The translations under genes were made by a program, and so were the position numbers. A DNA stretch of 64,000 nucleotides. It comes from Armatimonadota bacterium (GTDB lineage: Bacteria > Armatimonadota > Fimbriimonadia > Fimbriimonadales > Fimbriimonadaceae). The notes beneath the pieces were generated by a model. The model saw only the letters and a program-made list of their open reading frames with translations. It was not told the DNA's origin and ran no database searches. The number at the start of each line of letters is the position of its first letter. Position 1 is the first letter of the stretch. The DNA is taken from NCBI GenBank assembly GCA_020161505.1, contig JAIUNY010000013.1, positions 1-64,000 on the forward strand, given 5' to 3'. Positions 1-64,000 of this stretch are shown in pieces.

Positions 1-118
1 GTGGGCGCCCCCGGTTTCCAACCTGACGGTGGTGGAACCTGGGCCTGAGAGAACGGTCGCGGAGCTCGATGTTGAGACGATTCTCAGCAATGTTGACACT
101 GTTTTGGCCAATAATTGA
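1..118 (+). CDS. C-terminal end of an unidentified protein (5' partial)
   Basis: The second reading frame is open from the left edge to a TGA at 116-118 and gives 38 residues ending in VLANN. The tail is rich in Val, Glu and Leu and shows no recognisable motif. The other two forward frames close earlier. The gene begins outside the window, so its product cannot be named. About 90 bases separate it from the next start. Confidence 0.45.
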   Translation, partial: WAPPVSNLTVVEPGPERTVAELDVETILSNVDTVLANN

Positions 119-209
119 TCAAATTTCGTCCCAATTCTCAAAAATCTTGATTTGGAATGCATCGTGCGTGCCAAATCTTAAGTAGAGTCAGGTAAGGAAG
201 TTTCATCAG

Positions 210-614
210 ATGGCGGACGAGAAGTATCACGATATTCCCGCGCACTGCCCGATCACCGGGGAGCCGCTGTATGTCAGCGAGCTGACCTCCGAGAAATCGG
301 GCATTGTGATTCGCGGTAAGTTCCAAGTGCCCCGCGCGGCCGGCTTGGATGCGGATCAACAGAAGTTTTTGGAAGTTTTTTTGAGAGCCCGAGGCGTGAT
401 CAGCACGATGGAGAAAGAGCTCGGGATCAGCTATCCCACGGTTCGAGCGCGGGTGGATTCTTTGCTCCATGCGCTCAACTTGGAGCCCTACAAGAACGAA
501 AAGCGCGATGAGCATCGTGCGGAAACCAAGCGACAGATTCTGCAGCAGCTTGAATCGGGTGAGATCACGCCGCAAGAAGCCAAGCAACGACTGAAAAGGA
601 CAGGAACGGAGTGA
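210..614 (+). CDS. DUF2089-family helix-turn-helix protein
   Basis: This 134-residue protein resembles the DUF2089 family of small regulators. Residues about 45-85 look like a helix-turn-helix, with GVISTMEKELGISYPTVRAR as the recognition part. The N-terminus has only one cysteine (CPIT) where relatives carry a zinc ribbon, so that site looks degenerate. The C-terminal 22 residues (LESGEITPQEAKQRL) form a short helical motif repeated at the start of the next protein. An AGGTAAGGA ribosome site precedes ATG 210. It overlaps the next gene by four bases. In other bacteria DUF2089 genes also sit beside DUF4097 genes. It is probably the regulator of the pair, which is an inference. Confidence 0.7.
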   Translation: MADEKYHDIPAHCPITGEPLYVSELTSEKSGIVIRGKFQVPRAAGLDADQQKFLEVFLRARGVISTMEKELGISYPTVRARVDSLLHALNLEPYKNEKRDEHRAETKRQILQQLESGEITPQEAKQRLKRTGTE

Positions 615-1852
615 AAGAGGAAATTCGACGAATTATGCAGTTGGTGAAGGATGGAAAGCTTTCACCCGAAGATGCGGCGGAACTGATCGAGGCGTTCGAA
701 GAATCCCCGGACGAAACCGCTCCGGTCGATGATCTGGAAGAAGCGGCGGCAGCTGTCGATGCGGAGGTTCCTCCGGTTGAAGAGCCAGCAGCGGCAGGAG
801 CCGGCAAGAAATCGAGCGACCCGTTTGCGAAGCTCGTGGAGTCGATTGAGAAGATCACCAACGATGTCGCGAAAGGCGTCAATTGGAAAGATGTCGCTGA
901 CCAAGTTCGCGAAGGCGTGAACAAGGGAGTGGATGCGATCAAGCAGGCCGCCGACGAGGCCCGTCAGGGCAAGGGGCCGTTTGGAGTGGTGTTCAGCCAT
1001 CACACCGTTCGCACGGTGGAACTTCCGCTGAGCGTTCCGGAAGGGAAACTCTTCCGTATCGAAGGCCATACCGGCGACGTGAAGATCGAAGGCGGATATG
1101 ACATCGGTGCGGTGACCATTGACGCGACCTTCCGGGCTTACAACACTGAAGAGGCAGAATCAGCGGCGGAGCGGTACACCCCGCTCCTCGAAGAAACCGC
1201 CGATGCGGTAACGCTTCGCCAGCCCGAGGGGCATGGCGTGAGCGCGGACGTCACGGTGAAGCTGCCGAAGGGAACTCCGGTCAATGTTCGAATCCAAACT
1301 GGCGACTGTGTCGTGACCGGAACCCATGCCTCGGTGAAGGTCGAGTGCAGCAGCGGGGACATTCGCGTCCGGGAAGGCGCGGGCGCGATTGAGTTGCGCA
1401 CGGTGAGTGGAGATATTCGGCTGAATGACTGCGCGAGTTCGAGCGTCACTCTGGAGACGAAGTCGGGAGACGTGATTCTCGACAAGACCGACGGCTCGAC
1501 CACGGTTCGTACGGCAAGCGGCGATGTGACGGCCTATCAGTTTTCGGGGCGGAATCTCAGCATCGAGGCGGCCTCGGGTTCCATCACGGCGGATTTGGCG
1601 ACGCCGGTTGTCGGGAACGTGAATATCCGGACGGTCAGCGGAGATATTTCTCTGATGACGCCGGACGGAAATGATGCTCGGGTGACGCTTTCGACGCTTC
1701 GCGGGGATGTGAACTGTGCGGTTGAACTGGCCGATCTCACCGAGAGCGGCAGCAAGATCACGGGTCGCCTCGGTGAAGGCTCGGGTGTGATTGATGTCAG
1801 CGCGGTGAACGGAGACGTGAGCTTCAATTTCCGCGACGCGACAGTTGGTTAG
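611..1852 (+). CDS. DUF4097 beta-strand-repeat protein (YvlB-like)
   Basis: The product has 413 residues. Residues 1-33 form a helical SHOCT-like motif (LVKDGKLSPEDAAELIEAF) matching the end of the upstream protein. An Ala/Glu-rich linker follows, and from about residue 137 there is a beta-helix with repeated turns of the type TVSGDIRL, TKSGDVIL, TASGDVTA and TVSGDISL, which are typical of DUF4097. No signal peptide or membrane segment is visible. The GTG start at 611 lies inside the upstream stop and is preceded by AGGAACGGAG. Family members are linked to envelope stress in Firmicutes. The role here is unknown. Confidence 0.75.
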   Translation: MKEEIRRIMQLVKDGKLSPEDAAELIEAFEESPDETAPVDDLEEAAAAVDAEVPPVEEPAAAGAGKKSSDPFAKLVESIEKITNDVAKGVNWKDVADQVREGVNKGVDAIKQAADEARQGKGPFGVVFSHHTVRTVELPLSVPEGKLFRIEGHTGDVKIEGGYDIGAVTIDATFRAYNTEEAESAAERYTPLLEETADAVTLRQPEGHGVSADVTVKLPKGTPVNVRIQTGDCVVTGTHASVKVECSSGDIRVREGAGAIELRTVSGDIRLNDCASSSVTLETKSGDVILDKTDGSTTVRTASGDVTAYQFSGRNLSIEAASGSITADLATPVVGNVNIRTVSGDISLMTPDGNDARVTLSTLRGDVNCAVELADLTESGSKITGRLGEGSGVIDVSAVNGDVSFNFRDATVG

Positions 1853-1873
1853 CCCTGCTTCTGGCTCAAGTAG

Positions 1874-1914
1874 AACCGGCTCCTGGATCAGATCCAGGAG
1901 CCGGTTTGTTTTGC
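1874..1914 (+). terminator. Terminator between convergent genes
   Basis: A perfect 15-base-pair stem (1874-1888 with 1892-1906, loop CAG) is followed by TGTTTTG. It lies 22 bases after the DUF4097 stop and just beyond the stop of the convergent PEP-CTERM gene, so it may serve both. Confidence 0.75.
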
Positions 1915-1926
1915 GTAAGGCAGAAC

Positions 1927-2823
1927 TTACTTGCGCTTGCGTCGGAGCGCCACGGCCACGATGCCGAGAGCGGCGAGGGTCGCTGGCTCGGGGACGACCT
2001 CGATGGTTGGGTTGTTCGACGAGGGAAGCCAGTGTTCGTCGCCCCGGAAGAACCCTCCATAAACCCCTCCCCGAGCATCATAAACGCCGGGCGCGGTGCT
2101 GGCCCGCACCGTGTAGAAGCTATGGGCTCCGGTGAAGGATTCACCAGCGCTCAGAGCCAAGCCCCCCAGCCAAGGCGTGCCGGCAAAGTTGAACGCAAAG
2201 TCCATGTTCTCGTAGGCGGAACCAGCTCCGCCGTTCGTGAAGAGACCATCGGTCACGATAGAACGCCCTGTTGTATTGGTGATCGACATGCTGATGGTCG
2301 TCTGATCGCCGACAGGTCCGAGGACACTCGGGCTCGCAGAGGCCGTGAGATTGGGCGTGAATGCCTGAACCACTTCAACCGTGTAGGAGAAGTTGTGCAG
2401 GACATCATTGGAGCTGCTCGTCTCGCCGCCAATCAGCGCGACATCGAAACTATAAGTGCCGAGCGCGACTGCGGAATCTACGTCTCCGCCTCGTACCGCA
2501 AAATCGAAGTCAAAGAACGTGCCGGTGGGAATCAGGTCGCCTAGCGTGTAGTCGAAGTTGAGCGAGGCAAAGTCGGTGCTGAAGCCCAGCGCAGGATCCC
2601 AACCCGATCCGGTCGTGACATTCACGGCGTTCAGATACAGAGCCGGATCTGAGGCATCCCGGAAGATCGTCGCGCCGAAGCGGGTAGAGCTCGTGAACAG
2701 ATTGGAGGTGTCCTTGAGCGCAGACTTGGTGCTGGCGCCTTGGAAGAACGAGTTGTCGGCCAGGGCCGTGGGAGCAAAGAATACGCCCGTGAGGGCAAGC
2801 AAAAGAAGACGGTTAACTTTCAT
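1927..2823 (-). CDS. PEP-CTERM sorting-domain protein
   Basis: This 298-residue exported protein starts with a signal peptide (MKVNRLLLLALTGVFFAPTALA). It ends with a PEP-CTERM tail: VPEPATLAALG, a short hydrophobic helix and RRKRK. In known systems such tails direct proteins to exosortase for processing at the envelope. The middle is beta-rich with no recognised domain and contains NTTGRS- and GSAYENMDF-type stretches. The start at 2823 was chosen because GAGAGGA stands seven bases upstream and the signal peptide begins there. Earlier in-frame codons would add an unlikely Pro-rich leader. No exosortase gene is in the window. Confidence 0.8.
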   Translation of the reverse strand: MKVNRLLLLALTGVFFAPTALADNSFFQGASTKSALKDTSNLFTSSTRFGATIFRDASDPALYLNAVNVTTGSGWDPALGFSTDFASLNFDYTLGDLIPTGTFFDFDFAVRGGDVDSAVALGTYSFDVALIGGETSSSNDVLHNFSYTVEVVQAFTPNLTASASPSVLGPVGDQTTISMSITNTTGRSIVTDGLFTNGGAGSAYENMDFAFNFAGTPWLGGLALSAGESFTGAHSFYTVRASTAPGVYDARGGVYGGFFRGDEHWLPSSNNPTIEVVPEPATLAALGIVAVALRRKRK

Positions 2824-2981
2824 AAGTTTCCTCTCAATCTCCAGTATAAGCACGGGTTCGTGTAAGGTGGGGAAAAGTGGGTGAAATTTTAACAATTTGC
2901 ATACAGATGGCCCAGACGGAGGGATCGGAGGCGTGGGTGGATGCGTGGGCGGAGGCGACTCCAGTAAACTGCGGAGCACGA

Positions 2982-4460
2982 ATGGCCGAGTACATCACCA
3001 GCGTGGGCATGGAAGTCCACGCCGAGCTTTTGACCAACAGCAAAATGTTCTGCCGATGCGAGGTCGGCTTTGGCGGGATGCCCAACACCAGGGTCTGCCC
3101 GATCTGTATCGGACTGCCGGGGACTCTGCCGGTGCCGAATCGCGCGGCGGTCGAGATGGTCATCAAGACGGCTCTCGCGCTGAATTGCACGGTTCCGGTC
3201 GATTCGGTCTTCCATCGCAAGAACTATTTCTATCCCGACCTTCCTAAGGGATATCAGGTGAGCCAATACGGGGAAACCAATCCGATTGGCTACAACGGCT
3301 ATCTGGAGATTCCGGATGGCAAGGGTGGAACGAAGAAAATCCACATCCGTCGCGTTCACTTGGAAGAGGACACGGGCAAGTTGATGCACCTCCCCGGCGG
3401 GGGAAGCGGCGTGGACTATAACCGCGCGGGCGTTCCTCTCATGGAGATCGTCACCGAGTTTCCGCCGGACATCGAAGGGCCGGAGGATGCTCGGAACTAT
3501 CTGGTTCAACTTCGGGCGCTGCTGCTCTACTTGGGAGTCTGCGATGGCAAGTTGGAGCAGGGCTCGATGCGCTGCGAACCCAACATTTCCGTGCGACTTG
3601 TTGGTTCGGGAACCTACGGAACCAAGACGGAGATCAAAAACCTCAACAGCTTTAAGACGGTGCAGATGGGCATCGAGTTTGAGGGCAAGCGTCAGGCCGA
3701 GGTGATCGAGAGCGGGGGCACGGTAGTGCAGGAAACTCGCGGTTGGAACGAAGCCACGAACACGACCTTTTCGATGCGGGTGAAGGAATCTGAGGCGGAC
3801 TATCGTTACTTCCCGTGCCCGGATCTGATTCCCATGGAGTTTGCTCGGGAGTATGTCGAATCGATCCGGGCGACTCTGCCTGAGTTGCCGTTGGCGAAGC
3901 TCAATCGGTATCTCAAAGATTTTGGCTTGAGCGAATACGACGCTGGTGTTCTGGTTTCCGAACAATATTGGGCGGAGTTCTTTGAAGAGTGCGTCGCCCA
4001 GGGGGCTGATCCCAAGCTGGCTTGCAACTGGATGAACGGCGACTTCGCACGTCTCCTGAATGAGAGCGGTCAGGTCGGACTGGTGAGTGCGGACGAGTAT
4101 GACGGCAAGCCCGCGAGCAAAATTCGTCCTCGTCATCTGGTGGAGCTCATTAAGATGATTGGAGAAGGCACGATCAGCGGCAAAATCGCCAAGACGGTCT
4201 TCGAGGAAATGTTTGTCAGCGGGGAATCGGCGGCGGCAATTGTCGAGGCGAAGGGTCTCACCGTCATCAACGACGACTCCGCACTCGTCGCGATCATCAA
4301 TCAGGTGCTTGATGGCAACGCTGGGCAAGTTCAGCAGTATAAGGAAGGGAAGGAGAGCCTGATCGGGTTCTTTGTCGGTCAAGTGATGAAGAATTCCGGC
4401 GGGCGCGCCGACCCTCAGAAGGTGCAGCAACTCCTGCGAGATGCTCTGGGACAACGATGA
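2982..4460 (+). CDS. gatB: Asp-tRNA(Asn)/Glu-tRNA(Gln) amidotransferase subunit B
   Basis: GatB is the kinase/tRNA-binding subunit of GatCAB, which amidates Glu-tRNA(Gln) and Asp-tRNA(Asn). The 492 residues show the family opening ([19 protein letters not shown]), the [15 protein letters not shown] segment, [19 protein letters not shown], the [11 protein letters not shown] signature and a C-terminal helical YqeY-like tail ending in DALGQR. The frame is open from 2877, but ATG 2982 has GGAG seven bases upstream and matches the usual family start. The stop overlaps the next gene by four bases. gatA and gatC are not in the window, so the complex is encoded at dispersed loci. Confidence 0.95.
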
Positions 4461-5068
4461 AAAACTGGTTCGGGAACCTGACTGTGATTGGCATAGCCCT
4501 CGGGTTGATCGCCAGTGCGTCGGCCCAAGAGGTTGGGTTCGAGGGTCCGGAGCCGAAGCGGACTCCCGGCACGCTCGCTATTCTAGCTGCGATGCAAGGC
4601 CGGTTGTCCGATCAAAAGGATGTTTGGTTCGAGCAGGGCGACTTCCCAGCATGTCTGCAGGTTTTGAAGTTCGAAGTGGAGTGGCGTCCGTGGGACTACG
4701 GCCGGGTCACTGACCTGGGTTGGATGTACGGGAACATCGAGCGCAAGGATCTTGAGCTTGCGACCTTCAATCGTTTTCGCGCCAAGTTTCCGAACGAGCC
4801 AGAGGCAGCCTATCCGGAGGCTGAGTTCTACTTCCGGCACCGCGCCTATCTACCGGTGGTCATCCTGTTGGAGCCGACCATTCGGCTTCCGAAAAAGCCG
4901 CACGCAAACAGTTTCCGACTCCTGGCCAATGCGTACGATCGCATTGGGATGTGGCCCCAATCGCTCCGAACGTGGGAGGAGTACCTGAAGCTCGCCCCCG
5001 ACGATGCTGCGGCGATTCGCAATCGGGATCGAGTTCGCCAGAAAATTGCTGATTCCGCCAAAGGCTAG
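4457..5068 (+). CDS. Secreted TPR-like protein
   Basis: The 203-residue product has a signal peptide ([17 protein letters not shown], cleavage after about residue 23). The rest is mainly helical, with TPR-like stretches such as [32 protein letters not shown] at residues about 150-182. It overlaps the gatB stop (ATGA), so it is probably co-translated, although no functional link to tRNA amidation is evident. No enzymatic motif is visible, and it probably mediates protein contacts outside the cytoplasm. Confidence 0.65.
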
Positions 5069-5160
5069 TCAGGATTTAACACTGGAATCCTCCAGCATCG
5101 CGCGAAGTTTGCCGATACCAACCCTAGAAACATTGCGAGGATCGCTCGTTCGAAGCGCTC

Positions 5161-5439
5161 ATGCTGGTGGATAGTTGCATCATCGAGATCAAGGCAAGCC
5201 CGAAGGCGGCCCAGAATCGGATCTCCATTGATGCTCAGGGCACCATTCGTGTAGCGGTGACGGCGGCTCCCGCAAACAATGAGGCCAACCGCGCGGTGAT
5301 CGAACTTCTTGCCAAACATCTCGGTGTAGCGAAATCTCGTCTCGAAATCGTTCGAGGCGAAACCGCGCGTGCAAAGTCGATCCGAGTGGAGGGCTTGGCC
5401 GAAGAAGCGGTTCGCGCTCTGCTGGGGGGCACGCAGTAA
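5161..5439 (+). CDS. DUF167 (YggU-like) protein
   Basis: This 92-residue protein matches the small DUF167 family across its length: IKASPKAAQNRISID, then VAVTAAPANNEANRAVIELLAKHLGV, then the basic region IVRGETARAKSIRVEG. Length and motif order are normal. The biochemical role of the family is not established. Its stop shares a base with the start of the following sensor gene (TAATG), so the two are probably one transcript. Confidence 0.85.
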   Translation: MLVDSCIIEIKASPKAAQNRISIDAQGTIRVAVTAAPANNEANRAVIELLAKHLGVAKSRLEIVRGETARAKSIRVEGLAEEAVRALLGGTQ

Positions 5440-7709
5440 TGCAGGAAAAGGGAAGCAACGTCCGCCAACTTGACTGGGAAGACATCGACCCGAATGCGAT
5501 GTTTGGCGCAGGAGAAGTCCTGCGCAATGCCCCGTTTTGGCGTCGCCCGCTGTTCATTGTGGGGTGCTATCTCATTGCCGCCTGTTTGTTCGGATTCGGC
5601 ATTTTTGCCAATCGAAAGGCGAGCGATACGCGCGAAGCGGCCCGGCTTCTTGCTGAATTTTCTTCCTCGGTCGCCGAACTCGAAACTTTGCCCGAGCCGA
5701 CCCAGCTCGAATGGATTCTGAAAGGGAAAGCCGGATTCCAGCTCTCGGAATCAACGGTTCGCACCGCTGATCCTCGGGTCGCTCGGCATGTCGGCGAGAT
5801 TTGGACGGCGGTTCGGCGGGATGCTTTGCTTCCCAAAGTAGACACCGAACTCCTGCGCCGAGCCAAGCGAGAGTCCGATCAGGCCGCGCGACAAGTTTTC
5901 ACTCATTCTGGCCTGTGGCTCTCGCGGGAATCGGCGGCGCAATCGGGGACGATGGCATCGCTGCTCGTTTGTCTTGTGGTGACTTTGGTGGCGATTAGTC
6001 GCCGGAGCACGACTCTGGTCGTGCAGAGTCTGATGAACGGGCCTCTGACCAACGCCCGGACTCAGACCGAATCGAAGGATCGTACGATTTCGATCAACGA
6101 AGAGCTCGTTTCGATTTTGCCTGCGGCGGTTTGCCATTTTCAGGCGGACGGCAAGCTGATTTCCTGGAGTCCGGATCTTGAACAGGTGCTCGGGAAGAGC
6201 CGCGATGCTTTGAGCGGGGCAAAGTTTGTCGAAGCGTTTGGCTGGCACGAGATTGGTGAGGTCGCCAAACCCACCATGTACCGGCTCTTTGCTGGCGAAA
6301 TCGTGGAGGGTGTCCAGTGGAAGTACCGACACCCGAGTGGCGAGGAATTGATTCTCTCAGCAAAACTAGTGCCGATCAAAACCGCCCTGGGGGGCGTAGA
6401 CTCGGCCCTGGCGATGATCGAGGATCACACGATGATCCGTCGCCAGCAGGTGCTGCTCGCCGAAGGCGATGCGACCCGGCTCGCGATTTTGAGCGCCTTG
6501 CCCGACTCGCTGTTCCGAGTTGATTTGAGAGGGCATCTGCTGGAGGTCCATGACAACGCGTCGCTTTTTGGCGATAACGCCCAAAGACTGCTCGGCACGA
6601 TTTGGCAAGACGAAATCAGTCCCGATCTCTACGCGATGTTCCAAGAAGCGGCGAAACAGTGCCGTCTCCAGCGCCGACCGGTCACGTTTGAATACGAAGG
6701 TCTGGTGGTGGGCAGGAACCTGTCGTTGGAAATCCGGCTGACAATGTGTGGCCCCACCGATATTCTGATCATCTTCGCCGATTTGGCGGATCGTCGCCGG
6801 GCTCTGGAAGCAGAGACACGCAGCGAGGCCAAGTTCCGCGAGATCATCAACGGCAGCGCGGATACTTTGCTGATGCTGAGCGACGATGGTGTCATCAAGT
6901 TTGCGAGTGCTTCGGTTGCCGAAATGATCGGAGTGCCGGCATCTGCTCTCACCGGAGATTCGATCTTGCGTCTGGTGGACGCTCAAGATTCGACGAATGC
7001 CGAGGGTGAGCTCAGCGAGTTGGCAGCTCATGCTCGGGGAATTGCCAAATTCAGACTCAACTTGCGCCACGCCAGCGGGGAACTGGTTCCGGTGGAAGCG
7101 CACGCGCGGAATCTGCTGGGAGTGGACATGATCGACTGCATCGTGATGAGCGTTCGGGACATGACGGATCAGGTTCGTCTGGAAACCGAATTGTCTCAGC
7201 GTCTCCACGAAATGGAGGCGATCAACGAGCGGCTCCGCGTTTCGGTCGAAACGGACTCCCTCACGGGATTGAAGAACCACCAGTCGTTGCTGGAATATGT
7301 AAAGGCGGCCGCCGACTTTGTCGCTCAAGGCGGATTGATCAGCGCCGTGCTCTTCGACATTGACGACTTCCAGGCCTTGAACCAGAAACGTGGTTACAGC
7401 TTTGGGGACGACGTGCTTCGTCAGTTCGGGAAGGCGATCAAGGCATCAAGCCGAGACTACGACCTCGCTGGTCGATACGGGGCGGAAGAATTTGTGTGGC
7501 TGCTGCCGGAGGCCGAGCTTGATATTGCCCAGCGACGGGCCGAACAGCTCTGCGCGAAGCTGGAAGCAGAGACCGGTGGTGAGGTGAAGGTCTCCCTTGC
7601 CGTGATCTCGGTGGAAGCGGGACAAACGGCAGACGAGCTCCTTGCGTGCCTCCAGTTCCAGTTGAGCGTGGCACGAGGGCAGAGCCGACGGGATCAGCGA
7701 GCCGCTTAA
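5439..7709 (+). CDS. Membrane PAS-PAS-PAS-GGDEF signalling protein
   Basis: This 756-residue protein is a likely diguanylate cyclase sensor. Hydrophobic segments at about 33-55 and 165-188 enclose a periplasmic region of about 110 residues. Three PAS-like domains follow (about 225-335, 350-450 and 460-580), then a linker helix and a GGDEF domain from about 600. The signature reads RYGAEEF, so the second glycine of GG(D/E)EF is alanine. An RxxD inhibitory-site motif (RDYD) stands five residues before it, as in product-inhibited cyclases. Whether the variant makes cyclic di-GMP cannot be decided here. The stop overlaps the convergent DUF1289 gene by four bases. Confidence 0.85.
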   Translation: MQEKGSNVRQLDWEDIDPNAMFGAGEVLRNAPFWRRPLFIVGCYLIAACLFGFGIFANRKASDTREAARLLAEFSSSVAELETLPEPTQLEWILKGKAGFQLSESTVRTADPRVARHVGEIWTAVRRDALLPKVDTELLRRAKRESDQAARQVFTHSGLWLSRESAAQSGTMASLLVCLVVTLVAISRRSTTLVVQSLMNGPLTNARTQTESKDRTISINEELVSILPAAVCHFQADGKLISWSPDLEQVLGKSRDALSGAKFVEAFGWHEIGEVAKPTMYRLFAGEIVEGVQWKYRHPSGEELILSAKLVPIKTALGGVDSALAMIEDHTMIRRQQVLLAEGDATRLAILSALPDSLFRVDLRGHLLEVHDNASLFGDNAQRLLGTIWQDEISPDLYAMFQEAAKQCRLQRRPVTFEYEGLVVGRNLSLEIRLTMCGPTDILIIFADLADRRRALEAETRSEAKFREIINGSADTLLMLSDDGVIKFASASVAEMIGVPASALTGDSILRLVDAQDSTNAEGELSELAAHARGIAKFRLNLRHASGELVPVEAHARNLLGVDMIDCIVMSVRDMTDQVRLETELSQRLHEMEAINERLRVSVETDSLTGLKNHQSLLEYVKAAADFVAQGGLISAVLFDIDDFQALNQKRGYSFGDDVLRQFGKAIKASSRDYDLAGRYGAEEFVWLLPEAELDIAQRRAEQLCAKLEAETGGEVKVSLAVISVEAGQTADELLACLQFQLSVARGQSRRDQRAA

Positions 7710-7903
7710 GCCTCTTCGCGTCGATCCAGTGCCTCGCGGCGCTCCGCAACCTTCTCCAAAACGGCCGACTTTTGCTCATTCGTGAGGTTAGGCCAGGCCA
7801 TGATTTCTTGCAGCGTTCGGAGACAACCCTCGCAACGATCAACGCTGTCCAGACGGCAAATCCGAACACAGGGAGACGCAACCTCGGTTCGGCTTTCAGT
7901 CAT
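7706..7903 (-). CDS. DUF1289 small cysteine protein
   Basis: The 65-residue protein has the DUF1289 pattern SPCVRICRLDSVDRCEGCLRT followed by EIMAW, with four cysteines (12, 16, 24, 27) that could bind a metal. Length is normal for the family, whose function is not established. The stop overlaps that of the convergent PAS/GGDEF gene. The 135 bases upstream, to the DUF481 gene, hold no other gene I can support. Confidence 0.85.
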   Translation of the reverse strand: MTESRTEVASPCVRICRLDSVDRCEGCLRTLQEIMAWPNLTNEQKSAVLEKVAERREALDRREEA

Positions 7904-8038
7904 GAATATTCATACGTTTCAGAGCGGTGGACATTTTACGAAAGGCTACACAGTGAGCCGATAGACTTCAATTGGCAACTGATGCCCTGGCAACCGTACG
8001 GGCATCCCCCTCACTCTGTTCGGTAGAATCGCCCCGTC

Positions 8039-8767
8039 ATGAGAAGGGTCGCTTTTCTTGCTTTTGTCGTTGGTGCGCTCGCTGGTTCGGCGTTCGCCGC
8101 AGAGACCACGGGTTGGAAGGGTTCGATTGATGCGAGCCTCAGCTTTGTGGAAGGGAACCGGAACACCGATTCCGTGCTCATCATTGGGAAGATGAAGCAG
8201 GTCGGCACGAATGATCGAAAGATTGTCGATGGCCTGTATAACTTCAGCCGCCAAACCAACAACCTCGGAAACTTCGAGACTTCCACCGATCTTTGGTCCC
8301 TGGGCGGACGATACGAGCGCGATTTTGGCAACAAGTCGTTTTGGTATGTCAGTGCTCGGTTCGACCGCGATGGAGTGAATGATCTGAACCTGCGACAGGT
8401 CTACGGTGCCGGTCTGGGTTACACGATGTTCGCCACTGACGTGAGTACGTGGCGAATCAGCGTTGGTGCTTCGCAGGTGTTGGAAGACTATCAATCGGGC
8501 AACACCGATTACTTCGGTCTCCAAGCGACCAGCGACTACACGCGGCAGCTGGATGCCAAGCTGAGCCTGGAGCACAGCTTCCTCTACGTGCCGAACGTGG
8601 ACGATTTTGAGGACTACTTCTTCGTGAGTTCGCTCGGTCTGAGCTATAAGCTCAATGAGCGCATGAAGGCAGGATTCCGATGGATTGTCAACTTCGATGC
8701 CACGCCGAGTGCTGGTTCGCGCAAGCAAAATCGAACCTACGCATTCACTCTGGGCTACAGCTTCTAA
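8039..8767 (+). CDS. DUF481 outer-membrane beta-barrel protein
   Basis: The 242-residue product has a signal peptide (VAFLAFVVGALAGSAFA) and a DUF481-type barrel: GSIDASLSFVEGNRNTDS, YNFSRQTNN, YVSARFDRDGVNDLNLRQVYGAGLGY, and a final strand ending in aromatic phenylalanine (FTLGYSF), as outer-membrane proteins do. Strands alternate polar and hydrophobic residues throughout. Its presence supports a diderm envelope. The substrate or function is unknown. Confidence 0.85.
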   Translation: MRRVAFLAFVVGALAGSAFAAETTGWKGSIDASLSFVEGNRNTDSVLIIGKMKQVGTNDRKIVDGLYNFSRQTNNLGNFETSTDLWSLGGRYERDFGNKSFWYVSARFDRDGVNDLNLRQVYGAGLGYTMFATDVSTWRISVGASQVLEDYQSGNTDYFGLQATSDYTRQLDAKLSLEHSFLYVPNVDDFEDYFFVSSLGLSYKLNERMKAGFRWIVNFDATPSAGSRKQNRTYAFTLGYSF

Positions 8768-8773
8768 GCCGAG

Positions 8774-9589
8774 TTAGAACAGAGAGCCTTGAGGCGGAGT
8801 CGGGAATTCTTCCTGGCTCCGCTTTTCTGTAGGGCTCGGTCTTGGAGGAGCTTTGAGGGACGATTTGGCCGGCAGTTGCTGGGACATCCAGCGGTGGCCC
8901 ATGGCCTTCAGCATCCGTTCGGATTCCTGATAAGTTGGGCAAAAGCGGGCCACCACAGCCCAGAACCGAGAAGAGTGGTTCATCTCCTTGCGATGAGCGA
9001 GTTCGTGGATCACCAGATACTCGATCACGGAGGGAGGGGCCATCCAGAGTCGCCAGTTGAGTGAGATCGTGCCCCGATGCGAGCATGATCCCCATCGGCT
9101 CTTTTGATTTCGCACGCGCACTTCGCCAACCGAGACCTGCATGACCTCGGCGAGCCGACGCACGAGTGGCTCCGCTTCGGCCACGGCCACGCTGTGGATC
9201 CAGAGAAGGGCCAGGTCTTTGTCGCCGAGCGGGTGGTTCTGGGGGAGCACCAGCGTGTGACGCTCCTCTTCATAGCGCGGGAACTCCACCGGTCCGCGCT
9301 CGATCCCAAGCTCGACGCCCAGGTACCAGATCGAATTGGAGTTGGCCAGGCGTGCCAGCTCTCCCGCTCGGAGTCCGGCGACCTCCAGCCACGGCTTGGC
9401 ACTCTCAAGAAACGCGAGAATTTCCCCCTCGGGGCATCGCATGGGGAGGGCGAGTTCGACCCGCTGCTCCCGGACGCGGAGGGACATCCGGCGTCGGCGC
9501 GGGTGGCGAACCACCGGGATTTCCAGCGGCCCGTGCGATAGCTCCACCGAGTAAGATTGCCGCTTACTCTTGCCGAGGCTCCACTTCAT
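8774..9589 (-). CDS. YgjP-like metallopeptidase (DUF45)
   Basis: This 271-residue protein has the YgjP/DUF45 features: RRRRMSLRVR near the N-terminus, the family signature SRWGSCS (about 165-171), LNWRLWMAPPSVIEYLVIHELAH with the zinc site HELAH at 195-199, and a second histidine in HSSRFW. The last 40 residues are a Pro/Ser/Lys-rich tail. ATG 9589 lies two bases after the exonuclease III stop, which indicates coupling. An upstream extension of the frame runs into that gene and was rejected. The physiological substrate is unknown. Confidence 0.85.
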   Translation of the reverse strand: MKWSLGKSKRQSYSVELSHGPLEIPVVRHPRRRRMSLRVREQRVELALPMRCPEGEILAFLESAKPWLEVAGLRAGELARLANSNSIWYLGVELGIERGPVEFPRYEEERHTLVLPQNHPLGDKDLALLWIHSVAVAEAEPLVRRLAEVMQVSVGEVRVRNQKSRWGSCSHRGTISLNWRLWMAPPSVIEYLVIHELAHRKEMNHSSRFWAVVARFCPTYQESERMLKAMGHRWMSQQLPAKSSLKAPPRPSPTEKRSQEEFPTPPQGSLF

Positions 9590-9591
9590 GG

Positions 9592-10368
9592 TCAGTCGAG
9601 ATCGAATTCCGCAAGGATCGGAGCATGGTCGCTGGGTTTTTCTCGCAGGCGCACATGTTCGTCCACCCAGACCCGTTCGCACTTGGATTTGAGGGCCTCG
9701 CTGGCATAGATATGGTCGATGCGCCAGCCGAGCTTCCGCTGCACACTGTTCGGAAGCCGAAAATCCCAGAATGTGTAGTGCCCCGGGCCTTGGGTTTGCT
9801 GGCGGAAGACATCCGTCCATCCCCAATCCACGATCCGCTCCAGCCGAGCGAACTCATCGGGATGGTGGCCGACGTCGCCGACGTGGCGTTCCGGCTCATA
9901 GACGTCTTCGGGCTTGGGGGCGATGTTGATGTCGCCGAGCCAGATGATCTTGTCGCTGGTTGAACCTAAATCACGGCAAAACTTGCCGAAATGTTCGAGC
10001 CAGGCCATCTTGTATTCCCACTTGTCACCACCGACTTTGGTGCCGTTGGGGACGTAGGTGTTGATGATCTGGACCCCGTCGATCACCGCGCGGATGATGC
10101 GGCAATCGGTCGGCCAGGCCTCATCTCCGAAGCCCGTTTCGACATCGGAAATGGGAGATCGGGAGAGGATCGCGACCCCGTTGTAGCTCTTTTGTCCGTG
10201 GATAGAGATATGGTATCCGAACGGTTCTAAGTCAGCGAAGGGGAAAGTGCCGTCCTCCACTTTCGTCTCTTGCAGAGCCACGACGTCAGGATTTGCCTCC
10301 TCCAGCCACTCGATCAGCCGCGGCATACGGGCGCGAACCGAATTCACGTTGAAAGAGGCAATCTTCAT
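9592..10368 (-). CDS. xth: Exodeoxyribonuclease III / AP endonuclease
   Basis: The 258-residue enzyme belongs to the ExoIII branch of the EEP nuclease superfamily and repairs abasic sites. Visible motifs are KIASFNVNSVRAR at the N-terminus, LQETKVED (metal-binding Glu), the Tyr-containing NTYVPNG, WLGDINIAP (GDxN), WRIDHIYAS and the final SDHAPILAEFDLD with the catalytic Asp-His. Length is normal. ATG 10368 was preferred over an in-frame TTG three codons earlier because the conserved beta strand starts at once. It is followed two bases later by the YgjP-like gene. Confidence 0.92.
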   Translation of the reverse strand: MKIASFNVNSVRARMPRLIEWLEEANPDVVALQETKVEDGTFPFADLEPFGYHISIHGQKSYNGVAILSRSPISDVETGFGDEAWPTDCRIIRAVIDGVQIINTYVPNGTKVGGDKWEYKMAWLEHFGKFCRDLGSTSDKIIWLGDINIAPKPEDVYEPERHVGDVGHHPDEFARLERIVDWGWTDVFRQQTQGPGHYTFWDFRLPNSVQRKLGWRIDHIYASEALKSKCERVWVDEHVRLREKPSDHAPILAEFDLD

Positions 10369-10427
10369 GGCAGGCAAGGAGATTACCTGCCGGAACTGCC
10401 TTCCGCCCAGCGGAGTAAAATCGGGTT

Positions 10428-10646
10428 GTGGACGGGCGGCTGCACCCAGAGGGAATCAAACGCGATCAGCTCACCTTTGTGCTTTCGCGCGAGGATCTGG
10501 TGCGCACTGCCGTTCGGATTGACCGGTGCCTGCTGTGTCGGAACACGGGAGTGAACGAAGCGGGGCTATGCCTCGTTTGCTGGCCCACGCTTTCGGCCGC
10601 AGAACAATCGCTTGCCGACCGCTGGACGATGGGGGCCCCGTCGTAA
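10428..10646 (+). CDS. Small zinc-ribbon-like protein
   Basis: This 72-residue protein starts at GTG and carries two CxxC knuckles (CLLCRNTGVNEAGLCLVCW) 12 residues apart, a likely zinc ribbon. No family name can be given. Its stop lies four bases before a GTG start of the next gene, which in turn abuts hisF, so the three appear to be one operon. Support comes from the paired cysteines and tight spacing. Length is short, so confidence is moderate. Confidence 0.6.
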   Translation: MDGRLHPEGIKRDQLTFVLSREDLVRTAVRIDRCLLCRNTGVNEAGLCLVCWPTLSAAEQSLADRWTMGAPS

Positions 10647-10650
10647 GTCT

Positions 10651-11493
10651 GTGGCTGGTTGGCTCTTTCTAGGATTTCTGATCGCCGCGCTGGTTGGCCT
10701 GCTCGTCTGGCGATGGGCAAACGGCAAACGAACGGCGGGATATCTTGCTTTCACAGAGTATTGGGTCTATACCGATCAGCTCAAGCTGCCTCCCCAAGAG
10801 CAGTTGATGGATCGGATGATCAGTGCGAATCCCCACAATCGCCGGGGATCGGCGTGCATTGGGGCACGGGAAGGGATGCTGTTCACCGATGTTCGGGTGC
10901 ATCTGGCGGTCGCGCTTCGGGAGAAGAACCCGACTCAGTTTCGCCCCGATTTGTTTGACGAGGACGTCGAGCCGACGAAGGAAGTGCTGGATGAACTCTC
11001 ATCGTGCTCGGCTCTGGTCAAGGTTCGCTATGCCAGCGAGGCCAAGCTCAACGACTTCCGGCATCTGCAGTTTATCCCCCACATGACCGACGCGATCAGC
11101 GAATTGATGAACGGTCGCGTGGTGTTTGATACGGTTGCCGAGAAGCTTTTTCTCGCCGAGGAATTTCGCGAAATCCTCGCGAAGAATGGTCAAATGGAGC
11201 GGCCCGATGCCCACATCCGTGTGGTGTGGAAGCGCGAGCCGGAGGGGGCCTTCGCCCAGACCCTGGGCTTGAGAAAGATCGGCAAGCCGGAGATCCGCAC
11301 GGCGCACCAGGAAGAGGATCAGCAAGTCCTCATCACGGGGATCCTCATGAGGCTGGCCTTTCACCTCTTTCGGAAACCTGATGAAGAGGGGCCGTTTGAG
11401 TTCGATGAGTTCGGCGATGTCTTCGTCTGCGAACTCGGCCCCATCAAAGATGGCGTCCAATCGGTCAGCATGAAGCGCAGGCGGACGCTCTAG
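10651..11493 (+). CDS. Membrane-anchored protein of unknown function
   Basis: From GTG 10651 the product is about 280 residues, with one N-terminal membrane segment (AGWLFLGFLIAALVGLLVWRW) and a soluble helical/beta domain. An in-frame TTG at 10612 would add 13 residues but overlap the zinc-ribbon gene. The soluble part contains IPHMTDAISELMNGRVVFDT, FAQTLGLRKIGKPEI and FEFDEFGDVFVCELGPIKDG. None of these is a motif I can name. The stop is immediately followed by the hisF start. Confidence 0.65.
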   Translation: MAGWLFLGFLIAALVGLLVWRWANGKRTAGYLAFTEYWVYTDQLKLPPQEQLMDRMISANPHNRRGSACIGAREGMLFTDVRVHLAVALREKNPTQFRPDLFDEDVEPTKEVLDELSSCSALVKVRYASEAKLNDFRHLQFIPHMTDAISELMNGRVVFDTVAEKLFLAEEFREILAKNGQMERPDAHIRVVWKREPEGAFAQTLGLRKIGKPEIRTAHQEEDQQVLITGILMRLAFHLFRKPDEEGPFEFDEFGDVFVCELGPIKDGVQSVSMKRRRTL

Positions 11494-12246
11494 ATGACCA
11501 GTATTCGATTGATTCCCTGTCTCGATATTCGGGATGGTCGCGTGGTGAAGGGCACGAACTTCGTGGGAATCCGCGATGCGGGCGATCCGGTCGAACGGGC
11601 CAAGTTTTACGACGAGCAAGGGGCCGACGAGCTGGTCTTTTTAGACATCACCGCCAGCCATGAGGGCCGGGCTACCGTAATTGACCTCGCCGAGCGCGTG
11701 GCGGAGCAGGTCTTCATTCCGTTCACCGTGGGTGGTGGTCTGCGCACCGTGGATGACATGCGCCAGGCTCTGCTCGCCGGTGCTGACAAGGTGAGTCTGA
11801 ACTCCGCCGCCGTGGCGAATCCTGGCCTGATCCGCGAGGCCGCCGAGAAGTTTGGCGCGCAATGCGTGGTGGTGGCGATCGATGCCAAGCGACAGGGCGA
11901 TCACTGGGAAGTTTTCACTCACGGGGGTCGCACGCCGACCGGGATCGATGCGATCGAGTGGGCGAAGCAGGCAGTCTCACTCGGCTCGGGCGAAATCTTG
12001 CTGACGAGCATGGATGGCGACGGCACGCGGTCCGGTTATGATCTCGCTCTTACGCGAGCGGTCAGTGAGGCCGTTGGCGTTCCAGTGATCGCGAGTGGAG
12101 GCGCGGGGAACGCCCAGCACATGATTGATGCCGTGACGGAAGGGAAGGCCGACGCCGTTCTCCTCGCAGGGATCCTCCACGACGGAGTGACGAACATCGA
12201 AAAACTCAAATCCGAAATGCGAGCCTCCGGGCTTGTGATTCGCTGA
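11494..12246 (+). CDS. hisF: Imidazole glycerol phosphate synthase subunit HisF
   Basis: HisF is the cyclase half of the histidine-pathway synthase that works with the glutaminase HisH. The 250-residue (beta-alpha)8 barrel shows [16 protein letters not shown] with the catalytic Asp at the end of strand 1, TVGGGLRT, the second catalytic Asp in [12 protein letters not shown], and the phosphate site [10 protein letters not shown]. Length is standard. The ATG follows the upstream TAG with no gap. No other his gene is in the window. Confidence 0.96.
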
Positions 12247-12272
12247 TTCCCACGGATTGATGTTCCAAAAAA

Positions 12273-12297
12273 GGCCCTCGCCACACGGGCAAGGGCC
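12273..12297. terminator. Bidirectional terminator after hisF
   Basis: GGCCCT and GCC pair with GGC and AGGGCC around a short loop with one bulged position. An A-run flanks the left side and a short AATTT the right. It lies between the convergent hisF and PEP-CTERM genes and could stop transcription from both sides. Confidence 0.6.
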
Positions 12298-12322
12298 AAT
12301 TTCATTCAATCACGGGGAAGGA

Positions 12323-12985
12323 TTACTTCCGTCGTCGTCGGGCCGCGACGGCAGCCACTCCAAGACCGAGAAGCGTCATGGTTGCAGGTTCTGGCACGGC
12401 GCCGTATTGGATGTGATCTACCTCAATGCCACCGGCGCCGGACTGGCTGATGAGCACGCTTCCGATGCCGCCTGGATTCACCCAACCGTAGAATCGATCT
12501 TCATCGGTTTGTCCAGTGACTCCGCCTGTCGCGTGATTGCCCGTGATGACGCCCAGCGAGACGCCCGCACCGTCGAAGGCTTCGAAGCGGATCGTGCCGC
12601 CGGAGTTTCCGTCGGTCCAAACGAGGCCAGCGTGGGTGGGGAGGGTGCCGTAGGTTCCGCTGCTGAAGGTGAATCGGATCCCATTGACTGAGTTGTTGTG
12701 AAAGAAAGAATTGCCGTCTCCGCCATCTCCGTCAATAACGCCGTCGTCGCCATCGACGGAGTCACGGAGGTTGCCGGTCGAGAGCACGGATCCTACCGAA
12801 GCCGTGACCCCCGGGGTGTTGAGGAATCCATCCTCGAGATCATCGAGATAGAACTGGCCGTTGCTAAACAGTGAAGACCACGGGCTATCGGAAGCCTGAA
12901 GGTAGGGAGTCGGCCCGACCTGGGCCGAGGCGACCGACGAGAGCGCAACGAGGGAAACGATGGAAAGAAGGGAATAGCCTTTCAT
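12323..12985 (-). CDS. PEP-CTERM sorting-domain protein
   Basis: The 220-residue exported protein has a signal peptide (SLLSIVSLVALSSVASA) and a C-terminal VPEPATMTLLGLGVAAVAARRRRK, the classic PEP-CTERM arrangement for exosortase processing. The body is Gly/Asp-rich, with a stretch of alternating Asp and Gly at about residues 77-91 (VDGDDGVIDGDGGDG). CAGGAGC lies eight bases before the start. It is transcribed away from the SARP-like regulator at 13083, which could control it, though that is only a positional inference. Confidence 0.85.
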   Translation of the reverse strand: MKGYSLLSIVSLVALSSVASAQVGPTPYLQASDSPWSSLFSNGQFYLDDLEDGFLNTPGVTASVGSVLSTGNLRDSVDGDDGVIDGDGGDGNSFFHNNSVNGIRFTFSSGTYGTLPTHAGLVWTDGNSGGTIRFEAFDGAGVSLGVITGNHATGGVTGQTDEDRFYGWVNPGGIGSVLISQSGAGGIEVDHIQYGAVPEPATMTLLGLGVAAVAARRRRK

Positions 12986-13082
12986 AGATTTGCTCCTGAA
13001 ACAATGATTCTATCGACGGCATCATTACAGCTTCATTACGAATGCGAGAAGTTAGTGCCGGAAGAACCATAATGCACTCAGC

Positions 13083-14891
13083 ATGGAGCAGTCGGTGGAG
13101 CGCGAGATTCGGGTCGAATTGATCCCGGCGCCGTCGATTTTTGTGACAGGGCATGGTAAGTCGGTGAGCCCCAAGGGCCTCGGAAGGGTCTTGCTCTTTT
13201 TGGTGTTTCTGCAGGGGGCCAGCATCACTCGGGCCGACATGGCTCGACTCCTTTGGCCTGGAGAAGTCGAAGAGGTTGCTGCCAATCGACTGCGGGTCTC
13301 GCTGAACCGCCTCAAGGCTCTGGTTGGCAATGCCCTGATCGCGAATCGCCGCAGTGTCCGACTCGCCGGGATTGGGGTGACCGTCGATCTCTGGGAGTAC
13401 GAGACGAGTCTGATAGAGGCACTGGACGAAGTGGACCCCGAGCACCAGATGGTGATGCTCTCCGCTCTCGAAGGAGCCATCCGATCCGCTCACTGGAGGA
13501 GCTTTACCGAACTTGATCCCGCTGGAGCGCTCAAGAGGTGGGACGAAACCTGTCGCAAGTCCCTCCGGCGCATGGCGGAGATCGCCACAAAGAACCTGGA
13601 CTGGGATTCTGTTGATCTCGTCTGGCAGCTGATGCGGGATCGAGGCGATCTCGATGTCCTCCTGAGCGAAAGATACTTGGATGCGCATCATGCCCGAGGT
13701 TCGCTGGCCGAGGGGCTTCACGCCGTGAGGGGTGCCGCCGCAGCCTTCGGTCTCGAGCCAGAAGGCGAGCCCTTGCGAGCCCTGCGAACCTACAGCCAGA
13801 CCCTCCAGGCATCCGGCGCACCAAGCAAAGGGCTTCAGATGAGCCACGCCCAGCTCCTCGGGAGCGCTCTCCTGAGCCAAGTCGAATATCATGCCGAGGC
13901 CCTGGCGCATCTGCTCGTGACGGAGGAAGTTCGGCTTCAGATGCAATCCGCTCCGGCCGAACAAGTGCAGATCCTGGACGAAGTGCAAGCTCGTCTGCCC
14001 AAGGATCACGATGCGTGGGCGGAGCTGGAGTACACCCGGCTCAACGCCTACCATACGCTTTACAATGCCGACAAAGTCATCGAGATCAGCGAGTCGCTGA
14101 TTCAGCGAGAGTTGTCGCCCAACCGCGCCGCCGGAGCGTGGGGGTACTACTCGTTCTCGCTCTTCATCCACCGACGCTGGGATGAGGCGATGCACGCCTG
14201 CCGGGAGGCGCTCCGATATGCCGAGATGGATGACGCCGAGAATTTGCGCGAGTCCTTTCTCCTCATGGAAGGAGCGTACCTTTGGCATCTGGGAGAGGTC
14301 GAGGAAGCAAGGCGCATCTATGATTCGTTTCTGGAACGATATGCCGGCTCGACCGACCTCGTGCTTGGTGTCACTCATGCGGTGACTCACGGAAACTACG
14401 CGATCATCGAGCTTGTTTTTGGGGAGATTTCTGAGGCTCGTCGGCGCATCGACCTTGCCTATGCGGAGCGCAAAAGGTTCAACCTCACCCGGCATATGCC
14501 TGTGATCCTCTCGGTGATGGGGGTGGTCTATGGTCGCACGGGGGAGGTGACTCGAGGTATCGAGTTTGCCATTGAAAGCCTCAAGCTCACCTACGGTCGT
14601 GGATCAACCCGAGAGGGGCAGCTGAATATGGAGTGGGCGTGCGGTTTGCTCGTGCTTGGTGGGCTTCGTGCCGAGGCCCGTGCCGTGATGGACTGGGTCA
14701 ACGCATGGCGGATTGAAACCAAGCACACCCGGTCGGTGTGCGAAGAAAAGTTCTATGCGTCGCTGGAGCTGAATGAGTTCGACAGCGCACCGCCCATGTT
14801 GACGGAGGGTGCCGACTACCGTCAGGTGATGGGATTCCTGATTAAATGCCTGAGACGCGTTCAGAAGAACGTTGCTCCTCTAGGCAATTAG
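13083..14891 (+). CDS. SARP/BTAD-like transcriptional regulator with TPR region
   Basis: This 602-residue protein begins with a winged-helix domain (about 18-105; ITRADMARLLWPGEVEEVAANRLRVSLNRLKALVG, then a beta wing VRLAGIGVTVDLWEYE), typical of SARP-type activators. A BTAD-like helical region and a long series of TPR-like helices (about 220-560; for example AGAWGYYSFSLFIHRRWDEAMHACREAL) follow. There is no ATPase domain, unlike LAL or AfsR proteins. It probably binds DNA and senses a partner through its TPRs. The divergent PEP-CTERM gene 97 bases away is a possible target. Confidence 0.75.
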   Translation: MEQSVEREIRVELIPAPSIFVTGHGKSVSPKGLGRVLLFLVFLQGASITRADMARLLWPGEVEEVAANRLRVSLNRLKALVGNALIANRRSVRLAGIGVTVDLWEYETSLIEALDEVDPEHQMVMLSALEGAIRSAHWRSFTELDPAGALKRWDETCRKSLRRMAEIATKNLDWDSVDLVWQLMRDRGDLDVLLSERYLDAHHARGSLAEGLHAVRGAAAAFGLEPEGEPLRALRTYSQTLQASGAPSKGLQMSHAQLLGSALLSQVEYHAEALAHLLVTEEVRLQMQSAPAEQVQILDEVQARLPKDHDAWAELEYTRLNAYHTLYNADKVIEISESLIQRELSPNRAAGAWGYYSFSLFIHRRWDEAMHACREALRYAEMDDAENLRESFLLMEGAYLWHLGEVEEARRIYDSFLERYAGSTDLVLGVTHAVTHGNYAIIELVFGEISEARRRIDLAYAERKRFNLTRHMPVILSVMGVVYGRTGEVTRGIEFAIESLKLTYGRGSTREGQLNMEWACGLLVLGGLRAEARAVMDWVNAWRIETKHTRSVCEEKFYASLELNEFDSAPPMLTEGADYRQVMGFLIKCLRRVQKNVAPLGN

Positions 14892-14945
14892 CGGGCGTCA
14901 CCCCTCTCTCCGGAACAAAATCACGGGAAGATGGAGCGGAATTGG

Positions 14946-15018
14946 TGGGCCCGGTGGGAGTCGAACCCACGACCAAGCGGTTATGAGCCGCCCGCTCTTA
15001 CCCCTGAGCTACGAGCCC
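14946..15018 (-). tRNA. tRNA with CAT anticodon, probably tRNA-Ile2 (lysidine type)
   Basis: The minus strand folds into a full cloverleaf. The acceptor stem is GGGCTCG with CGGGCCC (one T-G pair). There is a GCTC/GAGC D stem, an anticodon loop CTCATAA, and a GTGGG/CCCAC T stem with loop TTCGACT. CCA is encoded at 14943-14945. The CTCATAA loop, the GGTCG variable region and the C4-G69 pair resemble the tRNA-Ile2 of E. coli and B. subtilis. The other CAT tRNA at 51026 matches elongator Met. It lacks the three G-C pairs of an initiator anticodon stem. The gene is certain, the Ile2 identity inferred. Confidence 0.9.
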
Positions 15019-15075
15019 GCCAGAGGGTGAGAGTGTACCAGGGCAGGGGAAACTCCACTGCCCCGGTGAAGAATG

Positions 15076-15807
15076 CTAGCTCCCTGACCTCTGGTCGGTG
15101 ATACTGAGCCCCTTGGGGGGTGCCACGGAAAATGTATCCTTGGCGATCGACTTCAGCGGGCGGATCACCGAGACATCGTCTCGGGTTGTGCCGGCTTGGA
15201 ATCCGCCTCCGCCGCCCCCTTGGCGCAGATAGGTGACGCTGGAAATTTTGCCTTGCGTGATCCGGATTTGGATGTTCCCGGTGCGCTGGTGCATCAAGCC
15301 GACCACCTGGGTTCCTGCCTCGGTGGTGAGAGTGATTTCCCGATCCATGCGGATCCAATGCTTGAAGCCAGCTTCTCCAGCCAAGAGTTGGAGAAGGACG
15401 CCGCCATTTCCATCCGCTGCTTCGCGGGCGGCGGGAAGGGCGAAGGATTCGGGGGCCTTGCGGAGCACAACGCTCCCGCTTTGGGAAATCAGCATGGTGC
15501 TGACGGCATCGTTGACATAGGTGAAGGCACCGTCGCCCCAGTAGTCGCCGTAATTGACCCGAACCTTTTTGCCATCGGTGATGATTTGTAGGGCGCCTTC
15601 GAACTCGGGCTCTGGGCTGCCCGCGCTGAGAATGCCTCGTCTGGCCCAGATTTCCTTGGCACCGGGCTTGGCAAACTCCTTCACCGCGGCGGTCAGCACA
15701 GGGAGCCCCGACTGATCGAGCTTATCGTCGTCCTCCGTTGGTTTGGTCTGGAATCCAGCGGGGAAGAGAAGGGCGGTCAGAGCCACACACGCGCCAAGGT
15801 TCGGCAT
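15076..15807 (-). CDS. Secreted protein of unknown function
   Basis: From ATG 15807 the product has 243 residues with an N-terminal signal peptide (LGACVALTALLFPAGFQ). The mature part has beta-rich segments such as GALQIITDGKKVRVNYGDYW, GNIQIRITQGKISSVTYLRQ and a run of glycines. The layout is faintly like periplasmic lipoprotein-carrier (LolA/DUF2092-type) folds, but no signature is clear. A GTG three codons upstream is an alternative start. The gene stands alone between the tRNA and the next secreted protein. Confidence 0.6.
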   Translation of the reverse strand: MPNLGACVALTALLFPAGFQTKPTEDDDKLDQSGLPVLTAAVKEFAKPGAKEIWARRGILSAGSPEPEFEGALQIITDGKKVRVNYGDYWGDGAFTYVNDAVSTMLISQSGSVVLRKAPESFALPAAREAADGNGGVLLQLLAGEAGFKHWIRMDREITLTTEAGTQVVGLMHQRTGNIQIRITQGKISSVTYLRQGGGGGGFQAGTTRDDVSVIRPLKSIAKDTFSVAPPKGLSITDQRSGS

Positions 15808-15935
15808 AGGAATCACTCTATTCTATGGCGAGGCGCTGGGTCAAGCGGAGGGCGTTCGCAGGGGGGCGTTTCTTCGTCACCAGGTGCCCTGGGTCTTCTG
15901 GGGTCGACGTCCAACCAGGGCACGGTTGCTGAGGC

Positions 15936-16925
15936 TTAGTGTTTGATTGAGACAGCAATATAGGATACCGTATTGCCGTTCTTGAACATCACATTCAGTA
16001 GTACATGCTTTTTGAGCATGTACTGGACAGTGCTACTATTGTTGACCTCGCCATCTGGGGTAACCATTCGCATCTTTCGCTGCATTTCGCGGGGGAGTTC
16101 GGAGAAGGAATATCTTCTGGTCTCGTCGACCCCGACGATATCGTAGCCGATCTTCTTCATCACGTTTTCCTCAAGGCGCCTTTGCTCGGCCAAAATCGGA
16201 TCAAGAAATTCGAATATTGCCTTAGAAGCAGAATGAATCGACTCTATTTGTTCAGTCTCATGTTTTATCAGGCAAGCCCGAAGATTGATACTCTGTTTGG
16301 GGTGGTATGTGCTCTCTGCTCTGCGGGCCATGATCTGTTCCGCTTCAGCAGTGATATCGACGGGAGCAGCTTGCATCGTTTCCGTCCGCCGCTGAAACTC
16401 GGCGCTGGAAATCGGCTTAGTCATGCTGTGACCAAGATTCTCGCCTGTTCGACCGTCTATGAGATATGCCTCGCAGGTAAGCATGATGATGGCGTTTCGA
16501 TTCGACGGTAACGCCGCACTCCCTCCCAAGCCAAAGTAGCTCAGCAGAAACCGTGCAGACTTAACGGACATCTTCGACAGATGGATGAGTCCACCTTCGC
16601 CAACAGCAGAGTCTAGCTCCCGCCAAAGCTGACGACGAGCAATGGCATCTGCGACGAGCCCCTCTGTAAGGTCAACTAGAATGGGTACACCTGAATCAGA
16701 CGTTAAGAAAAGCCAGCCGTCTTCCTCCGCCCCACTAACCGCTAGAGTATCGCGAAGTCTGAAAAAAACCGGCTTCGAAACCTCAGCTTTGGATTCTTGC
16801 TTCGCGGCGGCAGTTGCGATAACGTAACCGAGTTCAAAGCGTGCAGGACGCGGCGTTTGAGCCTGCCCTAAGCTAGTAAGAGCGAACGTGAGTACGACGA
16901 GGACGGCTGGCAGTTTTCGGAGCAT
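15936..16925 (-). CDS. Secreted protein of unknown function
   Basis: This 329-residue protein has a signal peptide (LRKLPAVLVVLTFALTSLGQAQ) and no recognisable domain. It contains a beta-strand region (PVFFRLRDTLAVSGAEEDGWLFLTSDSG) and a C-terminal helical part with a basic segment (PREMQRKMRMV). Its codon use appears less GC-rich than its neighbours. Together with the next gene upstream, 13 bases away, it forms a two-gene unit that may be a later acquisition. Confidence 0.6.
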   Translation of the reverse strand: MLRKLPAVLVVLTFALTSLGQAQTPRPARFELGYVIATAAAKQESKAEVSKPVFFRLRDTLAVSGAEEDGWLFLTSDSGVPILVDLTEGLVADAIARRQLWRELDSAVGEGGLIHLSKMSVKSARFLLSYFGLGGSAALPSNRNAIIMLTCEAYLIDGRTGENLGHSMTKPISSAEFQRRTETMQAAPVDITAEAEQIMARRAESTYHPKQSINLRACLIKHETEQIESIHSASKAIFEFLDPILAEQRRLEENVMKKIGYDIVGVDETRRYSFSELPREMQRKMRMVTPDGEVNNSSTVQYMLKKHVLLNVMFKNGNTVSYIAVSIKH

Positions 16926-16937
16926 AGATTTTGAGAA

Positions 16938-17411
16938 CTAGTCAAGTACGACTAACCGAAAGGAAGCGCCCGGCTCCAGAGTTCGCTTCGCCATCTCGCG
17001 AATATCGACGACGGTTGGTGACGATGAAAATCGCCAGCCCTCAGACCCGCGGTAAATGATCACGTTCCACTCCTCGCGGACTCTTCGCTCTCCTGATGGA
17101 ACGAAGACTGATGCCGTCTTTACAACATCCGGATAGGGGTTAGTGAGAGTAGCAAACTCTGGGTTCCATGGGTGATTGGCTGTCGACCCCTTGACAACGT
17201 GCATATTCGTATACACCTGGGTAGTTGAGAATGTGATTGGGCCAGTTACCCAGTGGGTGAGTCCGTAATACCATGCTGCAGTCGGCGGATCCGGATCGAT
17301 CCAGCTATGATCCAACGCGGATACCGGGGGAGGCGGTGCTTGAGGCGAGGCGAAGGCGCAGAGCGATAATGCGCAAGCGATAGCGGCGTTCTTGATGAGG
17401 GTTGCTCTCAT
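16938..17411 (-). CDS. Small secreted protein behind a G tract
   Basis: The 157-residue product has a signal peptide (IKNAAIACALSLCAFA) followed by a Pro-rich stretch and a beta-rich domain (WYYGLTHWVTGPITFS, FVPSGERRVREEWNVIIY). No family is recognised. It precedes the 15936-16925 gene by 13 bases on the same strand. An 11-base G tract lies 15 bases upstream of the ATG, between possible promoter hexamers, so expression might vary with tract length. Confidence 0.6.
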   Translation of the reverse strand: MRATLIKNAAIACALSLCAFASPQAPPPPVSALDHSWIDPDPPTAAWYYGLTHWVTGPITFSTTQVYTNMHVVKGSTANHPWNPEFATLTNPYPDVVKTASVFVPSGERRVREEWNVIIYRGSEGWRFSSSPTVVDIREMAKRTLEPGASFRLVVLD

Positions 17412-17420
17412 ATCAAATAA

Positions 17421-17451
17421 AAGCTACCCCCCCCCCCTTCGTGGCAGTCAA
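17421..17451 (-). promoter_or_regulatory. Possible tract-length-dependent promoter (11-base G run)
   Basis: On the minus strand TTGACT (17451-17446) is followed by a 19-base spacer that contains eleven consecutive Gs (17437-17427), then TAGCTT (17426-17421) and the gene start. A tract of nine would give the preferred 17-base spacing. Similar arrangements cause phase-variable transcription in pathogens. The hexamers are only moderate matches, so this is tentative. Confidence 0.35.
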
Positions 17452-17531
17452 GAGAATTTGAAGAATATTTGTAAGTTTTTCAAGAAACCCTCCCAGCAGA
17501 TTCAAACGCGCATCAGGTAAACCCACACCCG

Positions 17532-17999
17532 ATGCGATTTCAGGAGCAGATTGTGCGGCAGACCCAGCGGGCTCTGGGGGATGTGTTGCGGGCGATTGAA
17601 GCACTGCCCGCCGACAAACAAGACTGGTCACCCGGCCCTCCGGCACGGTCCGCTCTGGCTCAGCTCCAAGAAATCGCCGTCGCGCCGGGGCTTCACAAGC
17701 TCCTGGTGCTGGGCGAAGAACTCTCGCCGCAGTTCCACATGAGCATCCAAGCCGAGGCCCGCAAGCTGACCACCGTGGCGGCGGCCAAAGAAGCTGCGCA
17801 AAAGTCCACGGCGGATCTGTGCGACCTCATCCTCAGCTTCCCCGATGACCAACTGGACAAGGAAGTCACCCTCCCCTTTGGCCCGGGAATGGTCTTTACA
17901 CTCGCGGACATCTTGGGTCTGCACTACTGGAACATGACCTACCACCTGGGCCAGATCAATTACATCCAAACCCTGCTCGGCGACACGCAGATGCATTAG
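17532..17999 (+). CDS. DinB-family protein
   Basis: The 155-residue protein looks like a DinB/DUF664 four-helix bundle. The N-terminal helix contains QTQRALGDVLRAIEALPADKQDW, and the C-terminal helix contains the characteristic LHYWNMTYHLGQINYIQTLLGD, whose histidines would form part of the metal site. Length is normal. Members include metal-dependent hydrolases and thiol transferases, but the reaction here is unknown. The last four bases overlap the convergent gene. Confidence 0.8.
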   Translation: MRFQEQIVRQTQRALGDVLRAIEALPADKQDWSPGPPARSALAQLQEIAVAPGLHKLLVLGEELSPQFHMSIQAEARKLTTVAAAKEAAQKSTADLCDLILSFPDDQLDKEVTLPFGPGMVFTLADILGLHYWNMTYHLGQINYIQTLLGDTQMH

Positions 18000-18907
18000 T
18001 TCCTTGTCGGGATCAGTCGGAGACAGGTGAATGATTCCCAGCGCAGAGGCATCGTGGCCGCATAGTCTCGGGCTGCCTCGGGTGTCTCAAAGCCGCACGC
18101 CCGCCATCGCTTTTCGAACAAGCGATGGATCGAAGCGCGCGCAAATTCGGGGAGATCAGCGGTTGACTTCGCCTTGGAATACCATGCTTGAGGCAGATTC
18201 CGAGCGATATCGGCATCCATCGCCGCGATTTCTTCCTCCGACTCTCTCACCCATTTCCGTAGAACCTGGACGCCTGCCTCCGCCTCCAGGGCACTTGCCG
18301 CCCGTCCAAAGGCGTGCACTTCCCAATCATGGGGCAGAATCGGGAGCAAGCTGGGCTCGATCATCGGTACGGTTCGCAGGAGGCCCGGGGGCACGGGATA
18401 CAGAGCTCCATCCCGCGGGTAGTCCCCGGTCATCGTGAAAGAGATCCGTGGATTCTCGAGATTTTCGGAAAGCACATACCCGGGCAGCAGCGTCAGCTTG
18501 GCGTCACCCTTCAGGAGTTGGTCTGCGATTCCCGCGCCCATCCTGGCGTCGAAGTGCTGCATTTGAGCCTCTGTCAGCTTGGACAGATCCACGCTTCCAT
18601 CAGGGAGACTCGCCTTGGTGATGGCACGCACGAAATCCAACATCCGGAGCCGTGCTGCAACGGAGGTGAGAGAAGTCGGAACGAGGATTCCCAAGCGCTC
18701 CGATGGCTCCCGAATGACCAGCCAATCGTGATACACGTGCCCCAAAGGAGCCGTACTGGAAACAACTCGGGCTGCGGCGAGCGCGGAGGGTTCACGAGCT
18801 TCTCGATCGCCAGATGGAGAAAAGAAGACCACCGGCGGCGGGCCCGAAACTTGGGCTGGAGCCACAAGGCTCATGAGCGCGAGGCCGAGGCTGACTGATG
18901 CTCTCAT
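17996..18907 (-). CDS. Secreted protein of unknown function
   Basis: From ATG 18907 the product has 303 residues with a short signal peptide (VSLGLALMSLVAPAQ). The mature protein contains AAARVVSSTAPLGHVYHDWLVI, a helical segment AGIADQLLKGDAKLTLLPGYVL and a C-terminal aromatic part. No family is recognised. The frame extends upstream for about 500 bases, but that part overlaps the opposite-strand membrane gene and is His/Pro/Arg-rich, as expected of a shadow, so the internal ATG was used. Confidence 0.6.
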   Translation of the reverse strand: MRASVSLGLALMSLVAPAQVSGPPPVVFFSPSGDREAREPSALAAARVVSSTAPLGHVYHDWLVIREPSERLGILVPTSLTSVAARLRMLDFVRAITKASLPDGSVDLSKLTEAQMQHFDARMGAGIADQLLKGDAKLTLLPGYVLSENLENPRISFTMTGDYPRDGALYPVPPGLLRTVPMIEPSLLPILPHDWEVHAFGRAASALEAEAGVQVLRKWVRESEEEIAAMDADIARNLPQAWYSKAKSTADLPEFARASIHRLFEKRWRACGFETPEAARDYAATMPLRWESFTCLRLIPTRN

Positions 18908-18985
18908 GGGCCCATAATATCCCAAGAGTGCCTTGGCGAGTGCCCCGATTTTCAGGTCATCTTGCGCAGAGGGATACAAATATAT

Positions 18986-19456
18986 ATGGACGAAAAGATT
19001 GAATCGCCAGAAATCGGCGGGCAAAGGGTGGCCCAGAGCGATCCTCGGGGGCTGGGGTGCACCCTGGCCGCGGCCGTTTTTCTGCTCGGCTGGCTGATTG
19101 TCGGGGCGTTTTACATGACCGGCCTGTTCCTGTCGGCGGGCGTTCAAGCGCGGTCGACTCTGGGGGGCGCGGCGTCGATGGGTCTGCTCCCCGGGATTGT
19201 CGCTGGCGGAATTGCTGGCGGATTTGTCGGGAGCATCCGAAGAAGCTCGGTGAAGTCGGGGATGATTTTCGGCTTTCTTACGCTTGTGGTGCCGTTGATG
19301 ATCGCGGGTTATTTCACCGGAGAGCGCAATGTGATGACCCCCATCTTGGCGGTGGTAGGGTTCGGGATCGGCGGCTGGGCCATCCCACGGGTGATTTACA
19401 AGCTGCAAGATCGTCCGGCGAAGAAGAAAACGGGCAGCTGGGAAGACAATTTCTGA
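18986..19456 (+). CDS. Small integral membrane protein
   Basis: This 156-residue protein has four predicted membrane segments: LGCTLAAAVFLLGWLIVGAFY, a Gly-rich GLLPGIVAGGIAGGFVG, MIFGFLTLVVPLMIAGYF and PILAVVGFGIGGWAIP. The tail is charged (QDRPAKKKTGSWEDNF). No transporter signature is visible. The start was placed at ATG 18986, as the upstream TTG gives a basic extension. A strong terminator follows 30 bases after the stop and separates it from the rRNA operon. Confidence 0.6.
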   Translation: MDEKIESPEIGGQRVAQSDPRGLGCTLAAAVFLLGWLIVGAFYMTGLFLSAGVQARSTLGGAASMGLLPGIVAGGIAGGFVGSIRRSSVKSGMIFGFLTLVVPLMIAGYFTGERNVMTPILAVVGFGIGGWAIPRVIYKLQDRPAKKKTGSWEDNF

Positions 19457-19485
19457 CCCGAACGGCGCGGATCAGGACAGATGGT

Positions 19486-19506
19486 GGGCCCCTCCGGGGG
19501 CCTTTT
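19486..19506 (+). terminator. Terminator before the rRNA operon
   Basis: GGGCCCC pairs with GGGGGCC around TCC and is followed by TTTTT, giving a compact rho-independent terminator for the membrane-protein gene. Confidence 0.75.
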
Positions 19507-19650
19507 TCATTTTCTCTGGGGCGGTTTTTGGGCGTTTTCGGGCCTCTGAGGACCACTCGTCCAGGTTCGGCGGCGAGAGGACCCGGTTCGGCAGGGACCT
19601 CGGGGGTGAATTTGAGGGACCGTTTTTGCCCCCAAAATTGCCTGCTCTTG

Positions 19651-19679
19651 TTGAGGTTTGAGCCTGATTCCTGTATGAT
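19651..19679 (+). promoter_or_regulatory. rRNA promoter P1
   Basis: TTGAGG (19651-19656) and TATGAT (19674-19679) are separated by exactly 17 bases, a good sigma-70 type match. It lies about 220 bases before the 23S gene, with no 16S gene between. Confidence 0.7.
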
Positions 19680-19747
19680 GAAGAGAAGAGGCCTCCAGGA
19701 GCCCTGAGCCAGCGGGCCCAGTTTTCCGAAAAGTCCTTGGGGGGTCC

Positions 19748-19776
19748 TTGACACCCTGGGAGGGCACTGGTATAGT
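19748..19776 (+). promoter_or_regulatory. rRNA promoter P2
   Basis: A perfect TTGACA (19748-19753) and TATAGT (19771-19776) with a 17-base spacer lie about 125 bases before the 23S gene. Tandem strong promoters are typical for rRNA operons. The remaining leader up to 19901 holds the processing stem and no gene. Confidence 0.8.
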
Positions 19777-19827
19777 TTCTCTTCGCCGCTGGACGAAAAG
19801 TCAAGCAGGCGAGGCTGAAAAGCCAAG

Positions 19828-19878
19828 AGCATTTTGAAAGTCGCATAAGGGTTTGTGGACTGCGCGTAAAAGCACCGG
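19828..19878 (+). other. Pre-23S processing stem, 5' arm
   Basis: This segment is largely complementary to 22818-22867 beyond the 3' end of the 23S gene: CGTAAAAGCACCGG here pairs with CCGGTGCTTTTACACG there, and the complementarity continues with few mismatches for about 50 bases. Such stems bracket 23S rRNA and are cut by RNase III in known bacteria. Confidence 0.8.
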
Positions 19879-19901
19879 AAGCTACTCAAATTGAGTAATT
19901 G

Positions 19902-22813
<2,912 letters not shown>

Positions 22814-22817
22814 CTTT

Positions 22818-22867
22818 CCGGTGCTTTTACACGCAGTCTACGAACACAATGCGACTCTCAAAGTGCT
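22818..22867 (+). other. Pre-23S processing stem, 3' arm
   Basis: This is the partner of 19828-19878. Together they would form an imperfect helix of about 50 base pairs around the 23S transcript, which supports co-transcription from the upstream promoters. Confidence 0.8.
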
Positions 22868-22901
22868 TTTGTGGATCAACCATAAGCACAATACGAGTTT
22901 T

Positions 22902-23015
<114 letters not shown>

Positions 23016-23029
23016 GATACATTTTCAAA

Positions 23030-23053
23030 AACCCCTCTTCGGAGGGGTTTTTT
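23030..23053 (+). terminator. rRNA operon terminator
   Basis: AACCCCTC pairs with GAGGGGTT around a TTCG tetraloop, followed by six Ts. It closes the 23S-5S operon 15 bases after the 5S gene. Confidence 0.9.
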
Positions 23054-23201
23054 GCTTGATCATCACCTCAAATTGGGCCCGTAGTTTTGCTGGTTGTACC
23101 GGAATTTCGGGATAAAGTGTTGCGCTTCACACCGAACACTCAGCTAGACTGTCGGTTCAGGTTCCACTTGGAGCTAGTCTGGAGAAGGAGCACAGCTTCA
23201 T

Positions 23202-23981
23202 ATGATCAAATTTTTCGCGATTTTCGCGTCTCTTTTCATCGTCGGCGTTGCCCAAGCAGTCATCGTGGCCCAAGATTCCGCTGCTGATGCCACCTACAAC
23301 GATGGCTGGCAAAGCACGGATAACGGCGGATTTGGCTTCCTTGCCTGGGGATTGGGTGCATCGACGAGCAATCCATCGAACGCAGGTCGGTTTATTGGTG
23401 GGAGCCAATTCAACGCCAACAATGAAGGCCCAGAGAACATCAATACTTCTGGTCGGGCGTTTGGGATGTACGCAAATAGCAACAACCTGGCCGTCGCATC
23501 TCGAGGCTTTGTCGTCAGCACTCTTGTCGGCAACAAGTATCGGTTTGAGATGGATAACGGATGGATCGATAACAGTGCCGTCGTCTCGGCTGGTTTTTAC
23601 AGCGGGCTCACGGCCGTCGGTGTCGTGGAGTTCGTCGGTGGGAATTCCGGCGGCGTCTATCAGATCCGCGATGGTGCCACAACCACGGCGACAACAGTCT
23701 CCTTCACGGGTAAAGGCCTGACTTATGAGCTGGAAATCACCGGAGCAACCACCTACACGGCGACCCTCAGCAAGAAAGATGGTTCCGGCATGTACGTTCA
23801 CAACGGAACGTTCTCTGGGGCGCTCAACCAATTCCAGTTCTTCAATGACAATGCAGGATCCGGAGGCAACCACGACGCCTTCGTCAACTCGCTCGAAATC
23901 GACGCCGTCCCCGAACCAGCGACTATGCTGATCCTCGGCGCCGGAGCCGCGCTCGCCGCGCGCCGCCGACGCAAGGGTTAA
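23202..23981 (+). CDS. PEP-CTERM sorting-domain protein
   Basis: The 259-residue exported protein has a signal peptide (IKFFAIFASLFIVGVAQA) and a C-terminal VPEPATMLILGAGAALAARRRRKG. The body is beta-rich with many Asn, Gly and Ser residues (for example NNLAVASRGFVVSTLVGNKYRFEMDNGWIDNSAVVSAGF), as in extracellular jelly-roll-like proteins. GGAGAAGGAG precedes ATG 23202. It is the third protein of this class in the window and stands alone after the rRNA operon. Confidence 0.85.
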   Translation: MIKFFAIFASLFIVGVAQAVIVAQDSAADATYNDGWQSTDNGGFGFLAWGLGASTSNPSNAGRFIGGSQFNANNEGPENINTSGRAFGMYANSNNLAVASRGFVVSTLVGNKYRFEMDNGWIDNSAVVSAGFYSGLTAVGVVEFVGGNSGGVYQIRDGATTTATTVSFTGKGLTYELEITGATTYTATLSKKDGSGMYVHNGTFSGALNQFQFFNDNAGSGGNHDAFVNSLEIDAVPEPATMLILGAGAALAARRRRKG

Positions 23982-23991
23982 CCCATCGGAA

Positions 23992-24786
23992 TCAAGGGCG
24001 GATGACCTGCCGGAACAATTCCCGGCGTTTGGTCATCCGCTCTGTTTCCTTTTCATACTCCTCCAATATCTTCCCGCGAACCTCTGGCGAGGATGGTTCC
24101 CACCGCAGCTCCTGCGAGAGATCTGCCGCCGCAGTCCACAGCCAACGCCGACCGTTTGCAAGACGAATTTCGTAGCGCGGCAACTGGATTCGCGCACTCT
24201 CCAGGGGCAGTTCGGAAGGATCTCGCTCCATCTGAGCAAGAACGTTGCCCGCGCTCTCCACCGGCCCGAGCTCTTCGGTGTCCGACCGAACCATCACTTG
24301 ATCTCCGAGAGAGGAACGAATCCCAATCGACCCCGCCCGCAGAACCTGCTTCGCCAAGGGGACCTGCTGCCTTTCTGAAACTTCAAAGAAGGGATAGTCC
24401 TCGAAAATCTGAACCAACAGTGCTTGCTGCTTCGGCGACAAAGTGTCAAGGGCGCAGCCATCGGGGGAGCTCAGCCTGTCCCACTCCTCCGAATCCAGAG
24501 TTCCTAAGAGAGCCCGCAGTGGAATCATGGGCAGATTAATCCGGCCAAGCGGGCTATCGCCGCTCGCGACGCGGGCATACATCCAGAGTGGTGGAACTCC
24601 CGGGAACCCTGCGGCCTGGTGCCCCAACATCACTTCTCGATTTAACGGATCGGGAGATGGACTTGCTTCCGCTCGCGAAATGTAAGAGCCTGAGCTCCGA
24701 GACATATCGGGGGCAGCGTGTCGATCAACCACATCGTTCCAGATCTCGACTGCATTTCGACCGCGAAACCATGCCTCACCAGCCAT
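23992..24786 (-). pseudogene. C-terminal part of a frameshifted secreted protein
   Basis: This frame continues the protein encoded upstream at 24642-25688. From about 24713 downward it reads PDMSRSSGSYISRAEASPSPDPLNREV and then some 240 residues to the stop, including FEDYPFFEVSERQQVPLAKQVL and a basic C-terminus. The part above 24713 is the shadow of the first frame. A one-base change in the CCCCC run (coding strand) at 24709-24713 would join both parts into one protein of about 565 residues. It may be a true mutation or a homopolymer sequencing error. The function is unknown. Confidence 0.6.
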
Positions 24787-25688
24787 GGCCGAAGTTCGCT
24801 CGCATCCAGTCTCCGACCGTGCAGCAACTCCACCAAAACTGCTCCAAGACGGTCAGAAAGAGGCGCGATCCGAGTGTTGAACTGTTTCTCCAGTGCCTGC
24901 CGGAGATCCAGTTCGGCGTCCCAGCGCTCGTCTTCTGATGGTTCCTTCCGGGATCCCACCCCCCAGTAGCTGAACTCATCGCGTGAGAGACGCTCAAAAC
25001 TCTTCGGGAGACTGATTCCTCCCTCCAGAACCGGTAAGGGAGCGTCTGGAATCACGGTGAAGCTGAGGTTTTTCGCCGGAATCACGTCGCCGGAGGCTTC
25101 AATCAGGTTCAAACGGATAGAAATCCGATCCCATTCCGGGCGGACAAACGCCCGGATTTCCACAAGGTCTCGAGTCCCGGCCCATACCATCTCGTCCAGC
25201 CCGCCTATCGAGGCAAGCAGGGCAGACCGAGTCTCAGAATCCGTCACGACGGCGAGAAAGTTTTGAATCGATTCCTGGTGCCGACGCCACGAGAGTGCCT
25301 GGATGGATAGTCGCTTTTCCACGCCCATCGGCCGGGTGGAAAACACACTGAAGTCTTCCATCCTTGCCAGGCTTGCCGCCCCGATGGCCTCTGCGACTTC
25401 TGCTCCCAGCTCGCGCGGTTGCAGCAGCATCAGAATTTCACTCTGCGATTCAATACTGGGCTCGGCGAGATGCCTGGAGATGAGGCTCCTCCATTGCGCT
25501 TGGCTCACCACCGGATTCTCTGCGGAGGTCGACTTCAAAAATTCGATCGCTGGCTTCAGTCGGGCCTCTCGAGAGGACAGCATCCGATCACGTTGTTCAG
25601 CGCGTGCCGGTCGCCAAGTCGTTGACGGGAACTCGGCCGCGTCCGAGTTCTGCTGCATCGCGAGGATCCAGAGGGTAGCCGGAAGCAT
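24642..25688 (-). CDS. N-terminal part of a frameshifted secreted protein
   Basis: The reading frame encodes 348 residues, beginning with a signal-like MLPATLWILAMQQNSDA and continuing with helical regions (AEQRDRMLSSREARLKPAIEFLKS) and a beta-rich middle (VRPEWDRISIRLNLIEASGDVIPAKNLSFTVIPD). Past WLIDTLPP the frame runs only about 20 atypical residues to a stop, while the neighbouring frame takes over as convincing protein. The two pieces were therefore probably one gene. No known family is recognised. Confidence 0.6.
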   Translation of the reverse strand: MLPATLWILAMQQNSDAAEFPSTTWRPARAEQRDRMLSSREARLKPAIEFLKSTSAENPVVSQAQWRSLISRHLAEPSIESQSEILMLLQPRELGAEVAEAIGAASLARMEDFSVFSTRPMGVEKRLSIQALSWRRHQESIQNFLAVVTDSETRSALLASIGGLDEMVWAGTRDLVEIRAFVRPEWDRISIRLNLIEASGDVIPAKNLSFTVIPDAPLPVLEGGISLPKSFERLSRDEFSYWGVGSRKEPSEDERWDAELDLRQALEKQFNTRIAPLSDRLGAVLVELLHGRRLDASELRPWLVRHGFAVEMQSRSGTMWLIDTLPPICLGAQALTFRERKQVHLPIR

Positions 25689-25720
25689 GGCTAAAGTTTA
25701 TCAGCATCCCGGCGAGATCG

Positions 25721-25763
25721 AAAAAAATAGAAACGCCGGGCAAGGATCATTCCCTCGCCCGGC
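25721..25763 (-). terminator. Terminator after the peroxiredoxin gene
   Basis: On the minus strand GCCGGGCGAGG pairs with CCTTGCCCGGC and is followed by GTTTCTATTTTTTT. It lies 25 bases after the peroxiredoxin stop. Confidence 0.8.
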
Positions 25764-25787
25764 AATCCGCAGAAGACTCTTTGGTGC

Positions 25788-26264
25788 TTACAGACCCTTC
25801 AGAGCCGACATGATCGCTTCGGCGTTCGGCTTTTCGAGCGGAGTTGGGGTTTGCTCGGAATAGCGCACCACACCTTCCTTGTCGATCACAAAAGCCGCGC
25901 GCTGGCTGCCTTTGCCAAGCCCAACCAGATCCGGCAGGACGACGTCATAGGCCTCAATCGTTTCCTTCTGATAGTCGCTGAGCAGTTGAACCGAAATCGA
26001 GCTCTTCTTTGCCCACTCAGCCTGAGCGAACGGGGTGTCGGCGCTGATGCCATAGACCACCGCGTCCACGCCGCCGAAGTCCCCCAGACCAGCGGTCATG
26101 TCGCACATTTGCTCGGTGCACACGCCGGTGAAGGCCGCGGGGAAGAACAGCAGAACCGTGTTCTTGGAGCCGAAATTGTCGCTCAGTTTCACATCCACCA
26201 GCCCTTCGGCGGTCATCGAACGGAGCGTGAAATCAGGAGCCTTGGAGCCAACAGAAAGAGCCAT
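25788..26264 (-). CDS. Peroxiredoxin (AhpC/TSA family)
   Basis: This 158-residue thioredoxin-fold enzyme reduces peroxides. The peroxidatic cysteine is C49 in FPAAFTGVCT, and a second cysteine five residues later (C54, EQMC) could resolve it as in BCP-type enzymes. Further family features are VYGISADTPFAQAEWAKK and the FVIDKEGVVRYSE strand. Length is normal. It stands alone with its own terminator, and the electron donor is not identifiable here. Confidence 0.92.
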   Translation of the reverse strand: MALSVGSKAPDFTLRSMTAEGLVDVKLSDNFGSKNTVLLFFPAAFTGVCTEQMCDMTAGLGDFGGVDAVVYGISADTPFAQAEWAKKSSISVQLLSDYQKETIEAYDVVLPDLVGLGKGSQRAAFVIDKEGVVRYSEQTPTPLEKPNAEAIMSALKGL

Positions 26265-26569
26265 ATCCCCTCAAGTATTCCCGAGGAATGATATGACCGC
26301 CCTGGGTCGGCCCGGATCGCGGGAGGAAAGGGAAGAGAAGGGGGCCATCCGGTGGGAATCAATGCATGAATAAGGTTTGAACCTTAAGTTTTGAAACTGC
26401 CCTCGAACTTTGTCGGCGTAATGAATCAGTGGAAGTTTAAGCCGTGTCTGAGAGGTTTCAGGCGTAGTGCCCCGTTTGGTCAAGGCAGGAAACGGAATGC
26501 TCCGTTAGCTCGCCCGATTCTCCTCCATCCGGCCCCCGTCTCTATTGGGTTGTCAAAGTGTGGGCTTTC
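26265..26569. other. Intergenic stretch without recognised feature
   Basis: About 305 bases separate the peroxiredoxin start from the stop of the next minus-strand gene. I see no gene, tRNA, strong terminator or repeat here. Short open frames have atypical composition. It presumably holds the peroxiredoxin promoter. Confidence 0.4.
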
Positions 26570-27019
26570 TCAGTCAGGAATCGTCAGCCTAGTCGAGGCG
26601 TTGAAGGCATCGACCTCATCTTGCAGCCGGTCGAGTTCCGCCTGGAGCCTCGCGGTTTCTTCCAACACCCATTGGCTCTTCAGTTCGGCATCGTAGGTGG
26701 GCATCTCCATGCCGTAGGCAAAGGGGGCTTTGCCGTGGGTGGTCGTCAGCGCGCCGAACATCGCGAGAGTTCCTCGCAGCTCACCCATCCGGTAGAGCGT
26801 TTGGGTGATCGGCATATTGGCCGCTTGGATGGCGGCTCTCAGCGCCGCCAATTTCTCTTGGTTCGCCCGGATCTCTTGGTAAGTGGTCGTCATGCTCGCC
26901 GGACGCTCTGTCCCTTCAATGACCGAGTTGAACTTCACAACAATCGCCCACTGATCCTTGATCTGCTTGGCGAGGCGTGATTTGGCCTTCAATGCTTGGC
27001 TCAACGAAACTTCCGCCAT
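26570..27019 (-). CDS. Coiled-coil protein, possibly DIP1984/septicolysin-like
   Basis: From ATG 27019 the product has 149 residues and is almost entirely helical: LSQALKAKSRLAKQIKDQW, then EIRANQEKLAALRAAIQAANMPITQTLYRMGELRGTLAMFGAL, then a final coiled coil LEETARLQAELDRLQDEVDAFN. The layout (paired helices, a central LYRMGEL, a final coiled coil) recalls the DIP1984 family, but the match is by eye and weak. In-frame ATGs at 27028 and 27031 are alternative starts. No signal peptide is seen. Confidence 0.55.
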   Translation of the reverse strand: MAEVSLSQALKAKSRLAKQIKDQWAIVVKFNSVIEGTERPASMTTTYQEIRANQEKLAALRAAIQAANMPITQTLYRMGELRGTLAMFGALTTTHGKAPFAYGMEMPTYDAELKSQWVLEETARLQAELDRLQDEVDAFNASTRLTIPD

Positions 27020-27134
27020 GCCCTTCATCATATCGGATATCGCGGCTGAGCGCACTCCCGGTTTCTCTGCCGCGAGCCCGTGGGCCTAGCGGCTCGGCAA
27101 CGAACTCGGCGAGAAAAATGTAGTCTCAGATACT

Positions 27135-27473
27135 GTGACGAAACTCCTTTCGATCGTTTTTGCCGGAGTCCTCACTGTTGGCCTGATGGGTTGCAACGAG
27201 ACGGATGCCAAGGATCTCTCGAACGATACGGGCAAACTTCTTGAGACCGCCGGCCGGTCGGCCCTCAACGCCTCCGTTGCCGCCAAGGTCAGCACCGCCC
27301 TCGCCCTGCGGAAGAATGTCGACATCACCAAACTTCGCGTCGAAGCAGTGGGCGATACCGTGACGATCTCCGGTTCTGCGCCCGATTCCAAAGCCAAGCG
27401 CCTGATTCTCGAAATCGCCCGCGAGACCAAGGGCGTTGGGAAAGTGGTCGACAAGATCGAGATTCGGGCCTAA
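27135..27473 (+). CDS. BON-domain lipoprotein
   Basis: This 112-residue protein has a lipoprotein signal peptide with lipobox LMGC (cysteine at residue 20). A BON domain follows (about 48-110): AAKVSTALALRKNVDITKLRVEAVGDTVTISGSAPDSKAKRLILEIARETKGVGKVVDKIEI, in which the VDG-type strand and Gly positions are typical. BON domains bind phospholipid or protein surfaces, and many are envelope-stress proteins. The start is GTG 27135. A terminator follows 17 bases after the stop. Confidence 0.8.
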   Translation: MTKLLSIVFAGVLTVGLMGCNETDAKDLSNDTGKLLETAGRSALNASVAAKVSTALALRKNVDITKLRVEAVGDTVTISGSAPDSKAKRLILEIARETKGVGKVVDKIEIRA

Positions 27474-27490
27474 ACCTGCACCGAACCAGC

Positions 27491-27525
27491 ACCGGGCTGA
27501 ATCCGTAGAGGTTCAGCCCGGTTTC
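27491..27525 (+). terminator. Terminator between convergent genes
   Basis: ACCGGGCTGAA pairs with TTCAGCCCGGT (11 base pairs, 10-base loop), followed by TTCTTGTT. It sits between the BON lipoprotein and the convergent glycoside hydrolase. Confidence 0.75.
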
Positions 27526-27536
27526 TTGTTCAAGTA

Positions 27537-28808
27537 CTACTTTTTGACAAAAAACGGCATGGATCCGAACGCGGCCGAGCCTCTGCCATCGCGAACGTAG
27601 GAGAACAGCTTATACGCCCCGGGGGTTTTGGGAGCGACGAATCGCACCTGATGCCCTCGACGATCAAGCAGCGCATCCTCCACCTTTCGCACCTCGTTCA
27701 TCGCCTTATCTTCTTCCTTGAGACCTTCGTTCTCCAGCCTCAGCTCCCAGCGATAATCTAACGGATCCAGCTCAGGATCGATGGCGTACGCGCTCACCTC
27801 AACCACTGACCCCGGTGCGATCTCCTTGCCATCCGCCAAGCTTTCCAGACTCAAGAACTGAGGGCACCGGTTCTCGGGATACTTGCCCGTCCAGAACTTC
27901 TGCATCTGATCGGTTTGTTCAAGTTTCTCCCCGGTTTGCAGCTGCATACCAAACCAACTGGTCACCGTGGTTTCGCGTTGCCACCACAGGAATGTATAAC
28001 TTCCAAGGCATTGCTTGTTCTCGTCGAGGACGCCCTGCATGTAGTTCTTCGCCGCCAGCAGACCTTTTGCGGTGGAGCTTTGCTCGCGCGGCGATCCCCA
28101 GGTCGTCATTTCCGATTCCCACTGACCTTCCGCGCCAAACTCGGTGATCGAAAAAGCCCGGTTCCAACCGCCCTCGCGCAGAATCGCCCCGACTTTGCCC
28201 ATGCCTTCGTAGGCGTTCACGCTCAAAAAGTCGAGACTTGGACAGAGATCGTGGATCAACTTGGCTTTTTCCGGTGAAATCCCTGCGGTGACGGTGGTCA
28301 CGGGGTGGTGGGGATCCAGTTCTTTGATCCGCTTGGCCAACCGTTCGACTTGTCGGTAAATCGGTGCTTGCTTTTCGATGGGCGTAAAGATCTCCATCTC
28401 GTTGCCCAGGGCATAGCAAAGCAGCGCGGGATGATCTTTGGCGCGTCGAACCATGTCCTCGATCTCCTTCATCTGGGCGGCTTGGAACTTCGGATCGTTG
28501 TAGTCCACGCCCTCGTAATGCCCGTGGGCGAGCCAGATGCCGAGCATGAGCGTCATGCCATTGCGGTGGGCGAGATCCAGATCCTTTTCCAGATTCTCGA
28601 TGCCCCAAGTTCGCGCGGCGTTCACGCCAATCTTGGCCGCGGCTGCTGGTTCATTCAAGCCGCCGACTCCTCGGATGAAGAACGGCTCGCCCCCGCGAAT
28701 CAGTTGGTATCCCAGAGGGGTTTGTCGGAGCTCCACCTTAATCGCGCCGGACGTCGGCGTAACCATCGTTCCAGCAATCAGCGAAGCGGCAAGAAGGGAA
28801 GTGATCAC
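27537..28808 (-). CDS. Secreted glycoside hydrolase with TIM-barrel (GH2/GH5-like)
   Basis: From GTG 28808 the product has 423 residues: a signal peptide (ITSLLAASLIAGTM), a barrel with PFFIRGVGGLNEP and ENLEKDLDLAHRNGMTLMLGIWLAHGHYEG, the acid/base Glu137 in YALGNEMEI, the nucleophile candidate Glu223 in SITEFGAEG, and a C-terminal Ig-like domain (about 320-423). The NE...TEFG pair is the clan GH-A layout. The substrate is probably a plant- or microbe-derived polysaccharide, which is not readable from sequence. The frame extends to 28964, but that leader lacks a signal peptide start. Confidence 0.75.
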   Translation of the reverse strand: MITSLLAASLIAGTMVTPTSGAIKVELRQTPLGYQLIRGGEPFFIRGVGGLNEPAAAAKIGVNAARTWGIENLEKDLDLAHRNGMTLMLGIWLAHGHYEGVDYNDPKFQAAQMKEIEDMVRRAKDHPALLCYALGNEMEIFTPIEKQAPIYRQVERLAKRIKELDPHHPVTTVTAGISPEKAKLIHDLCPSLDFLSVNAYEGMGKVGAILREGGWNRAFSITEFGAEGQWESEMTTWGSPREQSSTAKGLLAAKNYMQGVLDENKQCLGSYTFLWWQRETTVTSWFGMQLQTGEKLEQTDQMQKFWTGKYPENRCPQFLSLESLADGKEIAPGSVVEVSAYAIDPELDPLDYRWELRLENEGLKEEDKAMNEVRKVEDALLDRRGHQVRFVAPKTPGAYKLFSYVRDGRGSAAFGSMPFFVKK

Positions 28809-28981
28809 GATTCTTTTGTACCTGAGAAACGTTTCGCAAATGTTCCGCCATTCTTCATTCTCGGTTGAAATCGAAACGATTTTTGGCCCCGACCCGTTCG
28901 CCCCAGGAATTGTGAAGAGGTCGTTAGCTATACTGATCCCGGCCGTCAACGGCGACGGATGCACGAAGGAGTCATCTCACT

Positions 28982-30115
<1,134 letters not shown>

Positions 30116-30136
30116 CACCTCGGAATTCCGTGGCTC

Positions 30137-30166
30137 GATCCCCCGAGATTTCATTCTCGGGGGATC
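30137..30166 (+). terminator. Terminator after the ABC ATPase
   Basis: GATCCCCCGAGA pairs with TCTCGGGGGATC around six bases, followed by GTTCGTT. It lies 21 bases after the stop. Confidence 0.7.
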
Positions 30167-30254
30167 GTTCGTTACAGAAACTGAGCCTTGAGCGAATCTT
30201 GACAAAAATTGGGTTCATTCATTCGCCCAGAGAGTCGATACACTGAGGGCGGAG

Positions 30255-30839
30255 ATGTGTAAGGTGAGACTCGCGATTCCCCTGTTGGTTGTTGTTTCTG
30301 GATTGCTGGGAGGGTGTCAGCCTCCGAACGCCGTGACCGTTCAGCCCCTGCCGGAGGTTCCGAAAGGCTGGTCGCGGATCGAGCGACCTGAAGTGCCGTT
30401 TACCTTTGCCGCCCCCAATGGCTGGACATTTGAAGCCGTGGAGCCGGATCCGCTCTTCGGGGCACTCAGCGGCAACTTCATGACCCAAAATGCCGTCATC
30501 GGCACCATGGAATCCGCCGACAAAACCGCATCGGTTCTGCTGATCGCCACCTATGAGCCGGGCAGCGCCGCCAATCCCGAGGGCATTGCGAACGAGCTCG
30601 CGGATATCGGAGGGCAGGCCGGAATGTCGAGCGTTCAGCAGGGAACCATTGATCTCCCCGTCGGCAAAGCCTATCGGGCCTTCATTGCCATCCAAGACAG
30701 CGGATTTGTCATCGCCACCACCTGCTATGCCGGGCGGGCCAAGGAGGGGGTCTATCAGTTCAACTTCCTCGTCGTCGGGGGAGACACCGTGGGCTACATC
30801 CCGCACGAGGAGATCATGAAGACCGTTCACTTTAAGTGA
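30255..30839 (+). CDS. Lipoprotein of unknown function
   Basis: The 194-residue product has a lipoprotein signal (IPLLVVVSGLLGGC, lipid-anchored cysteine at 22). The mature domain contains WSRIERPEVPFTFAAPNGWTFEAVEPDP, resembling the beta-rich PsbP-like folds of bacterial lipoproteins, and ends in GGDTVGYIPHEEIMKTVHFK. The assignment to that fold is a guess from the opening FTFAAPNGW motif. It is monocistronic and convergent with flagellin. Confidence 0.65.
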   Translation: MCKVRLAIPLLVVVSGLLGGCQPPNAVTVQPLPEVPKGWSRIERPEVPFTFAAPNGWTFEAVEPDPLFGALSGNFMTQNAVIGTMESADKTASVLLIATYEPGSAANPEGIANELADIGGQAGMSSVQQGTIDLPVGKAYRAFIAIQDSGFVIATTCYAGRAKEGVYQFNFLVVGGDTVGYIPHEEIMKTVHFK

Positions 30840-30924
30840 GGCGGCGGGGCGGATCAGGATGGAATCCACGCCGCTGGCGTACTTCACCAAGGTCAGGGAA
30901 GGGCTGGCTTCTCGATCTTCTTTC

Positions 30925-30964
30925 CCCAAAAACACCGAACCCCGGGCGGACGAATCCACCCGGG
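30925..30964 (-). terminator. Flagellin terminator
   Basis: On the minus strand CCCGGGTGGA pairs with TCCGCCCGGG around TTCG, followed by GTTCGGTGTTTTTGG. It lies about 60 bases after the flagellin stop. Confidence 0.75.
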
Positions 30965-31021
30965 AGCTCGGAAGATCGGACTGAGCGGCAGCGAAGCCCG
31001 ACCTTAGCGACTCATCCGAAC

Positions 31022-32425
31022 TTATCGGAGGAGCGAGAGGACGCCCTGCGGTGCCGAGTTGGCTTGGCTGAGCATCGAGAGACCAGACTGTTGCAGGATC
31101 TGCAGTTTGGTGTAGTTGGTCATCTCTTCGGCCACGTCGATTTCTCGGATCGAGCTTTCGGTCGCCGCGAGGTTTTCCTTCGCGATACCGAGGCTGCGAA
31201 CGTTCGATTCGAGCGTATTCTTCATGAACGAGCCGATGGAGCCACGGGAGTTGGCGACTGACGCGATGGCGCTATCGATTGCACCGAGAGCACTGGTCAT
31301 ATCGGTTCCCGTGATGTCGGTATTCGAGCTGTTGAAGCCGAGCGACGCTTGGTTGAAGTTACCGAGCGACAAGCGAGCGGATTGACCACCATTTGCACCG
31401 ATCTGGAAGCTGGCGGAGCCATTCGTCACTCGAACTGAGTCCGTGTGGGTCGTGACCGTGTTGCCTGCGGTTCGGAGCTTGATCGCGTTTCCGTCCGAGT
31501 CCTTCAGTTCGAGGCCCTTACCCCGGTTGAAAGTACTCGTAAAGGTGTTCGTGCCATCCGTGTAGCTGACCGTAGCGACGGCATCGACGCCAGCGGCGCT
31601 TGCCGTACCCGCAGCAGATTGGATAATGCCATTGGCATCGACCAAGTCGACTCGGGAGTCGCTTCCGAAGTTCAGCTGCGTGAGGACGATGTTGTTCGTT
31701 CCGACAGCTGCGGTTACACCCGTTTCCGAAGATGCAGCGTTGATCTGATCGATCAGCTGGTCTCGGGTCGTGGTGGCAGTGGTGGAGAAGCTCTTTCCGT
31801 TGAGAGTGAAGCTACCGGCACCGACTGCGGTCGCACCGGTGGTAAGAGTGGCCTTCGAGCCAGAAACCGATGCCCGAGTGGCGGCGGTCGTGACTTGCAC
31901 GTCCAGGCTGTCTGCAGCACTCACGGCACCAGCACCGATCTTGCCACCGATGGAAGCGGATTCGATGTTAACACCGCTGATCACGCTGGCGTTGGTGCCG
32001 GCGGAACCGTTGAGCAACTTCTTGCTTCCAAAGGCTGTGTTGCCAGCAACGCGGTCGATGGAGGAGAGAATGCTGTTCAGCTGGGTCTGGTTTGCGGCCT
32101 TCTGGGTCGCGTCCAGTGTGCTGTTACCATTTGCGACCGCGAGGCTTCGAGCGTCGCGGAGCAGACGGTTGATTTCGTCCAGACCGCCTTCAGCCGTCTT
32201 CGCGAAGTTCATTGCATCCTGGTTGTTACGCAGGGCTTGGTCGATTCCGCCGAGTTGCGCGCGGTAGCTTTCCGAGGCGATCAGTCCGGAAGGATCGTCG
32301 GCACCGCTGTTGATGCGCAGGCCCGTGGAGAGGCGAGTCGTGGACTTGCTCATTTCCGACCCGGTCATGCCCAGGTTGCGGAGAGCGTTCATTGCGTTGA
32401 CGTTGGTATTGATGCGAAACGACAT
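31022..32425 (-). CDS. fliC: Flagellin
   Basis: Flagellin is the filament subunit of the flagellum. The 467 residues have the conserved D0/D1 ends: MSFRINTNVNAMNALRNL, RLSTGLRINSGADDPSGL and NNQDAMNFAKTAEGGLDEINRLLRD at the N-terminus, and NRGSIG-like SRGSIGSFMKNTLESNV, TESSIREIDVAEEMTNYTKLQILQQSG and a final SLLR at the C-terminus. The Ala/Thr/Ser-rich centre (about 180-370) is the variable surface region. It has a GGAAGA ribosome site and its own terminator. No other flagellar gene is in the window, and I see no sigma-28 promoter consensus upstream. Confidence 0.95.
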   Translation of the reverse strand: MSFRINTNVNAMNALRNLGMTGSEMSKSTTRLSTGLRINSGADDPSGLIASESYRAQLGGIDQALRNNQDAMNFAKTAEGGLDEINRLLRDARSLAVANGNSTLDATQKAANQTQLNSILSSIDRVAGNTAFGSKKLLNGSAGTNASVISGVNIESASIGGKIGAGAVSAADSLDVQVTTAATRASVSGSKATLTTGATAVGAGSFTLNGKSFSTTATTTRDQLIDQINAASSETGVTAAVGTNNIVLTQLNFGSDSRVDLVDANGIIQSAAGTASAAGVDAVATVSYTDGTNTFTSTFNRGKGLELKDSDGNAIKLRTAGNTVTTHTDSVRVTNGSASFQIGANGGQSARLSLGNFNQASLGFNSSNTDITGTDMTSALGAIDSAIASVANSRGSIGSFMKNTLESNVRSLGIAKENLAATESSIREIDVAEEMTNYTKLQILQQSGLSMLSQANSAPQGVLSLLR

Positions 32426-32455
32426 GGTTTTTCTTCCGTGAATCCAGTTGTTCTG

Positions 32456-32499
32456 GTGGACGGCACCCCGGGGGGCTTGTCATCCTGACGCCCGTCCAC
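32456..32499 (-). promoter_or_regulatory. Hairpin in the flagellin 5' leader
   Basis: GTGGACGG and CCGTCCAC form a perfect 8-base-pair stem, and inside it GCCCC and GGGGT can pair further. It stands 31 bases before the flagellin ATG and lacks a T-run, so it is more likely a stability or translation-control element than a terminator. Confidence 0.45.
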
Positions 32500-32620
32500 G
32501 AAAGGTTGTTGGTCGCTCGCTTTTCGTCATTCCCGATAGAAATACCGGGGTGTGAAAACCCTGGTAGTTTTAGCGGGGTCCGTGATTTTTGAACCTGTTA
32601 TCGCGTATCCTGGTAAATAT

Positions 32621-33043
32621 ATGGGCATTTCTCTTAACGTTTATGCCGCGCAAAAGAAGCGCGCCCTCTTCGATGATCTCCGAGCCGGGAACCCCCCGAG
32701 CGAGGGCTCGTTCGATGAGGCGGTTTGGCGGGAAGCGAAGGCAAAGGGCGCGCCCACCATGGGGGCCACGAAGTATTCGCCTGACTCCTTGACCTTTGAA
32801 TTCATCACCCAAGATCCTCAAGGCGCAGCGATTGTCCTGAGTGTTCGGGTGGAAGCCCCCGAGCGGATTGTTTTCATGCCCGTCCCCGATTGGGTCGTCC
32901 AGACCATCTGGCAAGGCGAGATCGACGGGTCGTATCGCTTTGAGAGCGAAGCGCGGGCTCTGTTGGCGGAGTTCGAGGGGCTGCTGGGGGCGGGGAAGAA
33001 CGCCGAACTCTTCGGGGCGAAGATGGCGCTCGGCAAGGACTGA
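32621..33043 (+). CDS. Small cytoplasmic protein of unknown function
   Basis: From ATG 32621 the product has 140 residues (MGISLNVYAAQKKRALFDDL...). An upstream GTG at 32552 would add 23 residues. The chain has an alternating beta/alpha composition with KYSPDSLTFEFITQDPQGAAIVLSVRV and EIDGSYRFESEARALLAEFEGLL. No signal peptide or known motif is seen. Typical codon use and position-specific composition support it as a real gene. Confidence 0.55.
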   Translation: MGISLNVYAAQKKRALFDDLRAGNPPSEGSFDEAVWREAKAKGAPTMGATKYSPDSLTFEFITQDPQGAAIVLSVRVEAPERIVFMPVPDWVVQTIWQGEIDGSYRFESEARALLAEFEGLLGAGKNAELFGAKMALGKD

Positions 33044-33052
33044 GCGGCGGGC

Positions 33053-33213
33053 CTCGTTCCTTCACTCGCATTCGCTCCTTCACTCACTGAGCGGGTGGAG
33101 AGCGTCCCGGCCCCGCTCATTTCTCATGATTTGACTCCCTTTCTGGGGGGCGTACACGGAAAGCTGGGGCGTCCTCCTGCTGGAGTGAAGGAGCGATCAG
33201 CGAGTGAACGACG
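33053..33213. repeat. Imperfect inverted repeat of about 35 bases
   Basis: The arm at 33053-33090 (CGTT, CTTCACTCGC, CGCTCCTTCACTC) reappears in reverse complement at 33180-33213 with small gaps, about 90 bases apart. The first arm also repeats CCTTCACTC within itself. It could be a REP- or MITE-like element between two genes. Confidence 0.45.
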
Positions 33214-33235
33214 GCTGGCGACGATGCTCCAAAAC

Positions 33236-33276
33236 AAAAAAGTCCCCCGCACCGAATGGTGCAGGGGACTTTTTTG
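33236..33276 (-). terminator. Terminator after the fasciclin gene
   Basis: AGTCCCC(C)GCACC pairs with GGTGCAGGGGACT around GAAT, with A- and T-runs on both sides, so it can act in both directions. It directly follows the fasciclin stop on the minus strand. Confidence 0.85.
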
Positions 33277-33299
33277 CAAAAGGAGACAGCTAACGGGGC

Positions 33300-33875
33300 T
33301 TACTTGCCAGCGCAGCCGCCGCAGCTGGACTTGGCTTCCGGCTTCGGAGCGGGCTCGACCTTGGCCTTGGAAGCCTTGATCTCGGCGTCGCTCGGCACGA
33401 TGACCTTGTCGATGACGTGGATCACACCATTGCTAGCGGCAATGTCAGTCTTGATGACGGTAGCGCCGTCGATCATGACCTTGCCATCCTTCACCTTCAC
33501 CTCAACCTTGGCGCCCTTCAGCGCCGTGCCGACAGACTTACCATTGGCGGCCACGGCATCCTTGGCCATCACCTTGCCCGGAACCACGTGGTACAGCAGA
33601 ACGCTCTTCAGAAGCTCCTTGTCGGCGAGAACGGCATCAAGGGTGGCCTTCGGCAAAGCCTTGAAAGCCTCTTCGCTCGGAGCGAAAACGGTGAACGGGC
33701 CCTTGCTCTTCAGGGTATCCACGAGTCCAGCGCGCTGAACCAGGGAAACGAGGGTCGGGAACGCCTTGCTGTCAACAGCGGTGTCAACAATATCCTTCTT
33801 GGCCGGTGCATTCGCGATCGACGAAGCGAGCGTGAACATGGCGAGAGCTGCAATTCCGAAAACTTTGGCTTTCAT
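33300..33875 (-). CDS. Secreted fasciclin-domain protein
   Basis: The 191-residue product has a signal peptide (VFGIAALAMFTLASSIANA) and one FAS1 domain: DIVDTAVDSKAFPTLVSLVQRAGLVDTLKSKGPFTVFAPSEEAFKALP (motif H1) and YHVVPGKVMAKD to GVIHVIDKVIVP (motif H2). The tail is Lys/Ala/Pro-rich and ends in SSCGGCAGK, a CxxC pair. FAS1 domains mediate adhesion in secreted proteins. The gene has its own terminator and is divergent from the str operon. Confidence 0.92.
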   Translation of the reverse strand: MKAKVFGIAALAMFTLASSIANAPAKKDIVDTAVDSKAFPTLVSLVQRAGLVDTLKSKGPFTVFAPSEEAFKALPKATLDAVLADKELLKSVLLYHVVPGKVMAKDAVAANGKSVGTALKGAKVEVKVKDGKVMIDGATVIKTDIAASNGVIHVIDKVIVPSDAEIKASKAKVEPAPKPEAKSSCGGCAGK

Positions 33876-34052
33876 GGGTTTGTCCTGTCTAGGGAGCCAG
33901 TCGGCTTGTCGCCGCAGTGCTGACAGATCAAACTCAGGTCAGGGCGTGAGAGTTCGCAACATATCATCATTCAGTGATGAAAGGCCCATCCCACCGACAT
34001 GCCCACCAGACTCATTTGAACCAGAACGGACTAGGCCTCCCAGGCTGGGACC

Positions 34053-34082
34053 TTGACGGATTTTGAACCTAGAGCGTATCAT
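34053..34082 (+). promoter_or_regulatory. Promoter of the str operon
   Basis: TTGACG (34053-34058) and TATCAT (34077-34082) are 18 bases apart, about 230 bases before rpsL. The rest of the 438-base gap between the fasciclin and rpsL starts holds the attenuator-like hairpin at 34188 and no gene. Confidence 0.65.
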
Positions 34083-34187
34083 GGGCACCTGGTGAGAAGG
34101 CAACTTCCCACCGCGCTACCTGCCAGTGAGAAGACACGGCAGATTGAGTACGACACAGATCGAAAGAGAAAACGAGTCGAACCAGTC

Positions 34188-34218
34188 AGCCCCGTGTCCG
34201 AGTGACCGGGCTTTTTTT
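34188..34218 (+). terminator. Attenuator-like hairpin in the rpsL leader
   Basis: AGCCC(C) pairs with (C)GGGCT around a 13-base loop and is followed by seven Ts. It lies about 105 bases after the promoter and 95 before rpsL, so it would end transcripts before the operon. This suggests attenuation of ribosomal-protein synthesis. Confidence 0.5.
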
Positions 34219-34313
34219 GTGATTCAGACCAGCGACGAAACGCTTGATCCGAGATGCAAAAAGGGCGGCAAGCCGGGCGAAGCAGGGCAGGAAGCAACCA
34301 ACACGAGGACTGA

Positions 34314-34700
34314 ATGCCGACCGTAAACCAACTTGTCCGTCGCGGACGATCCAAGACTTCAGTGAAGTCCAAATCGCCTGCGCTCAAGCGCAACCCGTTC
34401 AAGCGGGGCGTGTGCACCATCGTTCGAACCATGACCCCGAAGAAGCCGAACTCGGCTCTCCGAAAGGTTGCCCGGGTTCGCCTGACTCACGGTGTCGAAG
34501 TCACCGCCTACATCCCTGGCGAAGGCCACAACCTGCAAGAGCACTCAGTGGTGCTCGTCCGCGGTGGCCGGGTCAAGGATCTTCCGGGCGTGCGCTACCA
34601 CATCGTTCGAGGAACCGAGCAAACCGGTGGTGTGAACAACCGCAAGAAGAGCCGCAGCAAGTACGGAACCAAGCGACCCAAGCCGGCGGCAGCGAAGTAA
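34314..34700 (+). CDS. rpsL: 30S ribosomal protein uS12
   Basis: This 128-residue protein of the decoding centre matches uS12 throughout: [77 protein letters not shown] and a basic tail. The loop TPKKPNSA and the VKDLPGV loop carry the residues usual in streptomycin-sensitive strains. First gene of the operon, 16 bases before rpsG. Confidence 0.98.
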
Positions 34701-34716
34701 GGAGAACTGAAAGAAG

Positions 34717-35187
34717 ATGCCACGAAAAGGTCCTGTCCCGCCGCGCGTGATCCTGCCGGATCCCGTTCACAACAGCGAATTGCTGCAACGATTTATCAAC
34801 CGCCTCATGCTCGACGGCAAAAAGTCGAAGGCTGAAGGCATTGTCTATGGCGCGCTCGAACAAGCCGCGACCAAGCTTGAAGTCGAACCGATCGAAGTGT
34901 TCGAAAAGGCAATGGGCAACATCATGCCGAACGTTGAGGTTCGACCTCGACGGGTGGGTGGTCAAACCTACCAAGTGCCGATGGATGTCCGCCCGGCCCG
35001 ACGCCGAGCCCTCGCCATGCGCTGGATGGTCACATTCAGCCGCAAGCGAAGCGGAAAGAGCATGCAAGACAAGCTCGCCGCTGAGTTCGTCGACGCCTAC
35101 AACGAAACAGGCGGCGCCGTCAAGCGAAAAGAAGAAGTTCACCGAATGGCCGATGCCAACAAGGCATTTAGCCACTACCGGTTCTAA
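34717..35187 (+). CDS. rpsG: 30S ribosomal protein uS7
   Basis: The 156-residue protein nucleates assembly of the 30S head on 16S rRNA. It shows [53 protein letters not shown] and the C-terminal [15 protein letters not shown]. The start has GGAG upstream. It is 36 bases before fusA and of normal length. Confidence 0.98.
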
Positions 35188-35223
35188 CCTGAAAGAGGAA
35201 ACATTTAAGGAGCATATACAGAA

Positions 35224-37347
35224 ATGGCCCGATCGCACCCGCTGGAACTTATCCGCAATATCGGCATCGCTGCACACATCGATGCCGGCAAGACCACGAC
35301 GACCGAGCGCATCCTCTTTTACACCGGTAAGACCCACAAAATCGGGGAAGTGCACGATGGTGCCGCCACGATGGACTGGATGGAGCAAGAGCAGGAGCGA
35401 GGAATCACCATTACCTCCGCTGCAACTTCGGCCTTCTGGCGCGGTAGCAAGACGGACAAGCCAGAACACAAGATCAACATCATCGACACCCCGGGGCACG
35501 TCGACTTCACCGTTGAGGTGGAGCGCTCGCTTCGCGTTCTCGATGGTCTGGTCGCTGTGTACTGCGCGGTCGGTGGAGTTCAACCGCAGTCCGAAACCGT
35601 CTGGCGACAAGCCAATAAGTATAAGGTTCCGCGAATTGCTTACGTGAACAAGATGGACCGCCTCGGCGCTGACTTCTATCAAGTCATCGAACGACTGCGC
35701 GACCGCTTGGGTGCCAATGCAGCGCCTCTCGCTATCCCCATCGGGGCTGAGAGCGACTTCAAGGGCTACATCGACCTTCTTGCGATGAAGGCTACGATCT
35801 ACACGAGCGACGACGGAAAGAACTTCGACGAAACCGACATCCCGGCCGATATGGTCAAGGATGCGGCGACGTGGCGCGAAAAGCTCATCGAAGCAATTGC
35901 GGACTACGATGAATCGGTCATGGAGCGATTCTTGGAAGGCGAAGAAATCCCGATGGAGGAACTCAAGAAGTCCCTCCGAAACGGCGTCCTCGCCAACAAG
36001 ATCGTGCCGGTGATCTGCGGAAGCTCGTTCAAGAACAAAGGCGTGCAGTTCCTCTGCGACTGTGTTGTTGACCTGCTGCCTTCGCCGCTGGATGTCGACG
36101 ACATCACGGGTGTCGATCCGGACGACGAATCGCCGCTCGTGCGCAAGCCGAGCGACGAAGAGCCGATGAGCGCCCTGGCCTTTAAGATCATGTCCGACAA
36201 GTTCGTCGGTCGTCTGACGTACATCCGACTCTATTCGGGCGTGCTGAAGAAGGGAAGCCAGGTCACGGTGTGCTACCGCGATCCTCACACCAACGAAATG
36301 CGCACTCGAACCGAGCGCGTTGGACGCATCCTTGAGATGCACGCCAACAATCGCCAGGATACGGATGCCGTGTACGCCGGTGAGATCGTCGGTGTCATCG
36401 GTCTCAGCGACGTCAAGACGGGTCAAACCATCTGCGACGGAGCCAAGCCGATCGTTCTGGAGTCGATCAAGTTCCCCGAGCCGGTGATCCAAGTGGCCAT
36501 CGAACCGAAGAGCCGAGCCGACCAAGAAAAGCTGGGTACCAGCCTGGCCCGACTGGCTGAAGAAGATCCGACCTTCCGCGTCTACACCGACGCAGAATCC
36601 GGTCAGACCATCATCAGCGGAATGGGTGAGCTTCACCTGGAAATCATCGTTGACCGTCTGAACCGAGAGTTCAGCGTTCAGGCGAACCAGGGCAAGCCGC
36701 AGGTTGCTTACCGAGAAACCGTGACCAAGAAGAGCCGCGCCGAAGGCCGATTCGTCCGCCAAACCGGTGGTTCGGGTCAGTACGGTGTCTGCGTTCTGGA
36801 AATCGAGCCGCTCGAAGTGGGCCAAGGCTTCGTCTTCGAGAACAAGGTTGTCGGTGGATCGATTCCGAAGGAATACATCCCGGCCGTCGAAAAGGGCGTC
36901 CGAGAAGCACTCCTCAGCGGTGTCATCGCCGGTTACCCGGTTGTGGACGTCAAGGTGGCCGTCGTGGACGGCAGCTACCACGATGTTGACTCGAACGAAA
37001 ACGCGTTCAAGCAAGCCGGCATGATCGGCTTCCGAGAAGCGATGCGAACGGCAACTCCGATCCTGAAGGAGCCTATTATGCACGTCGAAGTCACCACGCC
37101 GGACAACAACGTCGGTGATGTCGTGGGTGACCTCAACGGTCGACGCGGACGAATCGAGAGCATGGACTCGGCTCTTGGCGGTGCCACCATCGTCAACGCC
37201 CACGTGCCGCTCTCCGAGATGTTCGGTTACGTCACCACGCTGCGAAGCCTTACCCAAGGCCGCGCAACTCCGAACGTGACGCCGTCGCACTACGAACAAG
37301 TTCCGCAAAGCATTGCTGCGGAAATCATGGCGAAGAACAACAGCTAA
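35224..37347 (+). CDS. fusA: Elongation factor G
   Basis: EF-G is the GTPase that drives translocation. The 707 residues contain G1 AHIDAGKTT, the switch region [12 protein letters not shown]3 DTPGHVDF, G4 NKMDR, the domain II beta barrel, domain IV ([12 protein letters not shown]... [15 protein letters not shown]) and the domain V end ([15 protein letters not shown]). Length is standard. AAGGAG lies 10 bases upstream. A terminator follows, so tuf is not in the same main transcript. Confidence 0.98.
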
Positions 37348-37372
37348 TCGGCTGCTGACACTGAACCTGTTC

Positions 37373-37408
37373 ACGCCCCTGAGCGAGTGATCGCCCAGGG
37401 GCGTTTTT
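37373..37408 (+). terminator. Terminator after fusA
   Basis: ACGCCCCTG pairs with CAGGGGCGT around a 13-base loop, followed by TTTTTG. The 236 bases from here to tuf hold no gene and must include the tuf promoter, which I could not place confidently. Confidence 0.75.
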
Positions 37409-37644
37409 GTTCCCCCGGAAGAGGCATCGGAAGGGGGCCAAGTGGCCCGCTCCAGATTCAAAAGGGCCTGGGTCGTGTTGATTCCAAGGGGCCCGAATCA
37501 GTCATCATATCCCCGTTCATGCGCCGAAGGCTCTGCCTTTGGTGTGTCATCGACTCCGGCTCAGGACGACGATCCTGGGTGGCTCTGCGGAAGCGGCTTT
37601 GCTGAAGGCGGAAAAAACCGGAAGAGAACAGCAGGTAAGAAAAA

Positions 37645-38850
<1,206 letters not shown>

Positions 38851-38873
38851 GGATCTGATCCCCGGAAACGGGC

Positions 38874-38907
38874 AAGAGCCGGAATCTCACGATTCCGGCT
38901 CTTTTTT
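38874..38907 (+). terminator. Terminator after tuf
   Basis: AAGAGCCGGAATC pairs with GATTCCGGCTCTT around TCAC, followed by a T-run. It is a textbook rho-independent terminator 24 bases after the stop. Confidence 0.92.
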
Positions 38908-38995
38908 GCATTTGAGGTTGCGACAAAAAACTCACCGCACTCCCAAGGGAGGGAAGCGCGGTGAGCACGGAGTTTGATCGGGCTGACCCAGAGGG

Positions 38996-39544
38996 TCAGG
39001 CGGCGGCCATTGTCTCGAGATCCTTGCGGAGCATCGCGCGGGCTCTGAAGAGCCAGCTCTTGATGGTTCCTTCCGGCTTGCCGAGAGCGTCGGCAATCTC
39101 ATTGACATCCATGTGGCTGAAGTGCCGCATCATGATGATGTTGCGGTAGCGCTCCGGCAACCGGACAATCGCCGCACGCAGAGATTCTGCGCCGAGCGAC
39201 TGCTCCAGCTGATCAGAAACGCTCGCCGATTGATCGAACAGCGCATGCTCGTGAGCCTCGATGTTCTCGGCTCCGTTGCGACGTGTGCGGATCATATCCA
39301 CGCAGCAGTTGCTGCAGATGCGGAGAAGCCACGGCAGCATCGGACGACCCGGCTGGAAGCTATGGATCGCGCGGCAGGCCTTGAGAAGGGTGTCCTGCAC
39401 GGCGTCCTGCGCATCTTCCGAGTCGCGAAGCATTCGCATGGCTTGTCCGAGAATTGCGGGGCGATGCATATCAGCCAGCAATTCAAAAGCGACCATTTCG
39501 CCTTTCTGAGCGCGAGCCACTAAGTGCTCTTCCCATTCCGGCAT
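38996..39544 (-). CDS. ECF-type RNA polymerase sigma factor
   Basis: The 182-residue protein has sigma region 2 (AFELLADMHRPAILGQAMRMLRDSEDAQDAVQDTLLKACRAIHSFQPGRPMLPWLLRICSNCCVDMIRTRR) and region 4 (LPERYRNIIMMRHFSHMDVNEIADALGKPEGTIKSWLFRARAMLR). ATG 39544 was chosen because region 2 begins soon after. The frame stays open to 39631 with an atypical leader. No anti-sigma gene is adjacent. The divergent gene at 39680 is a possible target. Confidence 0.88.
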   Translation of the reverse strand: MPEWEEHLVARAQKGEMVAFELLADMHRPAILGQAMRMLRDSEDAQDAVQDTLLKACRAIHSFQPGRPMLPWLLRICSNCCVDMIRTRRNGAENIEAHEHALFDQSASVSDQLEQSLGAESLRAAIVRLPERYRNIIMMRHFSHMDVNEIADALGKPEGTIKSWLFRARAMLRKDLETMAAA

Positions 39545-39679
39545 TCGTTTCGAGTTTGTGTTCTTGCGGTCCACGAGCACACTGTAAATGAGGTTTTGCT
39601 CTAGACCAAATTTTTGGGACTCTATGACCATTTGTTATAGGCCTGTGGTCATAGGACTTCTCAGCCGAAGATTTTCGGT

Positions 39680-40552
39680 ATGAGAGCACGGACGCTCGGA
39701 TACACACTCGCGGCTTCTGGCCCGGTGTGGTTACTGGCCCTGCTAGCGATCCAAGGACGGACCTTGGCCACGCCTTGGCAATCGCCGGAATATGGTGAGG
39801 AAGAATCTGCAAAGATCCTCGCCTACGCACCGGCGATCCAGGCAACCAGGGCGAAAATGCCCGATCTCTGGGATGGCGATGAGAAGACGTTGCGCGAGGT
39901 CGCGATGGTCTGGATCGATGGGTATCGACGCGGAGAGCTCGAGTCGATCCGTCCTGCCTCCGCTGATGATGATGGGAGCGAAGGCGTGCGCCAGCAAATA
40001 GAAGCATCGCGTCGCGGCGTCATCCAGGCCCTGATGCGCCAAACCAACGAGGCCGAGCACCTTCAAGATTGGAAGCGGGCCAACGAGCTGATGATCCTCA
40101 CCCTCCAGCTCGCGGAAGTGGCCAAGTACAACAGCGCACTCAGTGTCACGAACTCGTGCTACGTGCAGCTTCACACCATCGAGCGCTTTGAAACCATGCG
40201 AGAATTCCTCACTCCGGCCCAGGTTCAAGAGTTCGAGAGCTATCTCTCGACTCTGTCGAGCAACCCAGAGCGGGTGATCAAGATGGCGGACCAGGTCGCG
40301 CGCATCAGTGAGCTCGGGCCGACCGATGCGATCACGAAAATCCAGGCGCAGCACGGAACCGGCGAGCTTCTCACCAAGGATGTCCGGGATATCTATGCGA
40401 TCTCAAACGAGGCAGGGGTCGCCGCGATTCGCGGATTCCAGGCAGCGTTTCGCTTGGAATCTGAGCTCGACGCTCACCGGGGCAGACTCATCAGTCCGAA
40501 AGAACCAGGATTCCGTCTGACCGCAAGCTCAGAGTCAGATTCTGATCTTTAA
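39680..40552 (+). CDS. Exported or membrane-anchored protein of unknown function
   Basis: This 290-residue protein has an N-terminal hydrophobic segment (LGYTLAASGPVWLLALLAIQ) that may be a signal peptide or anchor. The rest is helical, with AEHLQDWKRANELMILTLQLAEVAKYNSALSVTNSCYVQ recalling a TPR-like pair and MREFLTPAQVQEFESYLSTLS. No family is recognised. Its last 62 bases overlap the 3' end of the convergent anti-sigma gene, an unusually long overlap. It is divergent from the ECF sigma gene. Confidence 0.6.
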   Translation: MRARTLGYTLAASGPVWLLALLAIQGRTLATPWQSPEYGEEESAKILAYAPAIQATRAKMPDLWDGDEKTLREVAMVWIDGYRRGELESIRPASADDDGSEGVRQQIEASRRGVIQALMRQTNEAEHLQDWKRANELMILTLQLAEVAKYNSALSVTNSCYVQLHTIERFETMREFLTPAQVQEFESYLSTLSSNPERVIKMADQVARISELGPTDAITKIQAQHGTGELLTKDVRDIYAISNEAGVAAIRGFQAAFRLESELDAHRGRLISPKEPGFRLTASSESDSDL

Positions 40553-41345
40553 GCACCGCGGCTCGGTCGGAAACCGATTCCGATCCGGTGAACTCCCAAC
40601 TGACCAATCGATCAGGCTCAGAGACCCGCATGATCATGGGCGATCGGAACAGATCGGCCATGGCCAAGGCGCAGTCACGAACCGTGCCTTCGCTTTTCGA
40701 GGCAGAAATGGCTTGATCGCCGGGAACCACCAGGGAGAGCCCGGTTCCGTTTTTCGGTAACACATCCAGAACCACTGCCGTGTCCGAACCCGTGGCAATC
40801 TCGCTGTCCAGAGTCTTGTCTTTCGCCGAAATCGACTTAACTTCCTCTTGGGTGGCGGCATTGCGCACCACGACTTCATCGGAGCCGATAGCGCTCACGC
40901 GCACATTCAGTTTGCCTTCGATCAGCACGGCATCGAGAGTTGTGGAAGCCTTCGCAGGAGCCGAGCCACCGATGTTGCCCGTCGCAGTGCGCTGACCTTG
41001 GTTTGGAAGAATGACGCTGACAAAGGCGGCAGCAATCGCGACGACCGCCAGTCCGCCAAACGCGACCAGGCGCCAGTTACCAAAGAAACTTGTTTTTGCT
41101 GACCGCTTGGTTTCCCAATCGTGATGGTCAAGCTTCTGCATGATTCGATCATGCAAATCGTGCGGGAGTTCAATCGGCTCATCCGCCTCACGGGCAAAGA
41201 GATCGAGCGCAATCTTGAATTGGCGATACTCCTCTGCGAGTGCAGGATCGGCAGCCAGAGCCCTCTCGAAGGCCTCTTTGAGGCCAGCTTCGAGATCGCC
41301 TTCGTAGTAGGCGCTGAAGAATTCCTGGGCTTTCTGTGAGTTCAT
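40491..41345 (-). CDS. Anti-sigma factor (zinc-less, single membrane segment)
   Basis: The 284-residue product starts with a helical N-terminal domain (QKAQEFFSAYYEGDLEAGLKEAFERALAADPALAEEYRQF) like other anti-sigma factors, without the HxxxCxxC zinc motif. A membrane segment follows at about 92-113 (LVAFGGLAVVAIAAAFVSVIL), then a periplasmic beta-rich domain. ATG 41345 has GAGGAA upstream, and the gene lies 26 bases after the ECF gene at 41372. It probably holds that sigma factor inactive until an envelope signal arrives. The pairing is inferred from order. Confidence 0.75.
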   Translation of the reverse strand: MNSQKAQEFFSAYYEGDLEAGLKEAFERALAADPALAEEYRQFKIALDLFAREADEPIELPHDLHDRIMQKLDHHDWETKRSAKTSFFGNWRLVAFGGLAVVAIAAAFVSVILPNQGQRTATGNIGGSAPAKASTTLDAVLIEGKLNVRVSAIGSDEVVVRNAATQEEVKSISAKDKTLDSEIATGSDTAVVLDVLPKNGTGLSLVVPGDQAISASKSEGTVRDCALAMADLFRSPMIMRVSEPDRLVSWEFTGSESVSDRAAVLKDQNLTLSLRSDGILVLSD

Positions 41346-41371
41346 ACCGTTCCTCGCTTGTGGCTTTGACT

Positions 41372-41959
41372 TCAACCCATTTGGAAAAGTTCCGAGTTTT
41401 GGGATAATTGCTCTCGCAACGCGACTCTTGCCCGATTCAGACGACTTTTGACCGTGCCGATCGGGAGGTCCAGGGCGTCGCTGATCTCCTCGTAAGAGAG
41501 CCCCTCCACGTGATACATGATGAGCATCGCGCGCTGGTACTCCGGCATCGACCCCAAGGCATCCTGGATCGCTGTTTCGCGCGCGTTGCGCTCCGCGATC
41601 TCCGCCGGGCCATCTGAGTCATCCTCATACTGCCGCTCAACTTCGCCATCCCCAATGTTGACTGAAGAATCCAGGCTGACGTTGTTGCCGTCCTTATCGC
41701 GCTTCTTGCGATCGAGGAAGCAATTGGTGACAATGCGATAGAGCCAGGTGCTGAACGCGCTCTGCCCCCGGAAGTTCTTGAGAGCGGAGTAGACCCGCAG
41801 AAAAGCATCCGAGACGACATCCCCCGCTTGCTCAGGATCCCGGGTGAGTCGAAACGCGTACTGATAGGCTCGTGCTTCATATTTCAGCACGAGCTGATCG
41901 AAAGCCGAGCGGTCGCCGTCTCGGGCTCGATCAATCAGCATCAGGTCTTCGTTCCGCAT
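41372..41959 (-). CDS. ECF-type sigma factor (RpoE-like)
   Basis: The 195-residue protein has region 2 (AFDQLVLKYEARAYQYAFRLTRDPEQAGDVVSDAFLRVYSALKNFRGQSAFSTWLYRIVTNCFLDRKKR) and region 4 (MPEYQRAMLIMYHVEGLSYEEISDALDLPIGTVKSRLNRARVALREQL). An acidic linker joins them. It heads a sigma/anti-sigma pair with the next gene. Target promoters are not identifiable here. Confidence 0.93.
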   Translation of the reverse strand: MRNEDLMLIDRARDGDRSAFDQLVLKYEARAYQYAFRLTRDPEQAGDVVSDAFLRVYSALKNFRGQSAFSTWLYRIVTNCFLDRKKRDKDGNNVSLDSSVNIGDGEVERQYEDDSDGPAEIAERNARETAIQDALGSMPEYQRAMLIMYHVEGLSYEEISDALDLPIGTVKSRLNRARVALREQLSQNSELFQMG

Positions 41960-41993
41960 TTCCCTCGTTTGTGAGTGTGACTGAAATCTCCCA

Positions 41994-42515
41994 CTAGCTC
42001 GTGATTCTGGGCCGCGACGTTGGGCGAACGGCCGATTCGATGGCGGCTTGTTCTTCCACCGTCAAACTCGTCTCCGACTTACCTTTGACGAGCGACTTGC
42101 CAAATACGCGACAATCCATCCGCCCCACTTGGCTGGTGATCACAGCTCCATTGCCTTCCTCATCGTACACCGCGAGGGCAAAGCTCTGTTCACCGCCGAC
42201 ATCATTGAAGGCGTTGTATCGGGTGAGACCCACATAGCGCTTCGCCGATTTCAGCTTGCTCTCTGCTCCCGTCATGCGCTCTTTCAAGGCTTCTACTTCG
42301 GCTTCCAAGCCACCGCTCCTGCGGAGCTGAGTGTGCAAGAGTTGTTCCAGATTGCCCCCTTCCGCACCCGTCGAGAGCTGATCCCAGACCCGATGGACGT
42401 TCTTCAGCTTCTTGCTGAGACTGAAACACCAGGCGAGGAGTCCGACCACCACAACCACCAGCACCAAGCTGATGACGGCAAGATAAGGAGCGAGAGCAGA
42501 TTGAAGAGAGCCCAT
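41994..42515 (-). CDS. DUF4446-family membrane protein
   Basis: This 173-residue protein begins with a membrane anchor (LAVISLVLVVVVVGLLAWCFSLSKKL), followed by a coiled region and the DUF4446 core VGLTRYNAFNDVGGEQSFALAVYDEEGNGAVITSQVGRMDCRVFGKSLVKGKSETSLTVEEQAAIESA. Family members are widespread in Gram-positives and Armatimonadota-like genomes, but their role is unknown. It is divergent from lepB. Confidence 0.88.
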   Translation of the reverse strand: MGSLQSALAPYLAVISLVLVVVVVGLLAWCFSLSKKLKNVHRVWDQLSTGAEGGNLEQLLHTQLRRSGGLEAEVEALKERMTGAESKLKSAKRYVGLTRYNAFNDVGGEQSFALAVYDEEGNGAVITSQVGRMDCRVFGKSLVKGKSETSLTVEEQAAIESAVRPTSRPRITS

Positions 42516-42584
42516 GGACTGAAAAAGGCACGCAAATGTGCCGAAGTGAAGTATAACCCCCCATAGGCGGCGTCATTGAGAAAG

Positions 42585-43088
42585 ATGGAGCAGAGATCAC
42601 CATCTCCGAAGAAAAAGAAGCAGGTTGTGCGCGGATTCACCGCGTTCCTCCTCTTTGTTCTGGCGTTTGCTCTCATGATGCTCTTCAACTTCCGAACCGT
42701 GGAAGTGAAGGGCGATTCCATGGTTCCCACTTTCAACAGCAAGGATCACGTCCTGGTGAGCAAAGCCTACTGGTTGGTCGGGGAAGTCAAGCGGAACGAT
42801 ATCGTCGTGGTCAAGAGCCGCGATGTCCCCAACGAATACTACATCAAGAGGGTGTACGCCACGGGCGGAGATACCGTCGATCTCTACAACACTCCCGAAG
42901 GCTGGTCGCCGTTTGAGGGAGAGGTTGAGTACAAAGTTCCGGCTGGCGAATACTACGTCCTCGGCGATAATCGACCCGTCAGCGAAGATTCTCGCGAATG
43001 GGGCCCGGTCAAACTCGATGAGATCCTCGGCAAGGTGATTGTCTTGCGATTCGGCGTCCCTGCCACTCAGGCACAGGCCAAAGAGTAA
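42585..43088 (+). CDS. lepB: Signal peptidase I
   Basis: LepB cleaves signal peptides at the outer face of the inner membrane. The 167-residue protein has one N-terminal membrane segment (about 17-36), the catalytic Ser45 in VKGDSMVPTF, the general-base Lys88 in YYIKRVYATGGD, and the box E motif EYYVLGDNRPVSEDSREWGPV. It is a short, single-anchor type, as in Gram-positive SipS enzymes. ATG 42585 was preferred to TTG 42576. It probably processes the many signal-peptide proteins here. Confidence 0.92.
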   Translation: MEQRSPSPKKKKQVVRGFTAFLLFVLAFALMMLFNFRTVEVKGDSMVPTFNSKDHVLVSKAYWLVGEVKRNDIVVVKSRDVPNEYYIKRVYATGGDTVDLYNTPEGWSPFEGEVEYKVPAGEYYVLGDNRPVSEDSREWGPVKLDEILGKVIVLRFGVPATQAQAKE

Positions 43089-43103
43089 CGGGAGCGCTTC
43101 GAC

Positions 43104-43586
43104 ATGCGATTTCCCACTGCCCGAGTTGGTCGGCAGACGATGGAATTTTTCCCCTCGCCGTACCGGGCGCCTCTCCGGGCTTTTGCGGCCCTTGTTATTC
43201 CTTGGCGCGCCGACGAAGTCCTGATCTGCGACATTGTGGGGCGCGGATGGTGTATCCCGAGCGGACGAGTCGAGCCCTTTGAATCTTCGCAGGAAGCGGC
43301 CGTGCGCGAGGCACGGGAAGAAGCCGGTGCAGAACTCGCCCGGTGCCTCTACCTGGGCTGCTACAAGCTCTCAGACGGCAAAGAGGTGCGATGGGCGGAT
43401 CTCTTCGTTGGGGAGGTCAGGGATCTCGGCGAGATTCTCACGCCACAGGAATCGCGCGGCTGTCAGTGGGTGGATCTCACGGGACTTCCGGAAACCTACT
43501 ATCTTTGGAACGATCTCACCGAGGCCGTCTTCGCCCACTCGAAGCGCGTGATTGATTCCGCTCGTGCTTTTGAGTCCGAGCCCTGA
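43104..43586 (+). CDS. NUDIX hydrolase
   Basis: The 160-residue protein contains a complete Nudix box, GRVEPFESSQEAAVREAREEAGA (residues about 54-76), for Mg-dependent hydrolysis of a nucleoside diphosphate linked to another moiety. The N-terminal strand reads FAALVIPWRADEVLICDIV and the C-terminus WNDLTEAVFAHSKRV. The specific substrate is unknown. It starts 15 bases after lepB and is probably co-transcribed. Confidence 0.9.
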   Translation: MRFPTARVGRQTMEFFPSPYRAPLRAFAALVIPWRADEVLICDIVGRGWCIPSGRVEPFESSQEAAVREAREEAGAELARCLYLGCYKLSDGKEVRWADLFVGEVRDLGEILTPQESRGCQWVDLTGLPETYYLWNDLTEAVFAHSKRVIDSARAFESEP

Positions 43587-43662
43587 AGCATCGGGCCGCC
43601 AGAAAGCCCCCGACGCCCAACCGATTTCCGCCGTCACGCCGTAGAATAGTCAAGACCCGCCC

Positions 43663-44610
43663 ATGGAGAAGATCGTTCTTGCCGCACCCCGAGGATTCTG
43701 CGCTGGCGTTGCCTATGCCATCGAGGTCGTGAACCTCGCGCTGAAAATCCACGGCGCCCCGGTCTATGTGCGCCACGCGATCGTCCACAACGAATGGGTG
43801 GTGCGCGATTTTGAATCCAAAGGTGTGGTCTTCATTGAGGATGTCGATGAGATCCCGGAAGGGGAAGTCGTTGTGTTCTCCGCCCATGGAGTGTCGCCTG
43901 CCGTTCGCGCGCAGGCCAAAGCCCGATCTCTCACCGTGATTGATGCGACCTGCCCTCTCGTGACCAAGGTTCACAATGAAGCCAAGCGTTTCGCCGCCAA
44001 GGACTTCCTGATGGTTTATGTGGGGCATCGTGGACACGTGGAAGCCGAGGGCACCATGGGTGAAGCCCCCGACCGCATGATCCTGGTGGAGACCGCCGCC
44101 GAAGCAGAAGAACTGGAACTCCCACCGCACGAAAAGCTCGCCTTGGTCACTCAGACGACACTCAGCGTGGACGAAGTCCGCGAGATCGTCGAAGTGCTCC
44201 AGCGACGATTCCCCCACCTCCAACTCCCGCAGAAGGAGGACATCTGCTATGCCACCACCAATCGACAGGGAGCCGTGAAGGCTCTGGCCGAGCAGTGTGA
44301 TCTGGTGATTGTCGTCGGAAGCACCACGTCTTCGAATTCAAACCGTCTGCGCGAGGTCGCCGAAAGCTACGGCGCGGACTCTGTGCTCCTGATGTCTCCA
44401 GACGAGATGGATCCTTCCTGGGCCACGAAGTATGGAACCATTGGCATCACCAGTGGGGCTTCAACGCCGGATAACTTGGTGGAAGATGTCATCGGTCGCT
44501 TGCTGGAGTGGACGCCAGGGGCGCCGGTCGAGGTTCTGGAAACAGTGCGGGAAGATGTCGAGTTTCTACCATCGAGGCAACTCGTTGCTCTCGCCATGGC
44601 TCAGGAGTGA
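43663..44610 (+). CDS. ispH: 4-hydroxy-3-methylbut-2-enyl diphosphate reductase
   Basis: IspH makes IPP and DMAPP in the last step of the MEP isoprenoid pathway. The 315-residue protein has the three cluster-ligand cysteines C13 (RGFCAGV), C97 (DATCPLVTKVH) and C195 (DICYATTNRQ), as well as VYVRHAIVHNEWVV, GHRGHVEAEGT and the VVGSTTSSNSNRL loop. Length is normal. Its 3' end overlaps the convergent nucleotidyltransferase gene by 10 bases. Confidence 0.97.
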   Translation: MEKIVLAAPRGFCAGVAYAIEVVNLALKIHGAPVYVRHAIVHNEWVVRDFESKGVVFIEDVDEIPEGEVVVFSAHGVSPAVRAQAKARSLTVIDATCPLVTKVHNEAKRFAAKDFLMVYVGHRGHVEAEGTMGEAPDRMILVETAAEAEELELPPHEKLALVTQTTLSVDEVREIVEVLQRRFPHLQLPQKEDICYATTNRQGAVKALAEQCDLVIVVGSTTSSNSNRLREVAESYGADSVLLMSPDEMDPSWATKYGTIGITSGASTPDNLVEDVIGRLLEWTPGAPVEVLETVREDVEFLPSRQLVALAMAQE

Positions 44611-45179
44611 GCGAATCGGCTCCGCAACTCAGCGAGCCTGGTGACCATTTCGGGATTCTCCATGACTTCCGCCATCATGTCCGTTCGTGCGGCGATGTAT
44701 TCCCAGTCGAGAGTTCTTTGACGGACGAGGATTCCCGCGATATCTCTGATGTCGTGGGGGCGCCCAGCGAAGTTCTTCAGGATGATGAGATCTTCTGCGG
44801 AGCAGACTCGCAGCGAGAATTCATCCCAGAAAGGCTGCAGGCTTCCTCGCATGATGAACTCCTCCTCGTAGGGGAATCCCGCCAAGGAGACATCGACTCC
44901 AATGTCTCCGTCGTGCAATAGTAGAACCCTTGACCGAAGGGCGAAGTCCAGGGCGTTTGCATTTCTTGCAGCAAACTTGCTGAGGAGCAGCGTGGCTACG
45001 GATTCATCGTTTGAAAACCCGGTGTAAACCGTCAAGTCAACGTCTCTTGTGAAACGAGGATCCCCCCATACAAAAATTGCGACACCTCCAATAAAGCAGA
45101 ACGGATAACCTGCTTCTTCAAGCGTAGCCTGAACTTTCGCAGCTACCCGAAAAATGGGAAGCAGTTCTATTTCTGCCAA
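44601..45179 (-). CDS. Nucleotidyltransferase (AbiEii/MNT-like), possible toxin
   Basis: This 192-residue protein has a polymerase-beta-type core: YPFCFIGGVAIFVWGDPRFTRDVDLTVY (GG motif and DxD acidic pair), a third acidic position in DIGVDVSLAG, and a helical C-terminal half with LRVCSAEDLIILKNFAGRPHDIRDIAGIL, typical of AbiEii/DUF6036-type transferases. Some such proteins are toxins that modify tRNA or other targets. It overlaps the upstream small gene by 13 bases, the arrangement of two-gene modules. Confidence 0.8.
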   Translation of the reverse strand: MAEIELLPIFRVAAKVQATLEEAGYPFCFIGGVAIFVWGDPRFTRDVDLTVYTGFSNDESVATLLLSKFAARNANALDFALRSRVLLLHDGDIGVDVSLAGFPYEEEFIMRGSLQPFWDEFSLRVCSAEDLIILKNFAGRPHDIRDIAGILVRQRTLDWEYIAARTDMMAEVMENPEMVTRLAELRSRFAHS

Positions 45180-45397
45180 CGTGCCCTCATTCTCGCTTGC
45201 ATTTCGATTAAGCCAGAGCCATCGCGCAACGGGACATCAGGAGCGTGAGAGAGGGCATCGTAAAGCGCTCTGATTCCCCGCTCCGTCGTCAGGCGTGGGA
45301 GTTCAGTCTGACGAAGACGCTCGTCTTCAGCGGCAGCCAAATCCCAGCGGATTCTGAGCTCTCTGACCACATCGTGCTTCTTTGCGCTCTCTTCCAT
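45167..45397 (-). CDS. Small partner of the nucleotidyltransferase, possible antitoxin
   Basis: From ATG 45397 the protein has 76 residues and is charged and helical: KKHDVVRELRIRWDLAAAEDERLRQTELPRLTTERGIRALYDAL, ending in QARMRARWQK. No DNA-binding signature is clear. It precedes and overlaps the nucleotidyltransferase gene, so the pair would be translated together. Size and order fit an antitoxin, but the sequence does not match a family I recognise. Confidence 0.6.
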   Translation of the reverse strand: MEESAKKHDVVRELRIRWDLAAAEDERLRQTELPRLTTERGIRALYDALSHAPDVPLRDGSGLIEMQARMRARWQK

Positions 45398-45427
45398 AAG
45401 CTCCATTCTACTCCTTTGCGACTCTGA

Positions 45428-45871
45428 TCAGGAATCAGTGCCTTTTAAGATTCCGCGACACTGCTTCAACAGATAAGCATCCAGCAGCATAAGCGCAAAA
45501 CCTTGAACGACGACCGCCCATGCCCCTGACCGTGTTGGGAGATCGCCACCGAACAAAGCGACGCCCGAGCCGACGAGAATGTACAAGTAATTTGCGATCT
45601 GGTTCACCACCAGCAAACCGACAAAAGTCTGAACGGAATGAGGCGGCTTGCCGTTCTTCCCGATCAGAGCAATCACTAAGTTGACAAAGGCCCAGGCGGC
45701 TGTCATCAAGCCAAAGGAGAGCACTGCGGGATTTTGCCATACGAGGGGCAAGGCTAGTCCTCCCAGCAAACAGAAGATCGCCCAGATTTCCAGTCGTTCT
45801 AAATGCTCAATCAGCAGAGGACGAACCGGTGCGACGGAGGGTGGCCATTCAACTTTCGGCGATTTCTTCAT
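45428..45871 (-). CDS. Integral membrane protein of unknown function
   Basis: The 147-residue product has about four membrane segments: LEIWAIFCLLGGLALPLVW, VLSFGLMTAAWAFVNLVIALIG, FVGLLVVNQIANYLYILVGSGVALF and GAWAVVVQGFALMLLDAYLL. The cytoplasmic N-terminus is Pro-rich. Its start overlaps the end of the Pup-ligase-like gene by 23 bases, so translation is probably coupled. No transporter family is recognised. Confidence 0.7.
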   Translation of the reverse strand: MKKSPKVEWPPSVAPVRPLLIEHLERLEIWAIFCLLGGLALPLVWQNPAVLSFGLMTAAWAFVNLVIALIGKNGKPPHSVQTFVGLLVVNQIANYLYILVGSGVALFGGDLPTRSGAWAVVVQGFALMLLDAYLLKQCRGILKGTDS

Positions 45872-47297
45872 AGGTCAAAAATGGATCCGGTAACTCCACG
45901 TAGTCCAGGCGTCCCAAGGAGACTGCGCTCCAGTCAAAGGTGTAATGTTTCGTGCTCTTGTTCAGAGCCTGCTTTACTAACCGTCCACGACCCAGTGCCC
46001 GCGTATCACTCGGAGGATCGGTTTGTGCGTCGAGGATAGCAAGCTCATCCACCACTCGTCTCATCGGCAGAGCGTGGAACAGTGACTTCGCCGGATCGAT
46101 GTTGTGGTATTCCAGATCGATACTGTGCAAGGCATCGTCCGTCCATTCGAGCCCCATATCCTCTCGGTACATATCGACAATGCTCCGCTTTGCCGCCCAG
46201 TCAAGCCGGTCGGCGAGCCCCAGTGGGTTCGTTGCGAGCTCACTCAGCACAGAATCCCATTCATCGAGAACCCAGTCCGTGTCCGCCGAATGCCCGCGAT
46301 ACCGCTCCGCTAAATCGCGATGACGACGCTGGATCTCGATCGCCGTAGCCGTCGTTCCATCCTCCATTCCGCACACCCAATGATAGTTCTCATCGCGCGA
46401 AATGTCCCGCAGAGCAATCAGAGGTTGTTCGATCTGGGCCATGTCATCGAGCAGACCATCTTCGAGCAATCTGAGTACCAGGTTTGTTGTTCCCACCTTC
46501 AGCTTATAGGCATACTCGCTCTGGTTTGACTCACCATAGAGCACGTGCAAACGGTGCATCCCATCGTGGGCATAAAAATGCTCCCACTTCGGATTGATAA
46601 TCGCTCGATTAAATCGCACCCGGCTCGCAATCGTGCGGATGATATGATCGGCTCTTTGAGAAAGCTGATAGAGAACCCGTTCATCCGGATAAACATGATA
46701 AACCTGAGAAACCCAGATATAGTCAATTGGATTCTCTGACATCTCATGCAAAGTCGGGCGACCGCCTTCGTAGAGAATATGCCCTCCGACCCGTCCCACA
46801 CCGGCAAAAATCTGACGCGTTACTAAGAATGCATACAGCTGCTGCACTCTGGTCGTGAAGAAGTCTTCCGTCATCTCCACAAGATAGTTCTCGTGGCATC
46901 CAAAGGTGTGCCCTCCAAAGTGATCGACGGAGTTGTTGTAGACCGATACCTCGTCACTCAACCCGAGGTCATTGATCGCCTGGACAATGATCCTCTGACC
47001 AGCGCGATCATTGGCAATCAAGGAGTCCAATGTCCGGCACTCCGCCGTCGCATACTCCAGGTGCGACCCGACCGCATCAATGTAGAGCCGGGCCCCGTTC
47101 ATCAAGAAGCCGCCACTCTGGGCCGGCTCGAACACTTCATCGCGGGCGTGATAGTCCAGCACCCCGAGCTTCAGATCCGAGAAAACGTGGTCCTTGATCA
47201 GCTCGACCGCCGTCTCAGGCGTCGCAGAGGCCGAATCCACCAAGCACCCGAATTCCGTTTCGAGTCCAAATATTCGTTCACCAGGCGGGCGCGGCAT
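45849..47297 (-). CDS. Pup ligase / deamidase family protein (PafA/Dop-like)
   Basis: The 482-residue protein belongs to the carboxylate-amine ligase family of prokaryotic ubiquitin-like protein (Pup) enzymes. It shows RIFGLETEFG with metal-binding glutamates, MNGARLYIDAVGSHLEYATAEC with the catalytic Asp, YNNSVDHFGGHTFGCHENYLV, LVTRQIFAGVGRV, RADHIIRTIASRVRFNRAIIN, LHVLYGESNQSEYAYKLKVGTTNLVLR, and a C-terminal helical domain. The opening and the ATAEC segment favour PafA, while the region before NGARLYID is somewhat longer than usual and recalls Dop. No Pup-like gene or proteasome subunit is in the window. It is divergent from hrcA. Confidence 0.9.
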   Translation of the reverse strand: MPRPPGERIFGLETEFGCLVDSASATPETAVELIKDHVFSDLKLGVLDYHARDEVFEPAQSGGFLMNGARLYIDAVGSHLEYATAECRTLDSLIANDRAGQRIIVQAINDLGLSDEVSVYNNSVDHFGGHTFGCHENYLVEMTEDFFTTRVQQLYAFLVTRQIFAGVGRVGGHILYEGGRPTLHEMSENPIDYIWVSQVYHVYPDERVLYQLSQRADHIIRTIASRVRFNRAIINPKWEHFYAHDGMHRLHVLYGESNQSEYAYKLKVGTTNLVLRLLEDGLLDDMAQIEQPLIALRDISRDENYHWVCGMEDGTTATAIEIQRRHRDLAERYRGHSADTDWVLDEWDSVLSELATNPLGLADRLDWAAKRSIVDMYREDMGLEWTDDALHSIDLEYHNIDPAKSLFHALPMRRVVDELAILDAQTDPPSDTRALGRGRLVKQALNKSTKHYTFDWSAVSLGRLDYVELPDPFLTYEEIAES

Positions 47298-47410
47298 GAC
47301 CAGATTCTACGCACTGCAGGGCCCGAATCGCGCAACATTCCCGGACGAGGAACCGAGTCGGCCCGGGTTTTGCGTCTAAACTCTCACAACCCCTCTCAAA
47401 CGTATTCATC

Positions 47411-48445
47411 ATGGATCAGCTCAACGAACGAAAACGCCACATTCTGCGCGCGGTGATCTTCGAGTACGTCCACACCGCCGAGCCGATCGCCAGCGAACTC
47501 ATCGCCCGGAAATATGAACTCGGTGTGCGCTCCGCGACTGTCCGCAACGAACTGGCCGAGATCACCGAACTCGGCTTCCTGGAGCAACCCCACACCTCCG
47601 CCGGACGCATTCCGAGCGATGTGGGGTACCGCTACTTTGTCGATCATCTCCTCCCCCAGGAATCCCCCGATGCTGCCGAGCAAACCACGCTCCGCACCGC
47701 AACCCGAGACGAGGAGACCCTGCGCGATCTTGTTACCGAGTCCACGAAAGCCCTCAGCCGTATGACCCGTCTGATGAGCGCCGCCGTCACGGTGAAGGAT
47801 TCAACCGTACGCGTCCGCCATCTCGTCCTCACGGCCCTCGGGCCCGACCGAGCCCTCATCGTTTGCGTTCTGGAAAATGGCCATGCCGAGAACCGCATCA
47901 TCGAGTGTCCACCTGGGGCCACTCTCGCTCACATCGGCCAGCTCAACGAGATCCTTGCCGCAACTGCTGGCGAAAAGAGTCTGAGCGAGCTCCAGGATTA
48001 CCGACTCCCCGTGAGCGGAGATCCCATCCTCAATACTCTCTCGGAACGCGCCAGCACCTGCGTGCGCGGCCTGATGAAAGATCTCACCCGCGGAAATCTG
48101 GTGCTCGAAGGCGAGGAATTCGTCATGGCTCAGCCCGAGTTCCACCGGCTCCCCGACACCATGGAGATGCTGGTCGAATCGGTGACGGATGAAGACGGCC
48201 TCCGAGAAGCGATCTCAGCCCCCCGATCTGATGGCGACACCATCACCATCGGGCGGGAGAACCAAGAGGAAAAGCACTGGCCCCTTGCCATCCTGCGACG
48301 CCAGTTCTATGTCGGCGATCAAGAAGCTGGGGTCATTGCCATCATCGGCCCCACGCGCATGAACTATGGTCGGTCCATCAGCCTCCTCGACTACACGGCG
48401 GATGCGATCTCGGACGTGCTCACGCGACTCTTCGCTCGATCCTGA
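47411..48445 (+). CDS. hrcA: Heat-inducible transcription repressor HrcA
   Basis: HrcA represses chaperone operons by binding CIRCE elements. The 344-residue protein has the N-terminal winged helix (NERKRHILRAVIFEYVHTAEPIASELIARKYELGVRSATVRNELAEITELGFLEQPHTSAGRIPSDVGYRYFVD), a GAF-like middle and the C-terminal FYVGDQEAGVIAIIGPTRMNYGRSISLLDYTADAI. Length is normal. dnaK, grpE and dnaJ are not adjacent, and I see no CIRCE repeat in the 113 bases upstream. Confidence 0.95.
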   Translation: MDQLNERKRHILRAVIFEYVHTAEPIASELIARKYELGVRSATVRNELAEITELGFLEQPHTSAGRIPSDVGYRYFVDHLLPQESPDAAEQTTLRTATRDEETLRDLVTESTKALSRMTRLMSAAVTVKDSTVRVRHLVLTALGPDRALIVCVLENGHAENRIIECPPGATLAHIGQLNEILAATAGEKSLSELQDYRLPVSGDPILNTLSERASTCVRGLMKDLTRGNLVLEGEEFVMAQPEFHRLPDTMEMLVESVTDEDGLREAISAPRSDGDTITIGRENQEEKHWPLAILRRQFYVGDQEAGVIAIIGPTRMNYGRSISLLDYTADAISDVLTRLFARS

Positions 48446-48503
48446 GCCACGCGACTTCCGCTACCATTTTCGCCTAACTCAACACTGATTCAAGCGGATT
48501 TCC

Positions 48504-50945
48504 ATGCAAAATGAGGGCATGTTCTGGTTGCCGCTCTTGACGCTCCCCGGCCAAGATCCTGCGATCCCCAAGGCTGGTTTGGTGATCACTAAATCCACCA
48601 AATTCACGCCCGGCGTTTACACCATCCCCCACAGTGATGAGAGTGGAAAATCGGGCGCGATCACCATTCGCGGCAACAAGATCACCCTCGATTTCACCGG
48701 CGTCACCCTGCGCGGCACTCCCGAAACCGTGATGCCGAACGAGCGCAAAGGCACCGCGATCCGCATCGAAGGCAAGGACATCACGATCAAGGGACTCAAC
48801 GTCCACGGCTACAAAATCGGCCTCCTCGCCGACAGCACCGACGGCCTGATCCTCCGCGATCTGGATCTTTCGAACAACTGGAAAGCCAAGCTCGGATCCA
48901 CCTGGGAAAGGGAAGATCTTGGTGACTGGATGAGTTTCCACCAGAACGAAAAAGATGAATGGCTCAAATTCGGCGCCGCGATTTATCTCAAGAACGCCCG
49001 GGATTTCACGATCAGCGGAGTCAAGGCGTGGGGCGGGCAGTGCGGCCTGATGATGACCCGCAGCGAAGGCGGGCTGGTCTACAACAACGATTTCAGCTTC
49101 CTCAGCGCCGTCGGACTCGGCATGTATCGGTCCAGCCGCAACCGCATCATGCACAACAACATCGACTGGTGCGTGCGCGGCTATAGCCACCGGAACTACA
49201 ACCGGGGCCAAGATTCCACCGGGATTCTCATCTACGAGCAGTCGAATGAGAACGTGTTCGCCTACAACTCGGTTACCCACGGCGGAGATGGATTCTTCCT
49301 TTGGGCTGGTCAAACCACGATGGACACCGGGCAGGGAGGCTGCAACGACAACATCCTCTACGGCAACGATTTCAGCCACGCCCCCACCAACGGGATCGAG
49401 GCGACTTTCAGCCGCAACGTCTTCGCCAACAATCTCATCCTGGAGTGCTGGCACGGCGTCTGGGGCGGATACAGCTACGACACGGTGATTGCCGGCAACG
49501 TCTTCGGGCTCAACGCCGAGGCCATCGCCATCGAGCACGGGCAATCCAACACGTTTGATGGCAACATCTTCCGCCTCGATACAGTGGCGATGAAGCTCTG
49601 GGCGCGAGAGTCTCAGCCAGCGGATTGGGGCTATGCGCAAAAGCGCGATACCGCGAGCCGAGATACCAAGATTCTCCGAAATGTCTTCTTCGACATCCCG
49701 GGAATCGCCCTGGATCTGCAACGGACCAGCAACACGTCGGTGCGAGACAACTTCATCAAGAAAGTGGGTTCGGTGCTCACGGATCGTGGGAATCTGAGCG
49801 GTCTCGCCTTCACGGGCAACACCCTGATGACCCCCGCGCCGTTCGATCCCGCCAAGTTCCCGGCGATCGTCGAGTGGGAGGCCAACACTCTGTCCTCCGG
49901 TGCCTCAGAGGTGCCGTCTCTCGCCTACATGCGGGGCAGCGGCCTCGTGGCTCTCGGAGACGCCGGATCCCGCGAGGTTTTCGACCGAATTTTCAAGCAA
50001 AGCGTCTGGAATCCCCTCGTGAAACCAGCTCCGCTGACAAAATCTCTCGAGGCCGCCAGCCCCGAGGAGGTTCAGAGGGAAGCCGCCCGGCCTTACTATG
50101 TGGAACCCCTTGATGGCGGCAACATTCCGTTTTTGGGCGAATCCCCTCGCCGGGGTCGCGAGTTCATCATCGTGGACGAGTGGGGCCCCTATGATTTCCG
50201 CCGTCCGATTCTTGCTTTGCGCGACACAGTGGTGCAAGAAAACGGCACGATCTATCTCTTTGAAACCCTTGGTCCGAAAGGCAAGTTCTCCGGGATCGGA
50301 CGAGATGTCAGTTTCGTCACCGATCCCGCCGCTCTCCCGATCAAGCTTCCAACTCGGGCCAAGCTTGTCGGACAATCGGGCAATGTGGGGGATTGGGTGG
50401 CGGTCAAGGTCAACGGCCCCTTCTCGCTCGACTATGAGTTCACGGGAGCAGACGTTTTCGATGTTCGAGGCGTGAAAACTCCCGCCGGAAAGCCATTCAA
50501 ATTCGGCCACTCTCGCGACGAAGTGGGTCTGGATTGGCATGTTCGCTTCTGGAACTGGGACAAATCCACCCAAGATCCCCGTACTCAAGAGGCCGAGTTC
50601 AAGAAGATCTTCGCCGGTCCGCCTGCCGCCGAATATCGATCCCGCGAGCTCGACGGAGCCTGGTACGGTGCCCCCCGTACGGGGGTGAACGCCGACCAGT
50701 TCGCGACCATCGCCGAGACCACCGCGAGCCTTCCTGCCGGGGAATATGAGTTCACACTCACCCACGACGACGGGATCCGCCTATTTGTGGGTACGCAACT
50801 TGTCTTCCAAGATTGGACCTGGCACGGCCCCAAAACCGATGTCGTCAAGGTGCGTTTCAGCGGCACCGCGACCCCGATCCGAATCGAACACTTCGAACTC
50901 GATGGTTTTTCGACTCTTCGTTGTGTGGTGAAGCCCGTCAAGTGA
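48504..50945 (+). CDS. Right-handed beta-helix protein with C-terminal PA14-like domain
   Basis: This 813-residue protein is probably secreted. After a short hydrophobic N-terminus (MFWLPLLTLPG; ATG 48519 is an alternative start) comes a parallel beta-helix (about 45-450) with regular Asn/Gly turns such as NNDFSFLSAVGLGMYRSSRNRIMHNN, ENVFAYNSVTHGGDGFFLWAG and GNVFGLNAEAIAIEHGQSNTFDGNIF. A beta-sandwich region follows, and a PA14-like end with LPAGEYEFTLTHDDGIRLFVG. Such proteins act on or bind polysaccharide. Whether it is an enzyme is not clear. Confidence 0.8.
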   Translation: MQNEGMFWLPLLTLPGQDPAIPKAGLVITKSTKFTPGVYTIPHSDESGKSGAITIRGNKITLDFTGVTLRGTPETVMPNERKGTAIRIEGKDITIKGLNVHGYKIGLLADSTDGLILRDLDLSNNWKAKLGSTWEREDLGDWMSFHQNEKDEWLKFGAAIYLKNARDFTISGVKAWGGQCGLMMTRSEGGLVYNNDFSFLSAVGLGMYRSSRNRIMHNNIDWCVRGYSHRNYNRGQDSTGILIYEQSNENVFAYNSVTHGGDGFFLWAGQTTMDTGQGGCNDNILYGNDFSHAPTNGIEATFSRNVFANNLILECWHGVWGGYSYDTVIAGNVFGLNAEAIAIEHGQSNTFDGNIFRLDTVAMKLWARESQPADWGYAQKRDTASRDTKILRNVFFDIPGIALDLQRTSNTSVRDNFIKKVGSVLTDRGNLSGLAFTGNTLMTPAPFDPAKFPAIVEWEANTLSSGASEVPSLAYMRGSGLVALGDAGSREVFDRIFKQSVWNPLVKPAPLTKSLEAASPEEVQREAARPYYVEPLDGGNIPFLGESPRRGREFIIVDEWGPYDFRRPILALRDTVVQENGTIYLFETLGPKGKFSGIGRDVSFVTDPAALPIKLPTRAKLVGQSGNVGDWVAVKVNGPFSLDYEFTGADVFDVRGVKTPAGKPFKFGHSRDEVGLDWHVRFWNWDKSTQDPRTQEAEFKKIFAGPPAAEYRSRELDGAWYGAPRTGVNADQFATIAETTASLPAGEYEFTLTHDDGIRLFVGTQLVFQDWTWHGPKTDVVKVRFSGTATPIRIEHFELDGFSTLRCVVKPVK

Positions 50946-51025
50946 GCGGGGAAAGAAAACTCCTCGGTGCCCCGATCTCTTCAGGGTCGGGAGCATCAAT
51001 TCGGGGAGATGCAAAAGGGGAGTGG

Positions 51026-51099
51026 TAGCGGCGATCAGACTTGAACTGATGACCTAACGGGTATGAACCGTTCGCTCTAACCAACTGAGCTACGCCGCC
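51026..51099 (-). tRNA. tRNA-Met (CAT), elongator type
   Basis: The minus strand gives a 74-base cloverleaf. The acceptor stem GGCGGCG pairs with CGCCGCT, including a G1-T72 pair as in B. subtilis elongator tRNA-Met. The anticodon stem AACGG/CCGTT holds the loop TTCATAC, and the T loop is TTCAAGT. CCA is encoded at 51023-51025. The initiator features (C1 mismatch, three G-C pairs in the anticodon stem) are absent. Confidence 0.95.
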
Positions 51100-51176
51100 G
51101 CGAATCTTTATTATGGCCCCCCGAACCCCAGGATTCAACCAAGCGAACTGGAAGGCCTACTGCGTAGAATAGGCAG

Positions 51177-53357
51177 ATGCTCGCCTCCCTCGCGGCTTTT
51201 CTCCTCCACCACGCCGCCCGGCCCGATTCTGCCGCCCTGATTGCAGACCTCTCCAAGCACGCGACGGCCAAAGACATCACCGCCATCGAAGCGCGAGCCA
51301 CCCCGGAGCTGAAAGGGAAGTTTGCTTTCCTCAAAGTTCCAGGATCTTTTGGCGTCGGCCGATTCGGGTGGACGGCCGAGCTGCTCCAAGACTCCACGAC
51401 GGGCACGGAGTACGCCGTATTCACCACGCCTCTTACCACCCAAGACTACGGCGATCAAGTCTTTCGGATCGAAGACGGAAAGCTCGCGGCCAAGATTGAT
51501 GAACGCACCACCCGGGGCGTGACCCCCAAGCATGCCAACTTTATCATCGGGTTCGATCTCCCCAAGAAGTCGGCTTCCTTCCTCGCCCAACTGACCCTGA
51601 ATGTCAGCGTCGGCGCAGACAAAGACTTCTTCCTCCGACTCGGCCCGAATCACGACGTCATCCAGGCGCTTGATTCTGCCGGGAAGCCGATCAAGATCAG
51701 CCAAGCTGGCGGTGTGATCTCCCTGCCAACCCCTCCGCCAGGGGAGCACAAGATCACCCTCGTCTATGAGGGGGTCATCAATCGCCCACGATTTGCCGGG
51801 AGCATCACCGATACCGAGGTGATGCTGACCAACGATCTCTGGTGGCCCGCCATCGCCCGACTGCCGTTCACCTTCAAGACCACGGTTAGTGTTCCCAAGG
51901 ATTGGGAAGTGGTCGCCCAAGGCAACCGAGTCAGCGACACGATCATCGGCGACAAGCGGAGCATCGTCACCGAGATGCCCCTGCCGATCAGCTATCTCAG
52001 CCTCAGCGCAGGGCCGTTTTACAGCGAAGAGCTGCTCGTCGAAGGGCGCACCTACCGGATGATCTCCAAGACCATGCCCCGCGAGCAGATGAAAACCCAG
52101 CTCGAACTCATCCCTCCGGTCTTCGATTTCTTCGAGCAATTCGCGCCGTATCCGTTCAACCACTACGAGAAAATAGTGACCCCGCTCTACGGAGGCGGGG
52201 CCCTTGAAGCCTACAGTTTCGCCACTTATGGCCCCGGCTGGCTTCCCGCCGAGGAACCCCATGAGCCGAGCCACACTTGGTGGGGCGGCATTGTGCCGTG
52301 CACCTATTTGGATAGCTTTTGGAACGAGAGCTTTGCCGTTTTCAGCGAGGGCCTCTACGCCCGAGAAGGCCGCGTGGGTGACAAACCCACGAAGCGCCTG
52401 GCGTTCATCGGGGACTTCGGCGCGGAAGATTCTTATCTCACCGCACCCGTCGGTACGACCGGCGCGAACGACGGCAACGCCGCCAGCGCCGTTGGATACG
52501 GCAAGGGAGCCTGGGTGCTCCAGCAACTCGAATTCGAAGTCGGCACCGAGGTGATGATTCAGAAGATGAAGGAGTTTGTGGCCACGCATCCGGCCGGAAC
52601 CGCGAGTGATTGGCCGCAATTCCGCACCCTTTTCGGCCCCGAAATGGATTGGTTCTTCAAGCAATGGCTCGATGAACCGGGTGTTCCCGGGCTAGAAATC
52701 CTTGGGGTGGATCATCAGAATGAGGTGGCCGCGCTGAATCTGAAGTTCGAGGGCCAACCGGTTCGAATGACTGTAGAGGTACTCGTGGAAACGAGCAGTG
52801 AAACGAAACTCCATCGGGTTGACCTGCGACCGAATCCGGATGGATCGTGCGCGGTTGAAATCCCGGCGCCGGGGCAGATCAAGCGGATTGTCGTCGATCC
52901 CTACGACCGATTGATGACCGACGACAACACGTCGCTGCCATACCGATGGAGTGACAATCTTCGCCGAATGCGGGCCTTTGTCGATCCCAAGCACGACGAC
53001 TGGTGGCCCACCAATCGCCGCATCGACAAGCTCCCCGAAAGCTGGGAAGGCCTGGTGATCGTCGGCCATCCTGCTACCCTCCCCGAGGCCAGGATCCTCT
53101 GTGACATCGCAGGATTCGAGATCAGCGGCGACTTCCTGACCTACAAAGACGTGACGATTGATCTGCGCAAGGATCAAGCCGTGGCGATGGTCGAATTCGC
53201 ACCAGGGAAGTGGTGCGGGCTCAGTGTGGGCAAGGCCAAAATCCGGCCGAATGTGGGTCGGGCGACGGCGGCGGTGGTGGATCATCTCGGCCGATTCCTG
53301 ATGGGCGAAACGCGCCCAAGGGACCAAGGCCCGCTCGTCTGGACGCCGAAGGGCTAG
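51177..53357 (+). CDS. M1-family-like zinc metallopeptidase (secreted)
   Basis: The 726-residue protein has a short hydrophobic leader and an M1/gluzincin catalytic core: HEPSH (H362, E363, H366) followed by the third zinc ligand E384 in WNESFAVFSE, exactly 18 residues after the second His, and YGKGAWVLQQLEFEVG with the family's conserved Tyr region. The usual exopeptidase GxMEN is GGALEAYS, so substrate specificity may differ. Residues about 560-726 form an extra C-terminal region not found in standard aminopeptidases. It is convergent with the paralogue cluster. Confidence 0.82.
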   Translation: MLASLAAFLLHHAARPDSAALIADLSKHATAKDITAIEARATPELKGKFAFLKVPGSFGVGRFGWTAELLQDSTTGTEYAVFTTPLTTQDYGDQVFRIEDGKLAAKIDERTTRGVTPKHANFIIGFDLPKKSASFLAQLTLNVSVGADKDFFLRLGPNHDVIQALDSAGKPIKISQAGGVISLPTPPPGEHKITLVYEGVINRPRFAGSITDTEVMLTNDLWWPAIARLPFTFKTTVSVPKDWEVVAQGNRVSDTIIGDKRSIVTEMPLPISYLSLSAGPFYSEELLVEGRTYRMISKTMPREQMKTQLELIPPVFDFFEQFAPYPFNHYEKIVTPLYGGGALEAYSFATYGPGWLPAEEPHEPSHTWWGGIVPCTYLDSFWNESFAVFSEGLYAREGRVGDKPTKRLAFIGDFGAEDSYLTAPVGTTGANDGNAASAVGYGKGAWVLQQLEFEVGTEVMIQKMKEFVATHPAGTASDWPQFRTLFGPEMDWFFKQWLDEPGVPGLEILGVDHQNEVAALNLKFEGQPVRMTVEVLVETSSETKLHRVDLRPNPDGSCAVEIPAPGQIKRIVVDPYDRLMTDDNTSLPYRWSDNLRRMRAFVDPKHDDWWPTNRRIDKLPESWEGLVIVGHPATLPEARILCDIAGFEISGDFLTYKDVTIDLRKDQAVAMVEFAPGKWCGLSVGKAKIRPNVGRATAAVVDHLGRFLMGETRPRDQGPLVWTPKG

Positions 53358-53947
53358 GGAGCTTCGGGGCTGCGTTCGCTGCCTCGGCTTTCCAGGGTCG
53401 CGGGCAACCAGCGGAGCTTTGCTTCCATGATCGTGGCGGCGTCGGCGTGGTTGAGTTTCCGGCTCTTCATGGAGTGATCGGCGTGATGGGCCAGGAACGC
53501 TTCCCGGAATTCATCCCGGTTGTTTGCCAGGGCAAGTCGGAGGATCGTGATGTTCTTTGTGCGTTGATAAACGCCGAGCAGACCTTGCCAATGATGGGGT
53601 TCAAATTGGTGGGCGAGGATCTTGACAGAGCAACGTTCGAGGATGTGCCTATCCGCCAAGCCAGGCCACCCGTTAGGGAGCAAACCCTTTCCGCTCAATT
53701 CGAGCAGGAGGTGTAAGTTGTCAACCCTGACGGTCATCGCCACGAAAAGAAGCATTCCGACCGGAAGGGAAATGAGTCCGGCAAGGGGGTGAGCCACGTG
53801 CATCAGAGTGAATGGGATACTCACCGGAAGCAAAGCGGCATAGGTGAGCATCACGAAAAACCACCTCCGCTGCCAACGAAACTGCGCCACGATTCTGGCT
53901 TCTTCCTTCGTGAGTGAGGGTTGATCCGACCCCGGCTGATCCGTCAA
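53354..53947 (-). CDS. Paralogue cluster member a: one-module membrane protein
   Basis: The 197-residue protein has an N-terminal cytoplasmic segment, a membrane hairpin (about 30-75; FFVMLTYAALLPVSIPFTLMHV and LAGLISLPVGMLLFVAMTV) and a helical domain. It ends in the family motif SMKSRKLNHADAATIMEAKLRWL. It is the last gene of the cluster. Its start overlaps the stop of member b (ATGA), and its stop overlaps the convergent peptidase gene. The family is not one I recognise. Confidence 0.7.
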   Translation of the reverse strand: MTDQPGSDQPSLTKEEARIVAQFRWQRRWFFVMLTYAALLPVSIPFTLMHVAHPLAGLISLPVGMLLFVAMTVRVDNLHLLLELSGKGLLPNGWPGLADRHILERCSVKILAHQFEPHHWQGLLGVYQRTKNITILRLALANNRDEFREAFLAHHADHSMKSRKLNHADAATIMEAKLRWLPATLESRGSERSPEAP

Positions 53948-54555
53948 ACCTTCTCCTCCAACACTTGCTTCGCGCCCGGCTCATCCCCGAGCGACCGAAG
54001 GATCAGCCGGGCTTGGGCCAGGGCGGTCGCTTCCGCGTGGTCAATCTTCTTTGACGTCAACCCTTGCTTCTGATACAGCTCCTCGATCACAGGGAGGAAC
54101 TCGGTGCGCCCCATTTTTGTCGCCAGCCCCATGATTTTGAGCCGGAGAAGTCCGCGAGGCGTCTCTGGCAGCAGACGAGCGAGGAGTTCCCAATCGAAGG
54201 GTTCTTCGGATTTCGCCACACCTCGATCAGGGAGGGCAAACGCGAAGTCTTCGAGGGCGAGCTTCCGTGCTCCTGGATTCAAATCGGAAGAGCGAAGCAC
54301 GATTTGGATCAGTTCCCAATCCCGCTGACGCCCGAGAGACCAACTCCGAAGGAGGCCCGGTAGGAAAAGAAGAAAAATCGGCGACATTCTGTTCTTGTCG
54401 TCGAACAACAGCAGAGCGAATGCTGCCGCGACGCCAGAAAAGGCGACTACGTTCGCCGCCATTTGCACCCAAGCTCTGCGGCGATAGTACTTGGCAAGTG
54501 CGCGCACTTCGGCTTCTCGATCGGGCGGACGATAGGGCAGGGAGATCTCGCTCAC
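53944..54555 (-). CDS. Paralogue cluster member b: one-module membrane protein
   Basis: The 203-residue protein has a basic N-terminus, two membrane segments (about 31-50 and 58-72), and a helical domain with FDWELLARLLPETPRGLLRLKIMGLATKMGRTEFLPVIEELY followed by the motif SKKIDHAEATALAQARLILRSL. It is the clearest single module and a useful reference for the family. Both ends overlap neighbours by four bases, so translation is coupled through the array. Confidence 0.75.
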   Translation of the reverse strand: MSEISLPYRPPDREAEVRALAKYYRRRAWVQMAANVVAFSGVAAAFALLLFDDKNRMSPIFLLFLPGLLRSWSLGRQRDWELIQIVLRSSDLNPGARKLALEDFAFALPDRGVAKSEEPFDWELLARLLPETPRGLLRLKIMGLATKMGRTEFLPVIEELYQKQGLTSKKIDHAEATALAQARLILRSLGDEPGAKQVLEEKV

Positions 54556-55196
54556 CGCTCGACCCCCTGAGCGACCAATCGAGCACCCGGCTCCAGCGCC
54601 GCCAGAGGCCGGAGCACCAGTCGCGCGGTGGCGAGAGCCGCGGCTTCGTCATGAGCGAGCTTCCGATGGTTCAGCCCCACTGCCCCGTAGTGCTCGTCGA
54701 GGATCGCGAAGTACTCCACCCGACGAAATTGAACTGCGAGCTGCAGAATCTTGGTTCTCAGCCGAGCACGACGAGTCTCCCGCAGTGTTTGGCCAAGAAG
54801 GCCCCAGTCAAGCAGGTCATCGTTTTCGAACACATCTTTTTGGGAGTGGAGCCCAAGATCAAGCTGCGTGTAAAAGAACTCTCGCTTCCAGCGATAAGTG
54901 GCTCGACGGCCAAACTTCATCAATGCCTGAACGTGCCAGACGTCGTACGAGCGAAAGAGGATCGCGCATTGAAACCCGGCCGTCAAGAACGCGATGCCAA
55001 GGTGCCGCATTCCCGCGATCCATGATTCTGGAGCGAGAAGCCAGCCAAGGCCCAATGCCCCCAGCAAACCAGCCACGATAAACTGGCTCACCCGAGACTC
55101 ATATCGCCGTTGCAACGCTGCGACTTGCCGAGTCAACTCTCGCTCGCTGAGTGGGCGGAGTGGTTCGGTTGCCATCGGAGGATCCCCGTCGCTCAT
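54552..55196 (-). CDS. Paralogue cluster member c: one-module membrane protein
   Basis: From ATG 55196 the product has 214 residues: an acidic start, a helical segment (ELTRQVAALQRRYESRV), a membrane hairpin (FIVAGLLGALGLGWLL and LGIAFLTAGFQCAILF), and the helical domain with LLDWGLLGQTLRETRRARLRTKILQLAVQFRRVEYFAILDEHY and LNHRKLAHDEAAALATARLVLRPL. The start overlaps the stop of the small ORF by four bases (ATGA), which supports this choice over the GTG/ATG codons upstream. It aligns with member b along its length. Confidence 0.75.
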   Translation of the reverse strand: MSDGDPPMATEPLRPLSERELTRQVAALQRRYESRVSQFIVAGLLGALGLGWLLAPESWIAGMRHLGIAFLTAGFQCAILFRSYDVWHVQALMKFGRRATYRWKREFFYTQLDLGLHSQKDVFENDDLLDWGLLGQTLRETRRARLRTKILQLAVQFRRVEYFAILDEHYGAVGLNHRKLAHDEAAALATARLVLRPLAALEPGARLVAQGVER

Positions 55197-55405
55197 GGCG
55201 ATGCGTTCGTACGACCACGCCACTCGGAACCGTTGAGATAGAACAGACAGTGTCCAGGTGCTCTCCTGTCTTGCCGAGTGACCATGTCGAGCAGCGCGAA
55301 CAGGTCGTTCGGAACCTGAAACACGATAGTTTCCGAGGATCTAGAAATGTAAGCTATTGCCGAAGTACTGAACATGATTTTGAAGGTTGCGGAGAAGAAC
55401 GGCAT
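55193..55405 (-). CDS. Small ORF within the paralogue cluster
   Basis: The frame gives 70 residues from ATG 55405, five bases after the acetyltransferase stop, and its stop overlaps the start of member c (ATGA). The sequence includes FKIMFSTSAIAYISRSSETIVFQVPNDLFALLDMVTRQDRRAPGHCLFYLNGSEW, which looks like a compact folded domain. No family is recognised. The tight spacing on both sides argues that it is translated. Its composition is less GC-rich than its neighbours. Confidence 0.5.
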   Translation of the reverse strand: MPFFSATFKIMFSTSAIAYISRSSETIVFQVPNDLFALLDMVTRQDRRAPGHCLFYLNGSEWRGRTNASP

Positions 55406-55410
55406 GATTC

Positions 55411-55950
55411 TCAGAGCAGTTTCCTCATGAAAAAGCACCGCTCGGAAGAATCGTAACCGTTAATCTTGAGATAGTCTTCCGAGCTAACTTCTGAGATGAC
55501 CTCGAAACCTTTGTTGAGTAGCATTGCCGGACGTGTAAATGTCATTCCGTATACTGCGTGGCAATTGAAAGCCTTTGCTAGCTCGATCCGAGTTGAGTCG
55601 AGGGCGGCTCCCAGACCGGCGCCCCTATGGAGTGAATCAACAACTAAACGAAACAGTTCCGCGGACGGAAATTCTGCATCAGCTAGCTCTTTTAGAATGT
55701 AGCTTCCGTAGCAAAGATCATGGGGGCCTCCAATGTTAACTCGTGCCGCTGCAACAATCACTCCCAGGTGAAAAGCAGCAAAATGTGTGCCTGTCGCATC
55801 CCACTGATCCTGCAATCCGCCGTCGACCAGGAGATGACTCGACACTGGAACCCCCATTGCCGACCAAACTCTGGCACGCAACAAGGCTATTTCGTGCAGA
55901 TGCCGTGCGCCAACTTCTGAGATGGAGTAGCCAAGAGGCATCTGCTTCAT
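55411..55950 (-). CDS. GNAT-family N-acetyltransferase
   Basis: From ATG 55950 the product has 179 residues (ATG 55965 is an alternative). It has the GNAT acetyl-CoA loop LHRGAGLGAALDSTRIELAKAFN (R/Q-x-x-G-x-G/A), a preceding strand FPSAELFRLVV, and a C-terminal YGMTFTRPAMLLNKGFEVISEV typical of the fold. The lower GC content and unrelated product suggest that this gene and the small ORF after it were inserted into the paralogue cluster. The substrate is unknown. Confidence 0.8.
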   Translation of the reverse strand: MKQMPLGYSISEVGARHLHEIALLRARVWSAMGVPVSSHLLVDGGLQDQWDATGTHFAAFHLGVIVAAARVNIGGPHDLCYGSYILKELADAEFPSAELFRLVVDSLHRGAGLGAALDSTRIELAKAFNCHAVYGMTFTRPAMLLNKGFEVISEVSSEDYLKINGYDSSERCFFMRKLL

Positions 55951-56101
55951 TTTCCATTCGCCCATTCTTGTAGATGCACAACAAGCCAGATTCAAATGGG
56001 CGGTTTGTGTGTGAGTTTACCGAAGGTACGCCACCTCAACGAGCCGTCTTTATCGTGCGTGCGGACGTTCCCGCAGTGAAACTTCGCCGGCTTGATATTG
56101 A

Positions 56102-56863
56102 TCAAGGCCCTCGCTCCTCCTTCGGAGTCACGGTCACGGGCACTTCGCCCGCTTCAGCCTGAATCACCGCTCGCGAGCGTAGGGCATAGCGTGCCGCCGC
56201 CACCGCAGAGGCCTCGGCATGATCCAGTTTCCTGGACGTGACGTCGGTGAGGCTGTAGCGCGATTCCACCAGCTCGGTGAGTTCGGGAGCATCCGCCCGG
56301 CGCATCGCATCCAGAACTGCCACTCGGAGTGCCGCATTTCTGCTCCTCAACGCGATCTCTAACAGATCCCTCTAGGAGCCCCGCGAGAGGTCATTGCCTC
56401 GCTGAATGCCCGGCAGGAGGGAAGGCAGGATCTTCATCACATCCCGCCGCGCCCATCTTCGCCCAGGCGAATGCGCCAAAAAGTGCAGGGCCCCCGAGGC
56501 ATGCGCTGCCTCGGGTTCTTTGACTTGGTAGATCAGTCGAATACCGCCCTGCAGAAAGAGATACAGAACCCAGAGTGCGGAATAAGCATCAAGGACATTC
56601 CACTTGCCATCTGACAGAGCATAAATCAAGAGTGGCATGAGAGCCAAGCCAGCCAGCCGCGAAAGACGCCGCCCTGCCCGTTCGCACACTGCCTTGGCAA
56701 GAGCCTCCCGCGACACCAAGTCGCCGTCGCCGAAATGATGCGGTCCGACATACCCGAAGATCCCCCACTTGATCCAAAACGGCTCGGGGCCGGTGGCAAG
56801 CCATGCGCGGAATTCTTGTCGTCGCTTACTCGCCAGAGCGCACCTCTCCGGCCTCCCCGGCAC
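56102..56863 (-). pseudogene. Paralogue cluster member f, interrupted by an in-frame TAG
   Basis: One frame runs from about 56863 (GTG, start uncertain) to 56102 but is broken by TAG at 56372-56374. Before the stop are two membrane segments (LSRLAGLALMPLLIYAL and LDAYSALWVLYLFLQGGI) and RRDVMKILPSLLPGIQRGNDLSRGS. After it, RDLLEIALRSRNAALRVAVLDAMRRADAPELTELVE and the family motif SRKLDHAEASAVAAARYALRSR continue in the same frame. The homology continues across the stop, so this is a nonsense mutation or a readthrough site. The upstream part overlaps the end of member g. Confidence 0.65.
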
Positions 56864-57608
56864 GGCCCAGCTGCATTCTGATCCGGATCGCACTGAGCTC
56901 CTCAATCCGAAACGGAGCAACTTTTTCGGTGCTGGAAAGCCACCGTGCAAGTTCTTCCTGCACCAAAGGAAGCAAATTCGTCGGCGCTTCTTCCGAAAGG
57001 GCGGTCAGCAGGGCCACTCGATCATCCTTCGGTTTCTCTCGGAGGAGGAGCAAAAGTCGTTCCCAATCTGCCTGCGTCAGGCTGGAGAAGTCATTTATCG
57101 ACCGGATGGCATGGCTCAAGGCACGGCGCGATTTCCACCGCGAGAGTCTTGTCCGGCTGGCCTCTCTCCGAGCCAGTAGCGTCGGCAGCGCATCGGGCTC
57201 AATCTCATCCGGAAGGGCGATCGGTACCTCGAAATCGCGAGAGCCCGATACGAAGACGAGCACGAGTGGCAGGATGAACAGGCCGATCCAAGGTCGGAGA
57301 TCGGGCAAAGCGGCCGCGATACCGAGCCCTGCCAACGAACATCCTCCCGTCCCAATCTTCACCAATCGCTGCAGCTCAAACTCCGCCCAGCCAATGAAGT
57401 CCTCGGCTCGCCAGGGTGCGGGGATCTGCCTGGCAAAGCGCGGGAGATCTCCTGGATGCGCGCGCTGGATTGCTCGGAGAGCCTTCACCGTCCGAAAGAG
57501 CTCGCTTCTTTCCCTCTCGTCTCCAAGCCACACGGATGCCTCGACAATCTGATGCGAGCGCAGGAGACGATCCACCTTGTTCCGAAGTTGCGCAGAAGTG
57601 GACGCCAT
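56826..57608 (-). CDS. Paralogue cluster member g, second part (after an in-frame TGA)
   Basis: The 260-residue frame starts at ATG 57608 but is in phase with the upstream ORF 57627-57989, separated only by TGA and six codons. It contains the second half of a two-module protein: LPRFARQIPAPWRAEDFIGWAE, a membrane hairpin (about 90-125), LTQADWERLLLLLREKPKDDRVALLTALSEEAPTNLLPLVQEELARWL and the motif FRIEELSAIRIRMQLGRAG. No Shine-Dalgarno site precedes ATG 57608. The whole frame from 57989 would encode a product the size of member h. Confidence 0.6.
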   Translation of the reverse strand: MASTSAQLRNKVDRLLRSHQIVEASVWLGDERERSELFRTVKALRAIQRAHPGDLPRFARQIPAPWRAEDFIGWAEFELQRLVKIGTGGCSLAGLGIAAALPDLRPWIGLFILPLVLVFVSGSRDFEVPIALPDEIEPDALPTLLARREASRTRLSRWKSRRALSHAIRSINDFSSLTQADWERLLLLLREKPKDDRVALLTALSEEAPTNLLPLVQEELARWLSSTEKVAPFRIEELSAIRIRMQLGRAGEAGEVRSGE

Positions 57609-57626
57609 CGCACGCGTCAGAGTACG

Positions 57627-57989
57627 TCACTCGGCCTCCGAGAGGTCGCTCCTGCTATTGATCTTGGAGAGGCTCTGGCGCAGGATCAGCTCGCAGGCTG
57701 CGGCTTCCCACGAGGGGATCGGCCTTCCAAAATGCCGAATCAAGGCGCGCACTTGCTCCACATTGAGCCGGGAAACGAGCCAGCGGGTGATCACATGGGC
57801 TGCGACAAGAGCCAAGACTCCTGGAAAAGCGAGCCACAACAAAATCCACGGATTCGGGGTCGAAGCCGAGGTGTGGCGTTCACTGTTGACGATCAGCCAA
57901 GCGCCGATCGCCATGCACGGTGCAACACCAAACCAGAACGTCAGCCGGTGGATCCATTGAACCGTCCTGACCAAATTGCGCCCGCTCAC
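57627..57989 (-). CDS. Paralogue cluster member g, first part (ends at TGA)
   Basis: From GTG 57989 the frame encodes 120 residues: a membrane hairpin (FWFGVAPCMAIGAWLIV and WILLWLAFPGVLALVAAHVI) and NVEQVRALIRHFGRPIPSWEAAACELILRQSLSKINSRSDLSEAE. It stops at TGA exactly where member h has Trp in the matching LSEAEW. The start has GGAGG five bases upstream, encoded by the tail of h, and overlaps its TGA. This is probably the front half of a broken gene, unless the stop is read through. Confidence 0.6.
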   Translation of the reverse strand: MSGRNLVRTVQWIHRLTFWFGVAPCMAIGAWLIVNSERHTSASTPNPWILLWLAFPGVLALVAAHVITRWLVSRLNVEQVRALIRHFGRPIPSWEAAACELILRQSLSKINSRSDLSEAE

Positions 57990-59161
57990 GGCACCTCCTG
58001 TATGCCTGAGCGAAAGTGACTCAGATTTCCCCGGCCGATGATTCCCATCCGAATCCGAGTCAGCTCCTCGATCCAAGCAGGGGCATCGCGTCGACTTGAC
58101 TGGAGCCATCGTTGGGTGCTCATCCCCAAATCGGGCAGGAGTGATGCGGGCGCATGGGCCTGCAGGGTCTGAGAGATTGACTCGCGGTCGGCCTTGGCGG
58201 CGTGGTCAAGGAGCCCAAGCAGAATCAAGAAATCACCATGTCTCAGCTCTGAGAAATCGGTGGAGACCCGGATCGCCGATCCAAGCGCGCTGAGGAGGAT
58301 CCGTCGACGGGTGCGGTGGCGGGCTCCTTTCACCGCGACAAGGAGGTCGCGAAGCGTTCCGTGGGCGGGAGGGCACGTCGCCACGGCGGGCTGGATGGTG
58401 CGAAGCAAGCTGGGAAAGAGCAGAGTGCCTAAGAGTCCAATAGAGCCTACGCTCGTGGTTCCTGAACGAGTCACCAAGCTCACGGCGATGCACCCAACAG
58501 CGAACAAGGCAAATCCCCGCAGCGTGGCTTTCAAAGCGGGAACGTGCTGAGCCGCGGCGATGAAGTCGTCCGCGTTCCACGTATCGGGCACCGCTTCAGC
58601 GAAGCGGGGAAGGGTCGCCCTCTCATCGGCGGTGAGGTTGCTCAATGCTCGCAGCGGCTTGGAATTGTTGACGAACAAGGGTTGTTCACCCGGCTCCGAT
58701 CGATGCGCCCAGGTGTTGACTTCCCACACTTGCGCATGAACGAGGGCCTTTGTGGCCGAGTCGATGCCCCTCAACGACATGGAGCCGACGATCTTCCACT
58801 CCGCTTCCGAAAGCTGATCCCTCGTCATCAGGCGGGGCATGCTCAGGGGAAGCAGGTCGCTCAGATTGCCACCGAAGAGCAGCGACTTGTCTCGCCCGTA
58901 GATGCGCAGAAGTTGTCTGATTTCATCCACGCTGAGGCATGCTGCGAGGCGCCGGTTGTGCTGACGGCTCACCGATAGCATCAGAAGTCCGACGAGCGTT
59001 CCGGAAATCGCTGGTGCCGCCATCGGCGCTACGTCCAACAAAGTGTCCAATGATCCCAGCATGCTGTAAACCCCCAGAACGAGGCCCATCGTGACGAGCC
59101 AAACCATTCTGCGGGCATTGAAAAGCCACCGGCTCTTCCTGATCATCTCCTCGTGGTTCAC
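57986..59161 (-). CDS. Paralogue cluster member h: two-module membrane protein
   Basis: The 391-residue protein carries two copies of the family unit. Module 1: membrane hairpin at about 18-62, then SVDEIRQLLRIYGRDKSLLFGGNLSDLLPLSMPRLMTRDQLSEAEWKIV. Module 2: membrane hairpin at about 210-265, then LRDLLVAVKGARHRTRRRILLSALGSAIR, LRHGDFLILLGLLDHAAKADRESISQTLQAHAPASLLPDLGMSTQRWL and WIEELTRIRMGIIGRG. It ends in QEVP, whose codons include the ribosome site for member g. Start GTG 59161 overlaps the stop of member i. Confidence 0.75.
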   Translation of the reverse strand: MNHEEMIRKSRWLFNARRMVWLVTMGLVLGVYSMLGSLDTLLDVAPMAAPAISGTLVGLLMLSVSRQHNRRLAACLSVDEIRQLLRIYGRDKSLLFGGNLSDLLPLSMPRLMTRDQLSEAEWKIVGSMSLRGIDSATKALVHAQVWEVNTWAHRSEPGEQPLFVNNSKPLRALSNLTADERATLPRFAEAVPDTWNADDFIAAAQHVPALKATLRGFALFAVGCIAVSLVTRSGTTSVGSIGLLGTLLFPSLLRTIQPAVATCPPAHGTLRDLLVAVKGARHRTRRRILLSALGSAIRVSTDFSELRHGDFLILLGLLDHAAKADRESISQTLQAHAPASLLPDLGMSTQRWLQSSRRDAPAWIEELTRIRMGIIGRGNLSHFRSGIQEVP

Positions 59162-60204
59162 GGCACCTCCTGAATTGGTGCTGCGCTCGACGTTCGCAGT
59201 TCAGGCGGACGAGAGGCGAGCTCTAACCGCGCCGCTGTGATCGCGGAGACCGATGCGTGGGAGCCCTTTTCGCGCCGAGCGCTCCAATACGCCGCTTCCT
59301 CAGCGAGAAGGGGGAGGATCTCCGGCGGAGCCGACTCGCGGGCACCCTGGAAGATTCTCTGGCGGCCCGACGGAGAGGCAGTCCGGCTCGCACGCATCAG
59401 CACGCTCCACTCCTCAAAGGAGAGTCCGTCAAAACGTTCGGTGACTTTGAGAGCCACTTCGAGCGCATGGAATCGAAACGCCCATGAGAGAGAAAATGGG
59501 CGGCCCAGCACCCCTCTGGCCAGCTCAACCGCAACGAGTGGCGAACGAGCAATCACCTTTTTTGGCTTTTCCGCCGTCGTCACGAACCAGGCCGTAGCTG
59601 CGGCCAGGAGCGTTGCGAAGTACCAAACCCCGACCCCTTCTTGAATCCCCATCAGTCTTGTGAGCAGGATGGGGGTCGCACACGCCAAGACCACCGCGCA
59701 GAAGAGGACATCAGCACGACGCCGGCACCAGGCCGCGTCCACGATGAGTCGAGCTTGGTGGTCGAGGAACTCGCGGCCCTCGACTCCGCTGCGCAAAATC
59801 GCTTCGCGGGCCTCTTTCGCCAGGTTTCCTTGATTCCCCTGAACCAGGGCCGCGACAATCCCCCACTCCTCGTCGGTGAGTTCGTTGCGACGAGTGATGC
59901 GGGGCAAACCCCTGCGCAAAATGTCCCCCATCACAAGCTGGATCAACCGACTCTTTGAGGGATGAAAGGCTCGCAGAACTTCACCCAGTTCTGTCGCTGA
60001 AGTGCGCCCGAGCGTTCTGGTGAGCACCCTGTGCTGGTGGGAAGCAATCAACCCGGCCACGCCGTAACAGATGCCCACCCACAGCATCTCGGGGCTTGCA
60101 TTGTCTGAAGAGACCAGGCCGGCCAGCAAGACCGCCAGGCCGAGAAGGATGCACACTCGCCATGCGATCCCGAGTCGGATGACTTGCCGAAAAGGCGTCA
60201 GCAT
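59158..60204 (-). CDS. Paralogue cluster member i: two-module membrane protein
   Basis: The 348-residue product has hairpin 1 (IAWRVCILLGLAVLLAGLV and MLWVGICYGVAGLIAS), then SATELGEVLRAFHPSKSRLIQLVMGDILRRGLPRITRRNELTDEEWGIV, hairpin 2 (VLFCAVVLACATPILLTRLM and WYFATLLAAATAWFV), and LSFEEWSVLMRASRTASPSGRQRIFQGARESAPPEILPLLAEEAAYW with the final ITAARLELASRP. It ends in the same QEVP coupling sequence as h. GGAGGGACG precedes ATG 60204, which overlaps the end of member j. Confidence 0.75.
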   Translation of the reverse strand: MLTPFRQVIRLGIAWRVCILLGLAVLLAGLVSSDNASPEMLWVGICYGVAGLIASHQHRVLTRTLGRTSATELGEVLRAFHPSKSRLIQLVMGDILRRGLPRITRRNELTDEEWGIVAALVQGNQGNLAKEAREAILRSGVEGREFLDHQARLIVDAAWCRRRADVLFCAVVLACATPILLTRLMGIQEGVGVWYFATLLAAATAWFVTTAEKPKKVIARSPLVAVELARGVLGRPFSLSWAFRFHALEVALKVTERFDGLSFEEWSVLMRASRTASPSGRQRIFQGARESAPPEILPLLAEEAAYWSARREKGSHASVSAITAARLELASRPPELRTSSAAPIQEVP

Positions 60205-61499
60205 CGTCCCTCCGGGGCTGGGGCGGCTCCGACGATCATCCGACTCCTGAGCAGGAGCCGTGCTCGGGTGAATCGGGCGATGACTTTCGGGGCCGATTTG
60301 GCCTTACTGGCGATCCAGGCAGGGAGCCGCCGCTCGACTTCAGGGAGCAGAGAAACGGGGCCTTGACTTCCCAACGCCTCGGAAATCGGATCCGCGATGT
60401 TTGCCGGGAGATCTTCCATCCGATCCAGCAGAAACCGCCAATCATCCTCCGTGAAGGACGTGAAGTCGCAGGCCCCATCGGCCATTTCCGGCAGATAGCG
60501 CCAGAGGGGATGCCACCGCCCAGGCCGTCCCGCTGCATTGCAGGTACGGAGGGCTGCCAAGAAAATGGTCGCCGGAACATTGTCCGTCGGAAACAGGGTG
60601 CGATCGTGTTGGTATCCCCAGGCGAGCGTGCGATTCATGATCGTGGCAAACAGAATCACGATCACCGCGAGGACGATTTCGAAGGGCCATCCCGGCGAGA
60701 TCATGCCGAGCGCGAGGAGTGTGCCCGCCCACAAAGACATCGCCAACCGTGCCACATGCATGAGAACGCGGGTGCGGATGCCTTTCCAGAACCACGCCAG
60801 ATCGCGATCTGGCCATCCGAAAGTTTCCGGTGAGTGTGGTTCAGCTGCGTGGCCGGTCAGCGGCTTGACCGCCTCCATATTCGTCGCTACCCGCTCGAAG
60901 GCCTTTGTGAGTTTCGCTTCGTACTTCCAGCCTTGCTCCTGCATCGCCTCCGCAGTGCGGCGGATGTCCGGCAGCACCTCGACAACCTTGAGGCGGCCGA
61001 TTGCATTGATGGCGTGCAATGAGTACTTCTTTCGGGCTCCGGCAACCGCCACCACGGTTTGCCATTCGTGAAGATGCAACTCGTCCTTGGACCGGACGCC
61101 CTCGAGTGCCGCGACCATCAGCCTTGCCGCTCGGTCACGGACCAAATTGGTTTGACACCGATGCATCAGATTGAGCAGCCCCCGAACCAGCTCGGGAGAG
61201 CCGAGCTTCTCTGCTTGGTTCTCGGGTGGCTTCTCCCCGCGAAAAATATACGTCCAAGTGGGCACAAACAAGGCCACGATGAGCAGGATCATCAACACCC
61301 GGTTCGATCGAGCTCGACCAAACAGGGTAAGTAACGTGAACAAAACCAGGAACACCCCGCCGATGACAAGTGCATCGTGCAGGATACTGGCGCGCACTAG
61401 CCTTACCGCGCTCTCGTCATCGGAGGGCGCACGGTGCTGCTGATGGGGCACCACCGCTCTCTCAACCGCAGGCTCGAAGCCTGACTTCTCATCGCTCAT
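60198..61499 (-). CDS. Paralogue cluster member j: two-module membrane protein
   Basis: This is the largest member at 433 residues. Two membrane hairpins (about 40-85 and 245-292) alternate with helical domains. The C-terminal one reads FTEDDWRFLLDRMEDLPANIADPISEALGSQGPVSLLPEVERRLPAWIASK and then VIARFTRARLLLRSRM. The charged N-terminus (EKSGFEPAVERAVVPHQQHRAPSDDES) is unique. Its stop is embedded in the start region of member i (ATGCTGA). It lies 50 bases after member k. Confidence 0.75.
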   Translation of the reverse strand: MSDEKSGFEPAVERAVVPHQQHRAPSDDESAVRLVRASILHDALVIGGVFLVLFTLLTLFGRARSNRVLMILLIVALFVPTWTYIFRGEKPPENQAEKLGSPELVRGLLNLMHRCQTNLVRDRAARLMVAALEGVRSKDELHLHEWQTVVAVAGARKKYSLHAINAIGRLKVVEVLPDIRRTAEAMQEQGWKYEAKLTKAFERVATNMEAVKPLTGHAAEPHSPETFGWPDRDLAWFWKGIRTRVLMHVARLAMSLWAGTLLALGMISPGWPFEIVLAVIVILFATIMNRTLAWGYQHDRTLFPTDNVPATIFLAALRTCNAAGRPGRWHPLWRYLPEMADGACDFTSFTEDDWRFLLDRMEDLPANIADPISEALGSQGPVSLLPEVERRLPAWIASKAKSAPKVIARFTRARLLLRSRMIVGAAPAPEGRC

Positions 61500-61549
61500 C
61501 CCAAACCCACCGGAAAGAGGGTATCACATCGAGCCTCGGGTTGTGCCTG

Positions 61550-62233
61550 CTAGGAATCCACGGAAATCCGTTCCTCGGTCGCGGCTGAGGGCAGACTGGT
61601 CGTCTTGCTAGCAATAATCCCCCGCGCTGCTCGAATCTTGAGATCCGCGAGAACCATGCTCGTGAGGTCGTGTAAGCTCCTGGCATCGAGGGCCTTGGAG
61701 TTTGCCATTTGCTCCCGAAACGACTCCAGCGGCGCGACGCCCTCCGAACCTCCGACTCGGCGGATGACCTCCAGGACTTCGCGATTCAACTGGGGCGATC
61801 GAGTCGGGGAAACGAGCTTGTAAAGAAACCCGAGCTGATCGTCTGGTATGTCCGTGGCGGCGCGGACAGTGGGCAGGCTTGCCATCAACCCCGTTTCGCA
61901 GGCCTCGATGATCTCCTTGTCCATCGAGGTGCAGAGGGCCTCCGCGAAAAACCCAACAAATCTGGGGTCGGCCATTTCTCGCGCGGATTTGAGGGCATTT
62001 CGGTGTTGAGTGCTGAACGCAGTAGCCCCGAAGATCAGCGCGGCGAAGCTCACGACGGAGGGCCAGTCGTCAAGCGGCTGTTTCAGCACGAGCCATTTGA
62101 AGAAGACCATGAAGATCATGATCGTCACGCCGCCGCCCACGATTCCGGCAATCATTTGGCGGCTCCATCGCCGAGACCGGTTCTCCTTTACCAGGGTCGC
62201 GAGCAGTTGTGCGGGATCGGCGGATGTCTTCAC
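61550..62233 (-). CDS. Paralogue cluster member k: one-module membrane protein, first gene
   Basis: From GTG 62233 the product has 227 residues: a basic cytoplasmic start, a membrane hairpin (MIAGIVGGGVTIMIFMVFFKWLVL and VVSFAALIFGATAF), then FVGFFAEALCTSMDKEIIEACETGLMASLPTVRAATDIPDDQLGFLYKLVSPTRSPQLNREVLEVIRRVGGSEGVAPLESF. Its final motif (SLHDLTSMVLADLKIRAARGII) is the most divergent of the family. The frame extends to 62317 but without a better start. It heads the cluster, so the promoter should lie just upstream. Confidence 0.65.
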   Translation of the reverse strand: MKTSADPAQLLATLVKENRSRRWSRQMIAGIVGGGVTIMIFMVFFKWLVLKQPLDDWPSVVSFAALIFGATAFSTQHRNALKSAREMADPRFVGFFAEALCTSMDKEIIEACETGLMASLPTVRAATDIPDDQLGFLYKLVSPTRSPQLNREVLEVIRRVGGSEGVAPLESFREQMANSKALDARSLHDLTSMVLADLKIRAARGIIASKTTSLPSAATEERISVDS

Positions 62234-62298
62234 TATTACAAATTGGTATAGGCAAGACTCGGCCCATGGTTGCGCCTTCCCCGGAAATGAGGCACAAA

Positions 62299-62332
62299 AA
62301 TGGCCCGGAAGAACCAATCTTCCGGGCCATTG
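62299..62332 (-). terminator. Terminator after the BNR-repeat gene
   Basis: On the minus strand AATGGCCCGGAAGA pairs with TCTTCCGGGCCATT around a short loop, followed by TTTTG. It separates the propeller gene from the paralogue cluster on the same strand. Confidence 0.8.
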
Positions 62333-62352
62333 GGGGATTGAATGAACTCAGG

Positions 62353-64000
62353 TTACGGGAGGGTCTTGCCGTCCTCGTCCTCTTCGTCCTTGTATTCTTC
62401 GCCTCGATTGCCCGTCGTCGTTCCGACGGTGTCCTCGTAGGCGACGGTGGTCTTGAAGGTCTTCTCGCCGACCTTCAGCGTCACGATCATGTCGCCGCTG
62501 CGCAGGGGAGTGCGCGTACCGCGAGGCTGGAATCGCACGCCGTTCAGACCAGCGTTGCTCGTGCCGTTCAACCGACCGATGTTTTCACCCGCCGGGGTCT
62601 CCACCGTGATCTCGACCTTCTCGGTCGTGGCTTCCTTCAGGAAGTAGTAGATCGTGGTGCCAGGCTGAGTGTTCGGGCTCGTCCAGTGGCGATCGCCTTC
62701 GAACCATCCGCCAAACACGCGACCGAAGTTATAGACCGGAGTCGGCTTGCAGAGGAAGACGGCTTCCTCGCGATTCTTCGCCGTGAGTTGCTCCAGAGCC
62801 GAAATCGGCACGATCCACAGGGCTCGACCGTGGGTGGCCACGATGAGATCTTGCTCGCGCGGATGGATCACCAGATCGTCCACGCGGACGGTGGGGAAGC
62901 CATTCGGTTGATGGAACCGAGTCCAGCTGGCGCCTCGATCAAAGGAGACATGGATGCCCATTTCCGTTCCGAGGAACAGAAGATCCGGGTTCTGACGACC
63001 CTCGGCGAAGCTGTACGCCACATGGTTCTGCGGCAGGGAATCGCTGAGCTTCTTCCAGGTTGCCCCAAAATCTTCGGTCACGTAAACGTAGCTGTTCTTG
63101 TCGCCCGTGCGGTGACCATCGAAGGTCACGTAAGCACGACCGAGCACGTGTCGGCTCGCCGCGACTCGGCTCACCCACGTGTTGGCAGGAACGCCGGAGA
63201 TGTTCGCGCCGACTTCCGTCCAAGTTTTGCCGTCGTCTTGCGTCAGCTGAACCTTACCGTCATCGGTGCCGACCCAAACCACGCCCGGCTTGAGCGACGA
63301 TTCGCTGATCGTGATGATGGTGCAGTGCCGCTCGGCGCCGGTGTCTTCAGGGGAAACGCCGGCCCGTGGAGCCTGCTTTTCCGGATCATTCGTGGTGAGA
63401 TCAGGGCTCGCCTCGATCCAAGTGTCACCTCGATTGACGCTCTTGAAGAGCTTGTTACCGCCAAACCAGACCGTGCTGGAGTTGTGCGGGCTCAGAACAA
63501 TCGGGGAGCTCCAGTTGAATCGGTAGGTTTCACCCTGCGGAGCGCGCGGTCGGATGAACGCTCGCTCGCCCGTTTCCATGTTGTGGCGAACCAGGGCGCC
63601 GCCTTGCGATTCCGCATAGACGATGCGCCAATCGTTCGGATCGGCTTGAGCATGGAAGCCGTCGCCGCCGTTGATGAAGACAAAGTCCGCAAAGGTGACA
63701 GCGCCGCGATGGCTCTGCGTCGGGCCACCCCAGGTTCCGTTGTCTTGAAGACCTCCGTACACCCAGTAGGGTTTGCGCATGTCGTAAGCCACGGCATAGA
63801 ACTGCCCGAGAGACATGTTGTTCAGGTGCTCCCAAGTCAGACCTCGGTCGCGGGTTTGGGCCACGCCACCATCGTTGCCGAGGATCATGTGATTGTTGTC
63901 CGTCGGATCGATCCAGAGATCGTGGTGATCCACGTGGATGTCCATCTGCAGCACCTTAAAGTTCTTGCCTCCATCGTCGCTGTAGTGGAAGTTTACGCCC
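62353..64000 (-). CDS. BNR/sortilin-like beta-propeller protein (5' partial)
   Basis: The frame is open to the right edge, giving about 549 residues, so the start lies outside. It contains Asp-box (BNR) repeats: SDDGGKNF at the edge, TRDRGLTWEHL, SVNRGDTWIEA, TQDDGKTWTEV, TEDFGATWKKL and SFDRGASWTRF, as in VPS10/sortilin and exo-sialidase-type propellers. The C-terminal 130 residues form a beta-sandwich-like domain with YYFLKEATTEKVEITVETPAGENI and an acidic tail. It is probably secreted. Whether it is an enzyme or a binding protein is not clear. Confidence 0.85.
   Translation of the reverse strand, partial: GVNFHYSDDGGKNFKVLQMDIHVDHHDLWIDPTDNNHMILGNDGGVAQTRDRGLTWEHLNNMSLGQFYAVAYDMRKPYWVYGGLQDNGTWGGPTQSHRGAVTFADFVFINGGDGFHAQADPNDWRIVYAESQGGALVRHNMETGERAFIRPRAPQGETYRFNWSSPIVLSPHNSSTVWFGGNKLFKSVNRGDTWIEASPDLTTNDPEKQAPRAGVSPEDTGAERHCTIITISESSLKPGVVWVGTDDGKVQLTQDDGKTWTEVGANISGVPANTWVSRVAASRHVLGRAYVTFDGHRTGDKNSYVYVTEDFGATWKKLSDSLPQNHVAYSFAEGRQNPDLLFLGTEMGIHVSFDRGASWTRFHQPNGFPTVRVDDLVIHPREQDLIVATHGRALWIVPISALEQLTAKNREEAVFLCKPTPVYNFGRVFGGWFEGDRHWTSPNTQPGTTIYYFLKEATTEKVEITVETPAGENIGRLNGTSNAGLNGVRFQPRGTRTPLRSGDMIVTLKVGEKTFKTTVAYEDTVGTTTGNRGEEYKDEEDEDGKTLP

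Follow-up and report, generated by a model that had tools for sequence, protein, structure and literature searches.

A Tandem Array of Membrane-Hairpin Proteins With a Predicted HEAT-Type Solenoid in an Armatimonadota Genome

Introduction

HEAT and armadillo solenoids are protein-binding structures; bacterial examples of the HEAT type include CpcE/CpcF, NblB and the HEAT domain of QueG. The HEAT-repeat alpha-solenoids (PF13646 HEAT_2 and PF03130 HEAT_PBS) are stacks of antiparallel helix pairs. Alpha-solenoids are reported to be rare in bacteria and concentrated in Cyanobacteria and Planctomycetes (PMC3837014). Stacked helix pairs of this kind are also predicted in products of a gene array from an Armatimonadota genome, which lies within the window analyzed here (the whole stretch of 64,000 nucleotides). 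The array proteins differ from described HEAT solenoids in that they go undetected by HEAT models, are anchored by a membrane hairpin and contain no more than about three repeats. Unlike proteins of the CpcE/CpcF, NblB and QueG type, they have no lyase or reductase domain attached.

The closest relatives form a hairpin-HEAT family of Armatimonadota. The first gene of the array, gene A, shares with this family the same order of a hairpin, a DxR.VG.L.EAL motif, an LLP motif and three helix pairs. In contrast to the canonical family, genes B to I are strongly diverged and two-module fusion is common among them. Compared with family members from Chthonomonadales-type genomes, the window proteins are without a triple LLR(P/A) tail. 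A literature search found no joint mention of HEAT repeats and Chthonomonas, and HEAT repeats and Armatimonadota were mentioned together in one paper only, whose title concerns another superfamily, the lipocones.

Organization of the Array

Nine related genes, named A to I in transcription order, occupy minus-strand positions 62233 to 53354 together with one unrelated acetyltransferase gene. A sequence-only reading had placed nine minus-strand genes encoding hairpins and a helical domain here, and they were found as claimed. Its view that they are nine paralogous membrane proteins of one layout holds for the single family and for paralogy within gene groups; the one-hairpin layout does not hold, as four of the genes contain two modules. 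There are 13 module copies in total, one each in A, F, G, H, and I and two each in B, C, D, and E. Each module is made up of a basic N-terminus, two hydrophobic helices joined by a short loop, and a helical domain of about 110 residues with approximately three helical pairs.

Gene A (61550 to 62233) encodes a single-module hairpin-HEAT protein of 227 amino acids from a GTG start at 62233 and is the only canonical member of the array. After a gap of 50 bases follow the two-module genes B (60198 to 61499, 433 amino acids), C (59158 to 60204, 348 amino acids), D (57986 to 59161, 391 amino acids), and E (56826 to 57989, with an in-frame TGA inside). Gene C overlaps B by seven bases, D overlaps C by four (GTGA) and E overlaps D by four. 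Gene F (56102 to 56716) is a single-module gene with an in-frame TAG and an inferred start at GTG 56716. Beyond the acetyltransferase gene (55411 to 55995) are three further single-module genes: G (54552 to 55196), which starts at either ATG 55196 or the upstream GTG 55223, H (53944 to 54555, 203 amino acids), which overlaps G by four bases, and I (53354 to 53947, 197 amino acids, TTG start), which overlaps H by four bases and ends abutting a convergent M1 peptidase-like gene. Short overlaps of one to seven bases had been proposed for most adjacent pairs. Overlaps of four to seven bases are present at five of the nine junctions, and the other four are gaps: besides that between A and B, the spacings E-F, F-acetyltransferase and acetyltransferase-G measure about 107 to 220 bases, the starts of F and G being uncertain. 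The terminal motif of the array proteins, ..AR..L.(S/P)R, aligns with the last solenoid helix, where relatives have L.LR.R.A.

The acetyltransferase gene, also on the minus strand, belongs to the GNAT type (Pfam PF00583, 8.3e-6) and separates A-F from G-I. Its GC content is 0.505, and it is probably foreign to the array because its GC3 is 0.49, compared with 0.65 to 0.75 across the array genes. No convincing bounding repeats were found at the flanks of this insertion. An additional low-GC open frame lies beside it at 55193 to 55438.

The surroundings of the array are not conserved. In congeners the Vps10/sortilin-like gene does not lie next to the M1-peptidase-like gene, and what follows the sortilin-like gene varies from one congener to another. 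No client gene is conserved beside the array. In one congener (G005, L037:8130-11405) the stretch after the sortilin-like gene contains several additional genes, which are perhaps a filamentous prophage; one of them begins with a Zot-like P-loop. In two other congeners (G003 and G006) a lone canonical copy is flanked by a pyrophosphatase gene and mnmA; near mnmA in the window genome there is no such copy.

Interrupted Genes

Genes E and F each consist of two open frames, and reading the frame past the stop yields full modules. The TGA of E (57627 to 57629, minus strand) lies at a conserved Trp of the N-module, DLSEAE*RTL, and the TAG of F (56372 to 56374, minus strand) at a conserved Trp in DLSRGS*RDLL. 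Both stops fall in one alignment column, occupied by Trp in G, H, C1, D1, and others. Codon usage before and after each stop is gene-like, and the first part of F is coding in frame from 56716. Stop-codon reassignment was dropped as an explanation, since the two stops are different and both are ordinary terminators in neighboring genes. A canonical family gene in another genome (G064, L053:8894-9598) also has an in-frame TGA between hairpin and solenoid, about 20 residues earlier, and several further family matches with internal stops are found in other genomes.

Domain Identity

No HEAT model matched any window protein at E<=1 in a Pfam scan, and scans of the array proteins against Pfam, NCBIfam, and PADLOC gave sub-threshold matches only. 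Among the PADLOC-DB anti-phage defence models the best match had an E value of 0.024 and fell on the membrane stretch of B. Family members outside the window match Pfam HEAT_2 above its cut-off at 6.6e-17 and 5.3e-7 and just under it at 5.8e-6 (L064 and L071 are among those passing), and CpcE/NblB models match one non-window member at about 1e-7. An independent profile of 32 non-window homologues matches gene A with an E value of 1.2e-38 over model positions 32 to 242 of 274 (7.9e-26 with A5). With this profile only A is significant: the E values of C, F, H, and B lie between 0.02 and 1.2, and no match was reported for D, E, G, or I. In hhalign comparisons the N-modules (94%, E 1.8e-7) and the single modules (about 50%, E 1.3e-4) align with the family in matching order; the C-modules reach an E value of only 0.02.

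The AlphaFold2 model of H (mean pLDDT 80.3), built from an alignment of 20 sequences in which H was mixed with the canonical family, shows the hairpin helices followed by three helical pairs (helices at 80-88, 94-107, 122-131, 135-147, 153-162, and 173-191). D was modeled from a different alignment and is poor outside its C-module (mean pLDDT 57.9). Its C-module has helices over 270-377 in the same order as H, with block pLDDT of 62 to 89 over residues 271-380. The PDB entries retrieved by Foldseek/VIA-align for H and D are mostly importins, exportins, adaptins, armadillo proteins, alphaRep, QueG and TOG solenoids, with Z-scores of 8 to 9, which by the tools' own notes are not distinctive or decisive alone for a helical repeat. 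The membrane hairpin is supported by hydropathy. Lys and Arg have a density before the first membrane helix of 0.215 in the window and 0.325 in homologues; the corresponding loop values are 0.118 and 0.097. This charge bias fits an N-in/C-in arrangement with both ends in the cytoplasm.

Judged from the predicted models, the array domain is a diverged HEAT-type alpha-solenoid. It is filed as a HEAT-type fold only and not as a member of Pfam HEAT_2, because the window proteins are not above the curated HEAT cut-off. By profile similarity gene A reads as a clear member of the Armatimonadota hairpin-HEAT family. The initial impression that the proteins cannot be assigned to a known domain thus survives for the window members in Pfam, NCBIfam, and PADLOC, but the HEAT_2 matches of relatives, the profile match of gene A and the AlphaFold2 models identify the fold. 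Structural comparison places that fold in the HEAT/ARM class, and the family itself is apparently absent from the libraries searched. Strong structural matches to an unrelated known family, which would have counted against the sequence-only reading, were thus obtained only in part: the fold is known and the family seems undescribed.

Relationships Among the Modules

Paralogy within gene groups is evident from pairwise BLAST of the modules. In this tiny database the E values are 2e-21 for D2-E2, 1e-18 for G-H, 3e-10 for B2-E2, 3e-9 for C2-E2, 2e-8 for C1-D1, 3e-8 for F-H, 9e-6 for D1-E1 and 3e-5 for H-I. The three module groups (the N-modules of B-E, the C-modules of B-E and the single modules F-I) match one another by profile at E values of 2e-5 to 3e-3; the values for column-shuffled controls, compared with the wider family, were 0.3 to 0.9. 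In a phylogenetic tree a single clade with support of 98/91 unites B2-E2 with F, G, H, and I. A groups with the canonical family, and B1 is placed outside that B2-I clade on the longest branch of all. Terminal branches reach 3.5 changes per column. The branches of the clade are very long, the tool warns of long-branch joins, and the joins inside the clade are uncertain. We infer that all nine genes descend from the canonical hairpin-HEAT family. Common ancestry of B-I with that family is likely but is not fully proved by sequence.

Distribution in Armatimonadota

The first relative was a single gene in the congener G003, identified by profile search, and it led to the wider family. Across the phylum, 47 of 291 genomes encode members of the hairpin-HEAT family. 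Its presence is patchy, and congeners mostly have no canonical copy or just one. A profile of B-E retrieved nothing convincing from 112 other genomes of the order, and B-I form a supported, very long-branched clade restricted to this genome among the genomes of the order searched. A pattern scan of genome contigs with gene D found no relative. The corresponding A6 scan found ten, all from Armatimonadetes or Chthonomonadales/Chthonomonas except one labeled only as a bacterium; being a single short pattern, it has low sensitivity outside the phylum. The tandem arrangement recurs in related Armatimonadota genomes. Two to three head-to-tail copies and fused two-module forms are common in relatives elsewhere, so that the family tends towards tandem or fused layouts, of which this run of nine is the most extreme case encountered.

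The family is very numerous in Chthonomonadales-type genomes (families f12 and f13), with up to 30 or more such genes in a single genome. Each of three genomes has 34 to 40 matching stretches, and in one of these (G148) nearly all fetched stretches show one or more distinct family genes. In Chthonomonadales-type genomes a molybdopterin-type oxidoreductase gene is adjacent or close to four loci, and a short-chain dehydrogenase gene to four; hence no single partner is indicated. The family genes close to the oxidoreductase gene are at L094, L097, L102, and L114, in four genomes, and they overlap it in L094 and L097.

Most of the f12/f13 hairpin-HEAT proteins examined have three LLR(P/A) boxes in a tail at the C-terminus. 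Dozens of proteins carry this tail (L134-L153 and L154-L173; genomes G148, G153, G160, G163, and G139). At E<=1e-6, 27 of the 291 genomes have it; f12/f13 account for 25 of these, and the remaining two belong to the same order as the window genome. It has no match anywhere in the window genome, and it marks a subgroup and not the whole family, because canonical members of the window's own family are also without it. The tail looks portable, since it occurs on hairpin-HEAT proteins, on soluble HEAT proteins and on one Spo0M protein (Pfam 8.9e-17), and it is possibly a docking tag.

Function and Alternatives

The array probably arose by lineage-specific tandem expansion within an Armatimonadota family of HEAT-type alpha-solenoids anchored by membrane hairpins, and its products would serve as membrane-tethered adaptors or scaffolds. 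The basic N-terminus of each module would sit in the cytoplasm, the hairpin would span the inner membrane in two passes, and the cytoplasmic face would display about three HEAT-like helix pairs per module. By analogy, binding of a protein client would be expected because HEAT/ARM solenoids generally bind proteins, and each gene product may then act as an adaptor or scaffold held at the membrane. Tandem duplication and rapid divergence would diversify the binding surface. The expansion has most likely proceeded under weak or changing selection. The array looks fast-evolving and partly decaying; a strict nine-subunit machine is unlikely given the nonsense codons, the insertion and the patchiness.

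It is possible, though doubtful, that the expansion is largely dispensable, with relaxed selection, ongoing loss of the duplicated copies and no present collective role. Such decay assumes the same hairpin-HEAT identity and differs only on present function. It would explain the two nonsense-interrupted members here and the one in G064, the further matches with internal stops in other genomes, the patchy presence in congeners and the extreme terminal branches. Yet seven of the nine are intact: their open frames are long, their codon usage is gene-like, and the four-base overlaps are retained.

An unlikely alternative is a functional multi-subunit membrane complex whose nine products are co-translated and assemble stoichiometrically. 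The overlaps at five of nine junctions, the head-to-tail copies in relatives and the gene-like codon usage that persists on both sides of both stops are what such a complex would predict, whereas the nonsense codons in E and F, the foreign-looking acetyltransferase gene and the congeners with none or one canonical copy speak against it. Stoichiometric co-translation, which the sequence-only reading had considered likely, is therefore not sustained: two of nine genes have nonsense codons, an insertion splits the array and the junctions are not all coupled.

The stops in E and F could themselves be functional, reinitiation or readthrough dividing a module so that the hairpin and the solenoid are separate polypeptides, which we consider improbable. 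The same conserved Trp column is hit in both genes, although this codon offers just 2 of the 122 possible single-base nonsense changes in E and 2 of the 67 in F under random change once per gene, and a start codon follows each stop within about 20 bases (ATG 57608 in E and TTG 56350 in F). However, the shared column was noticed post hoc, the two stops differ, no strong ribosome-binding site is seen ahead of the downstream starts, and sequencing or assembly error may account for the interruptions. Finally, it is very improbable that the proteins belong to unrelated two-helix membrane families of the SLATT, TrbC/VirB2 or MotA N-terminal type: SLATT proteins do share two membrane helices and a cytoplasmic helical part, and there are weak matches to SLATT_1 (0.062 for A, 0.0043 for L068), TrbC (0.034) and MotA_N (0.22), but all are far under curated cut-offs (SLATT scores of 13 to 17 against 41 in NCBIfam, A at 13.3 bits, and PADLOC negative) and lie mainly on the hydrophobic stretch, and the HEAT relatives account for the soluble part.

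Outlook

For the phylum as a whole, we tentatively raise the idea that Armatimonadota hold an undescribed membrane-bound HEAT-scaffold system, in which the LLR(P/A) tail, borne in Chthonomonadales-type genomes by dozens of paralogues per genome, by soluble HEAT proteins and by at least one arrestin-like Spo0M protein, might bring all of these to a single shared partner. In that case the window array might be a tail-less branch diversified by tandem and two-module duplication. With the expansion of a hairpin-HEAT family as the preferred reading, a formerly unassigned array becomes a testable family of putative membrane-anchored HEAT scaffolds, patchy in the window's family and much expanded in Chthonomonadales-type genomes. 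Another large bacterial alpha-solenoid expansion, membrane-bound and partly marked by a tail, would be useful for asking what roles such scaffolds have in bacteria.
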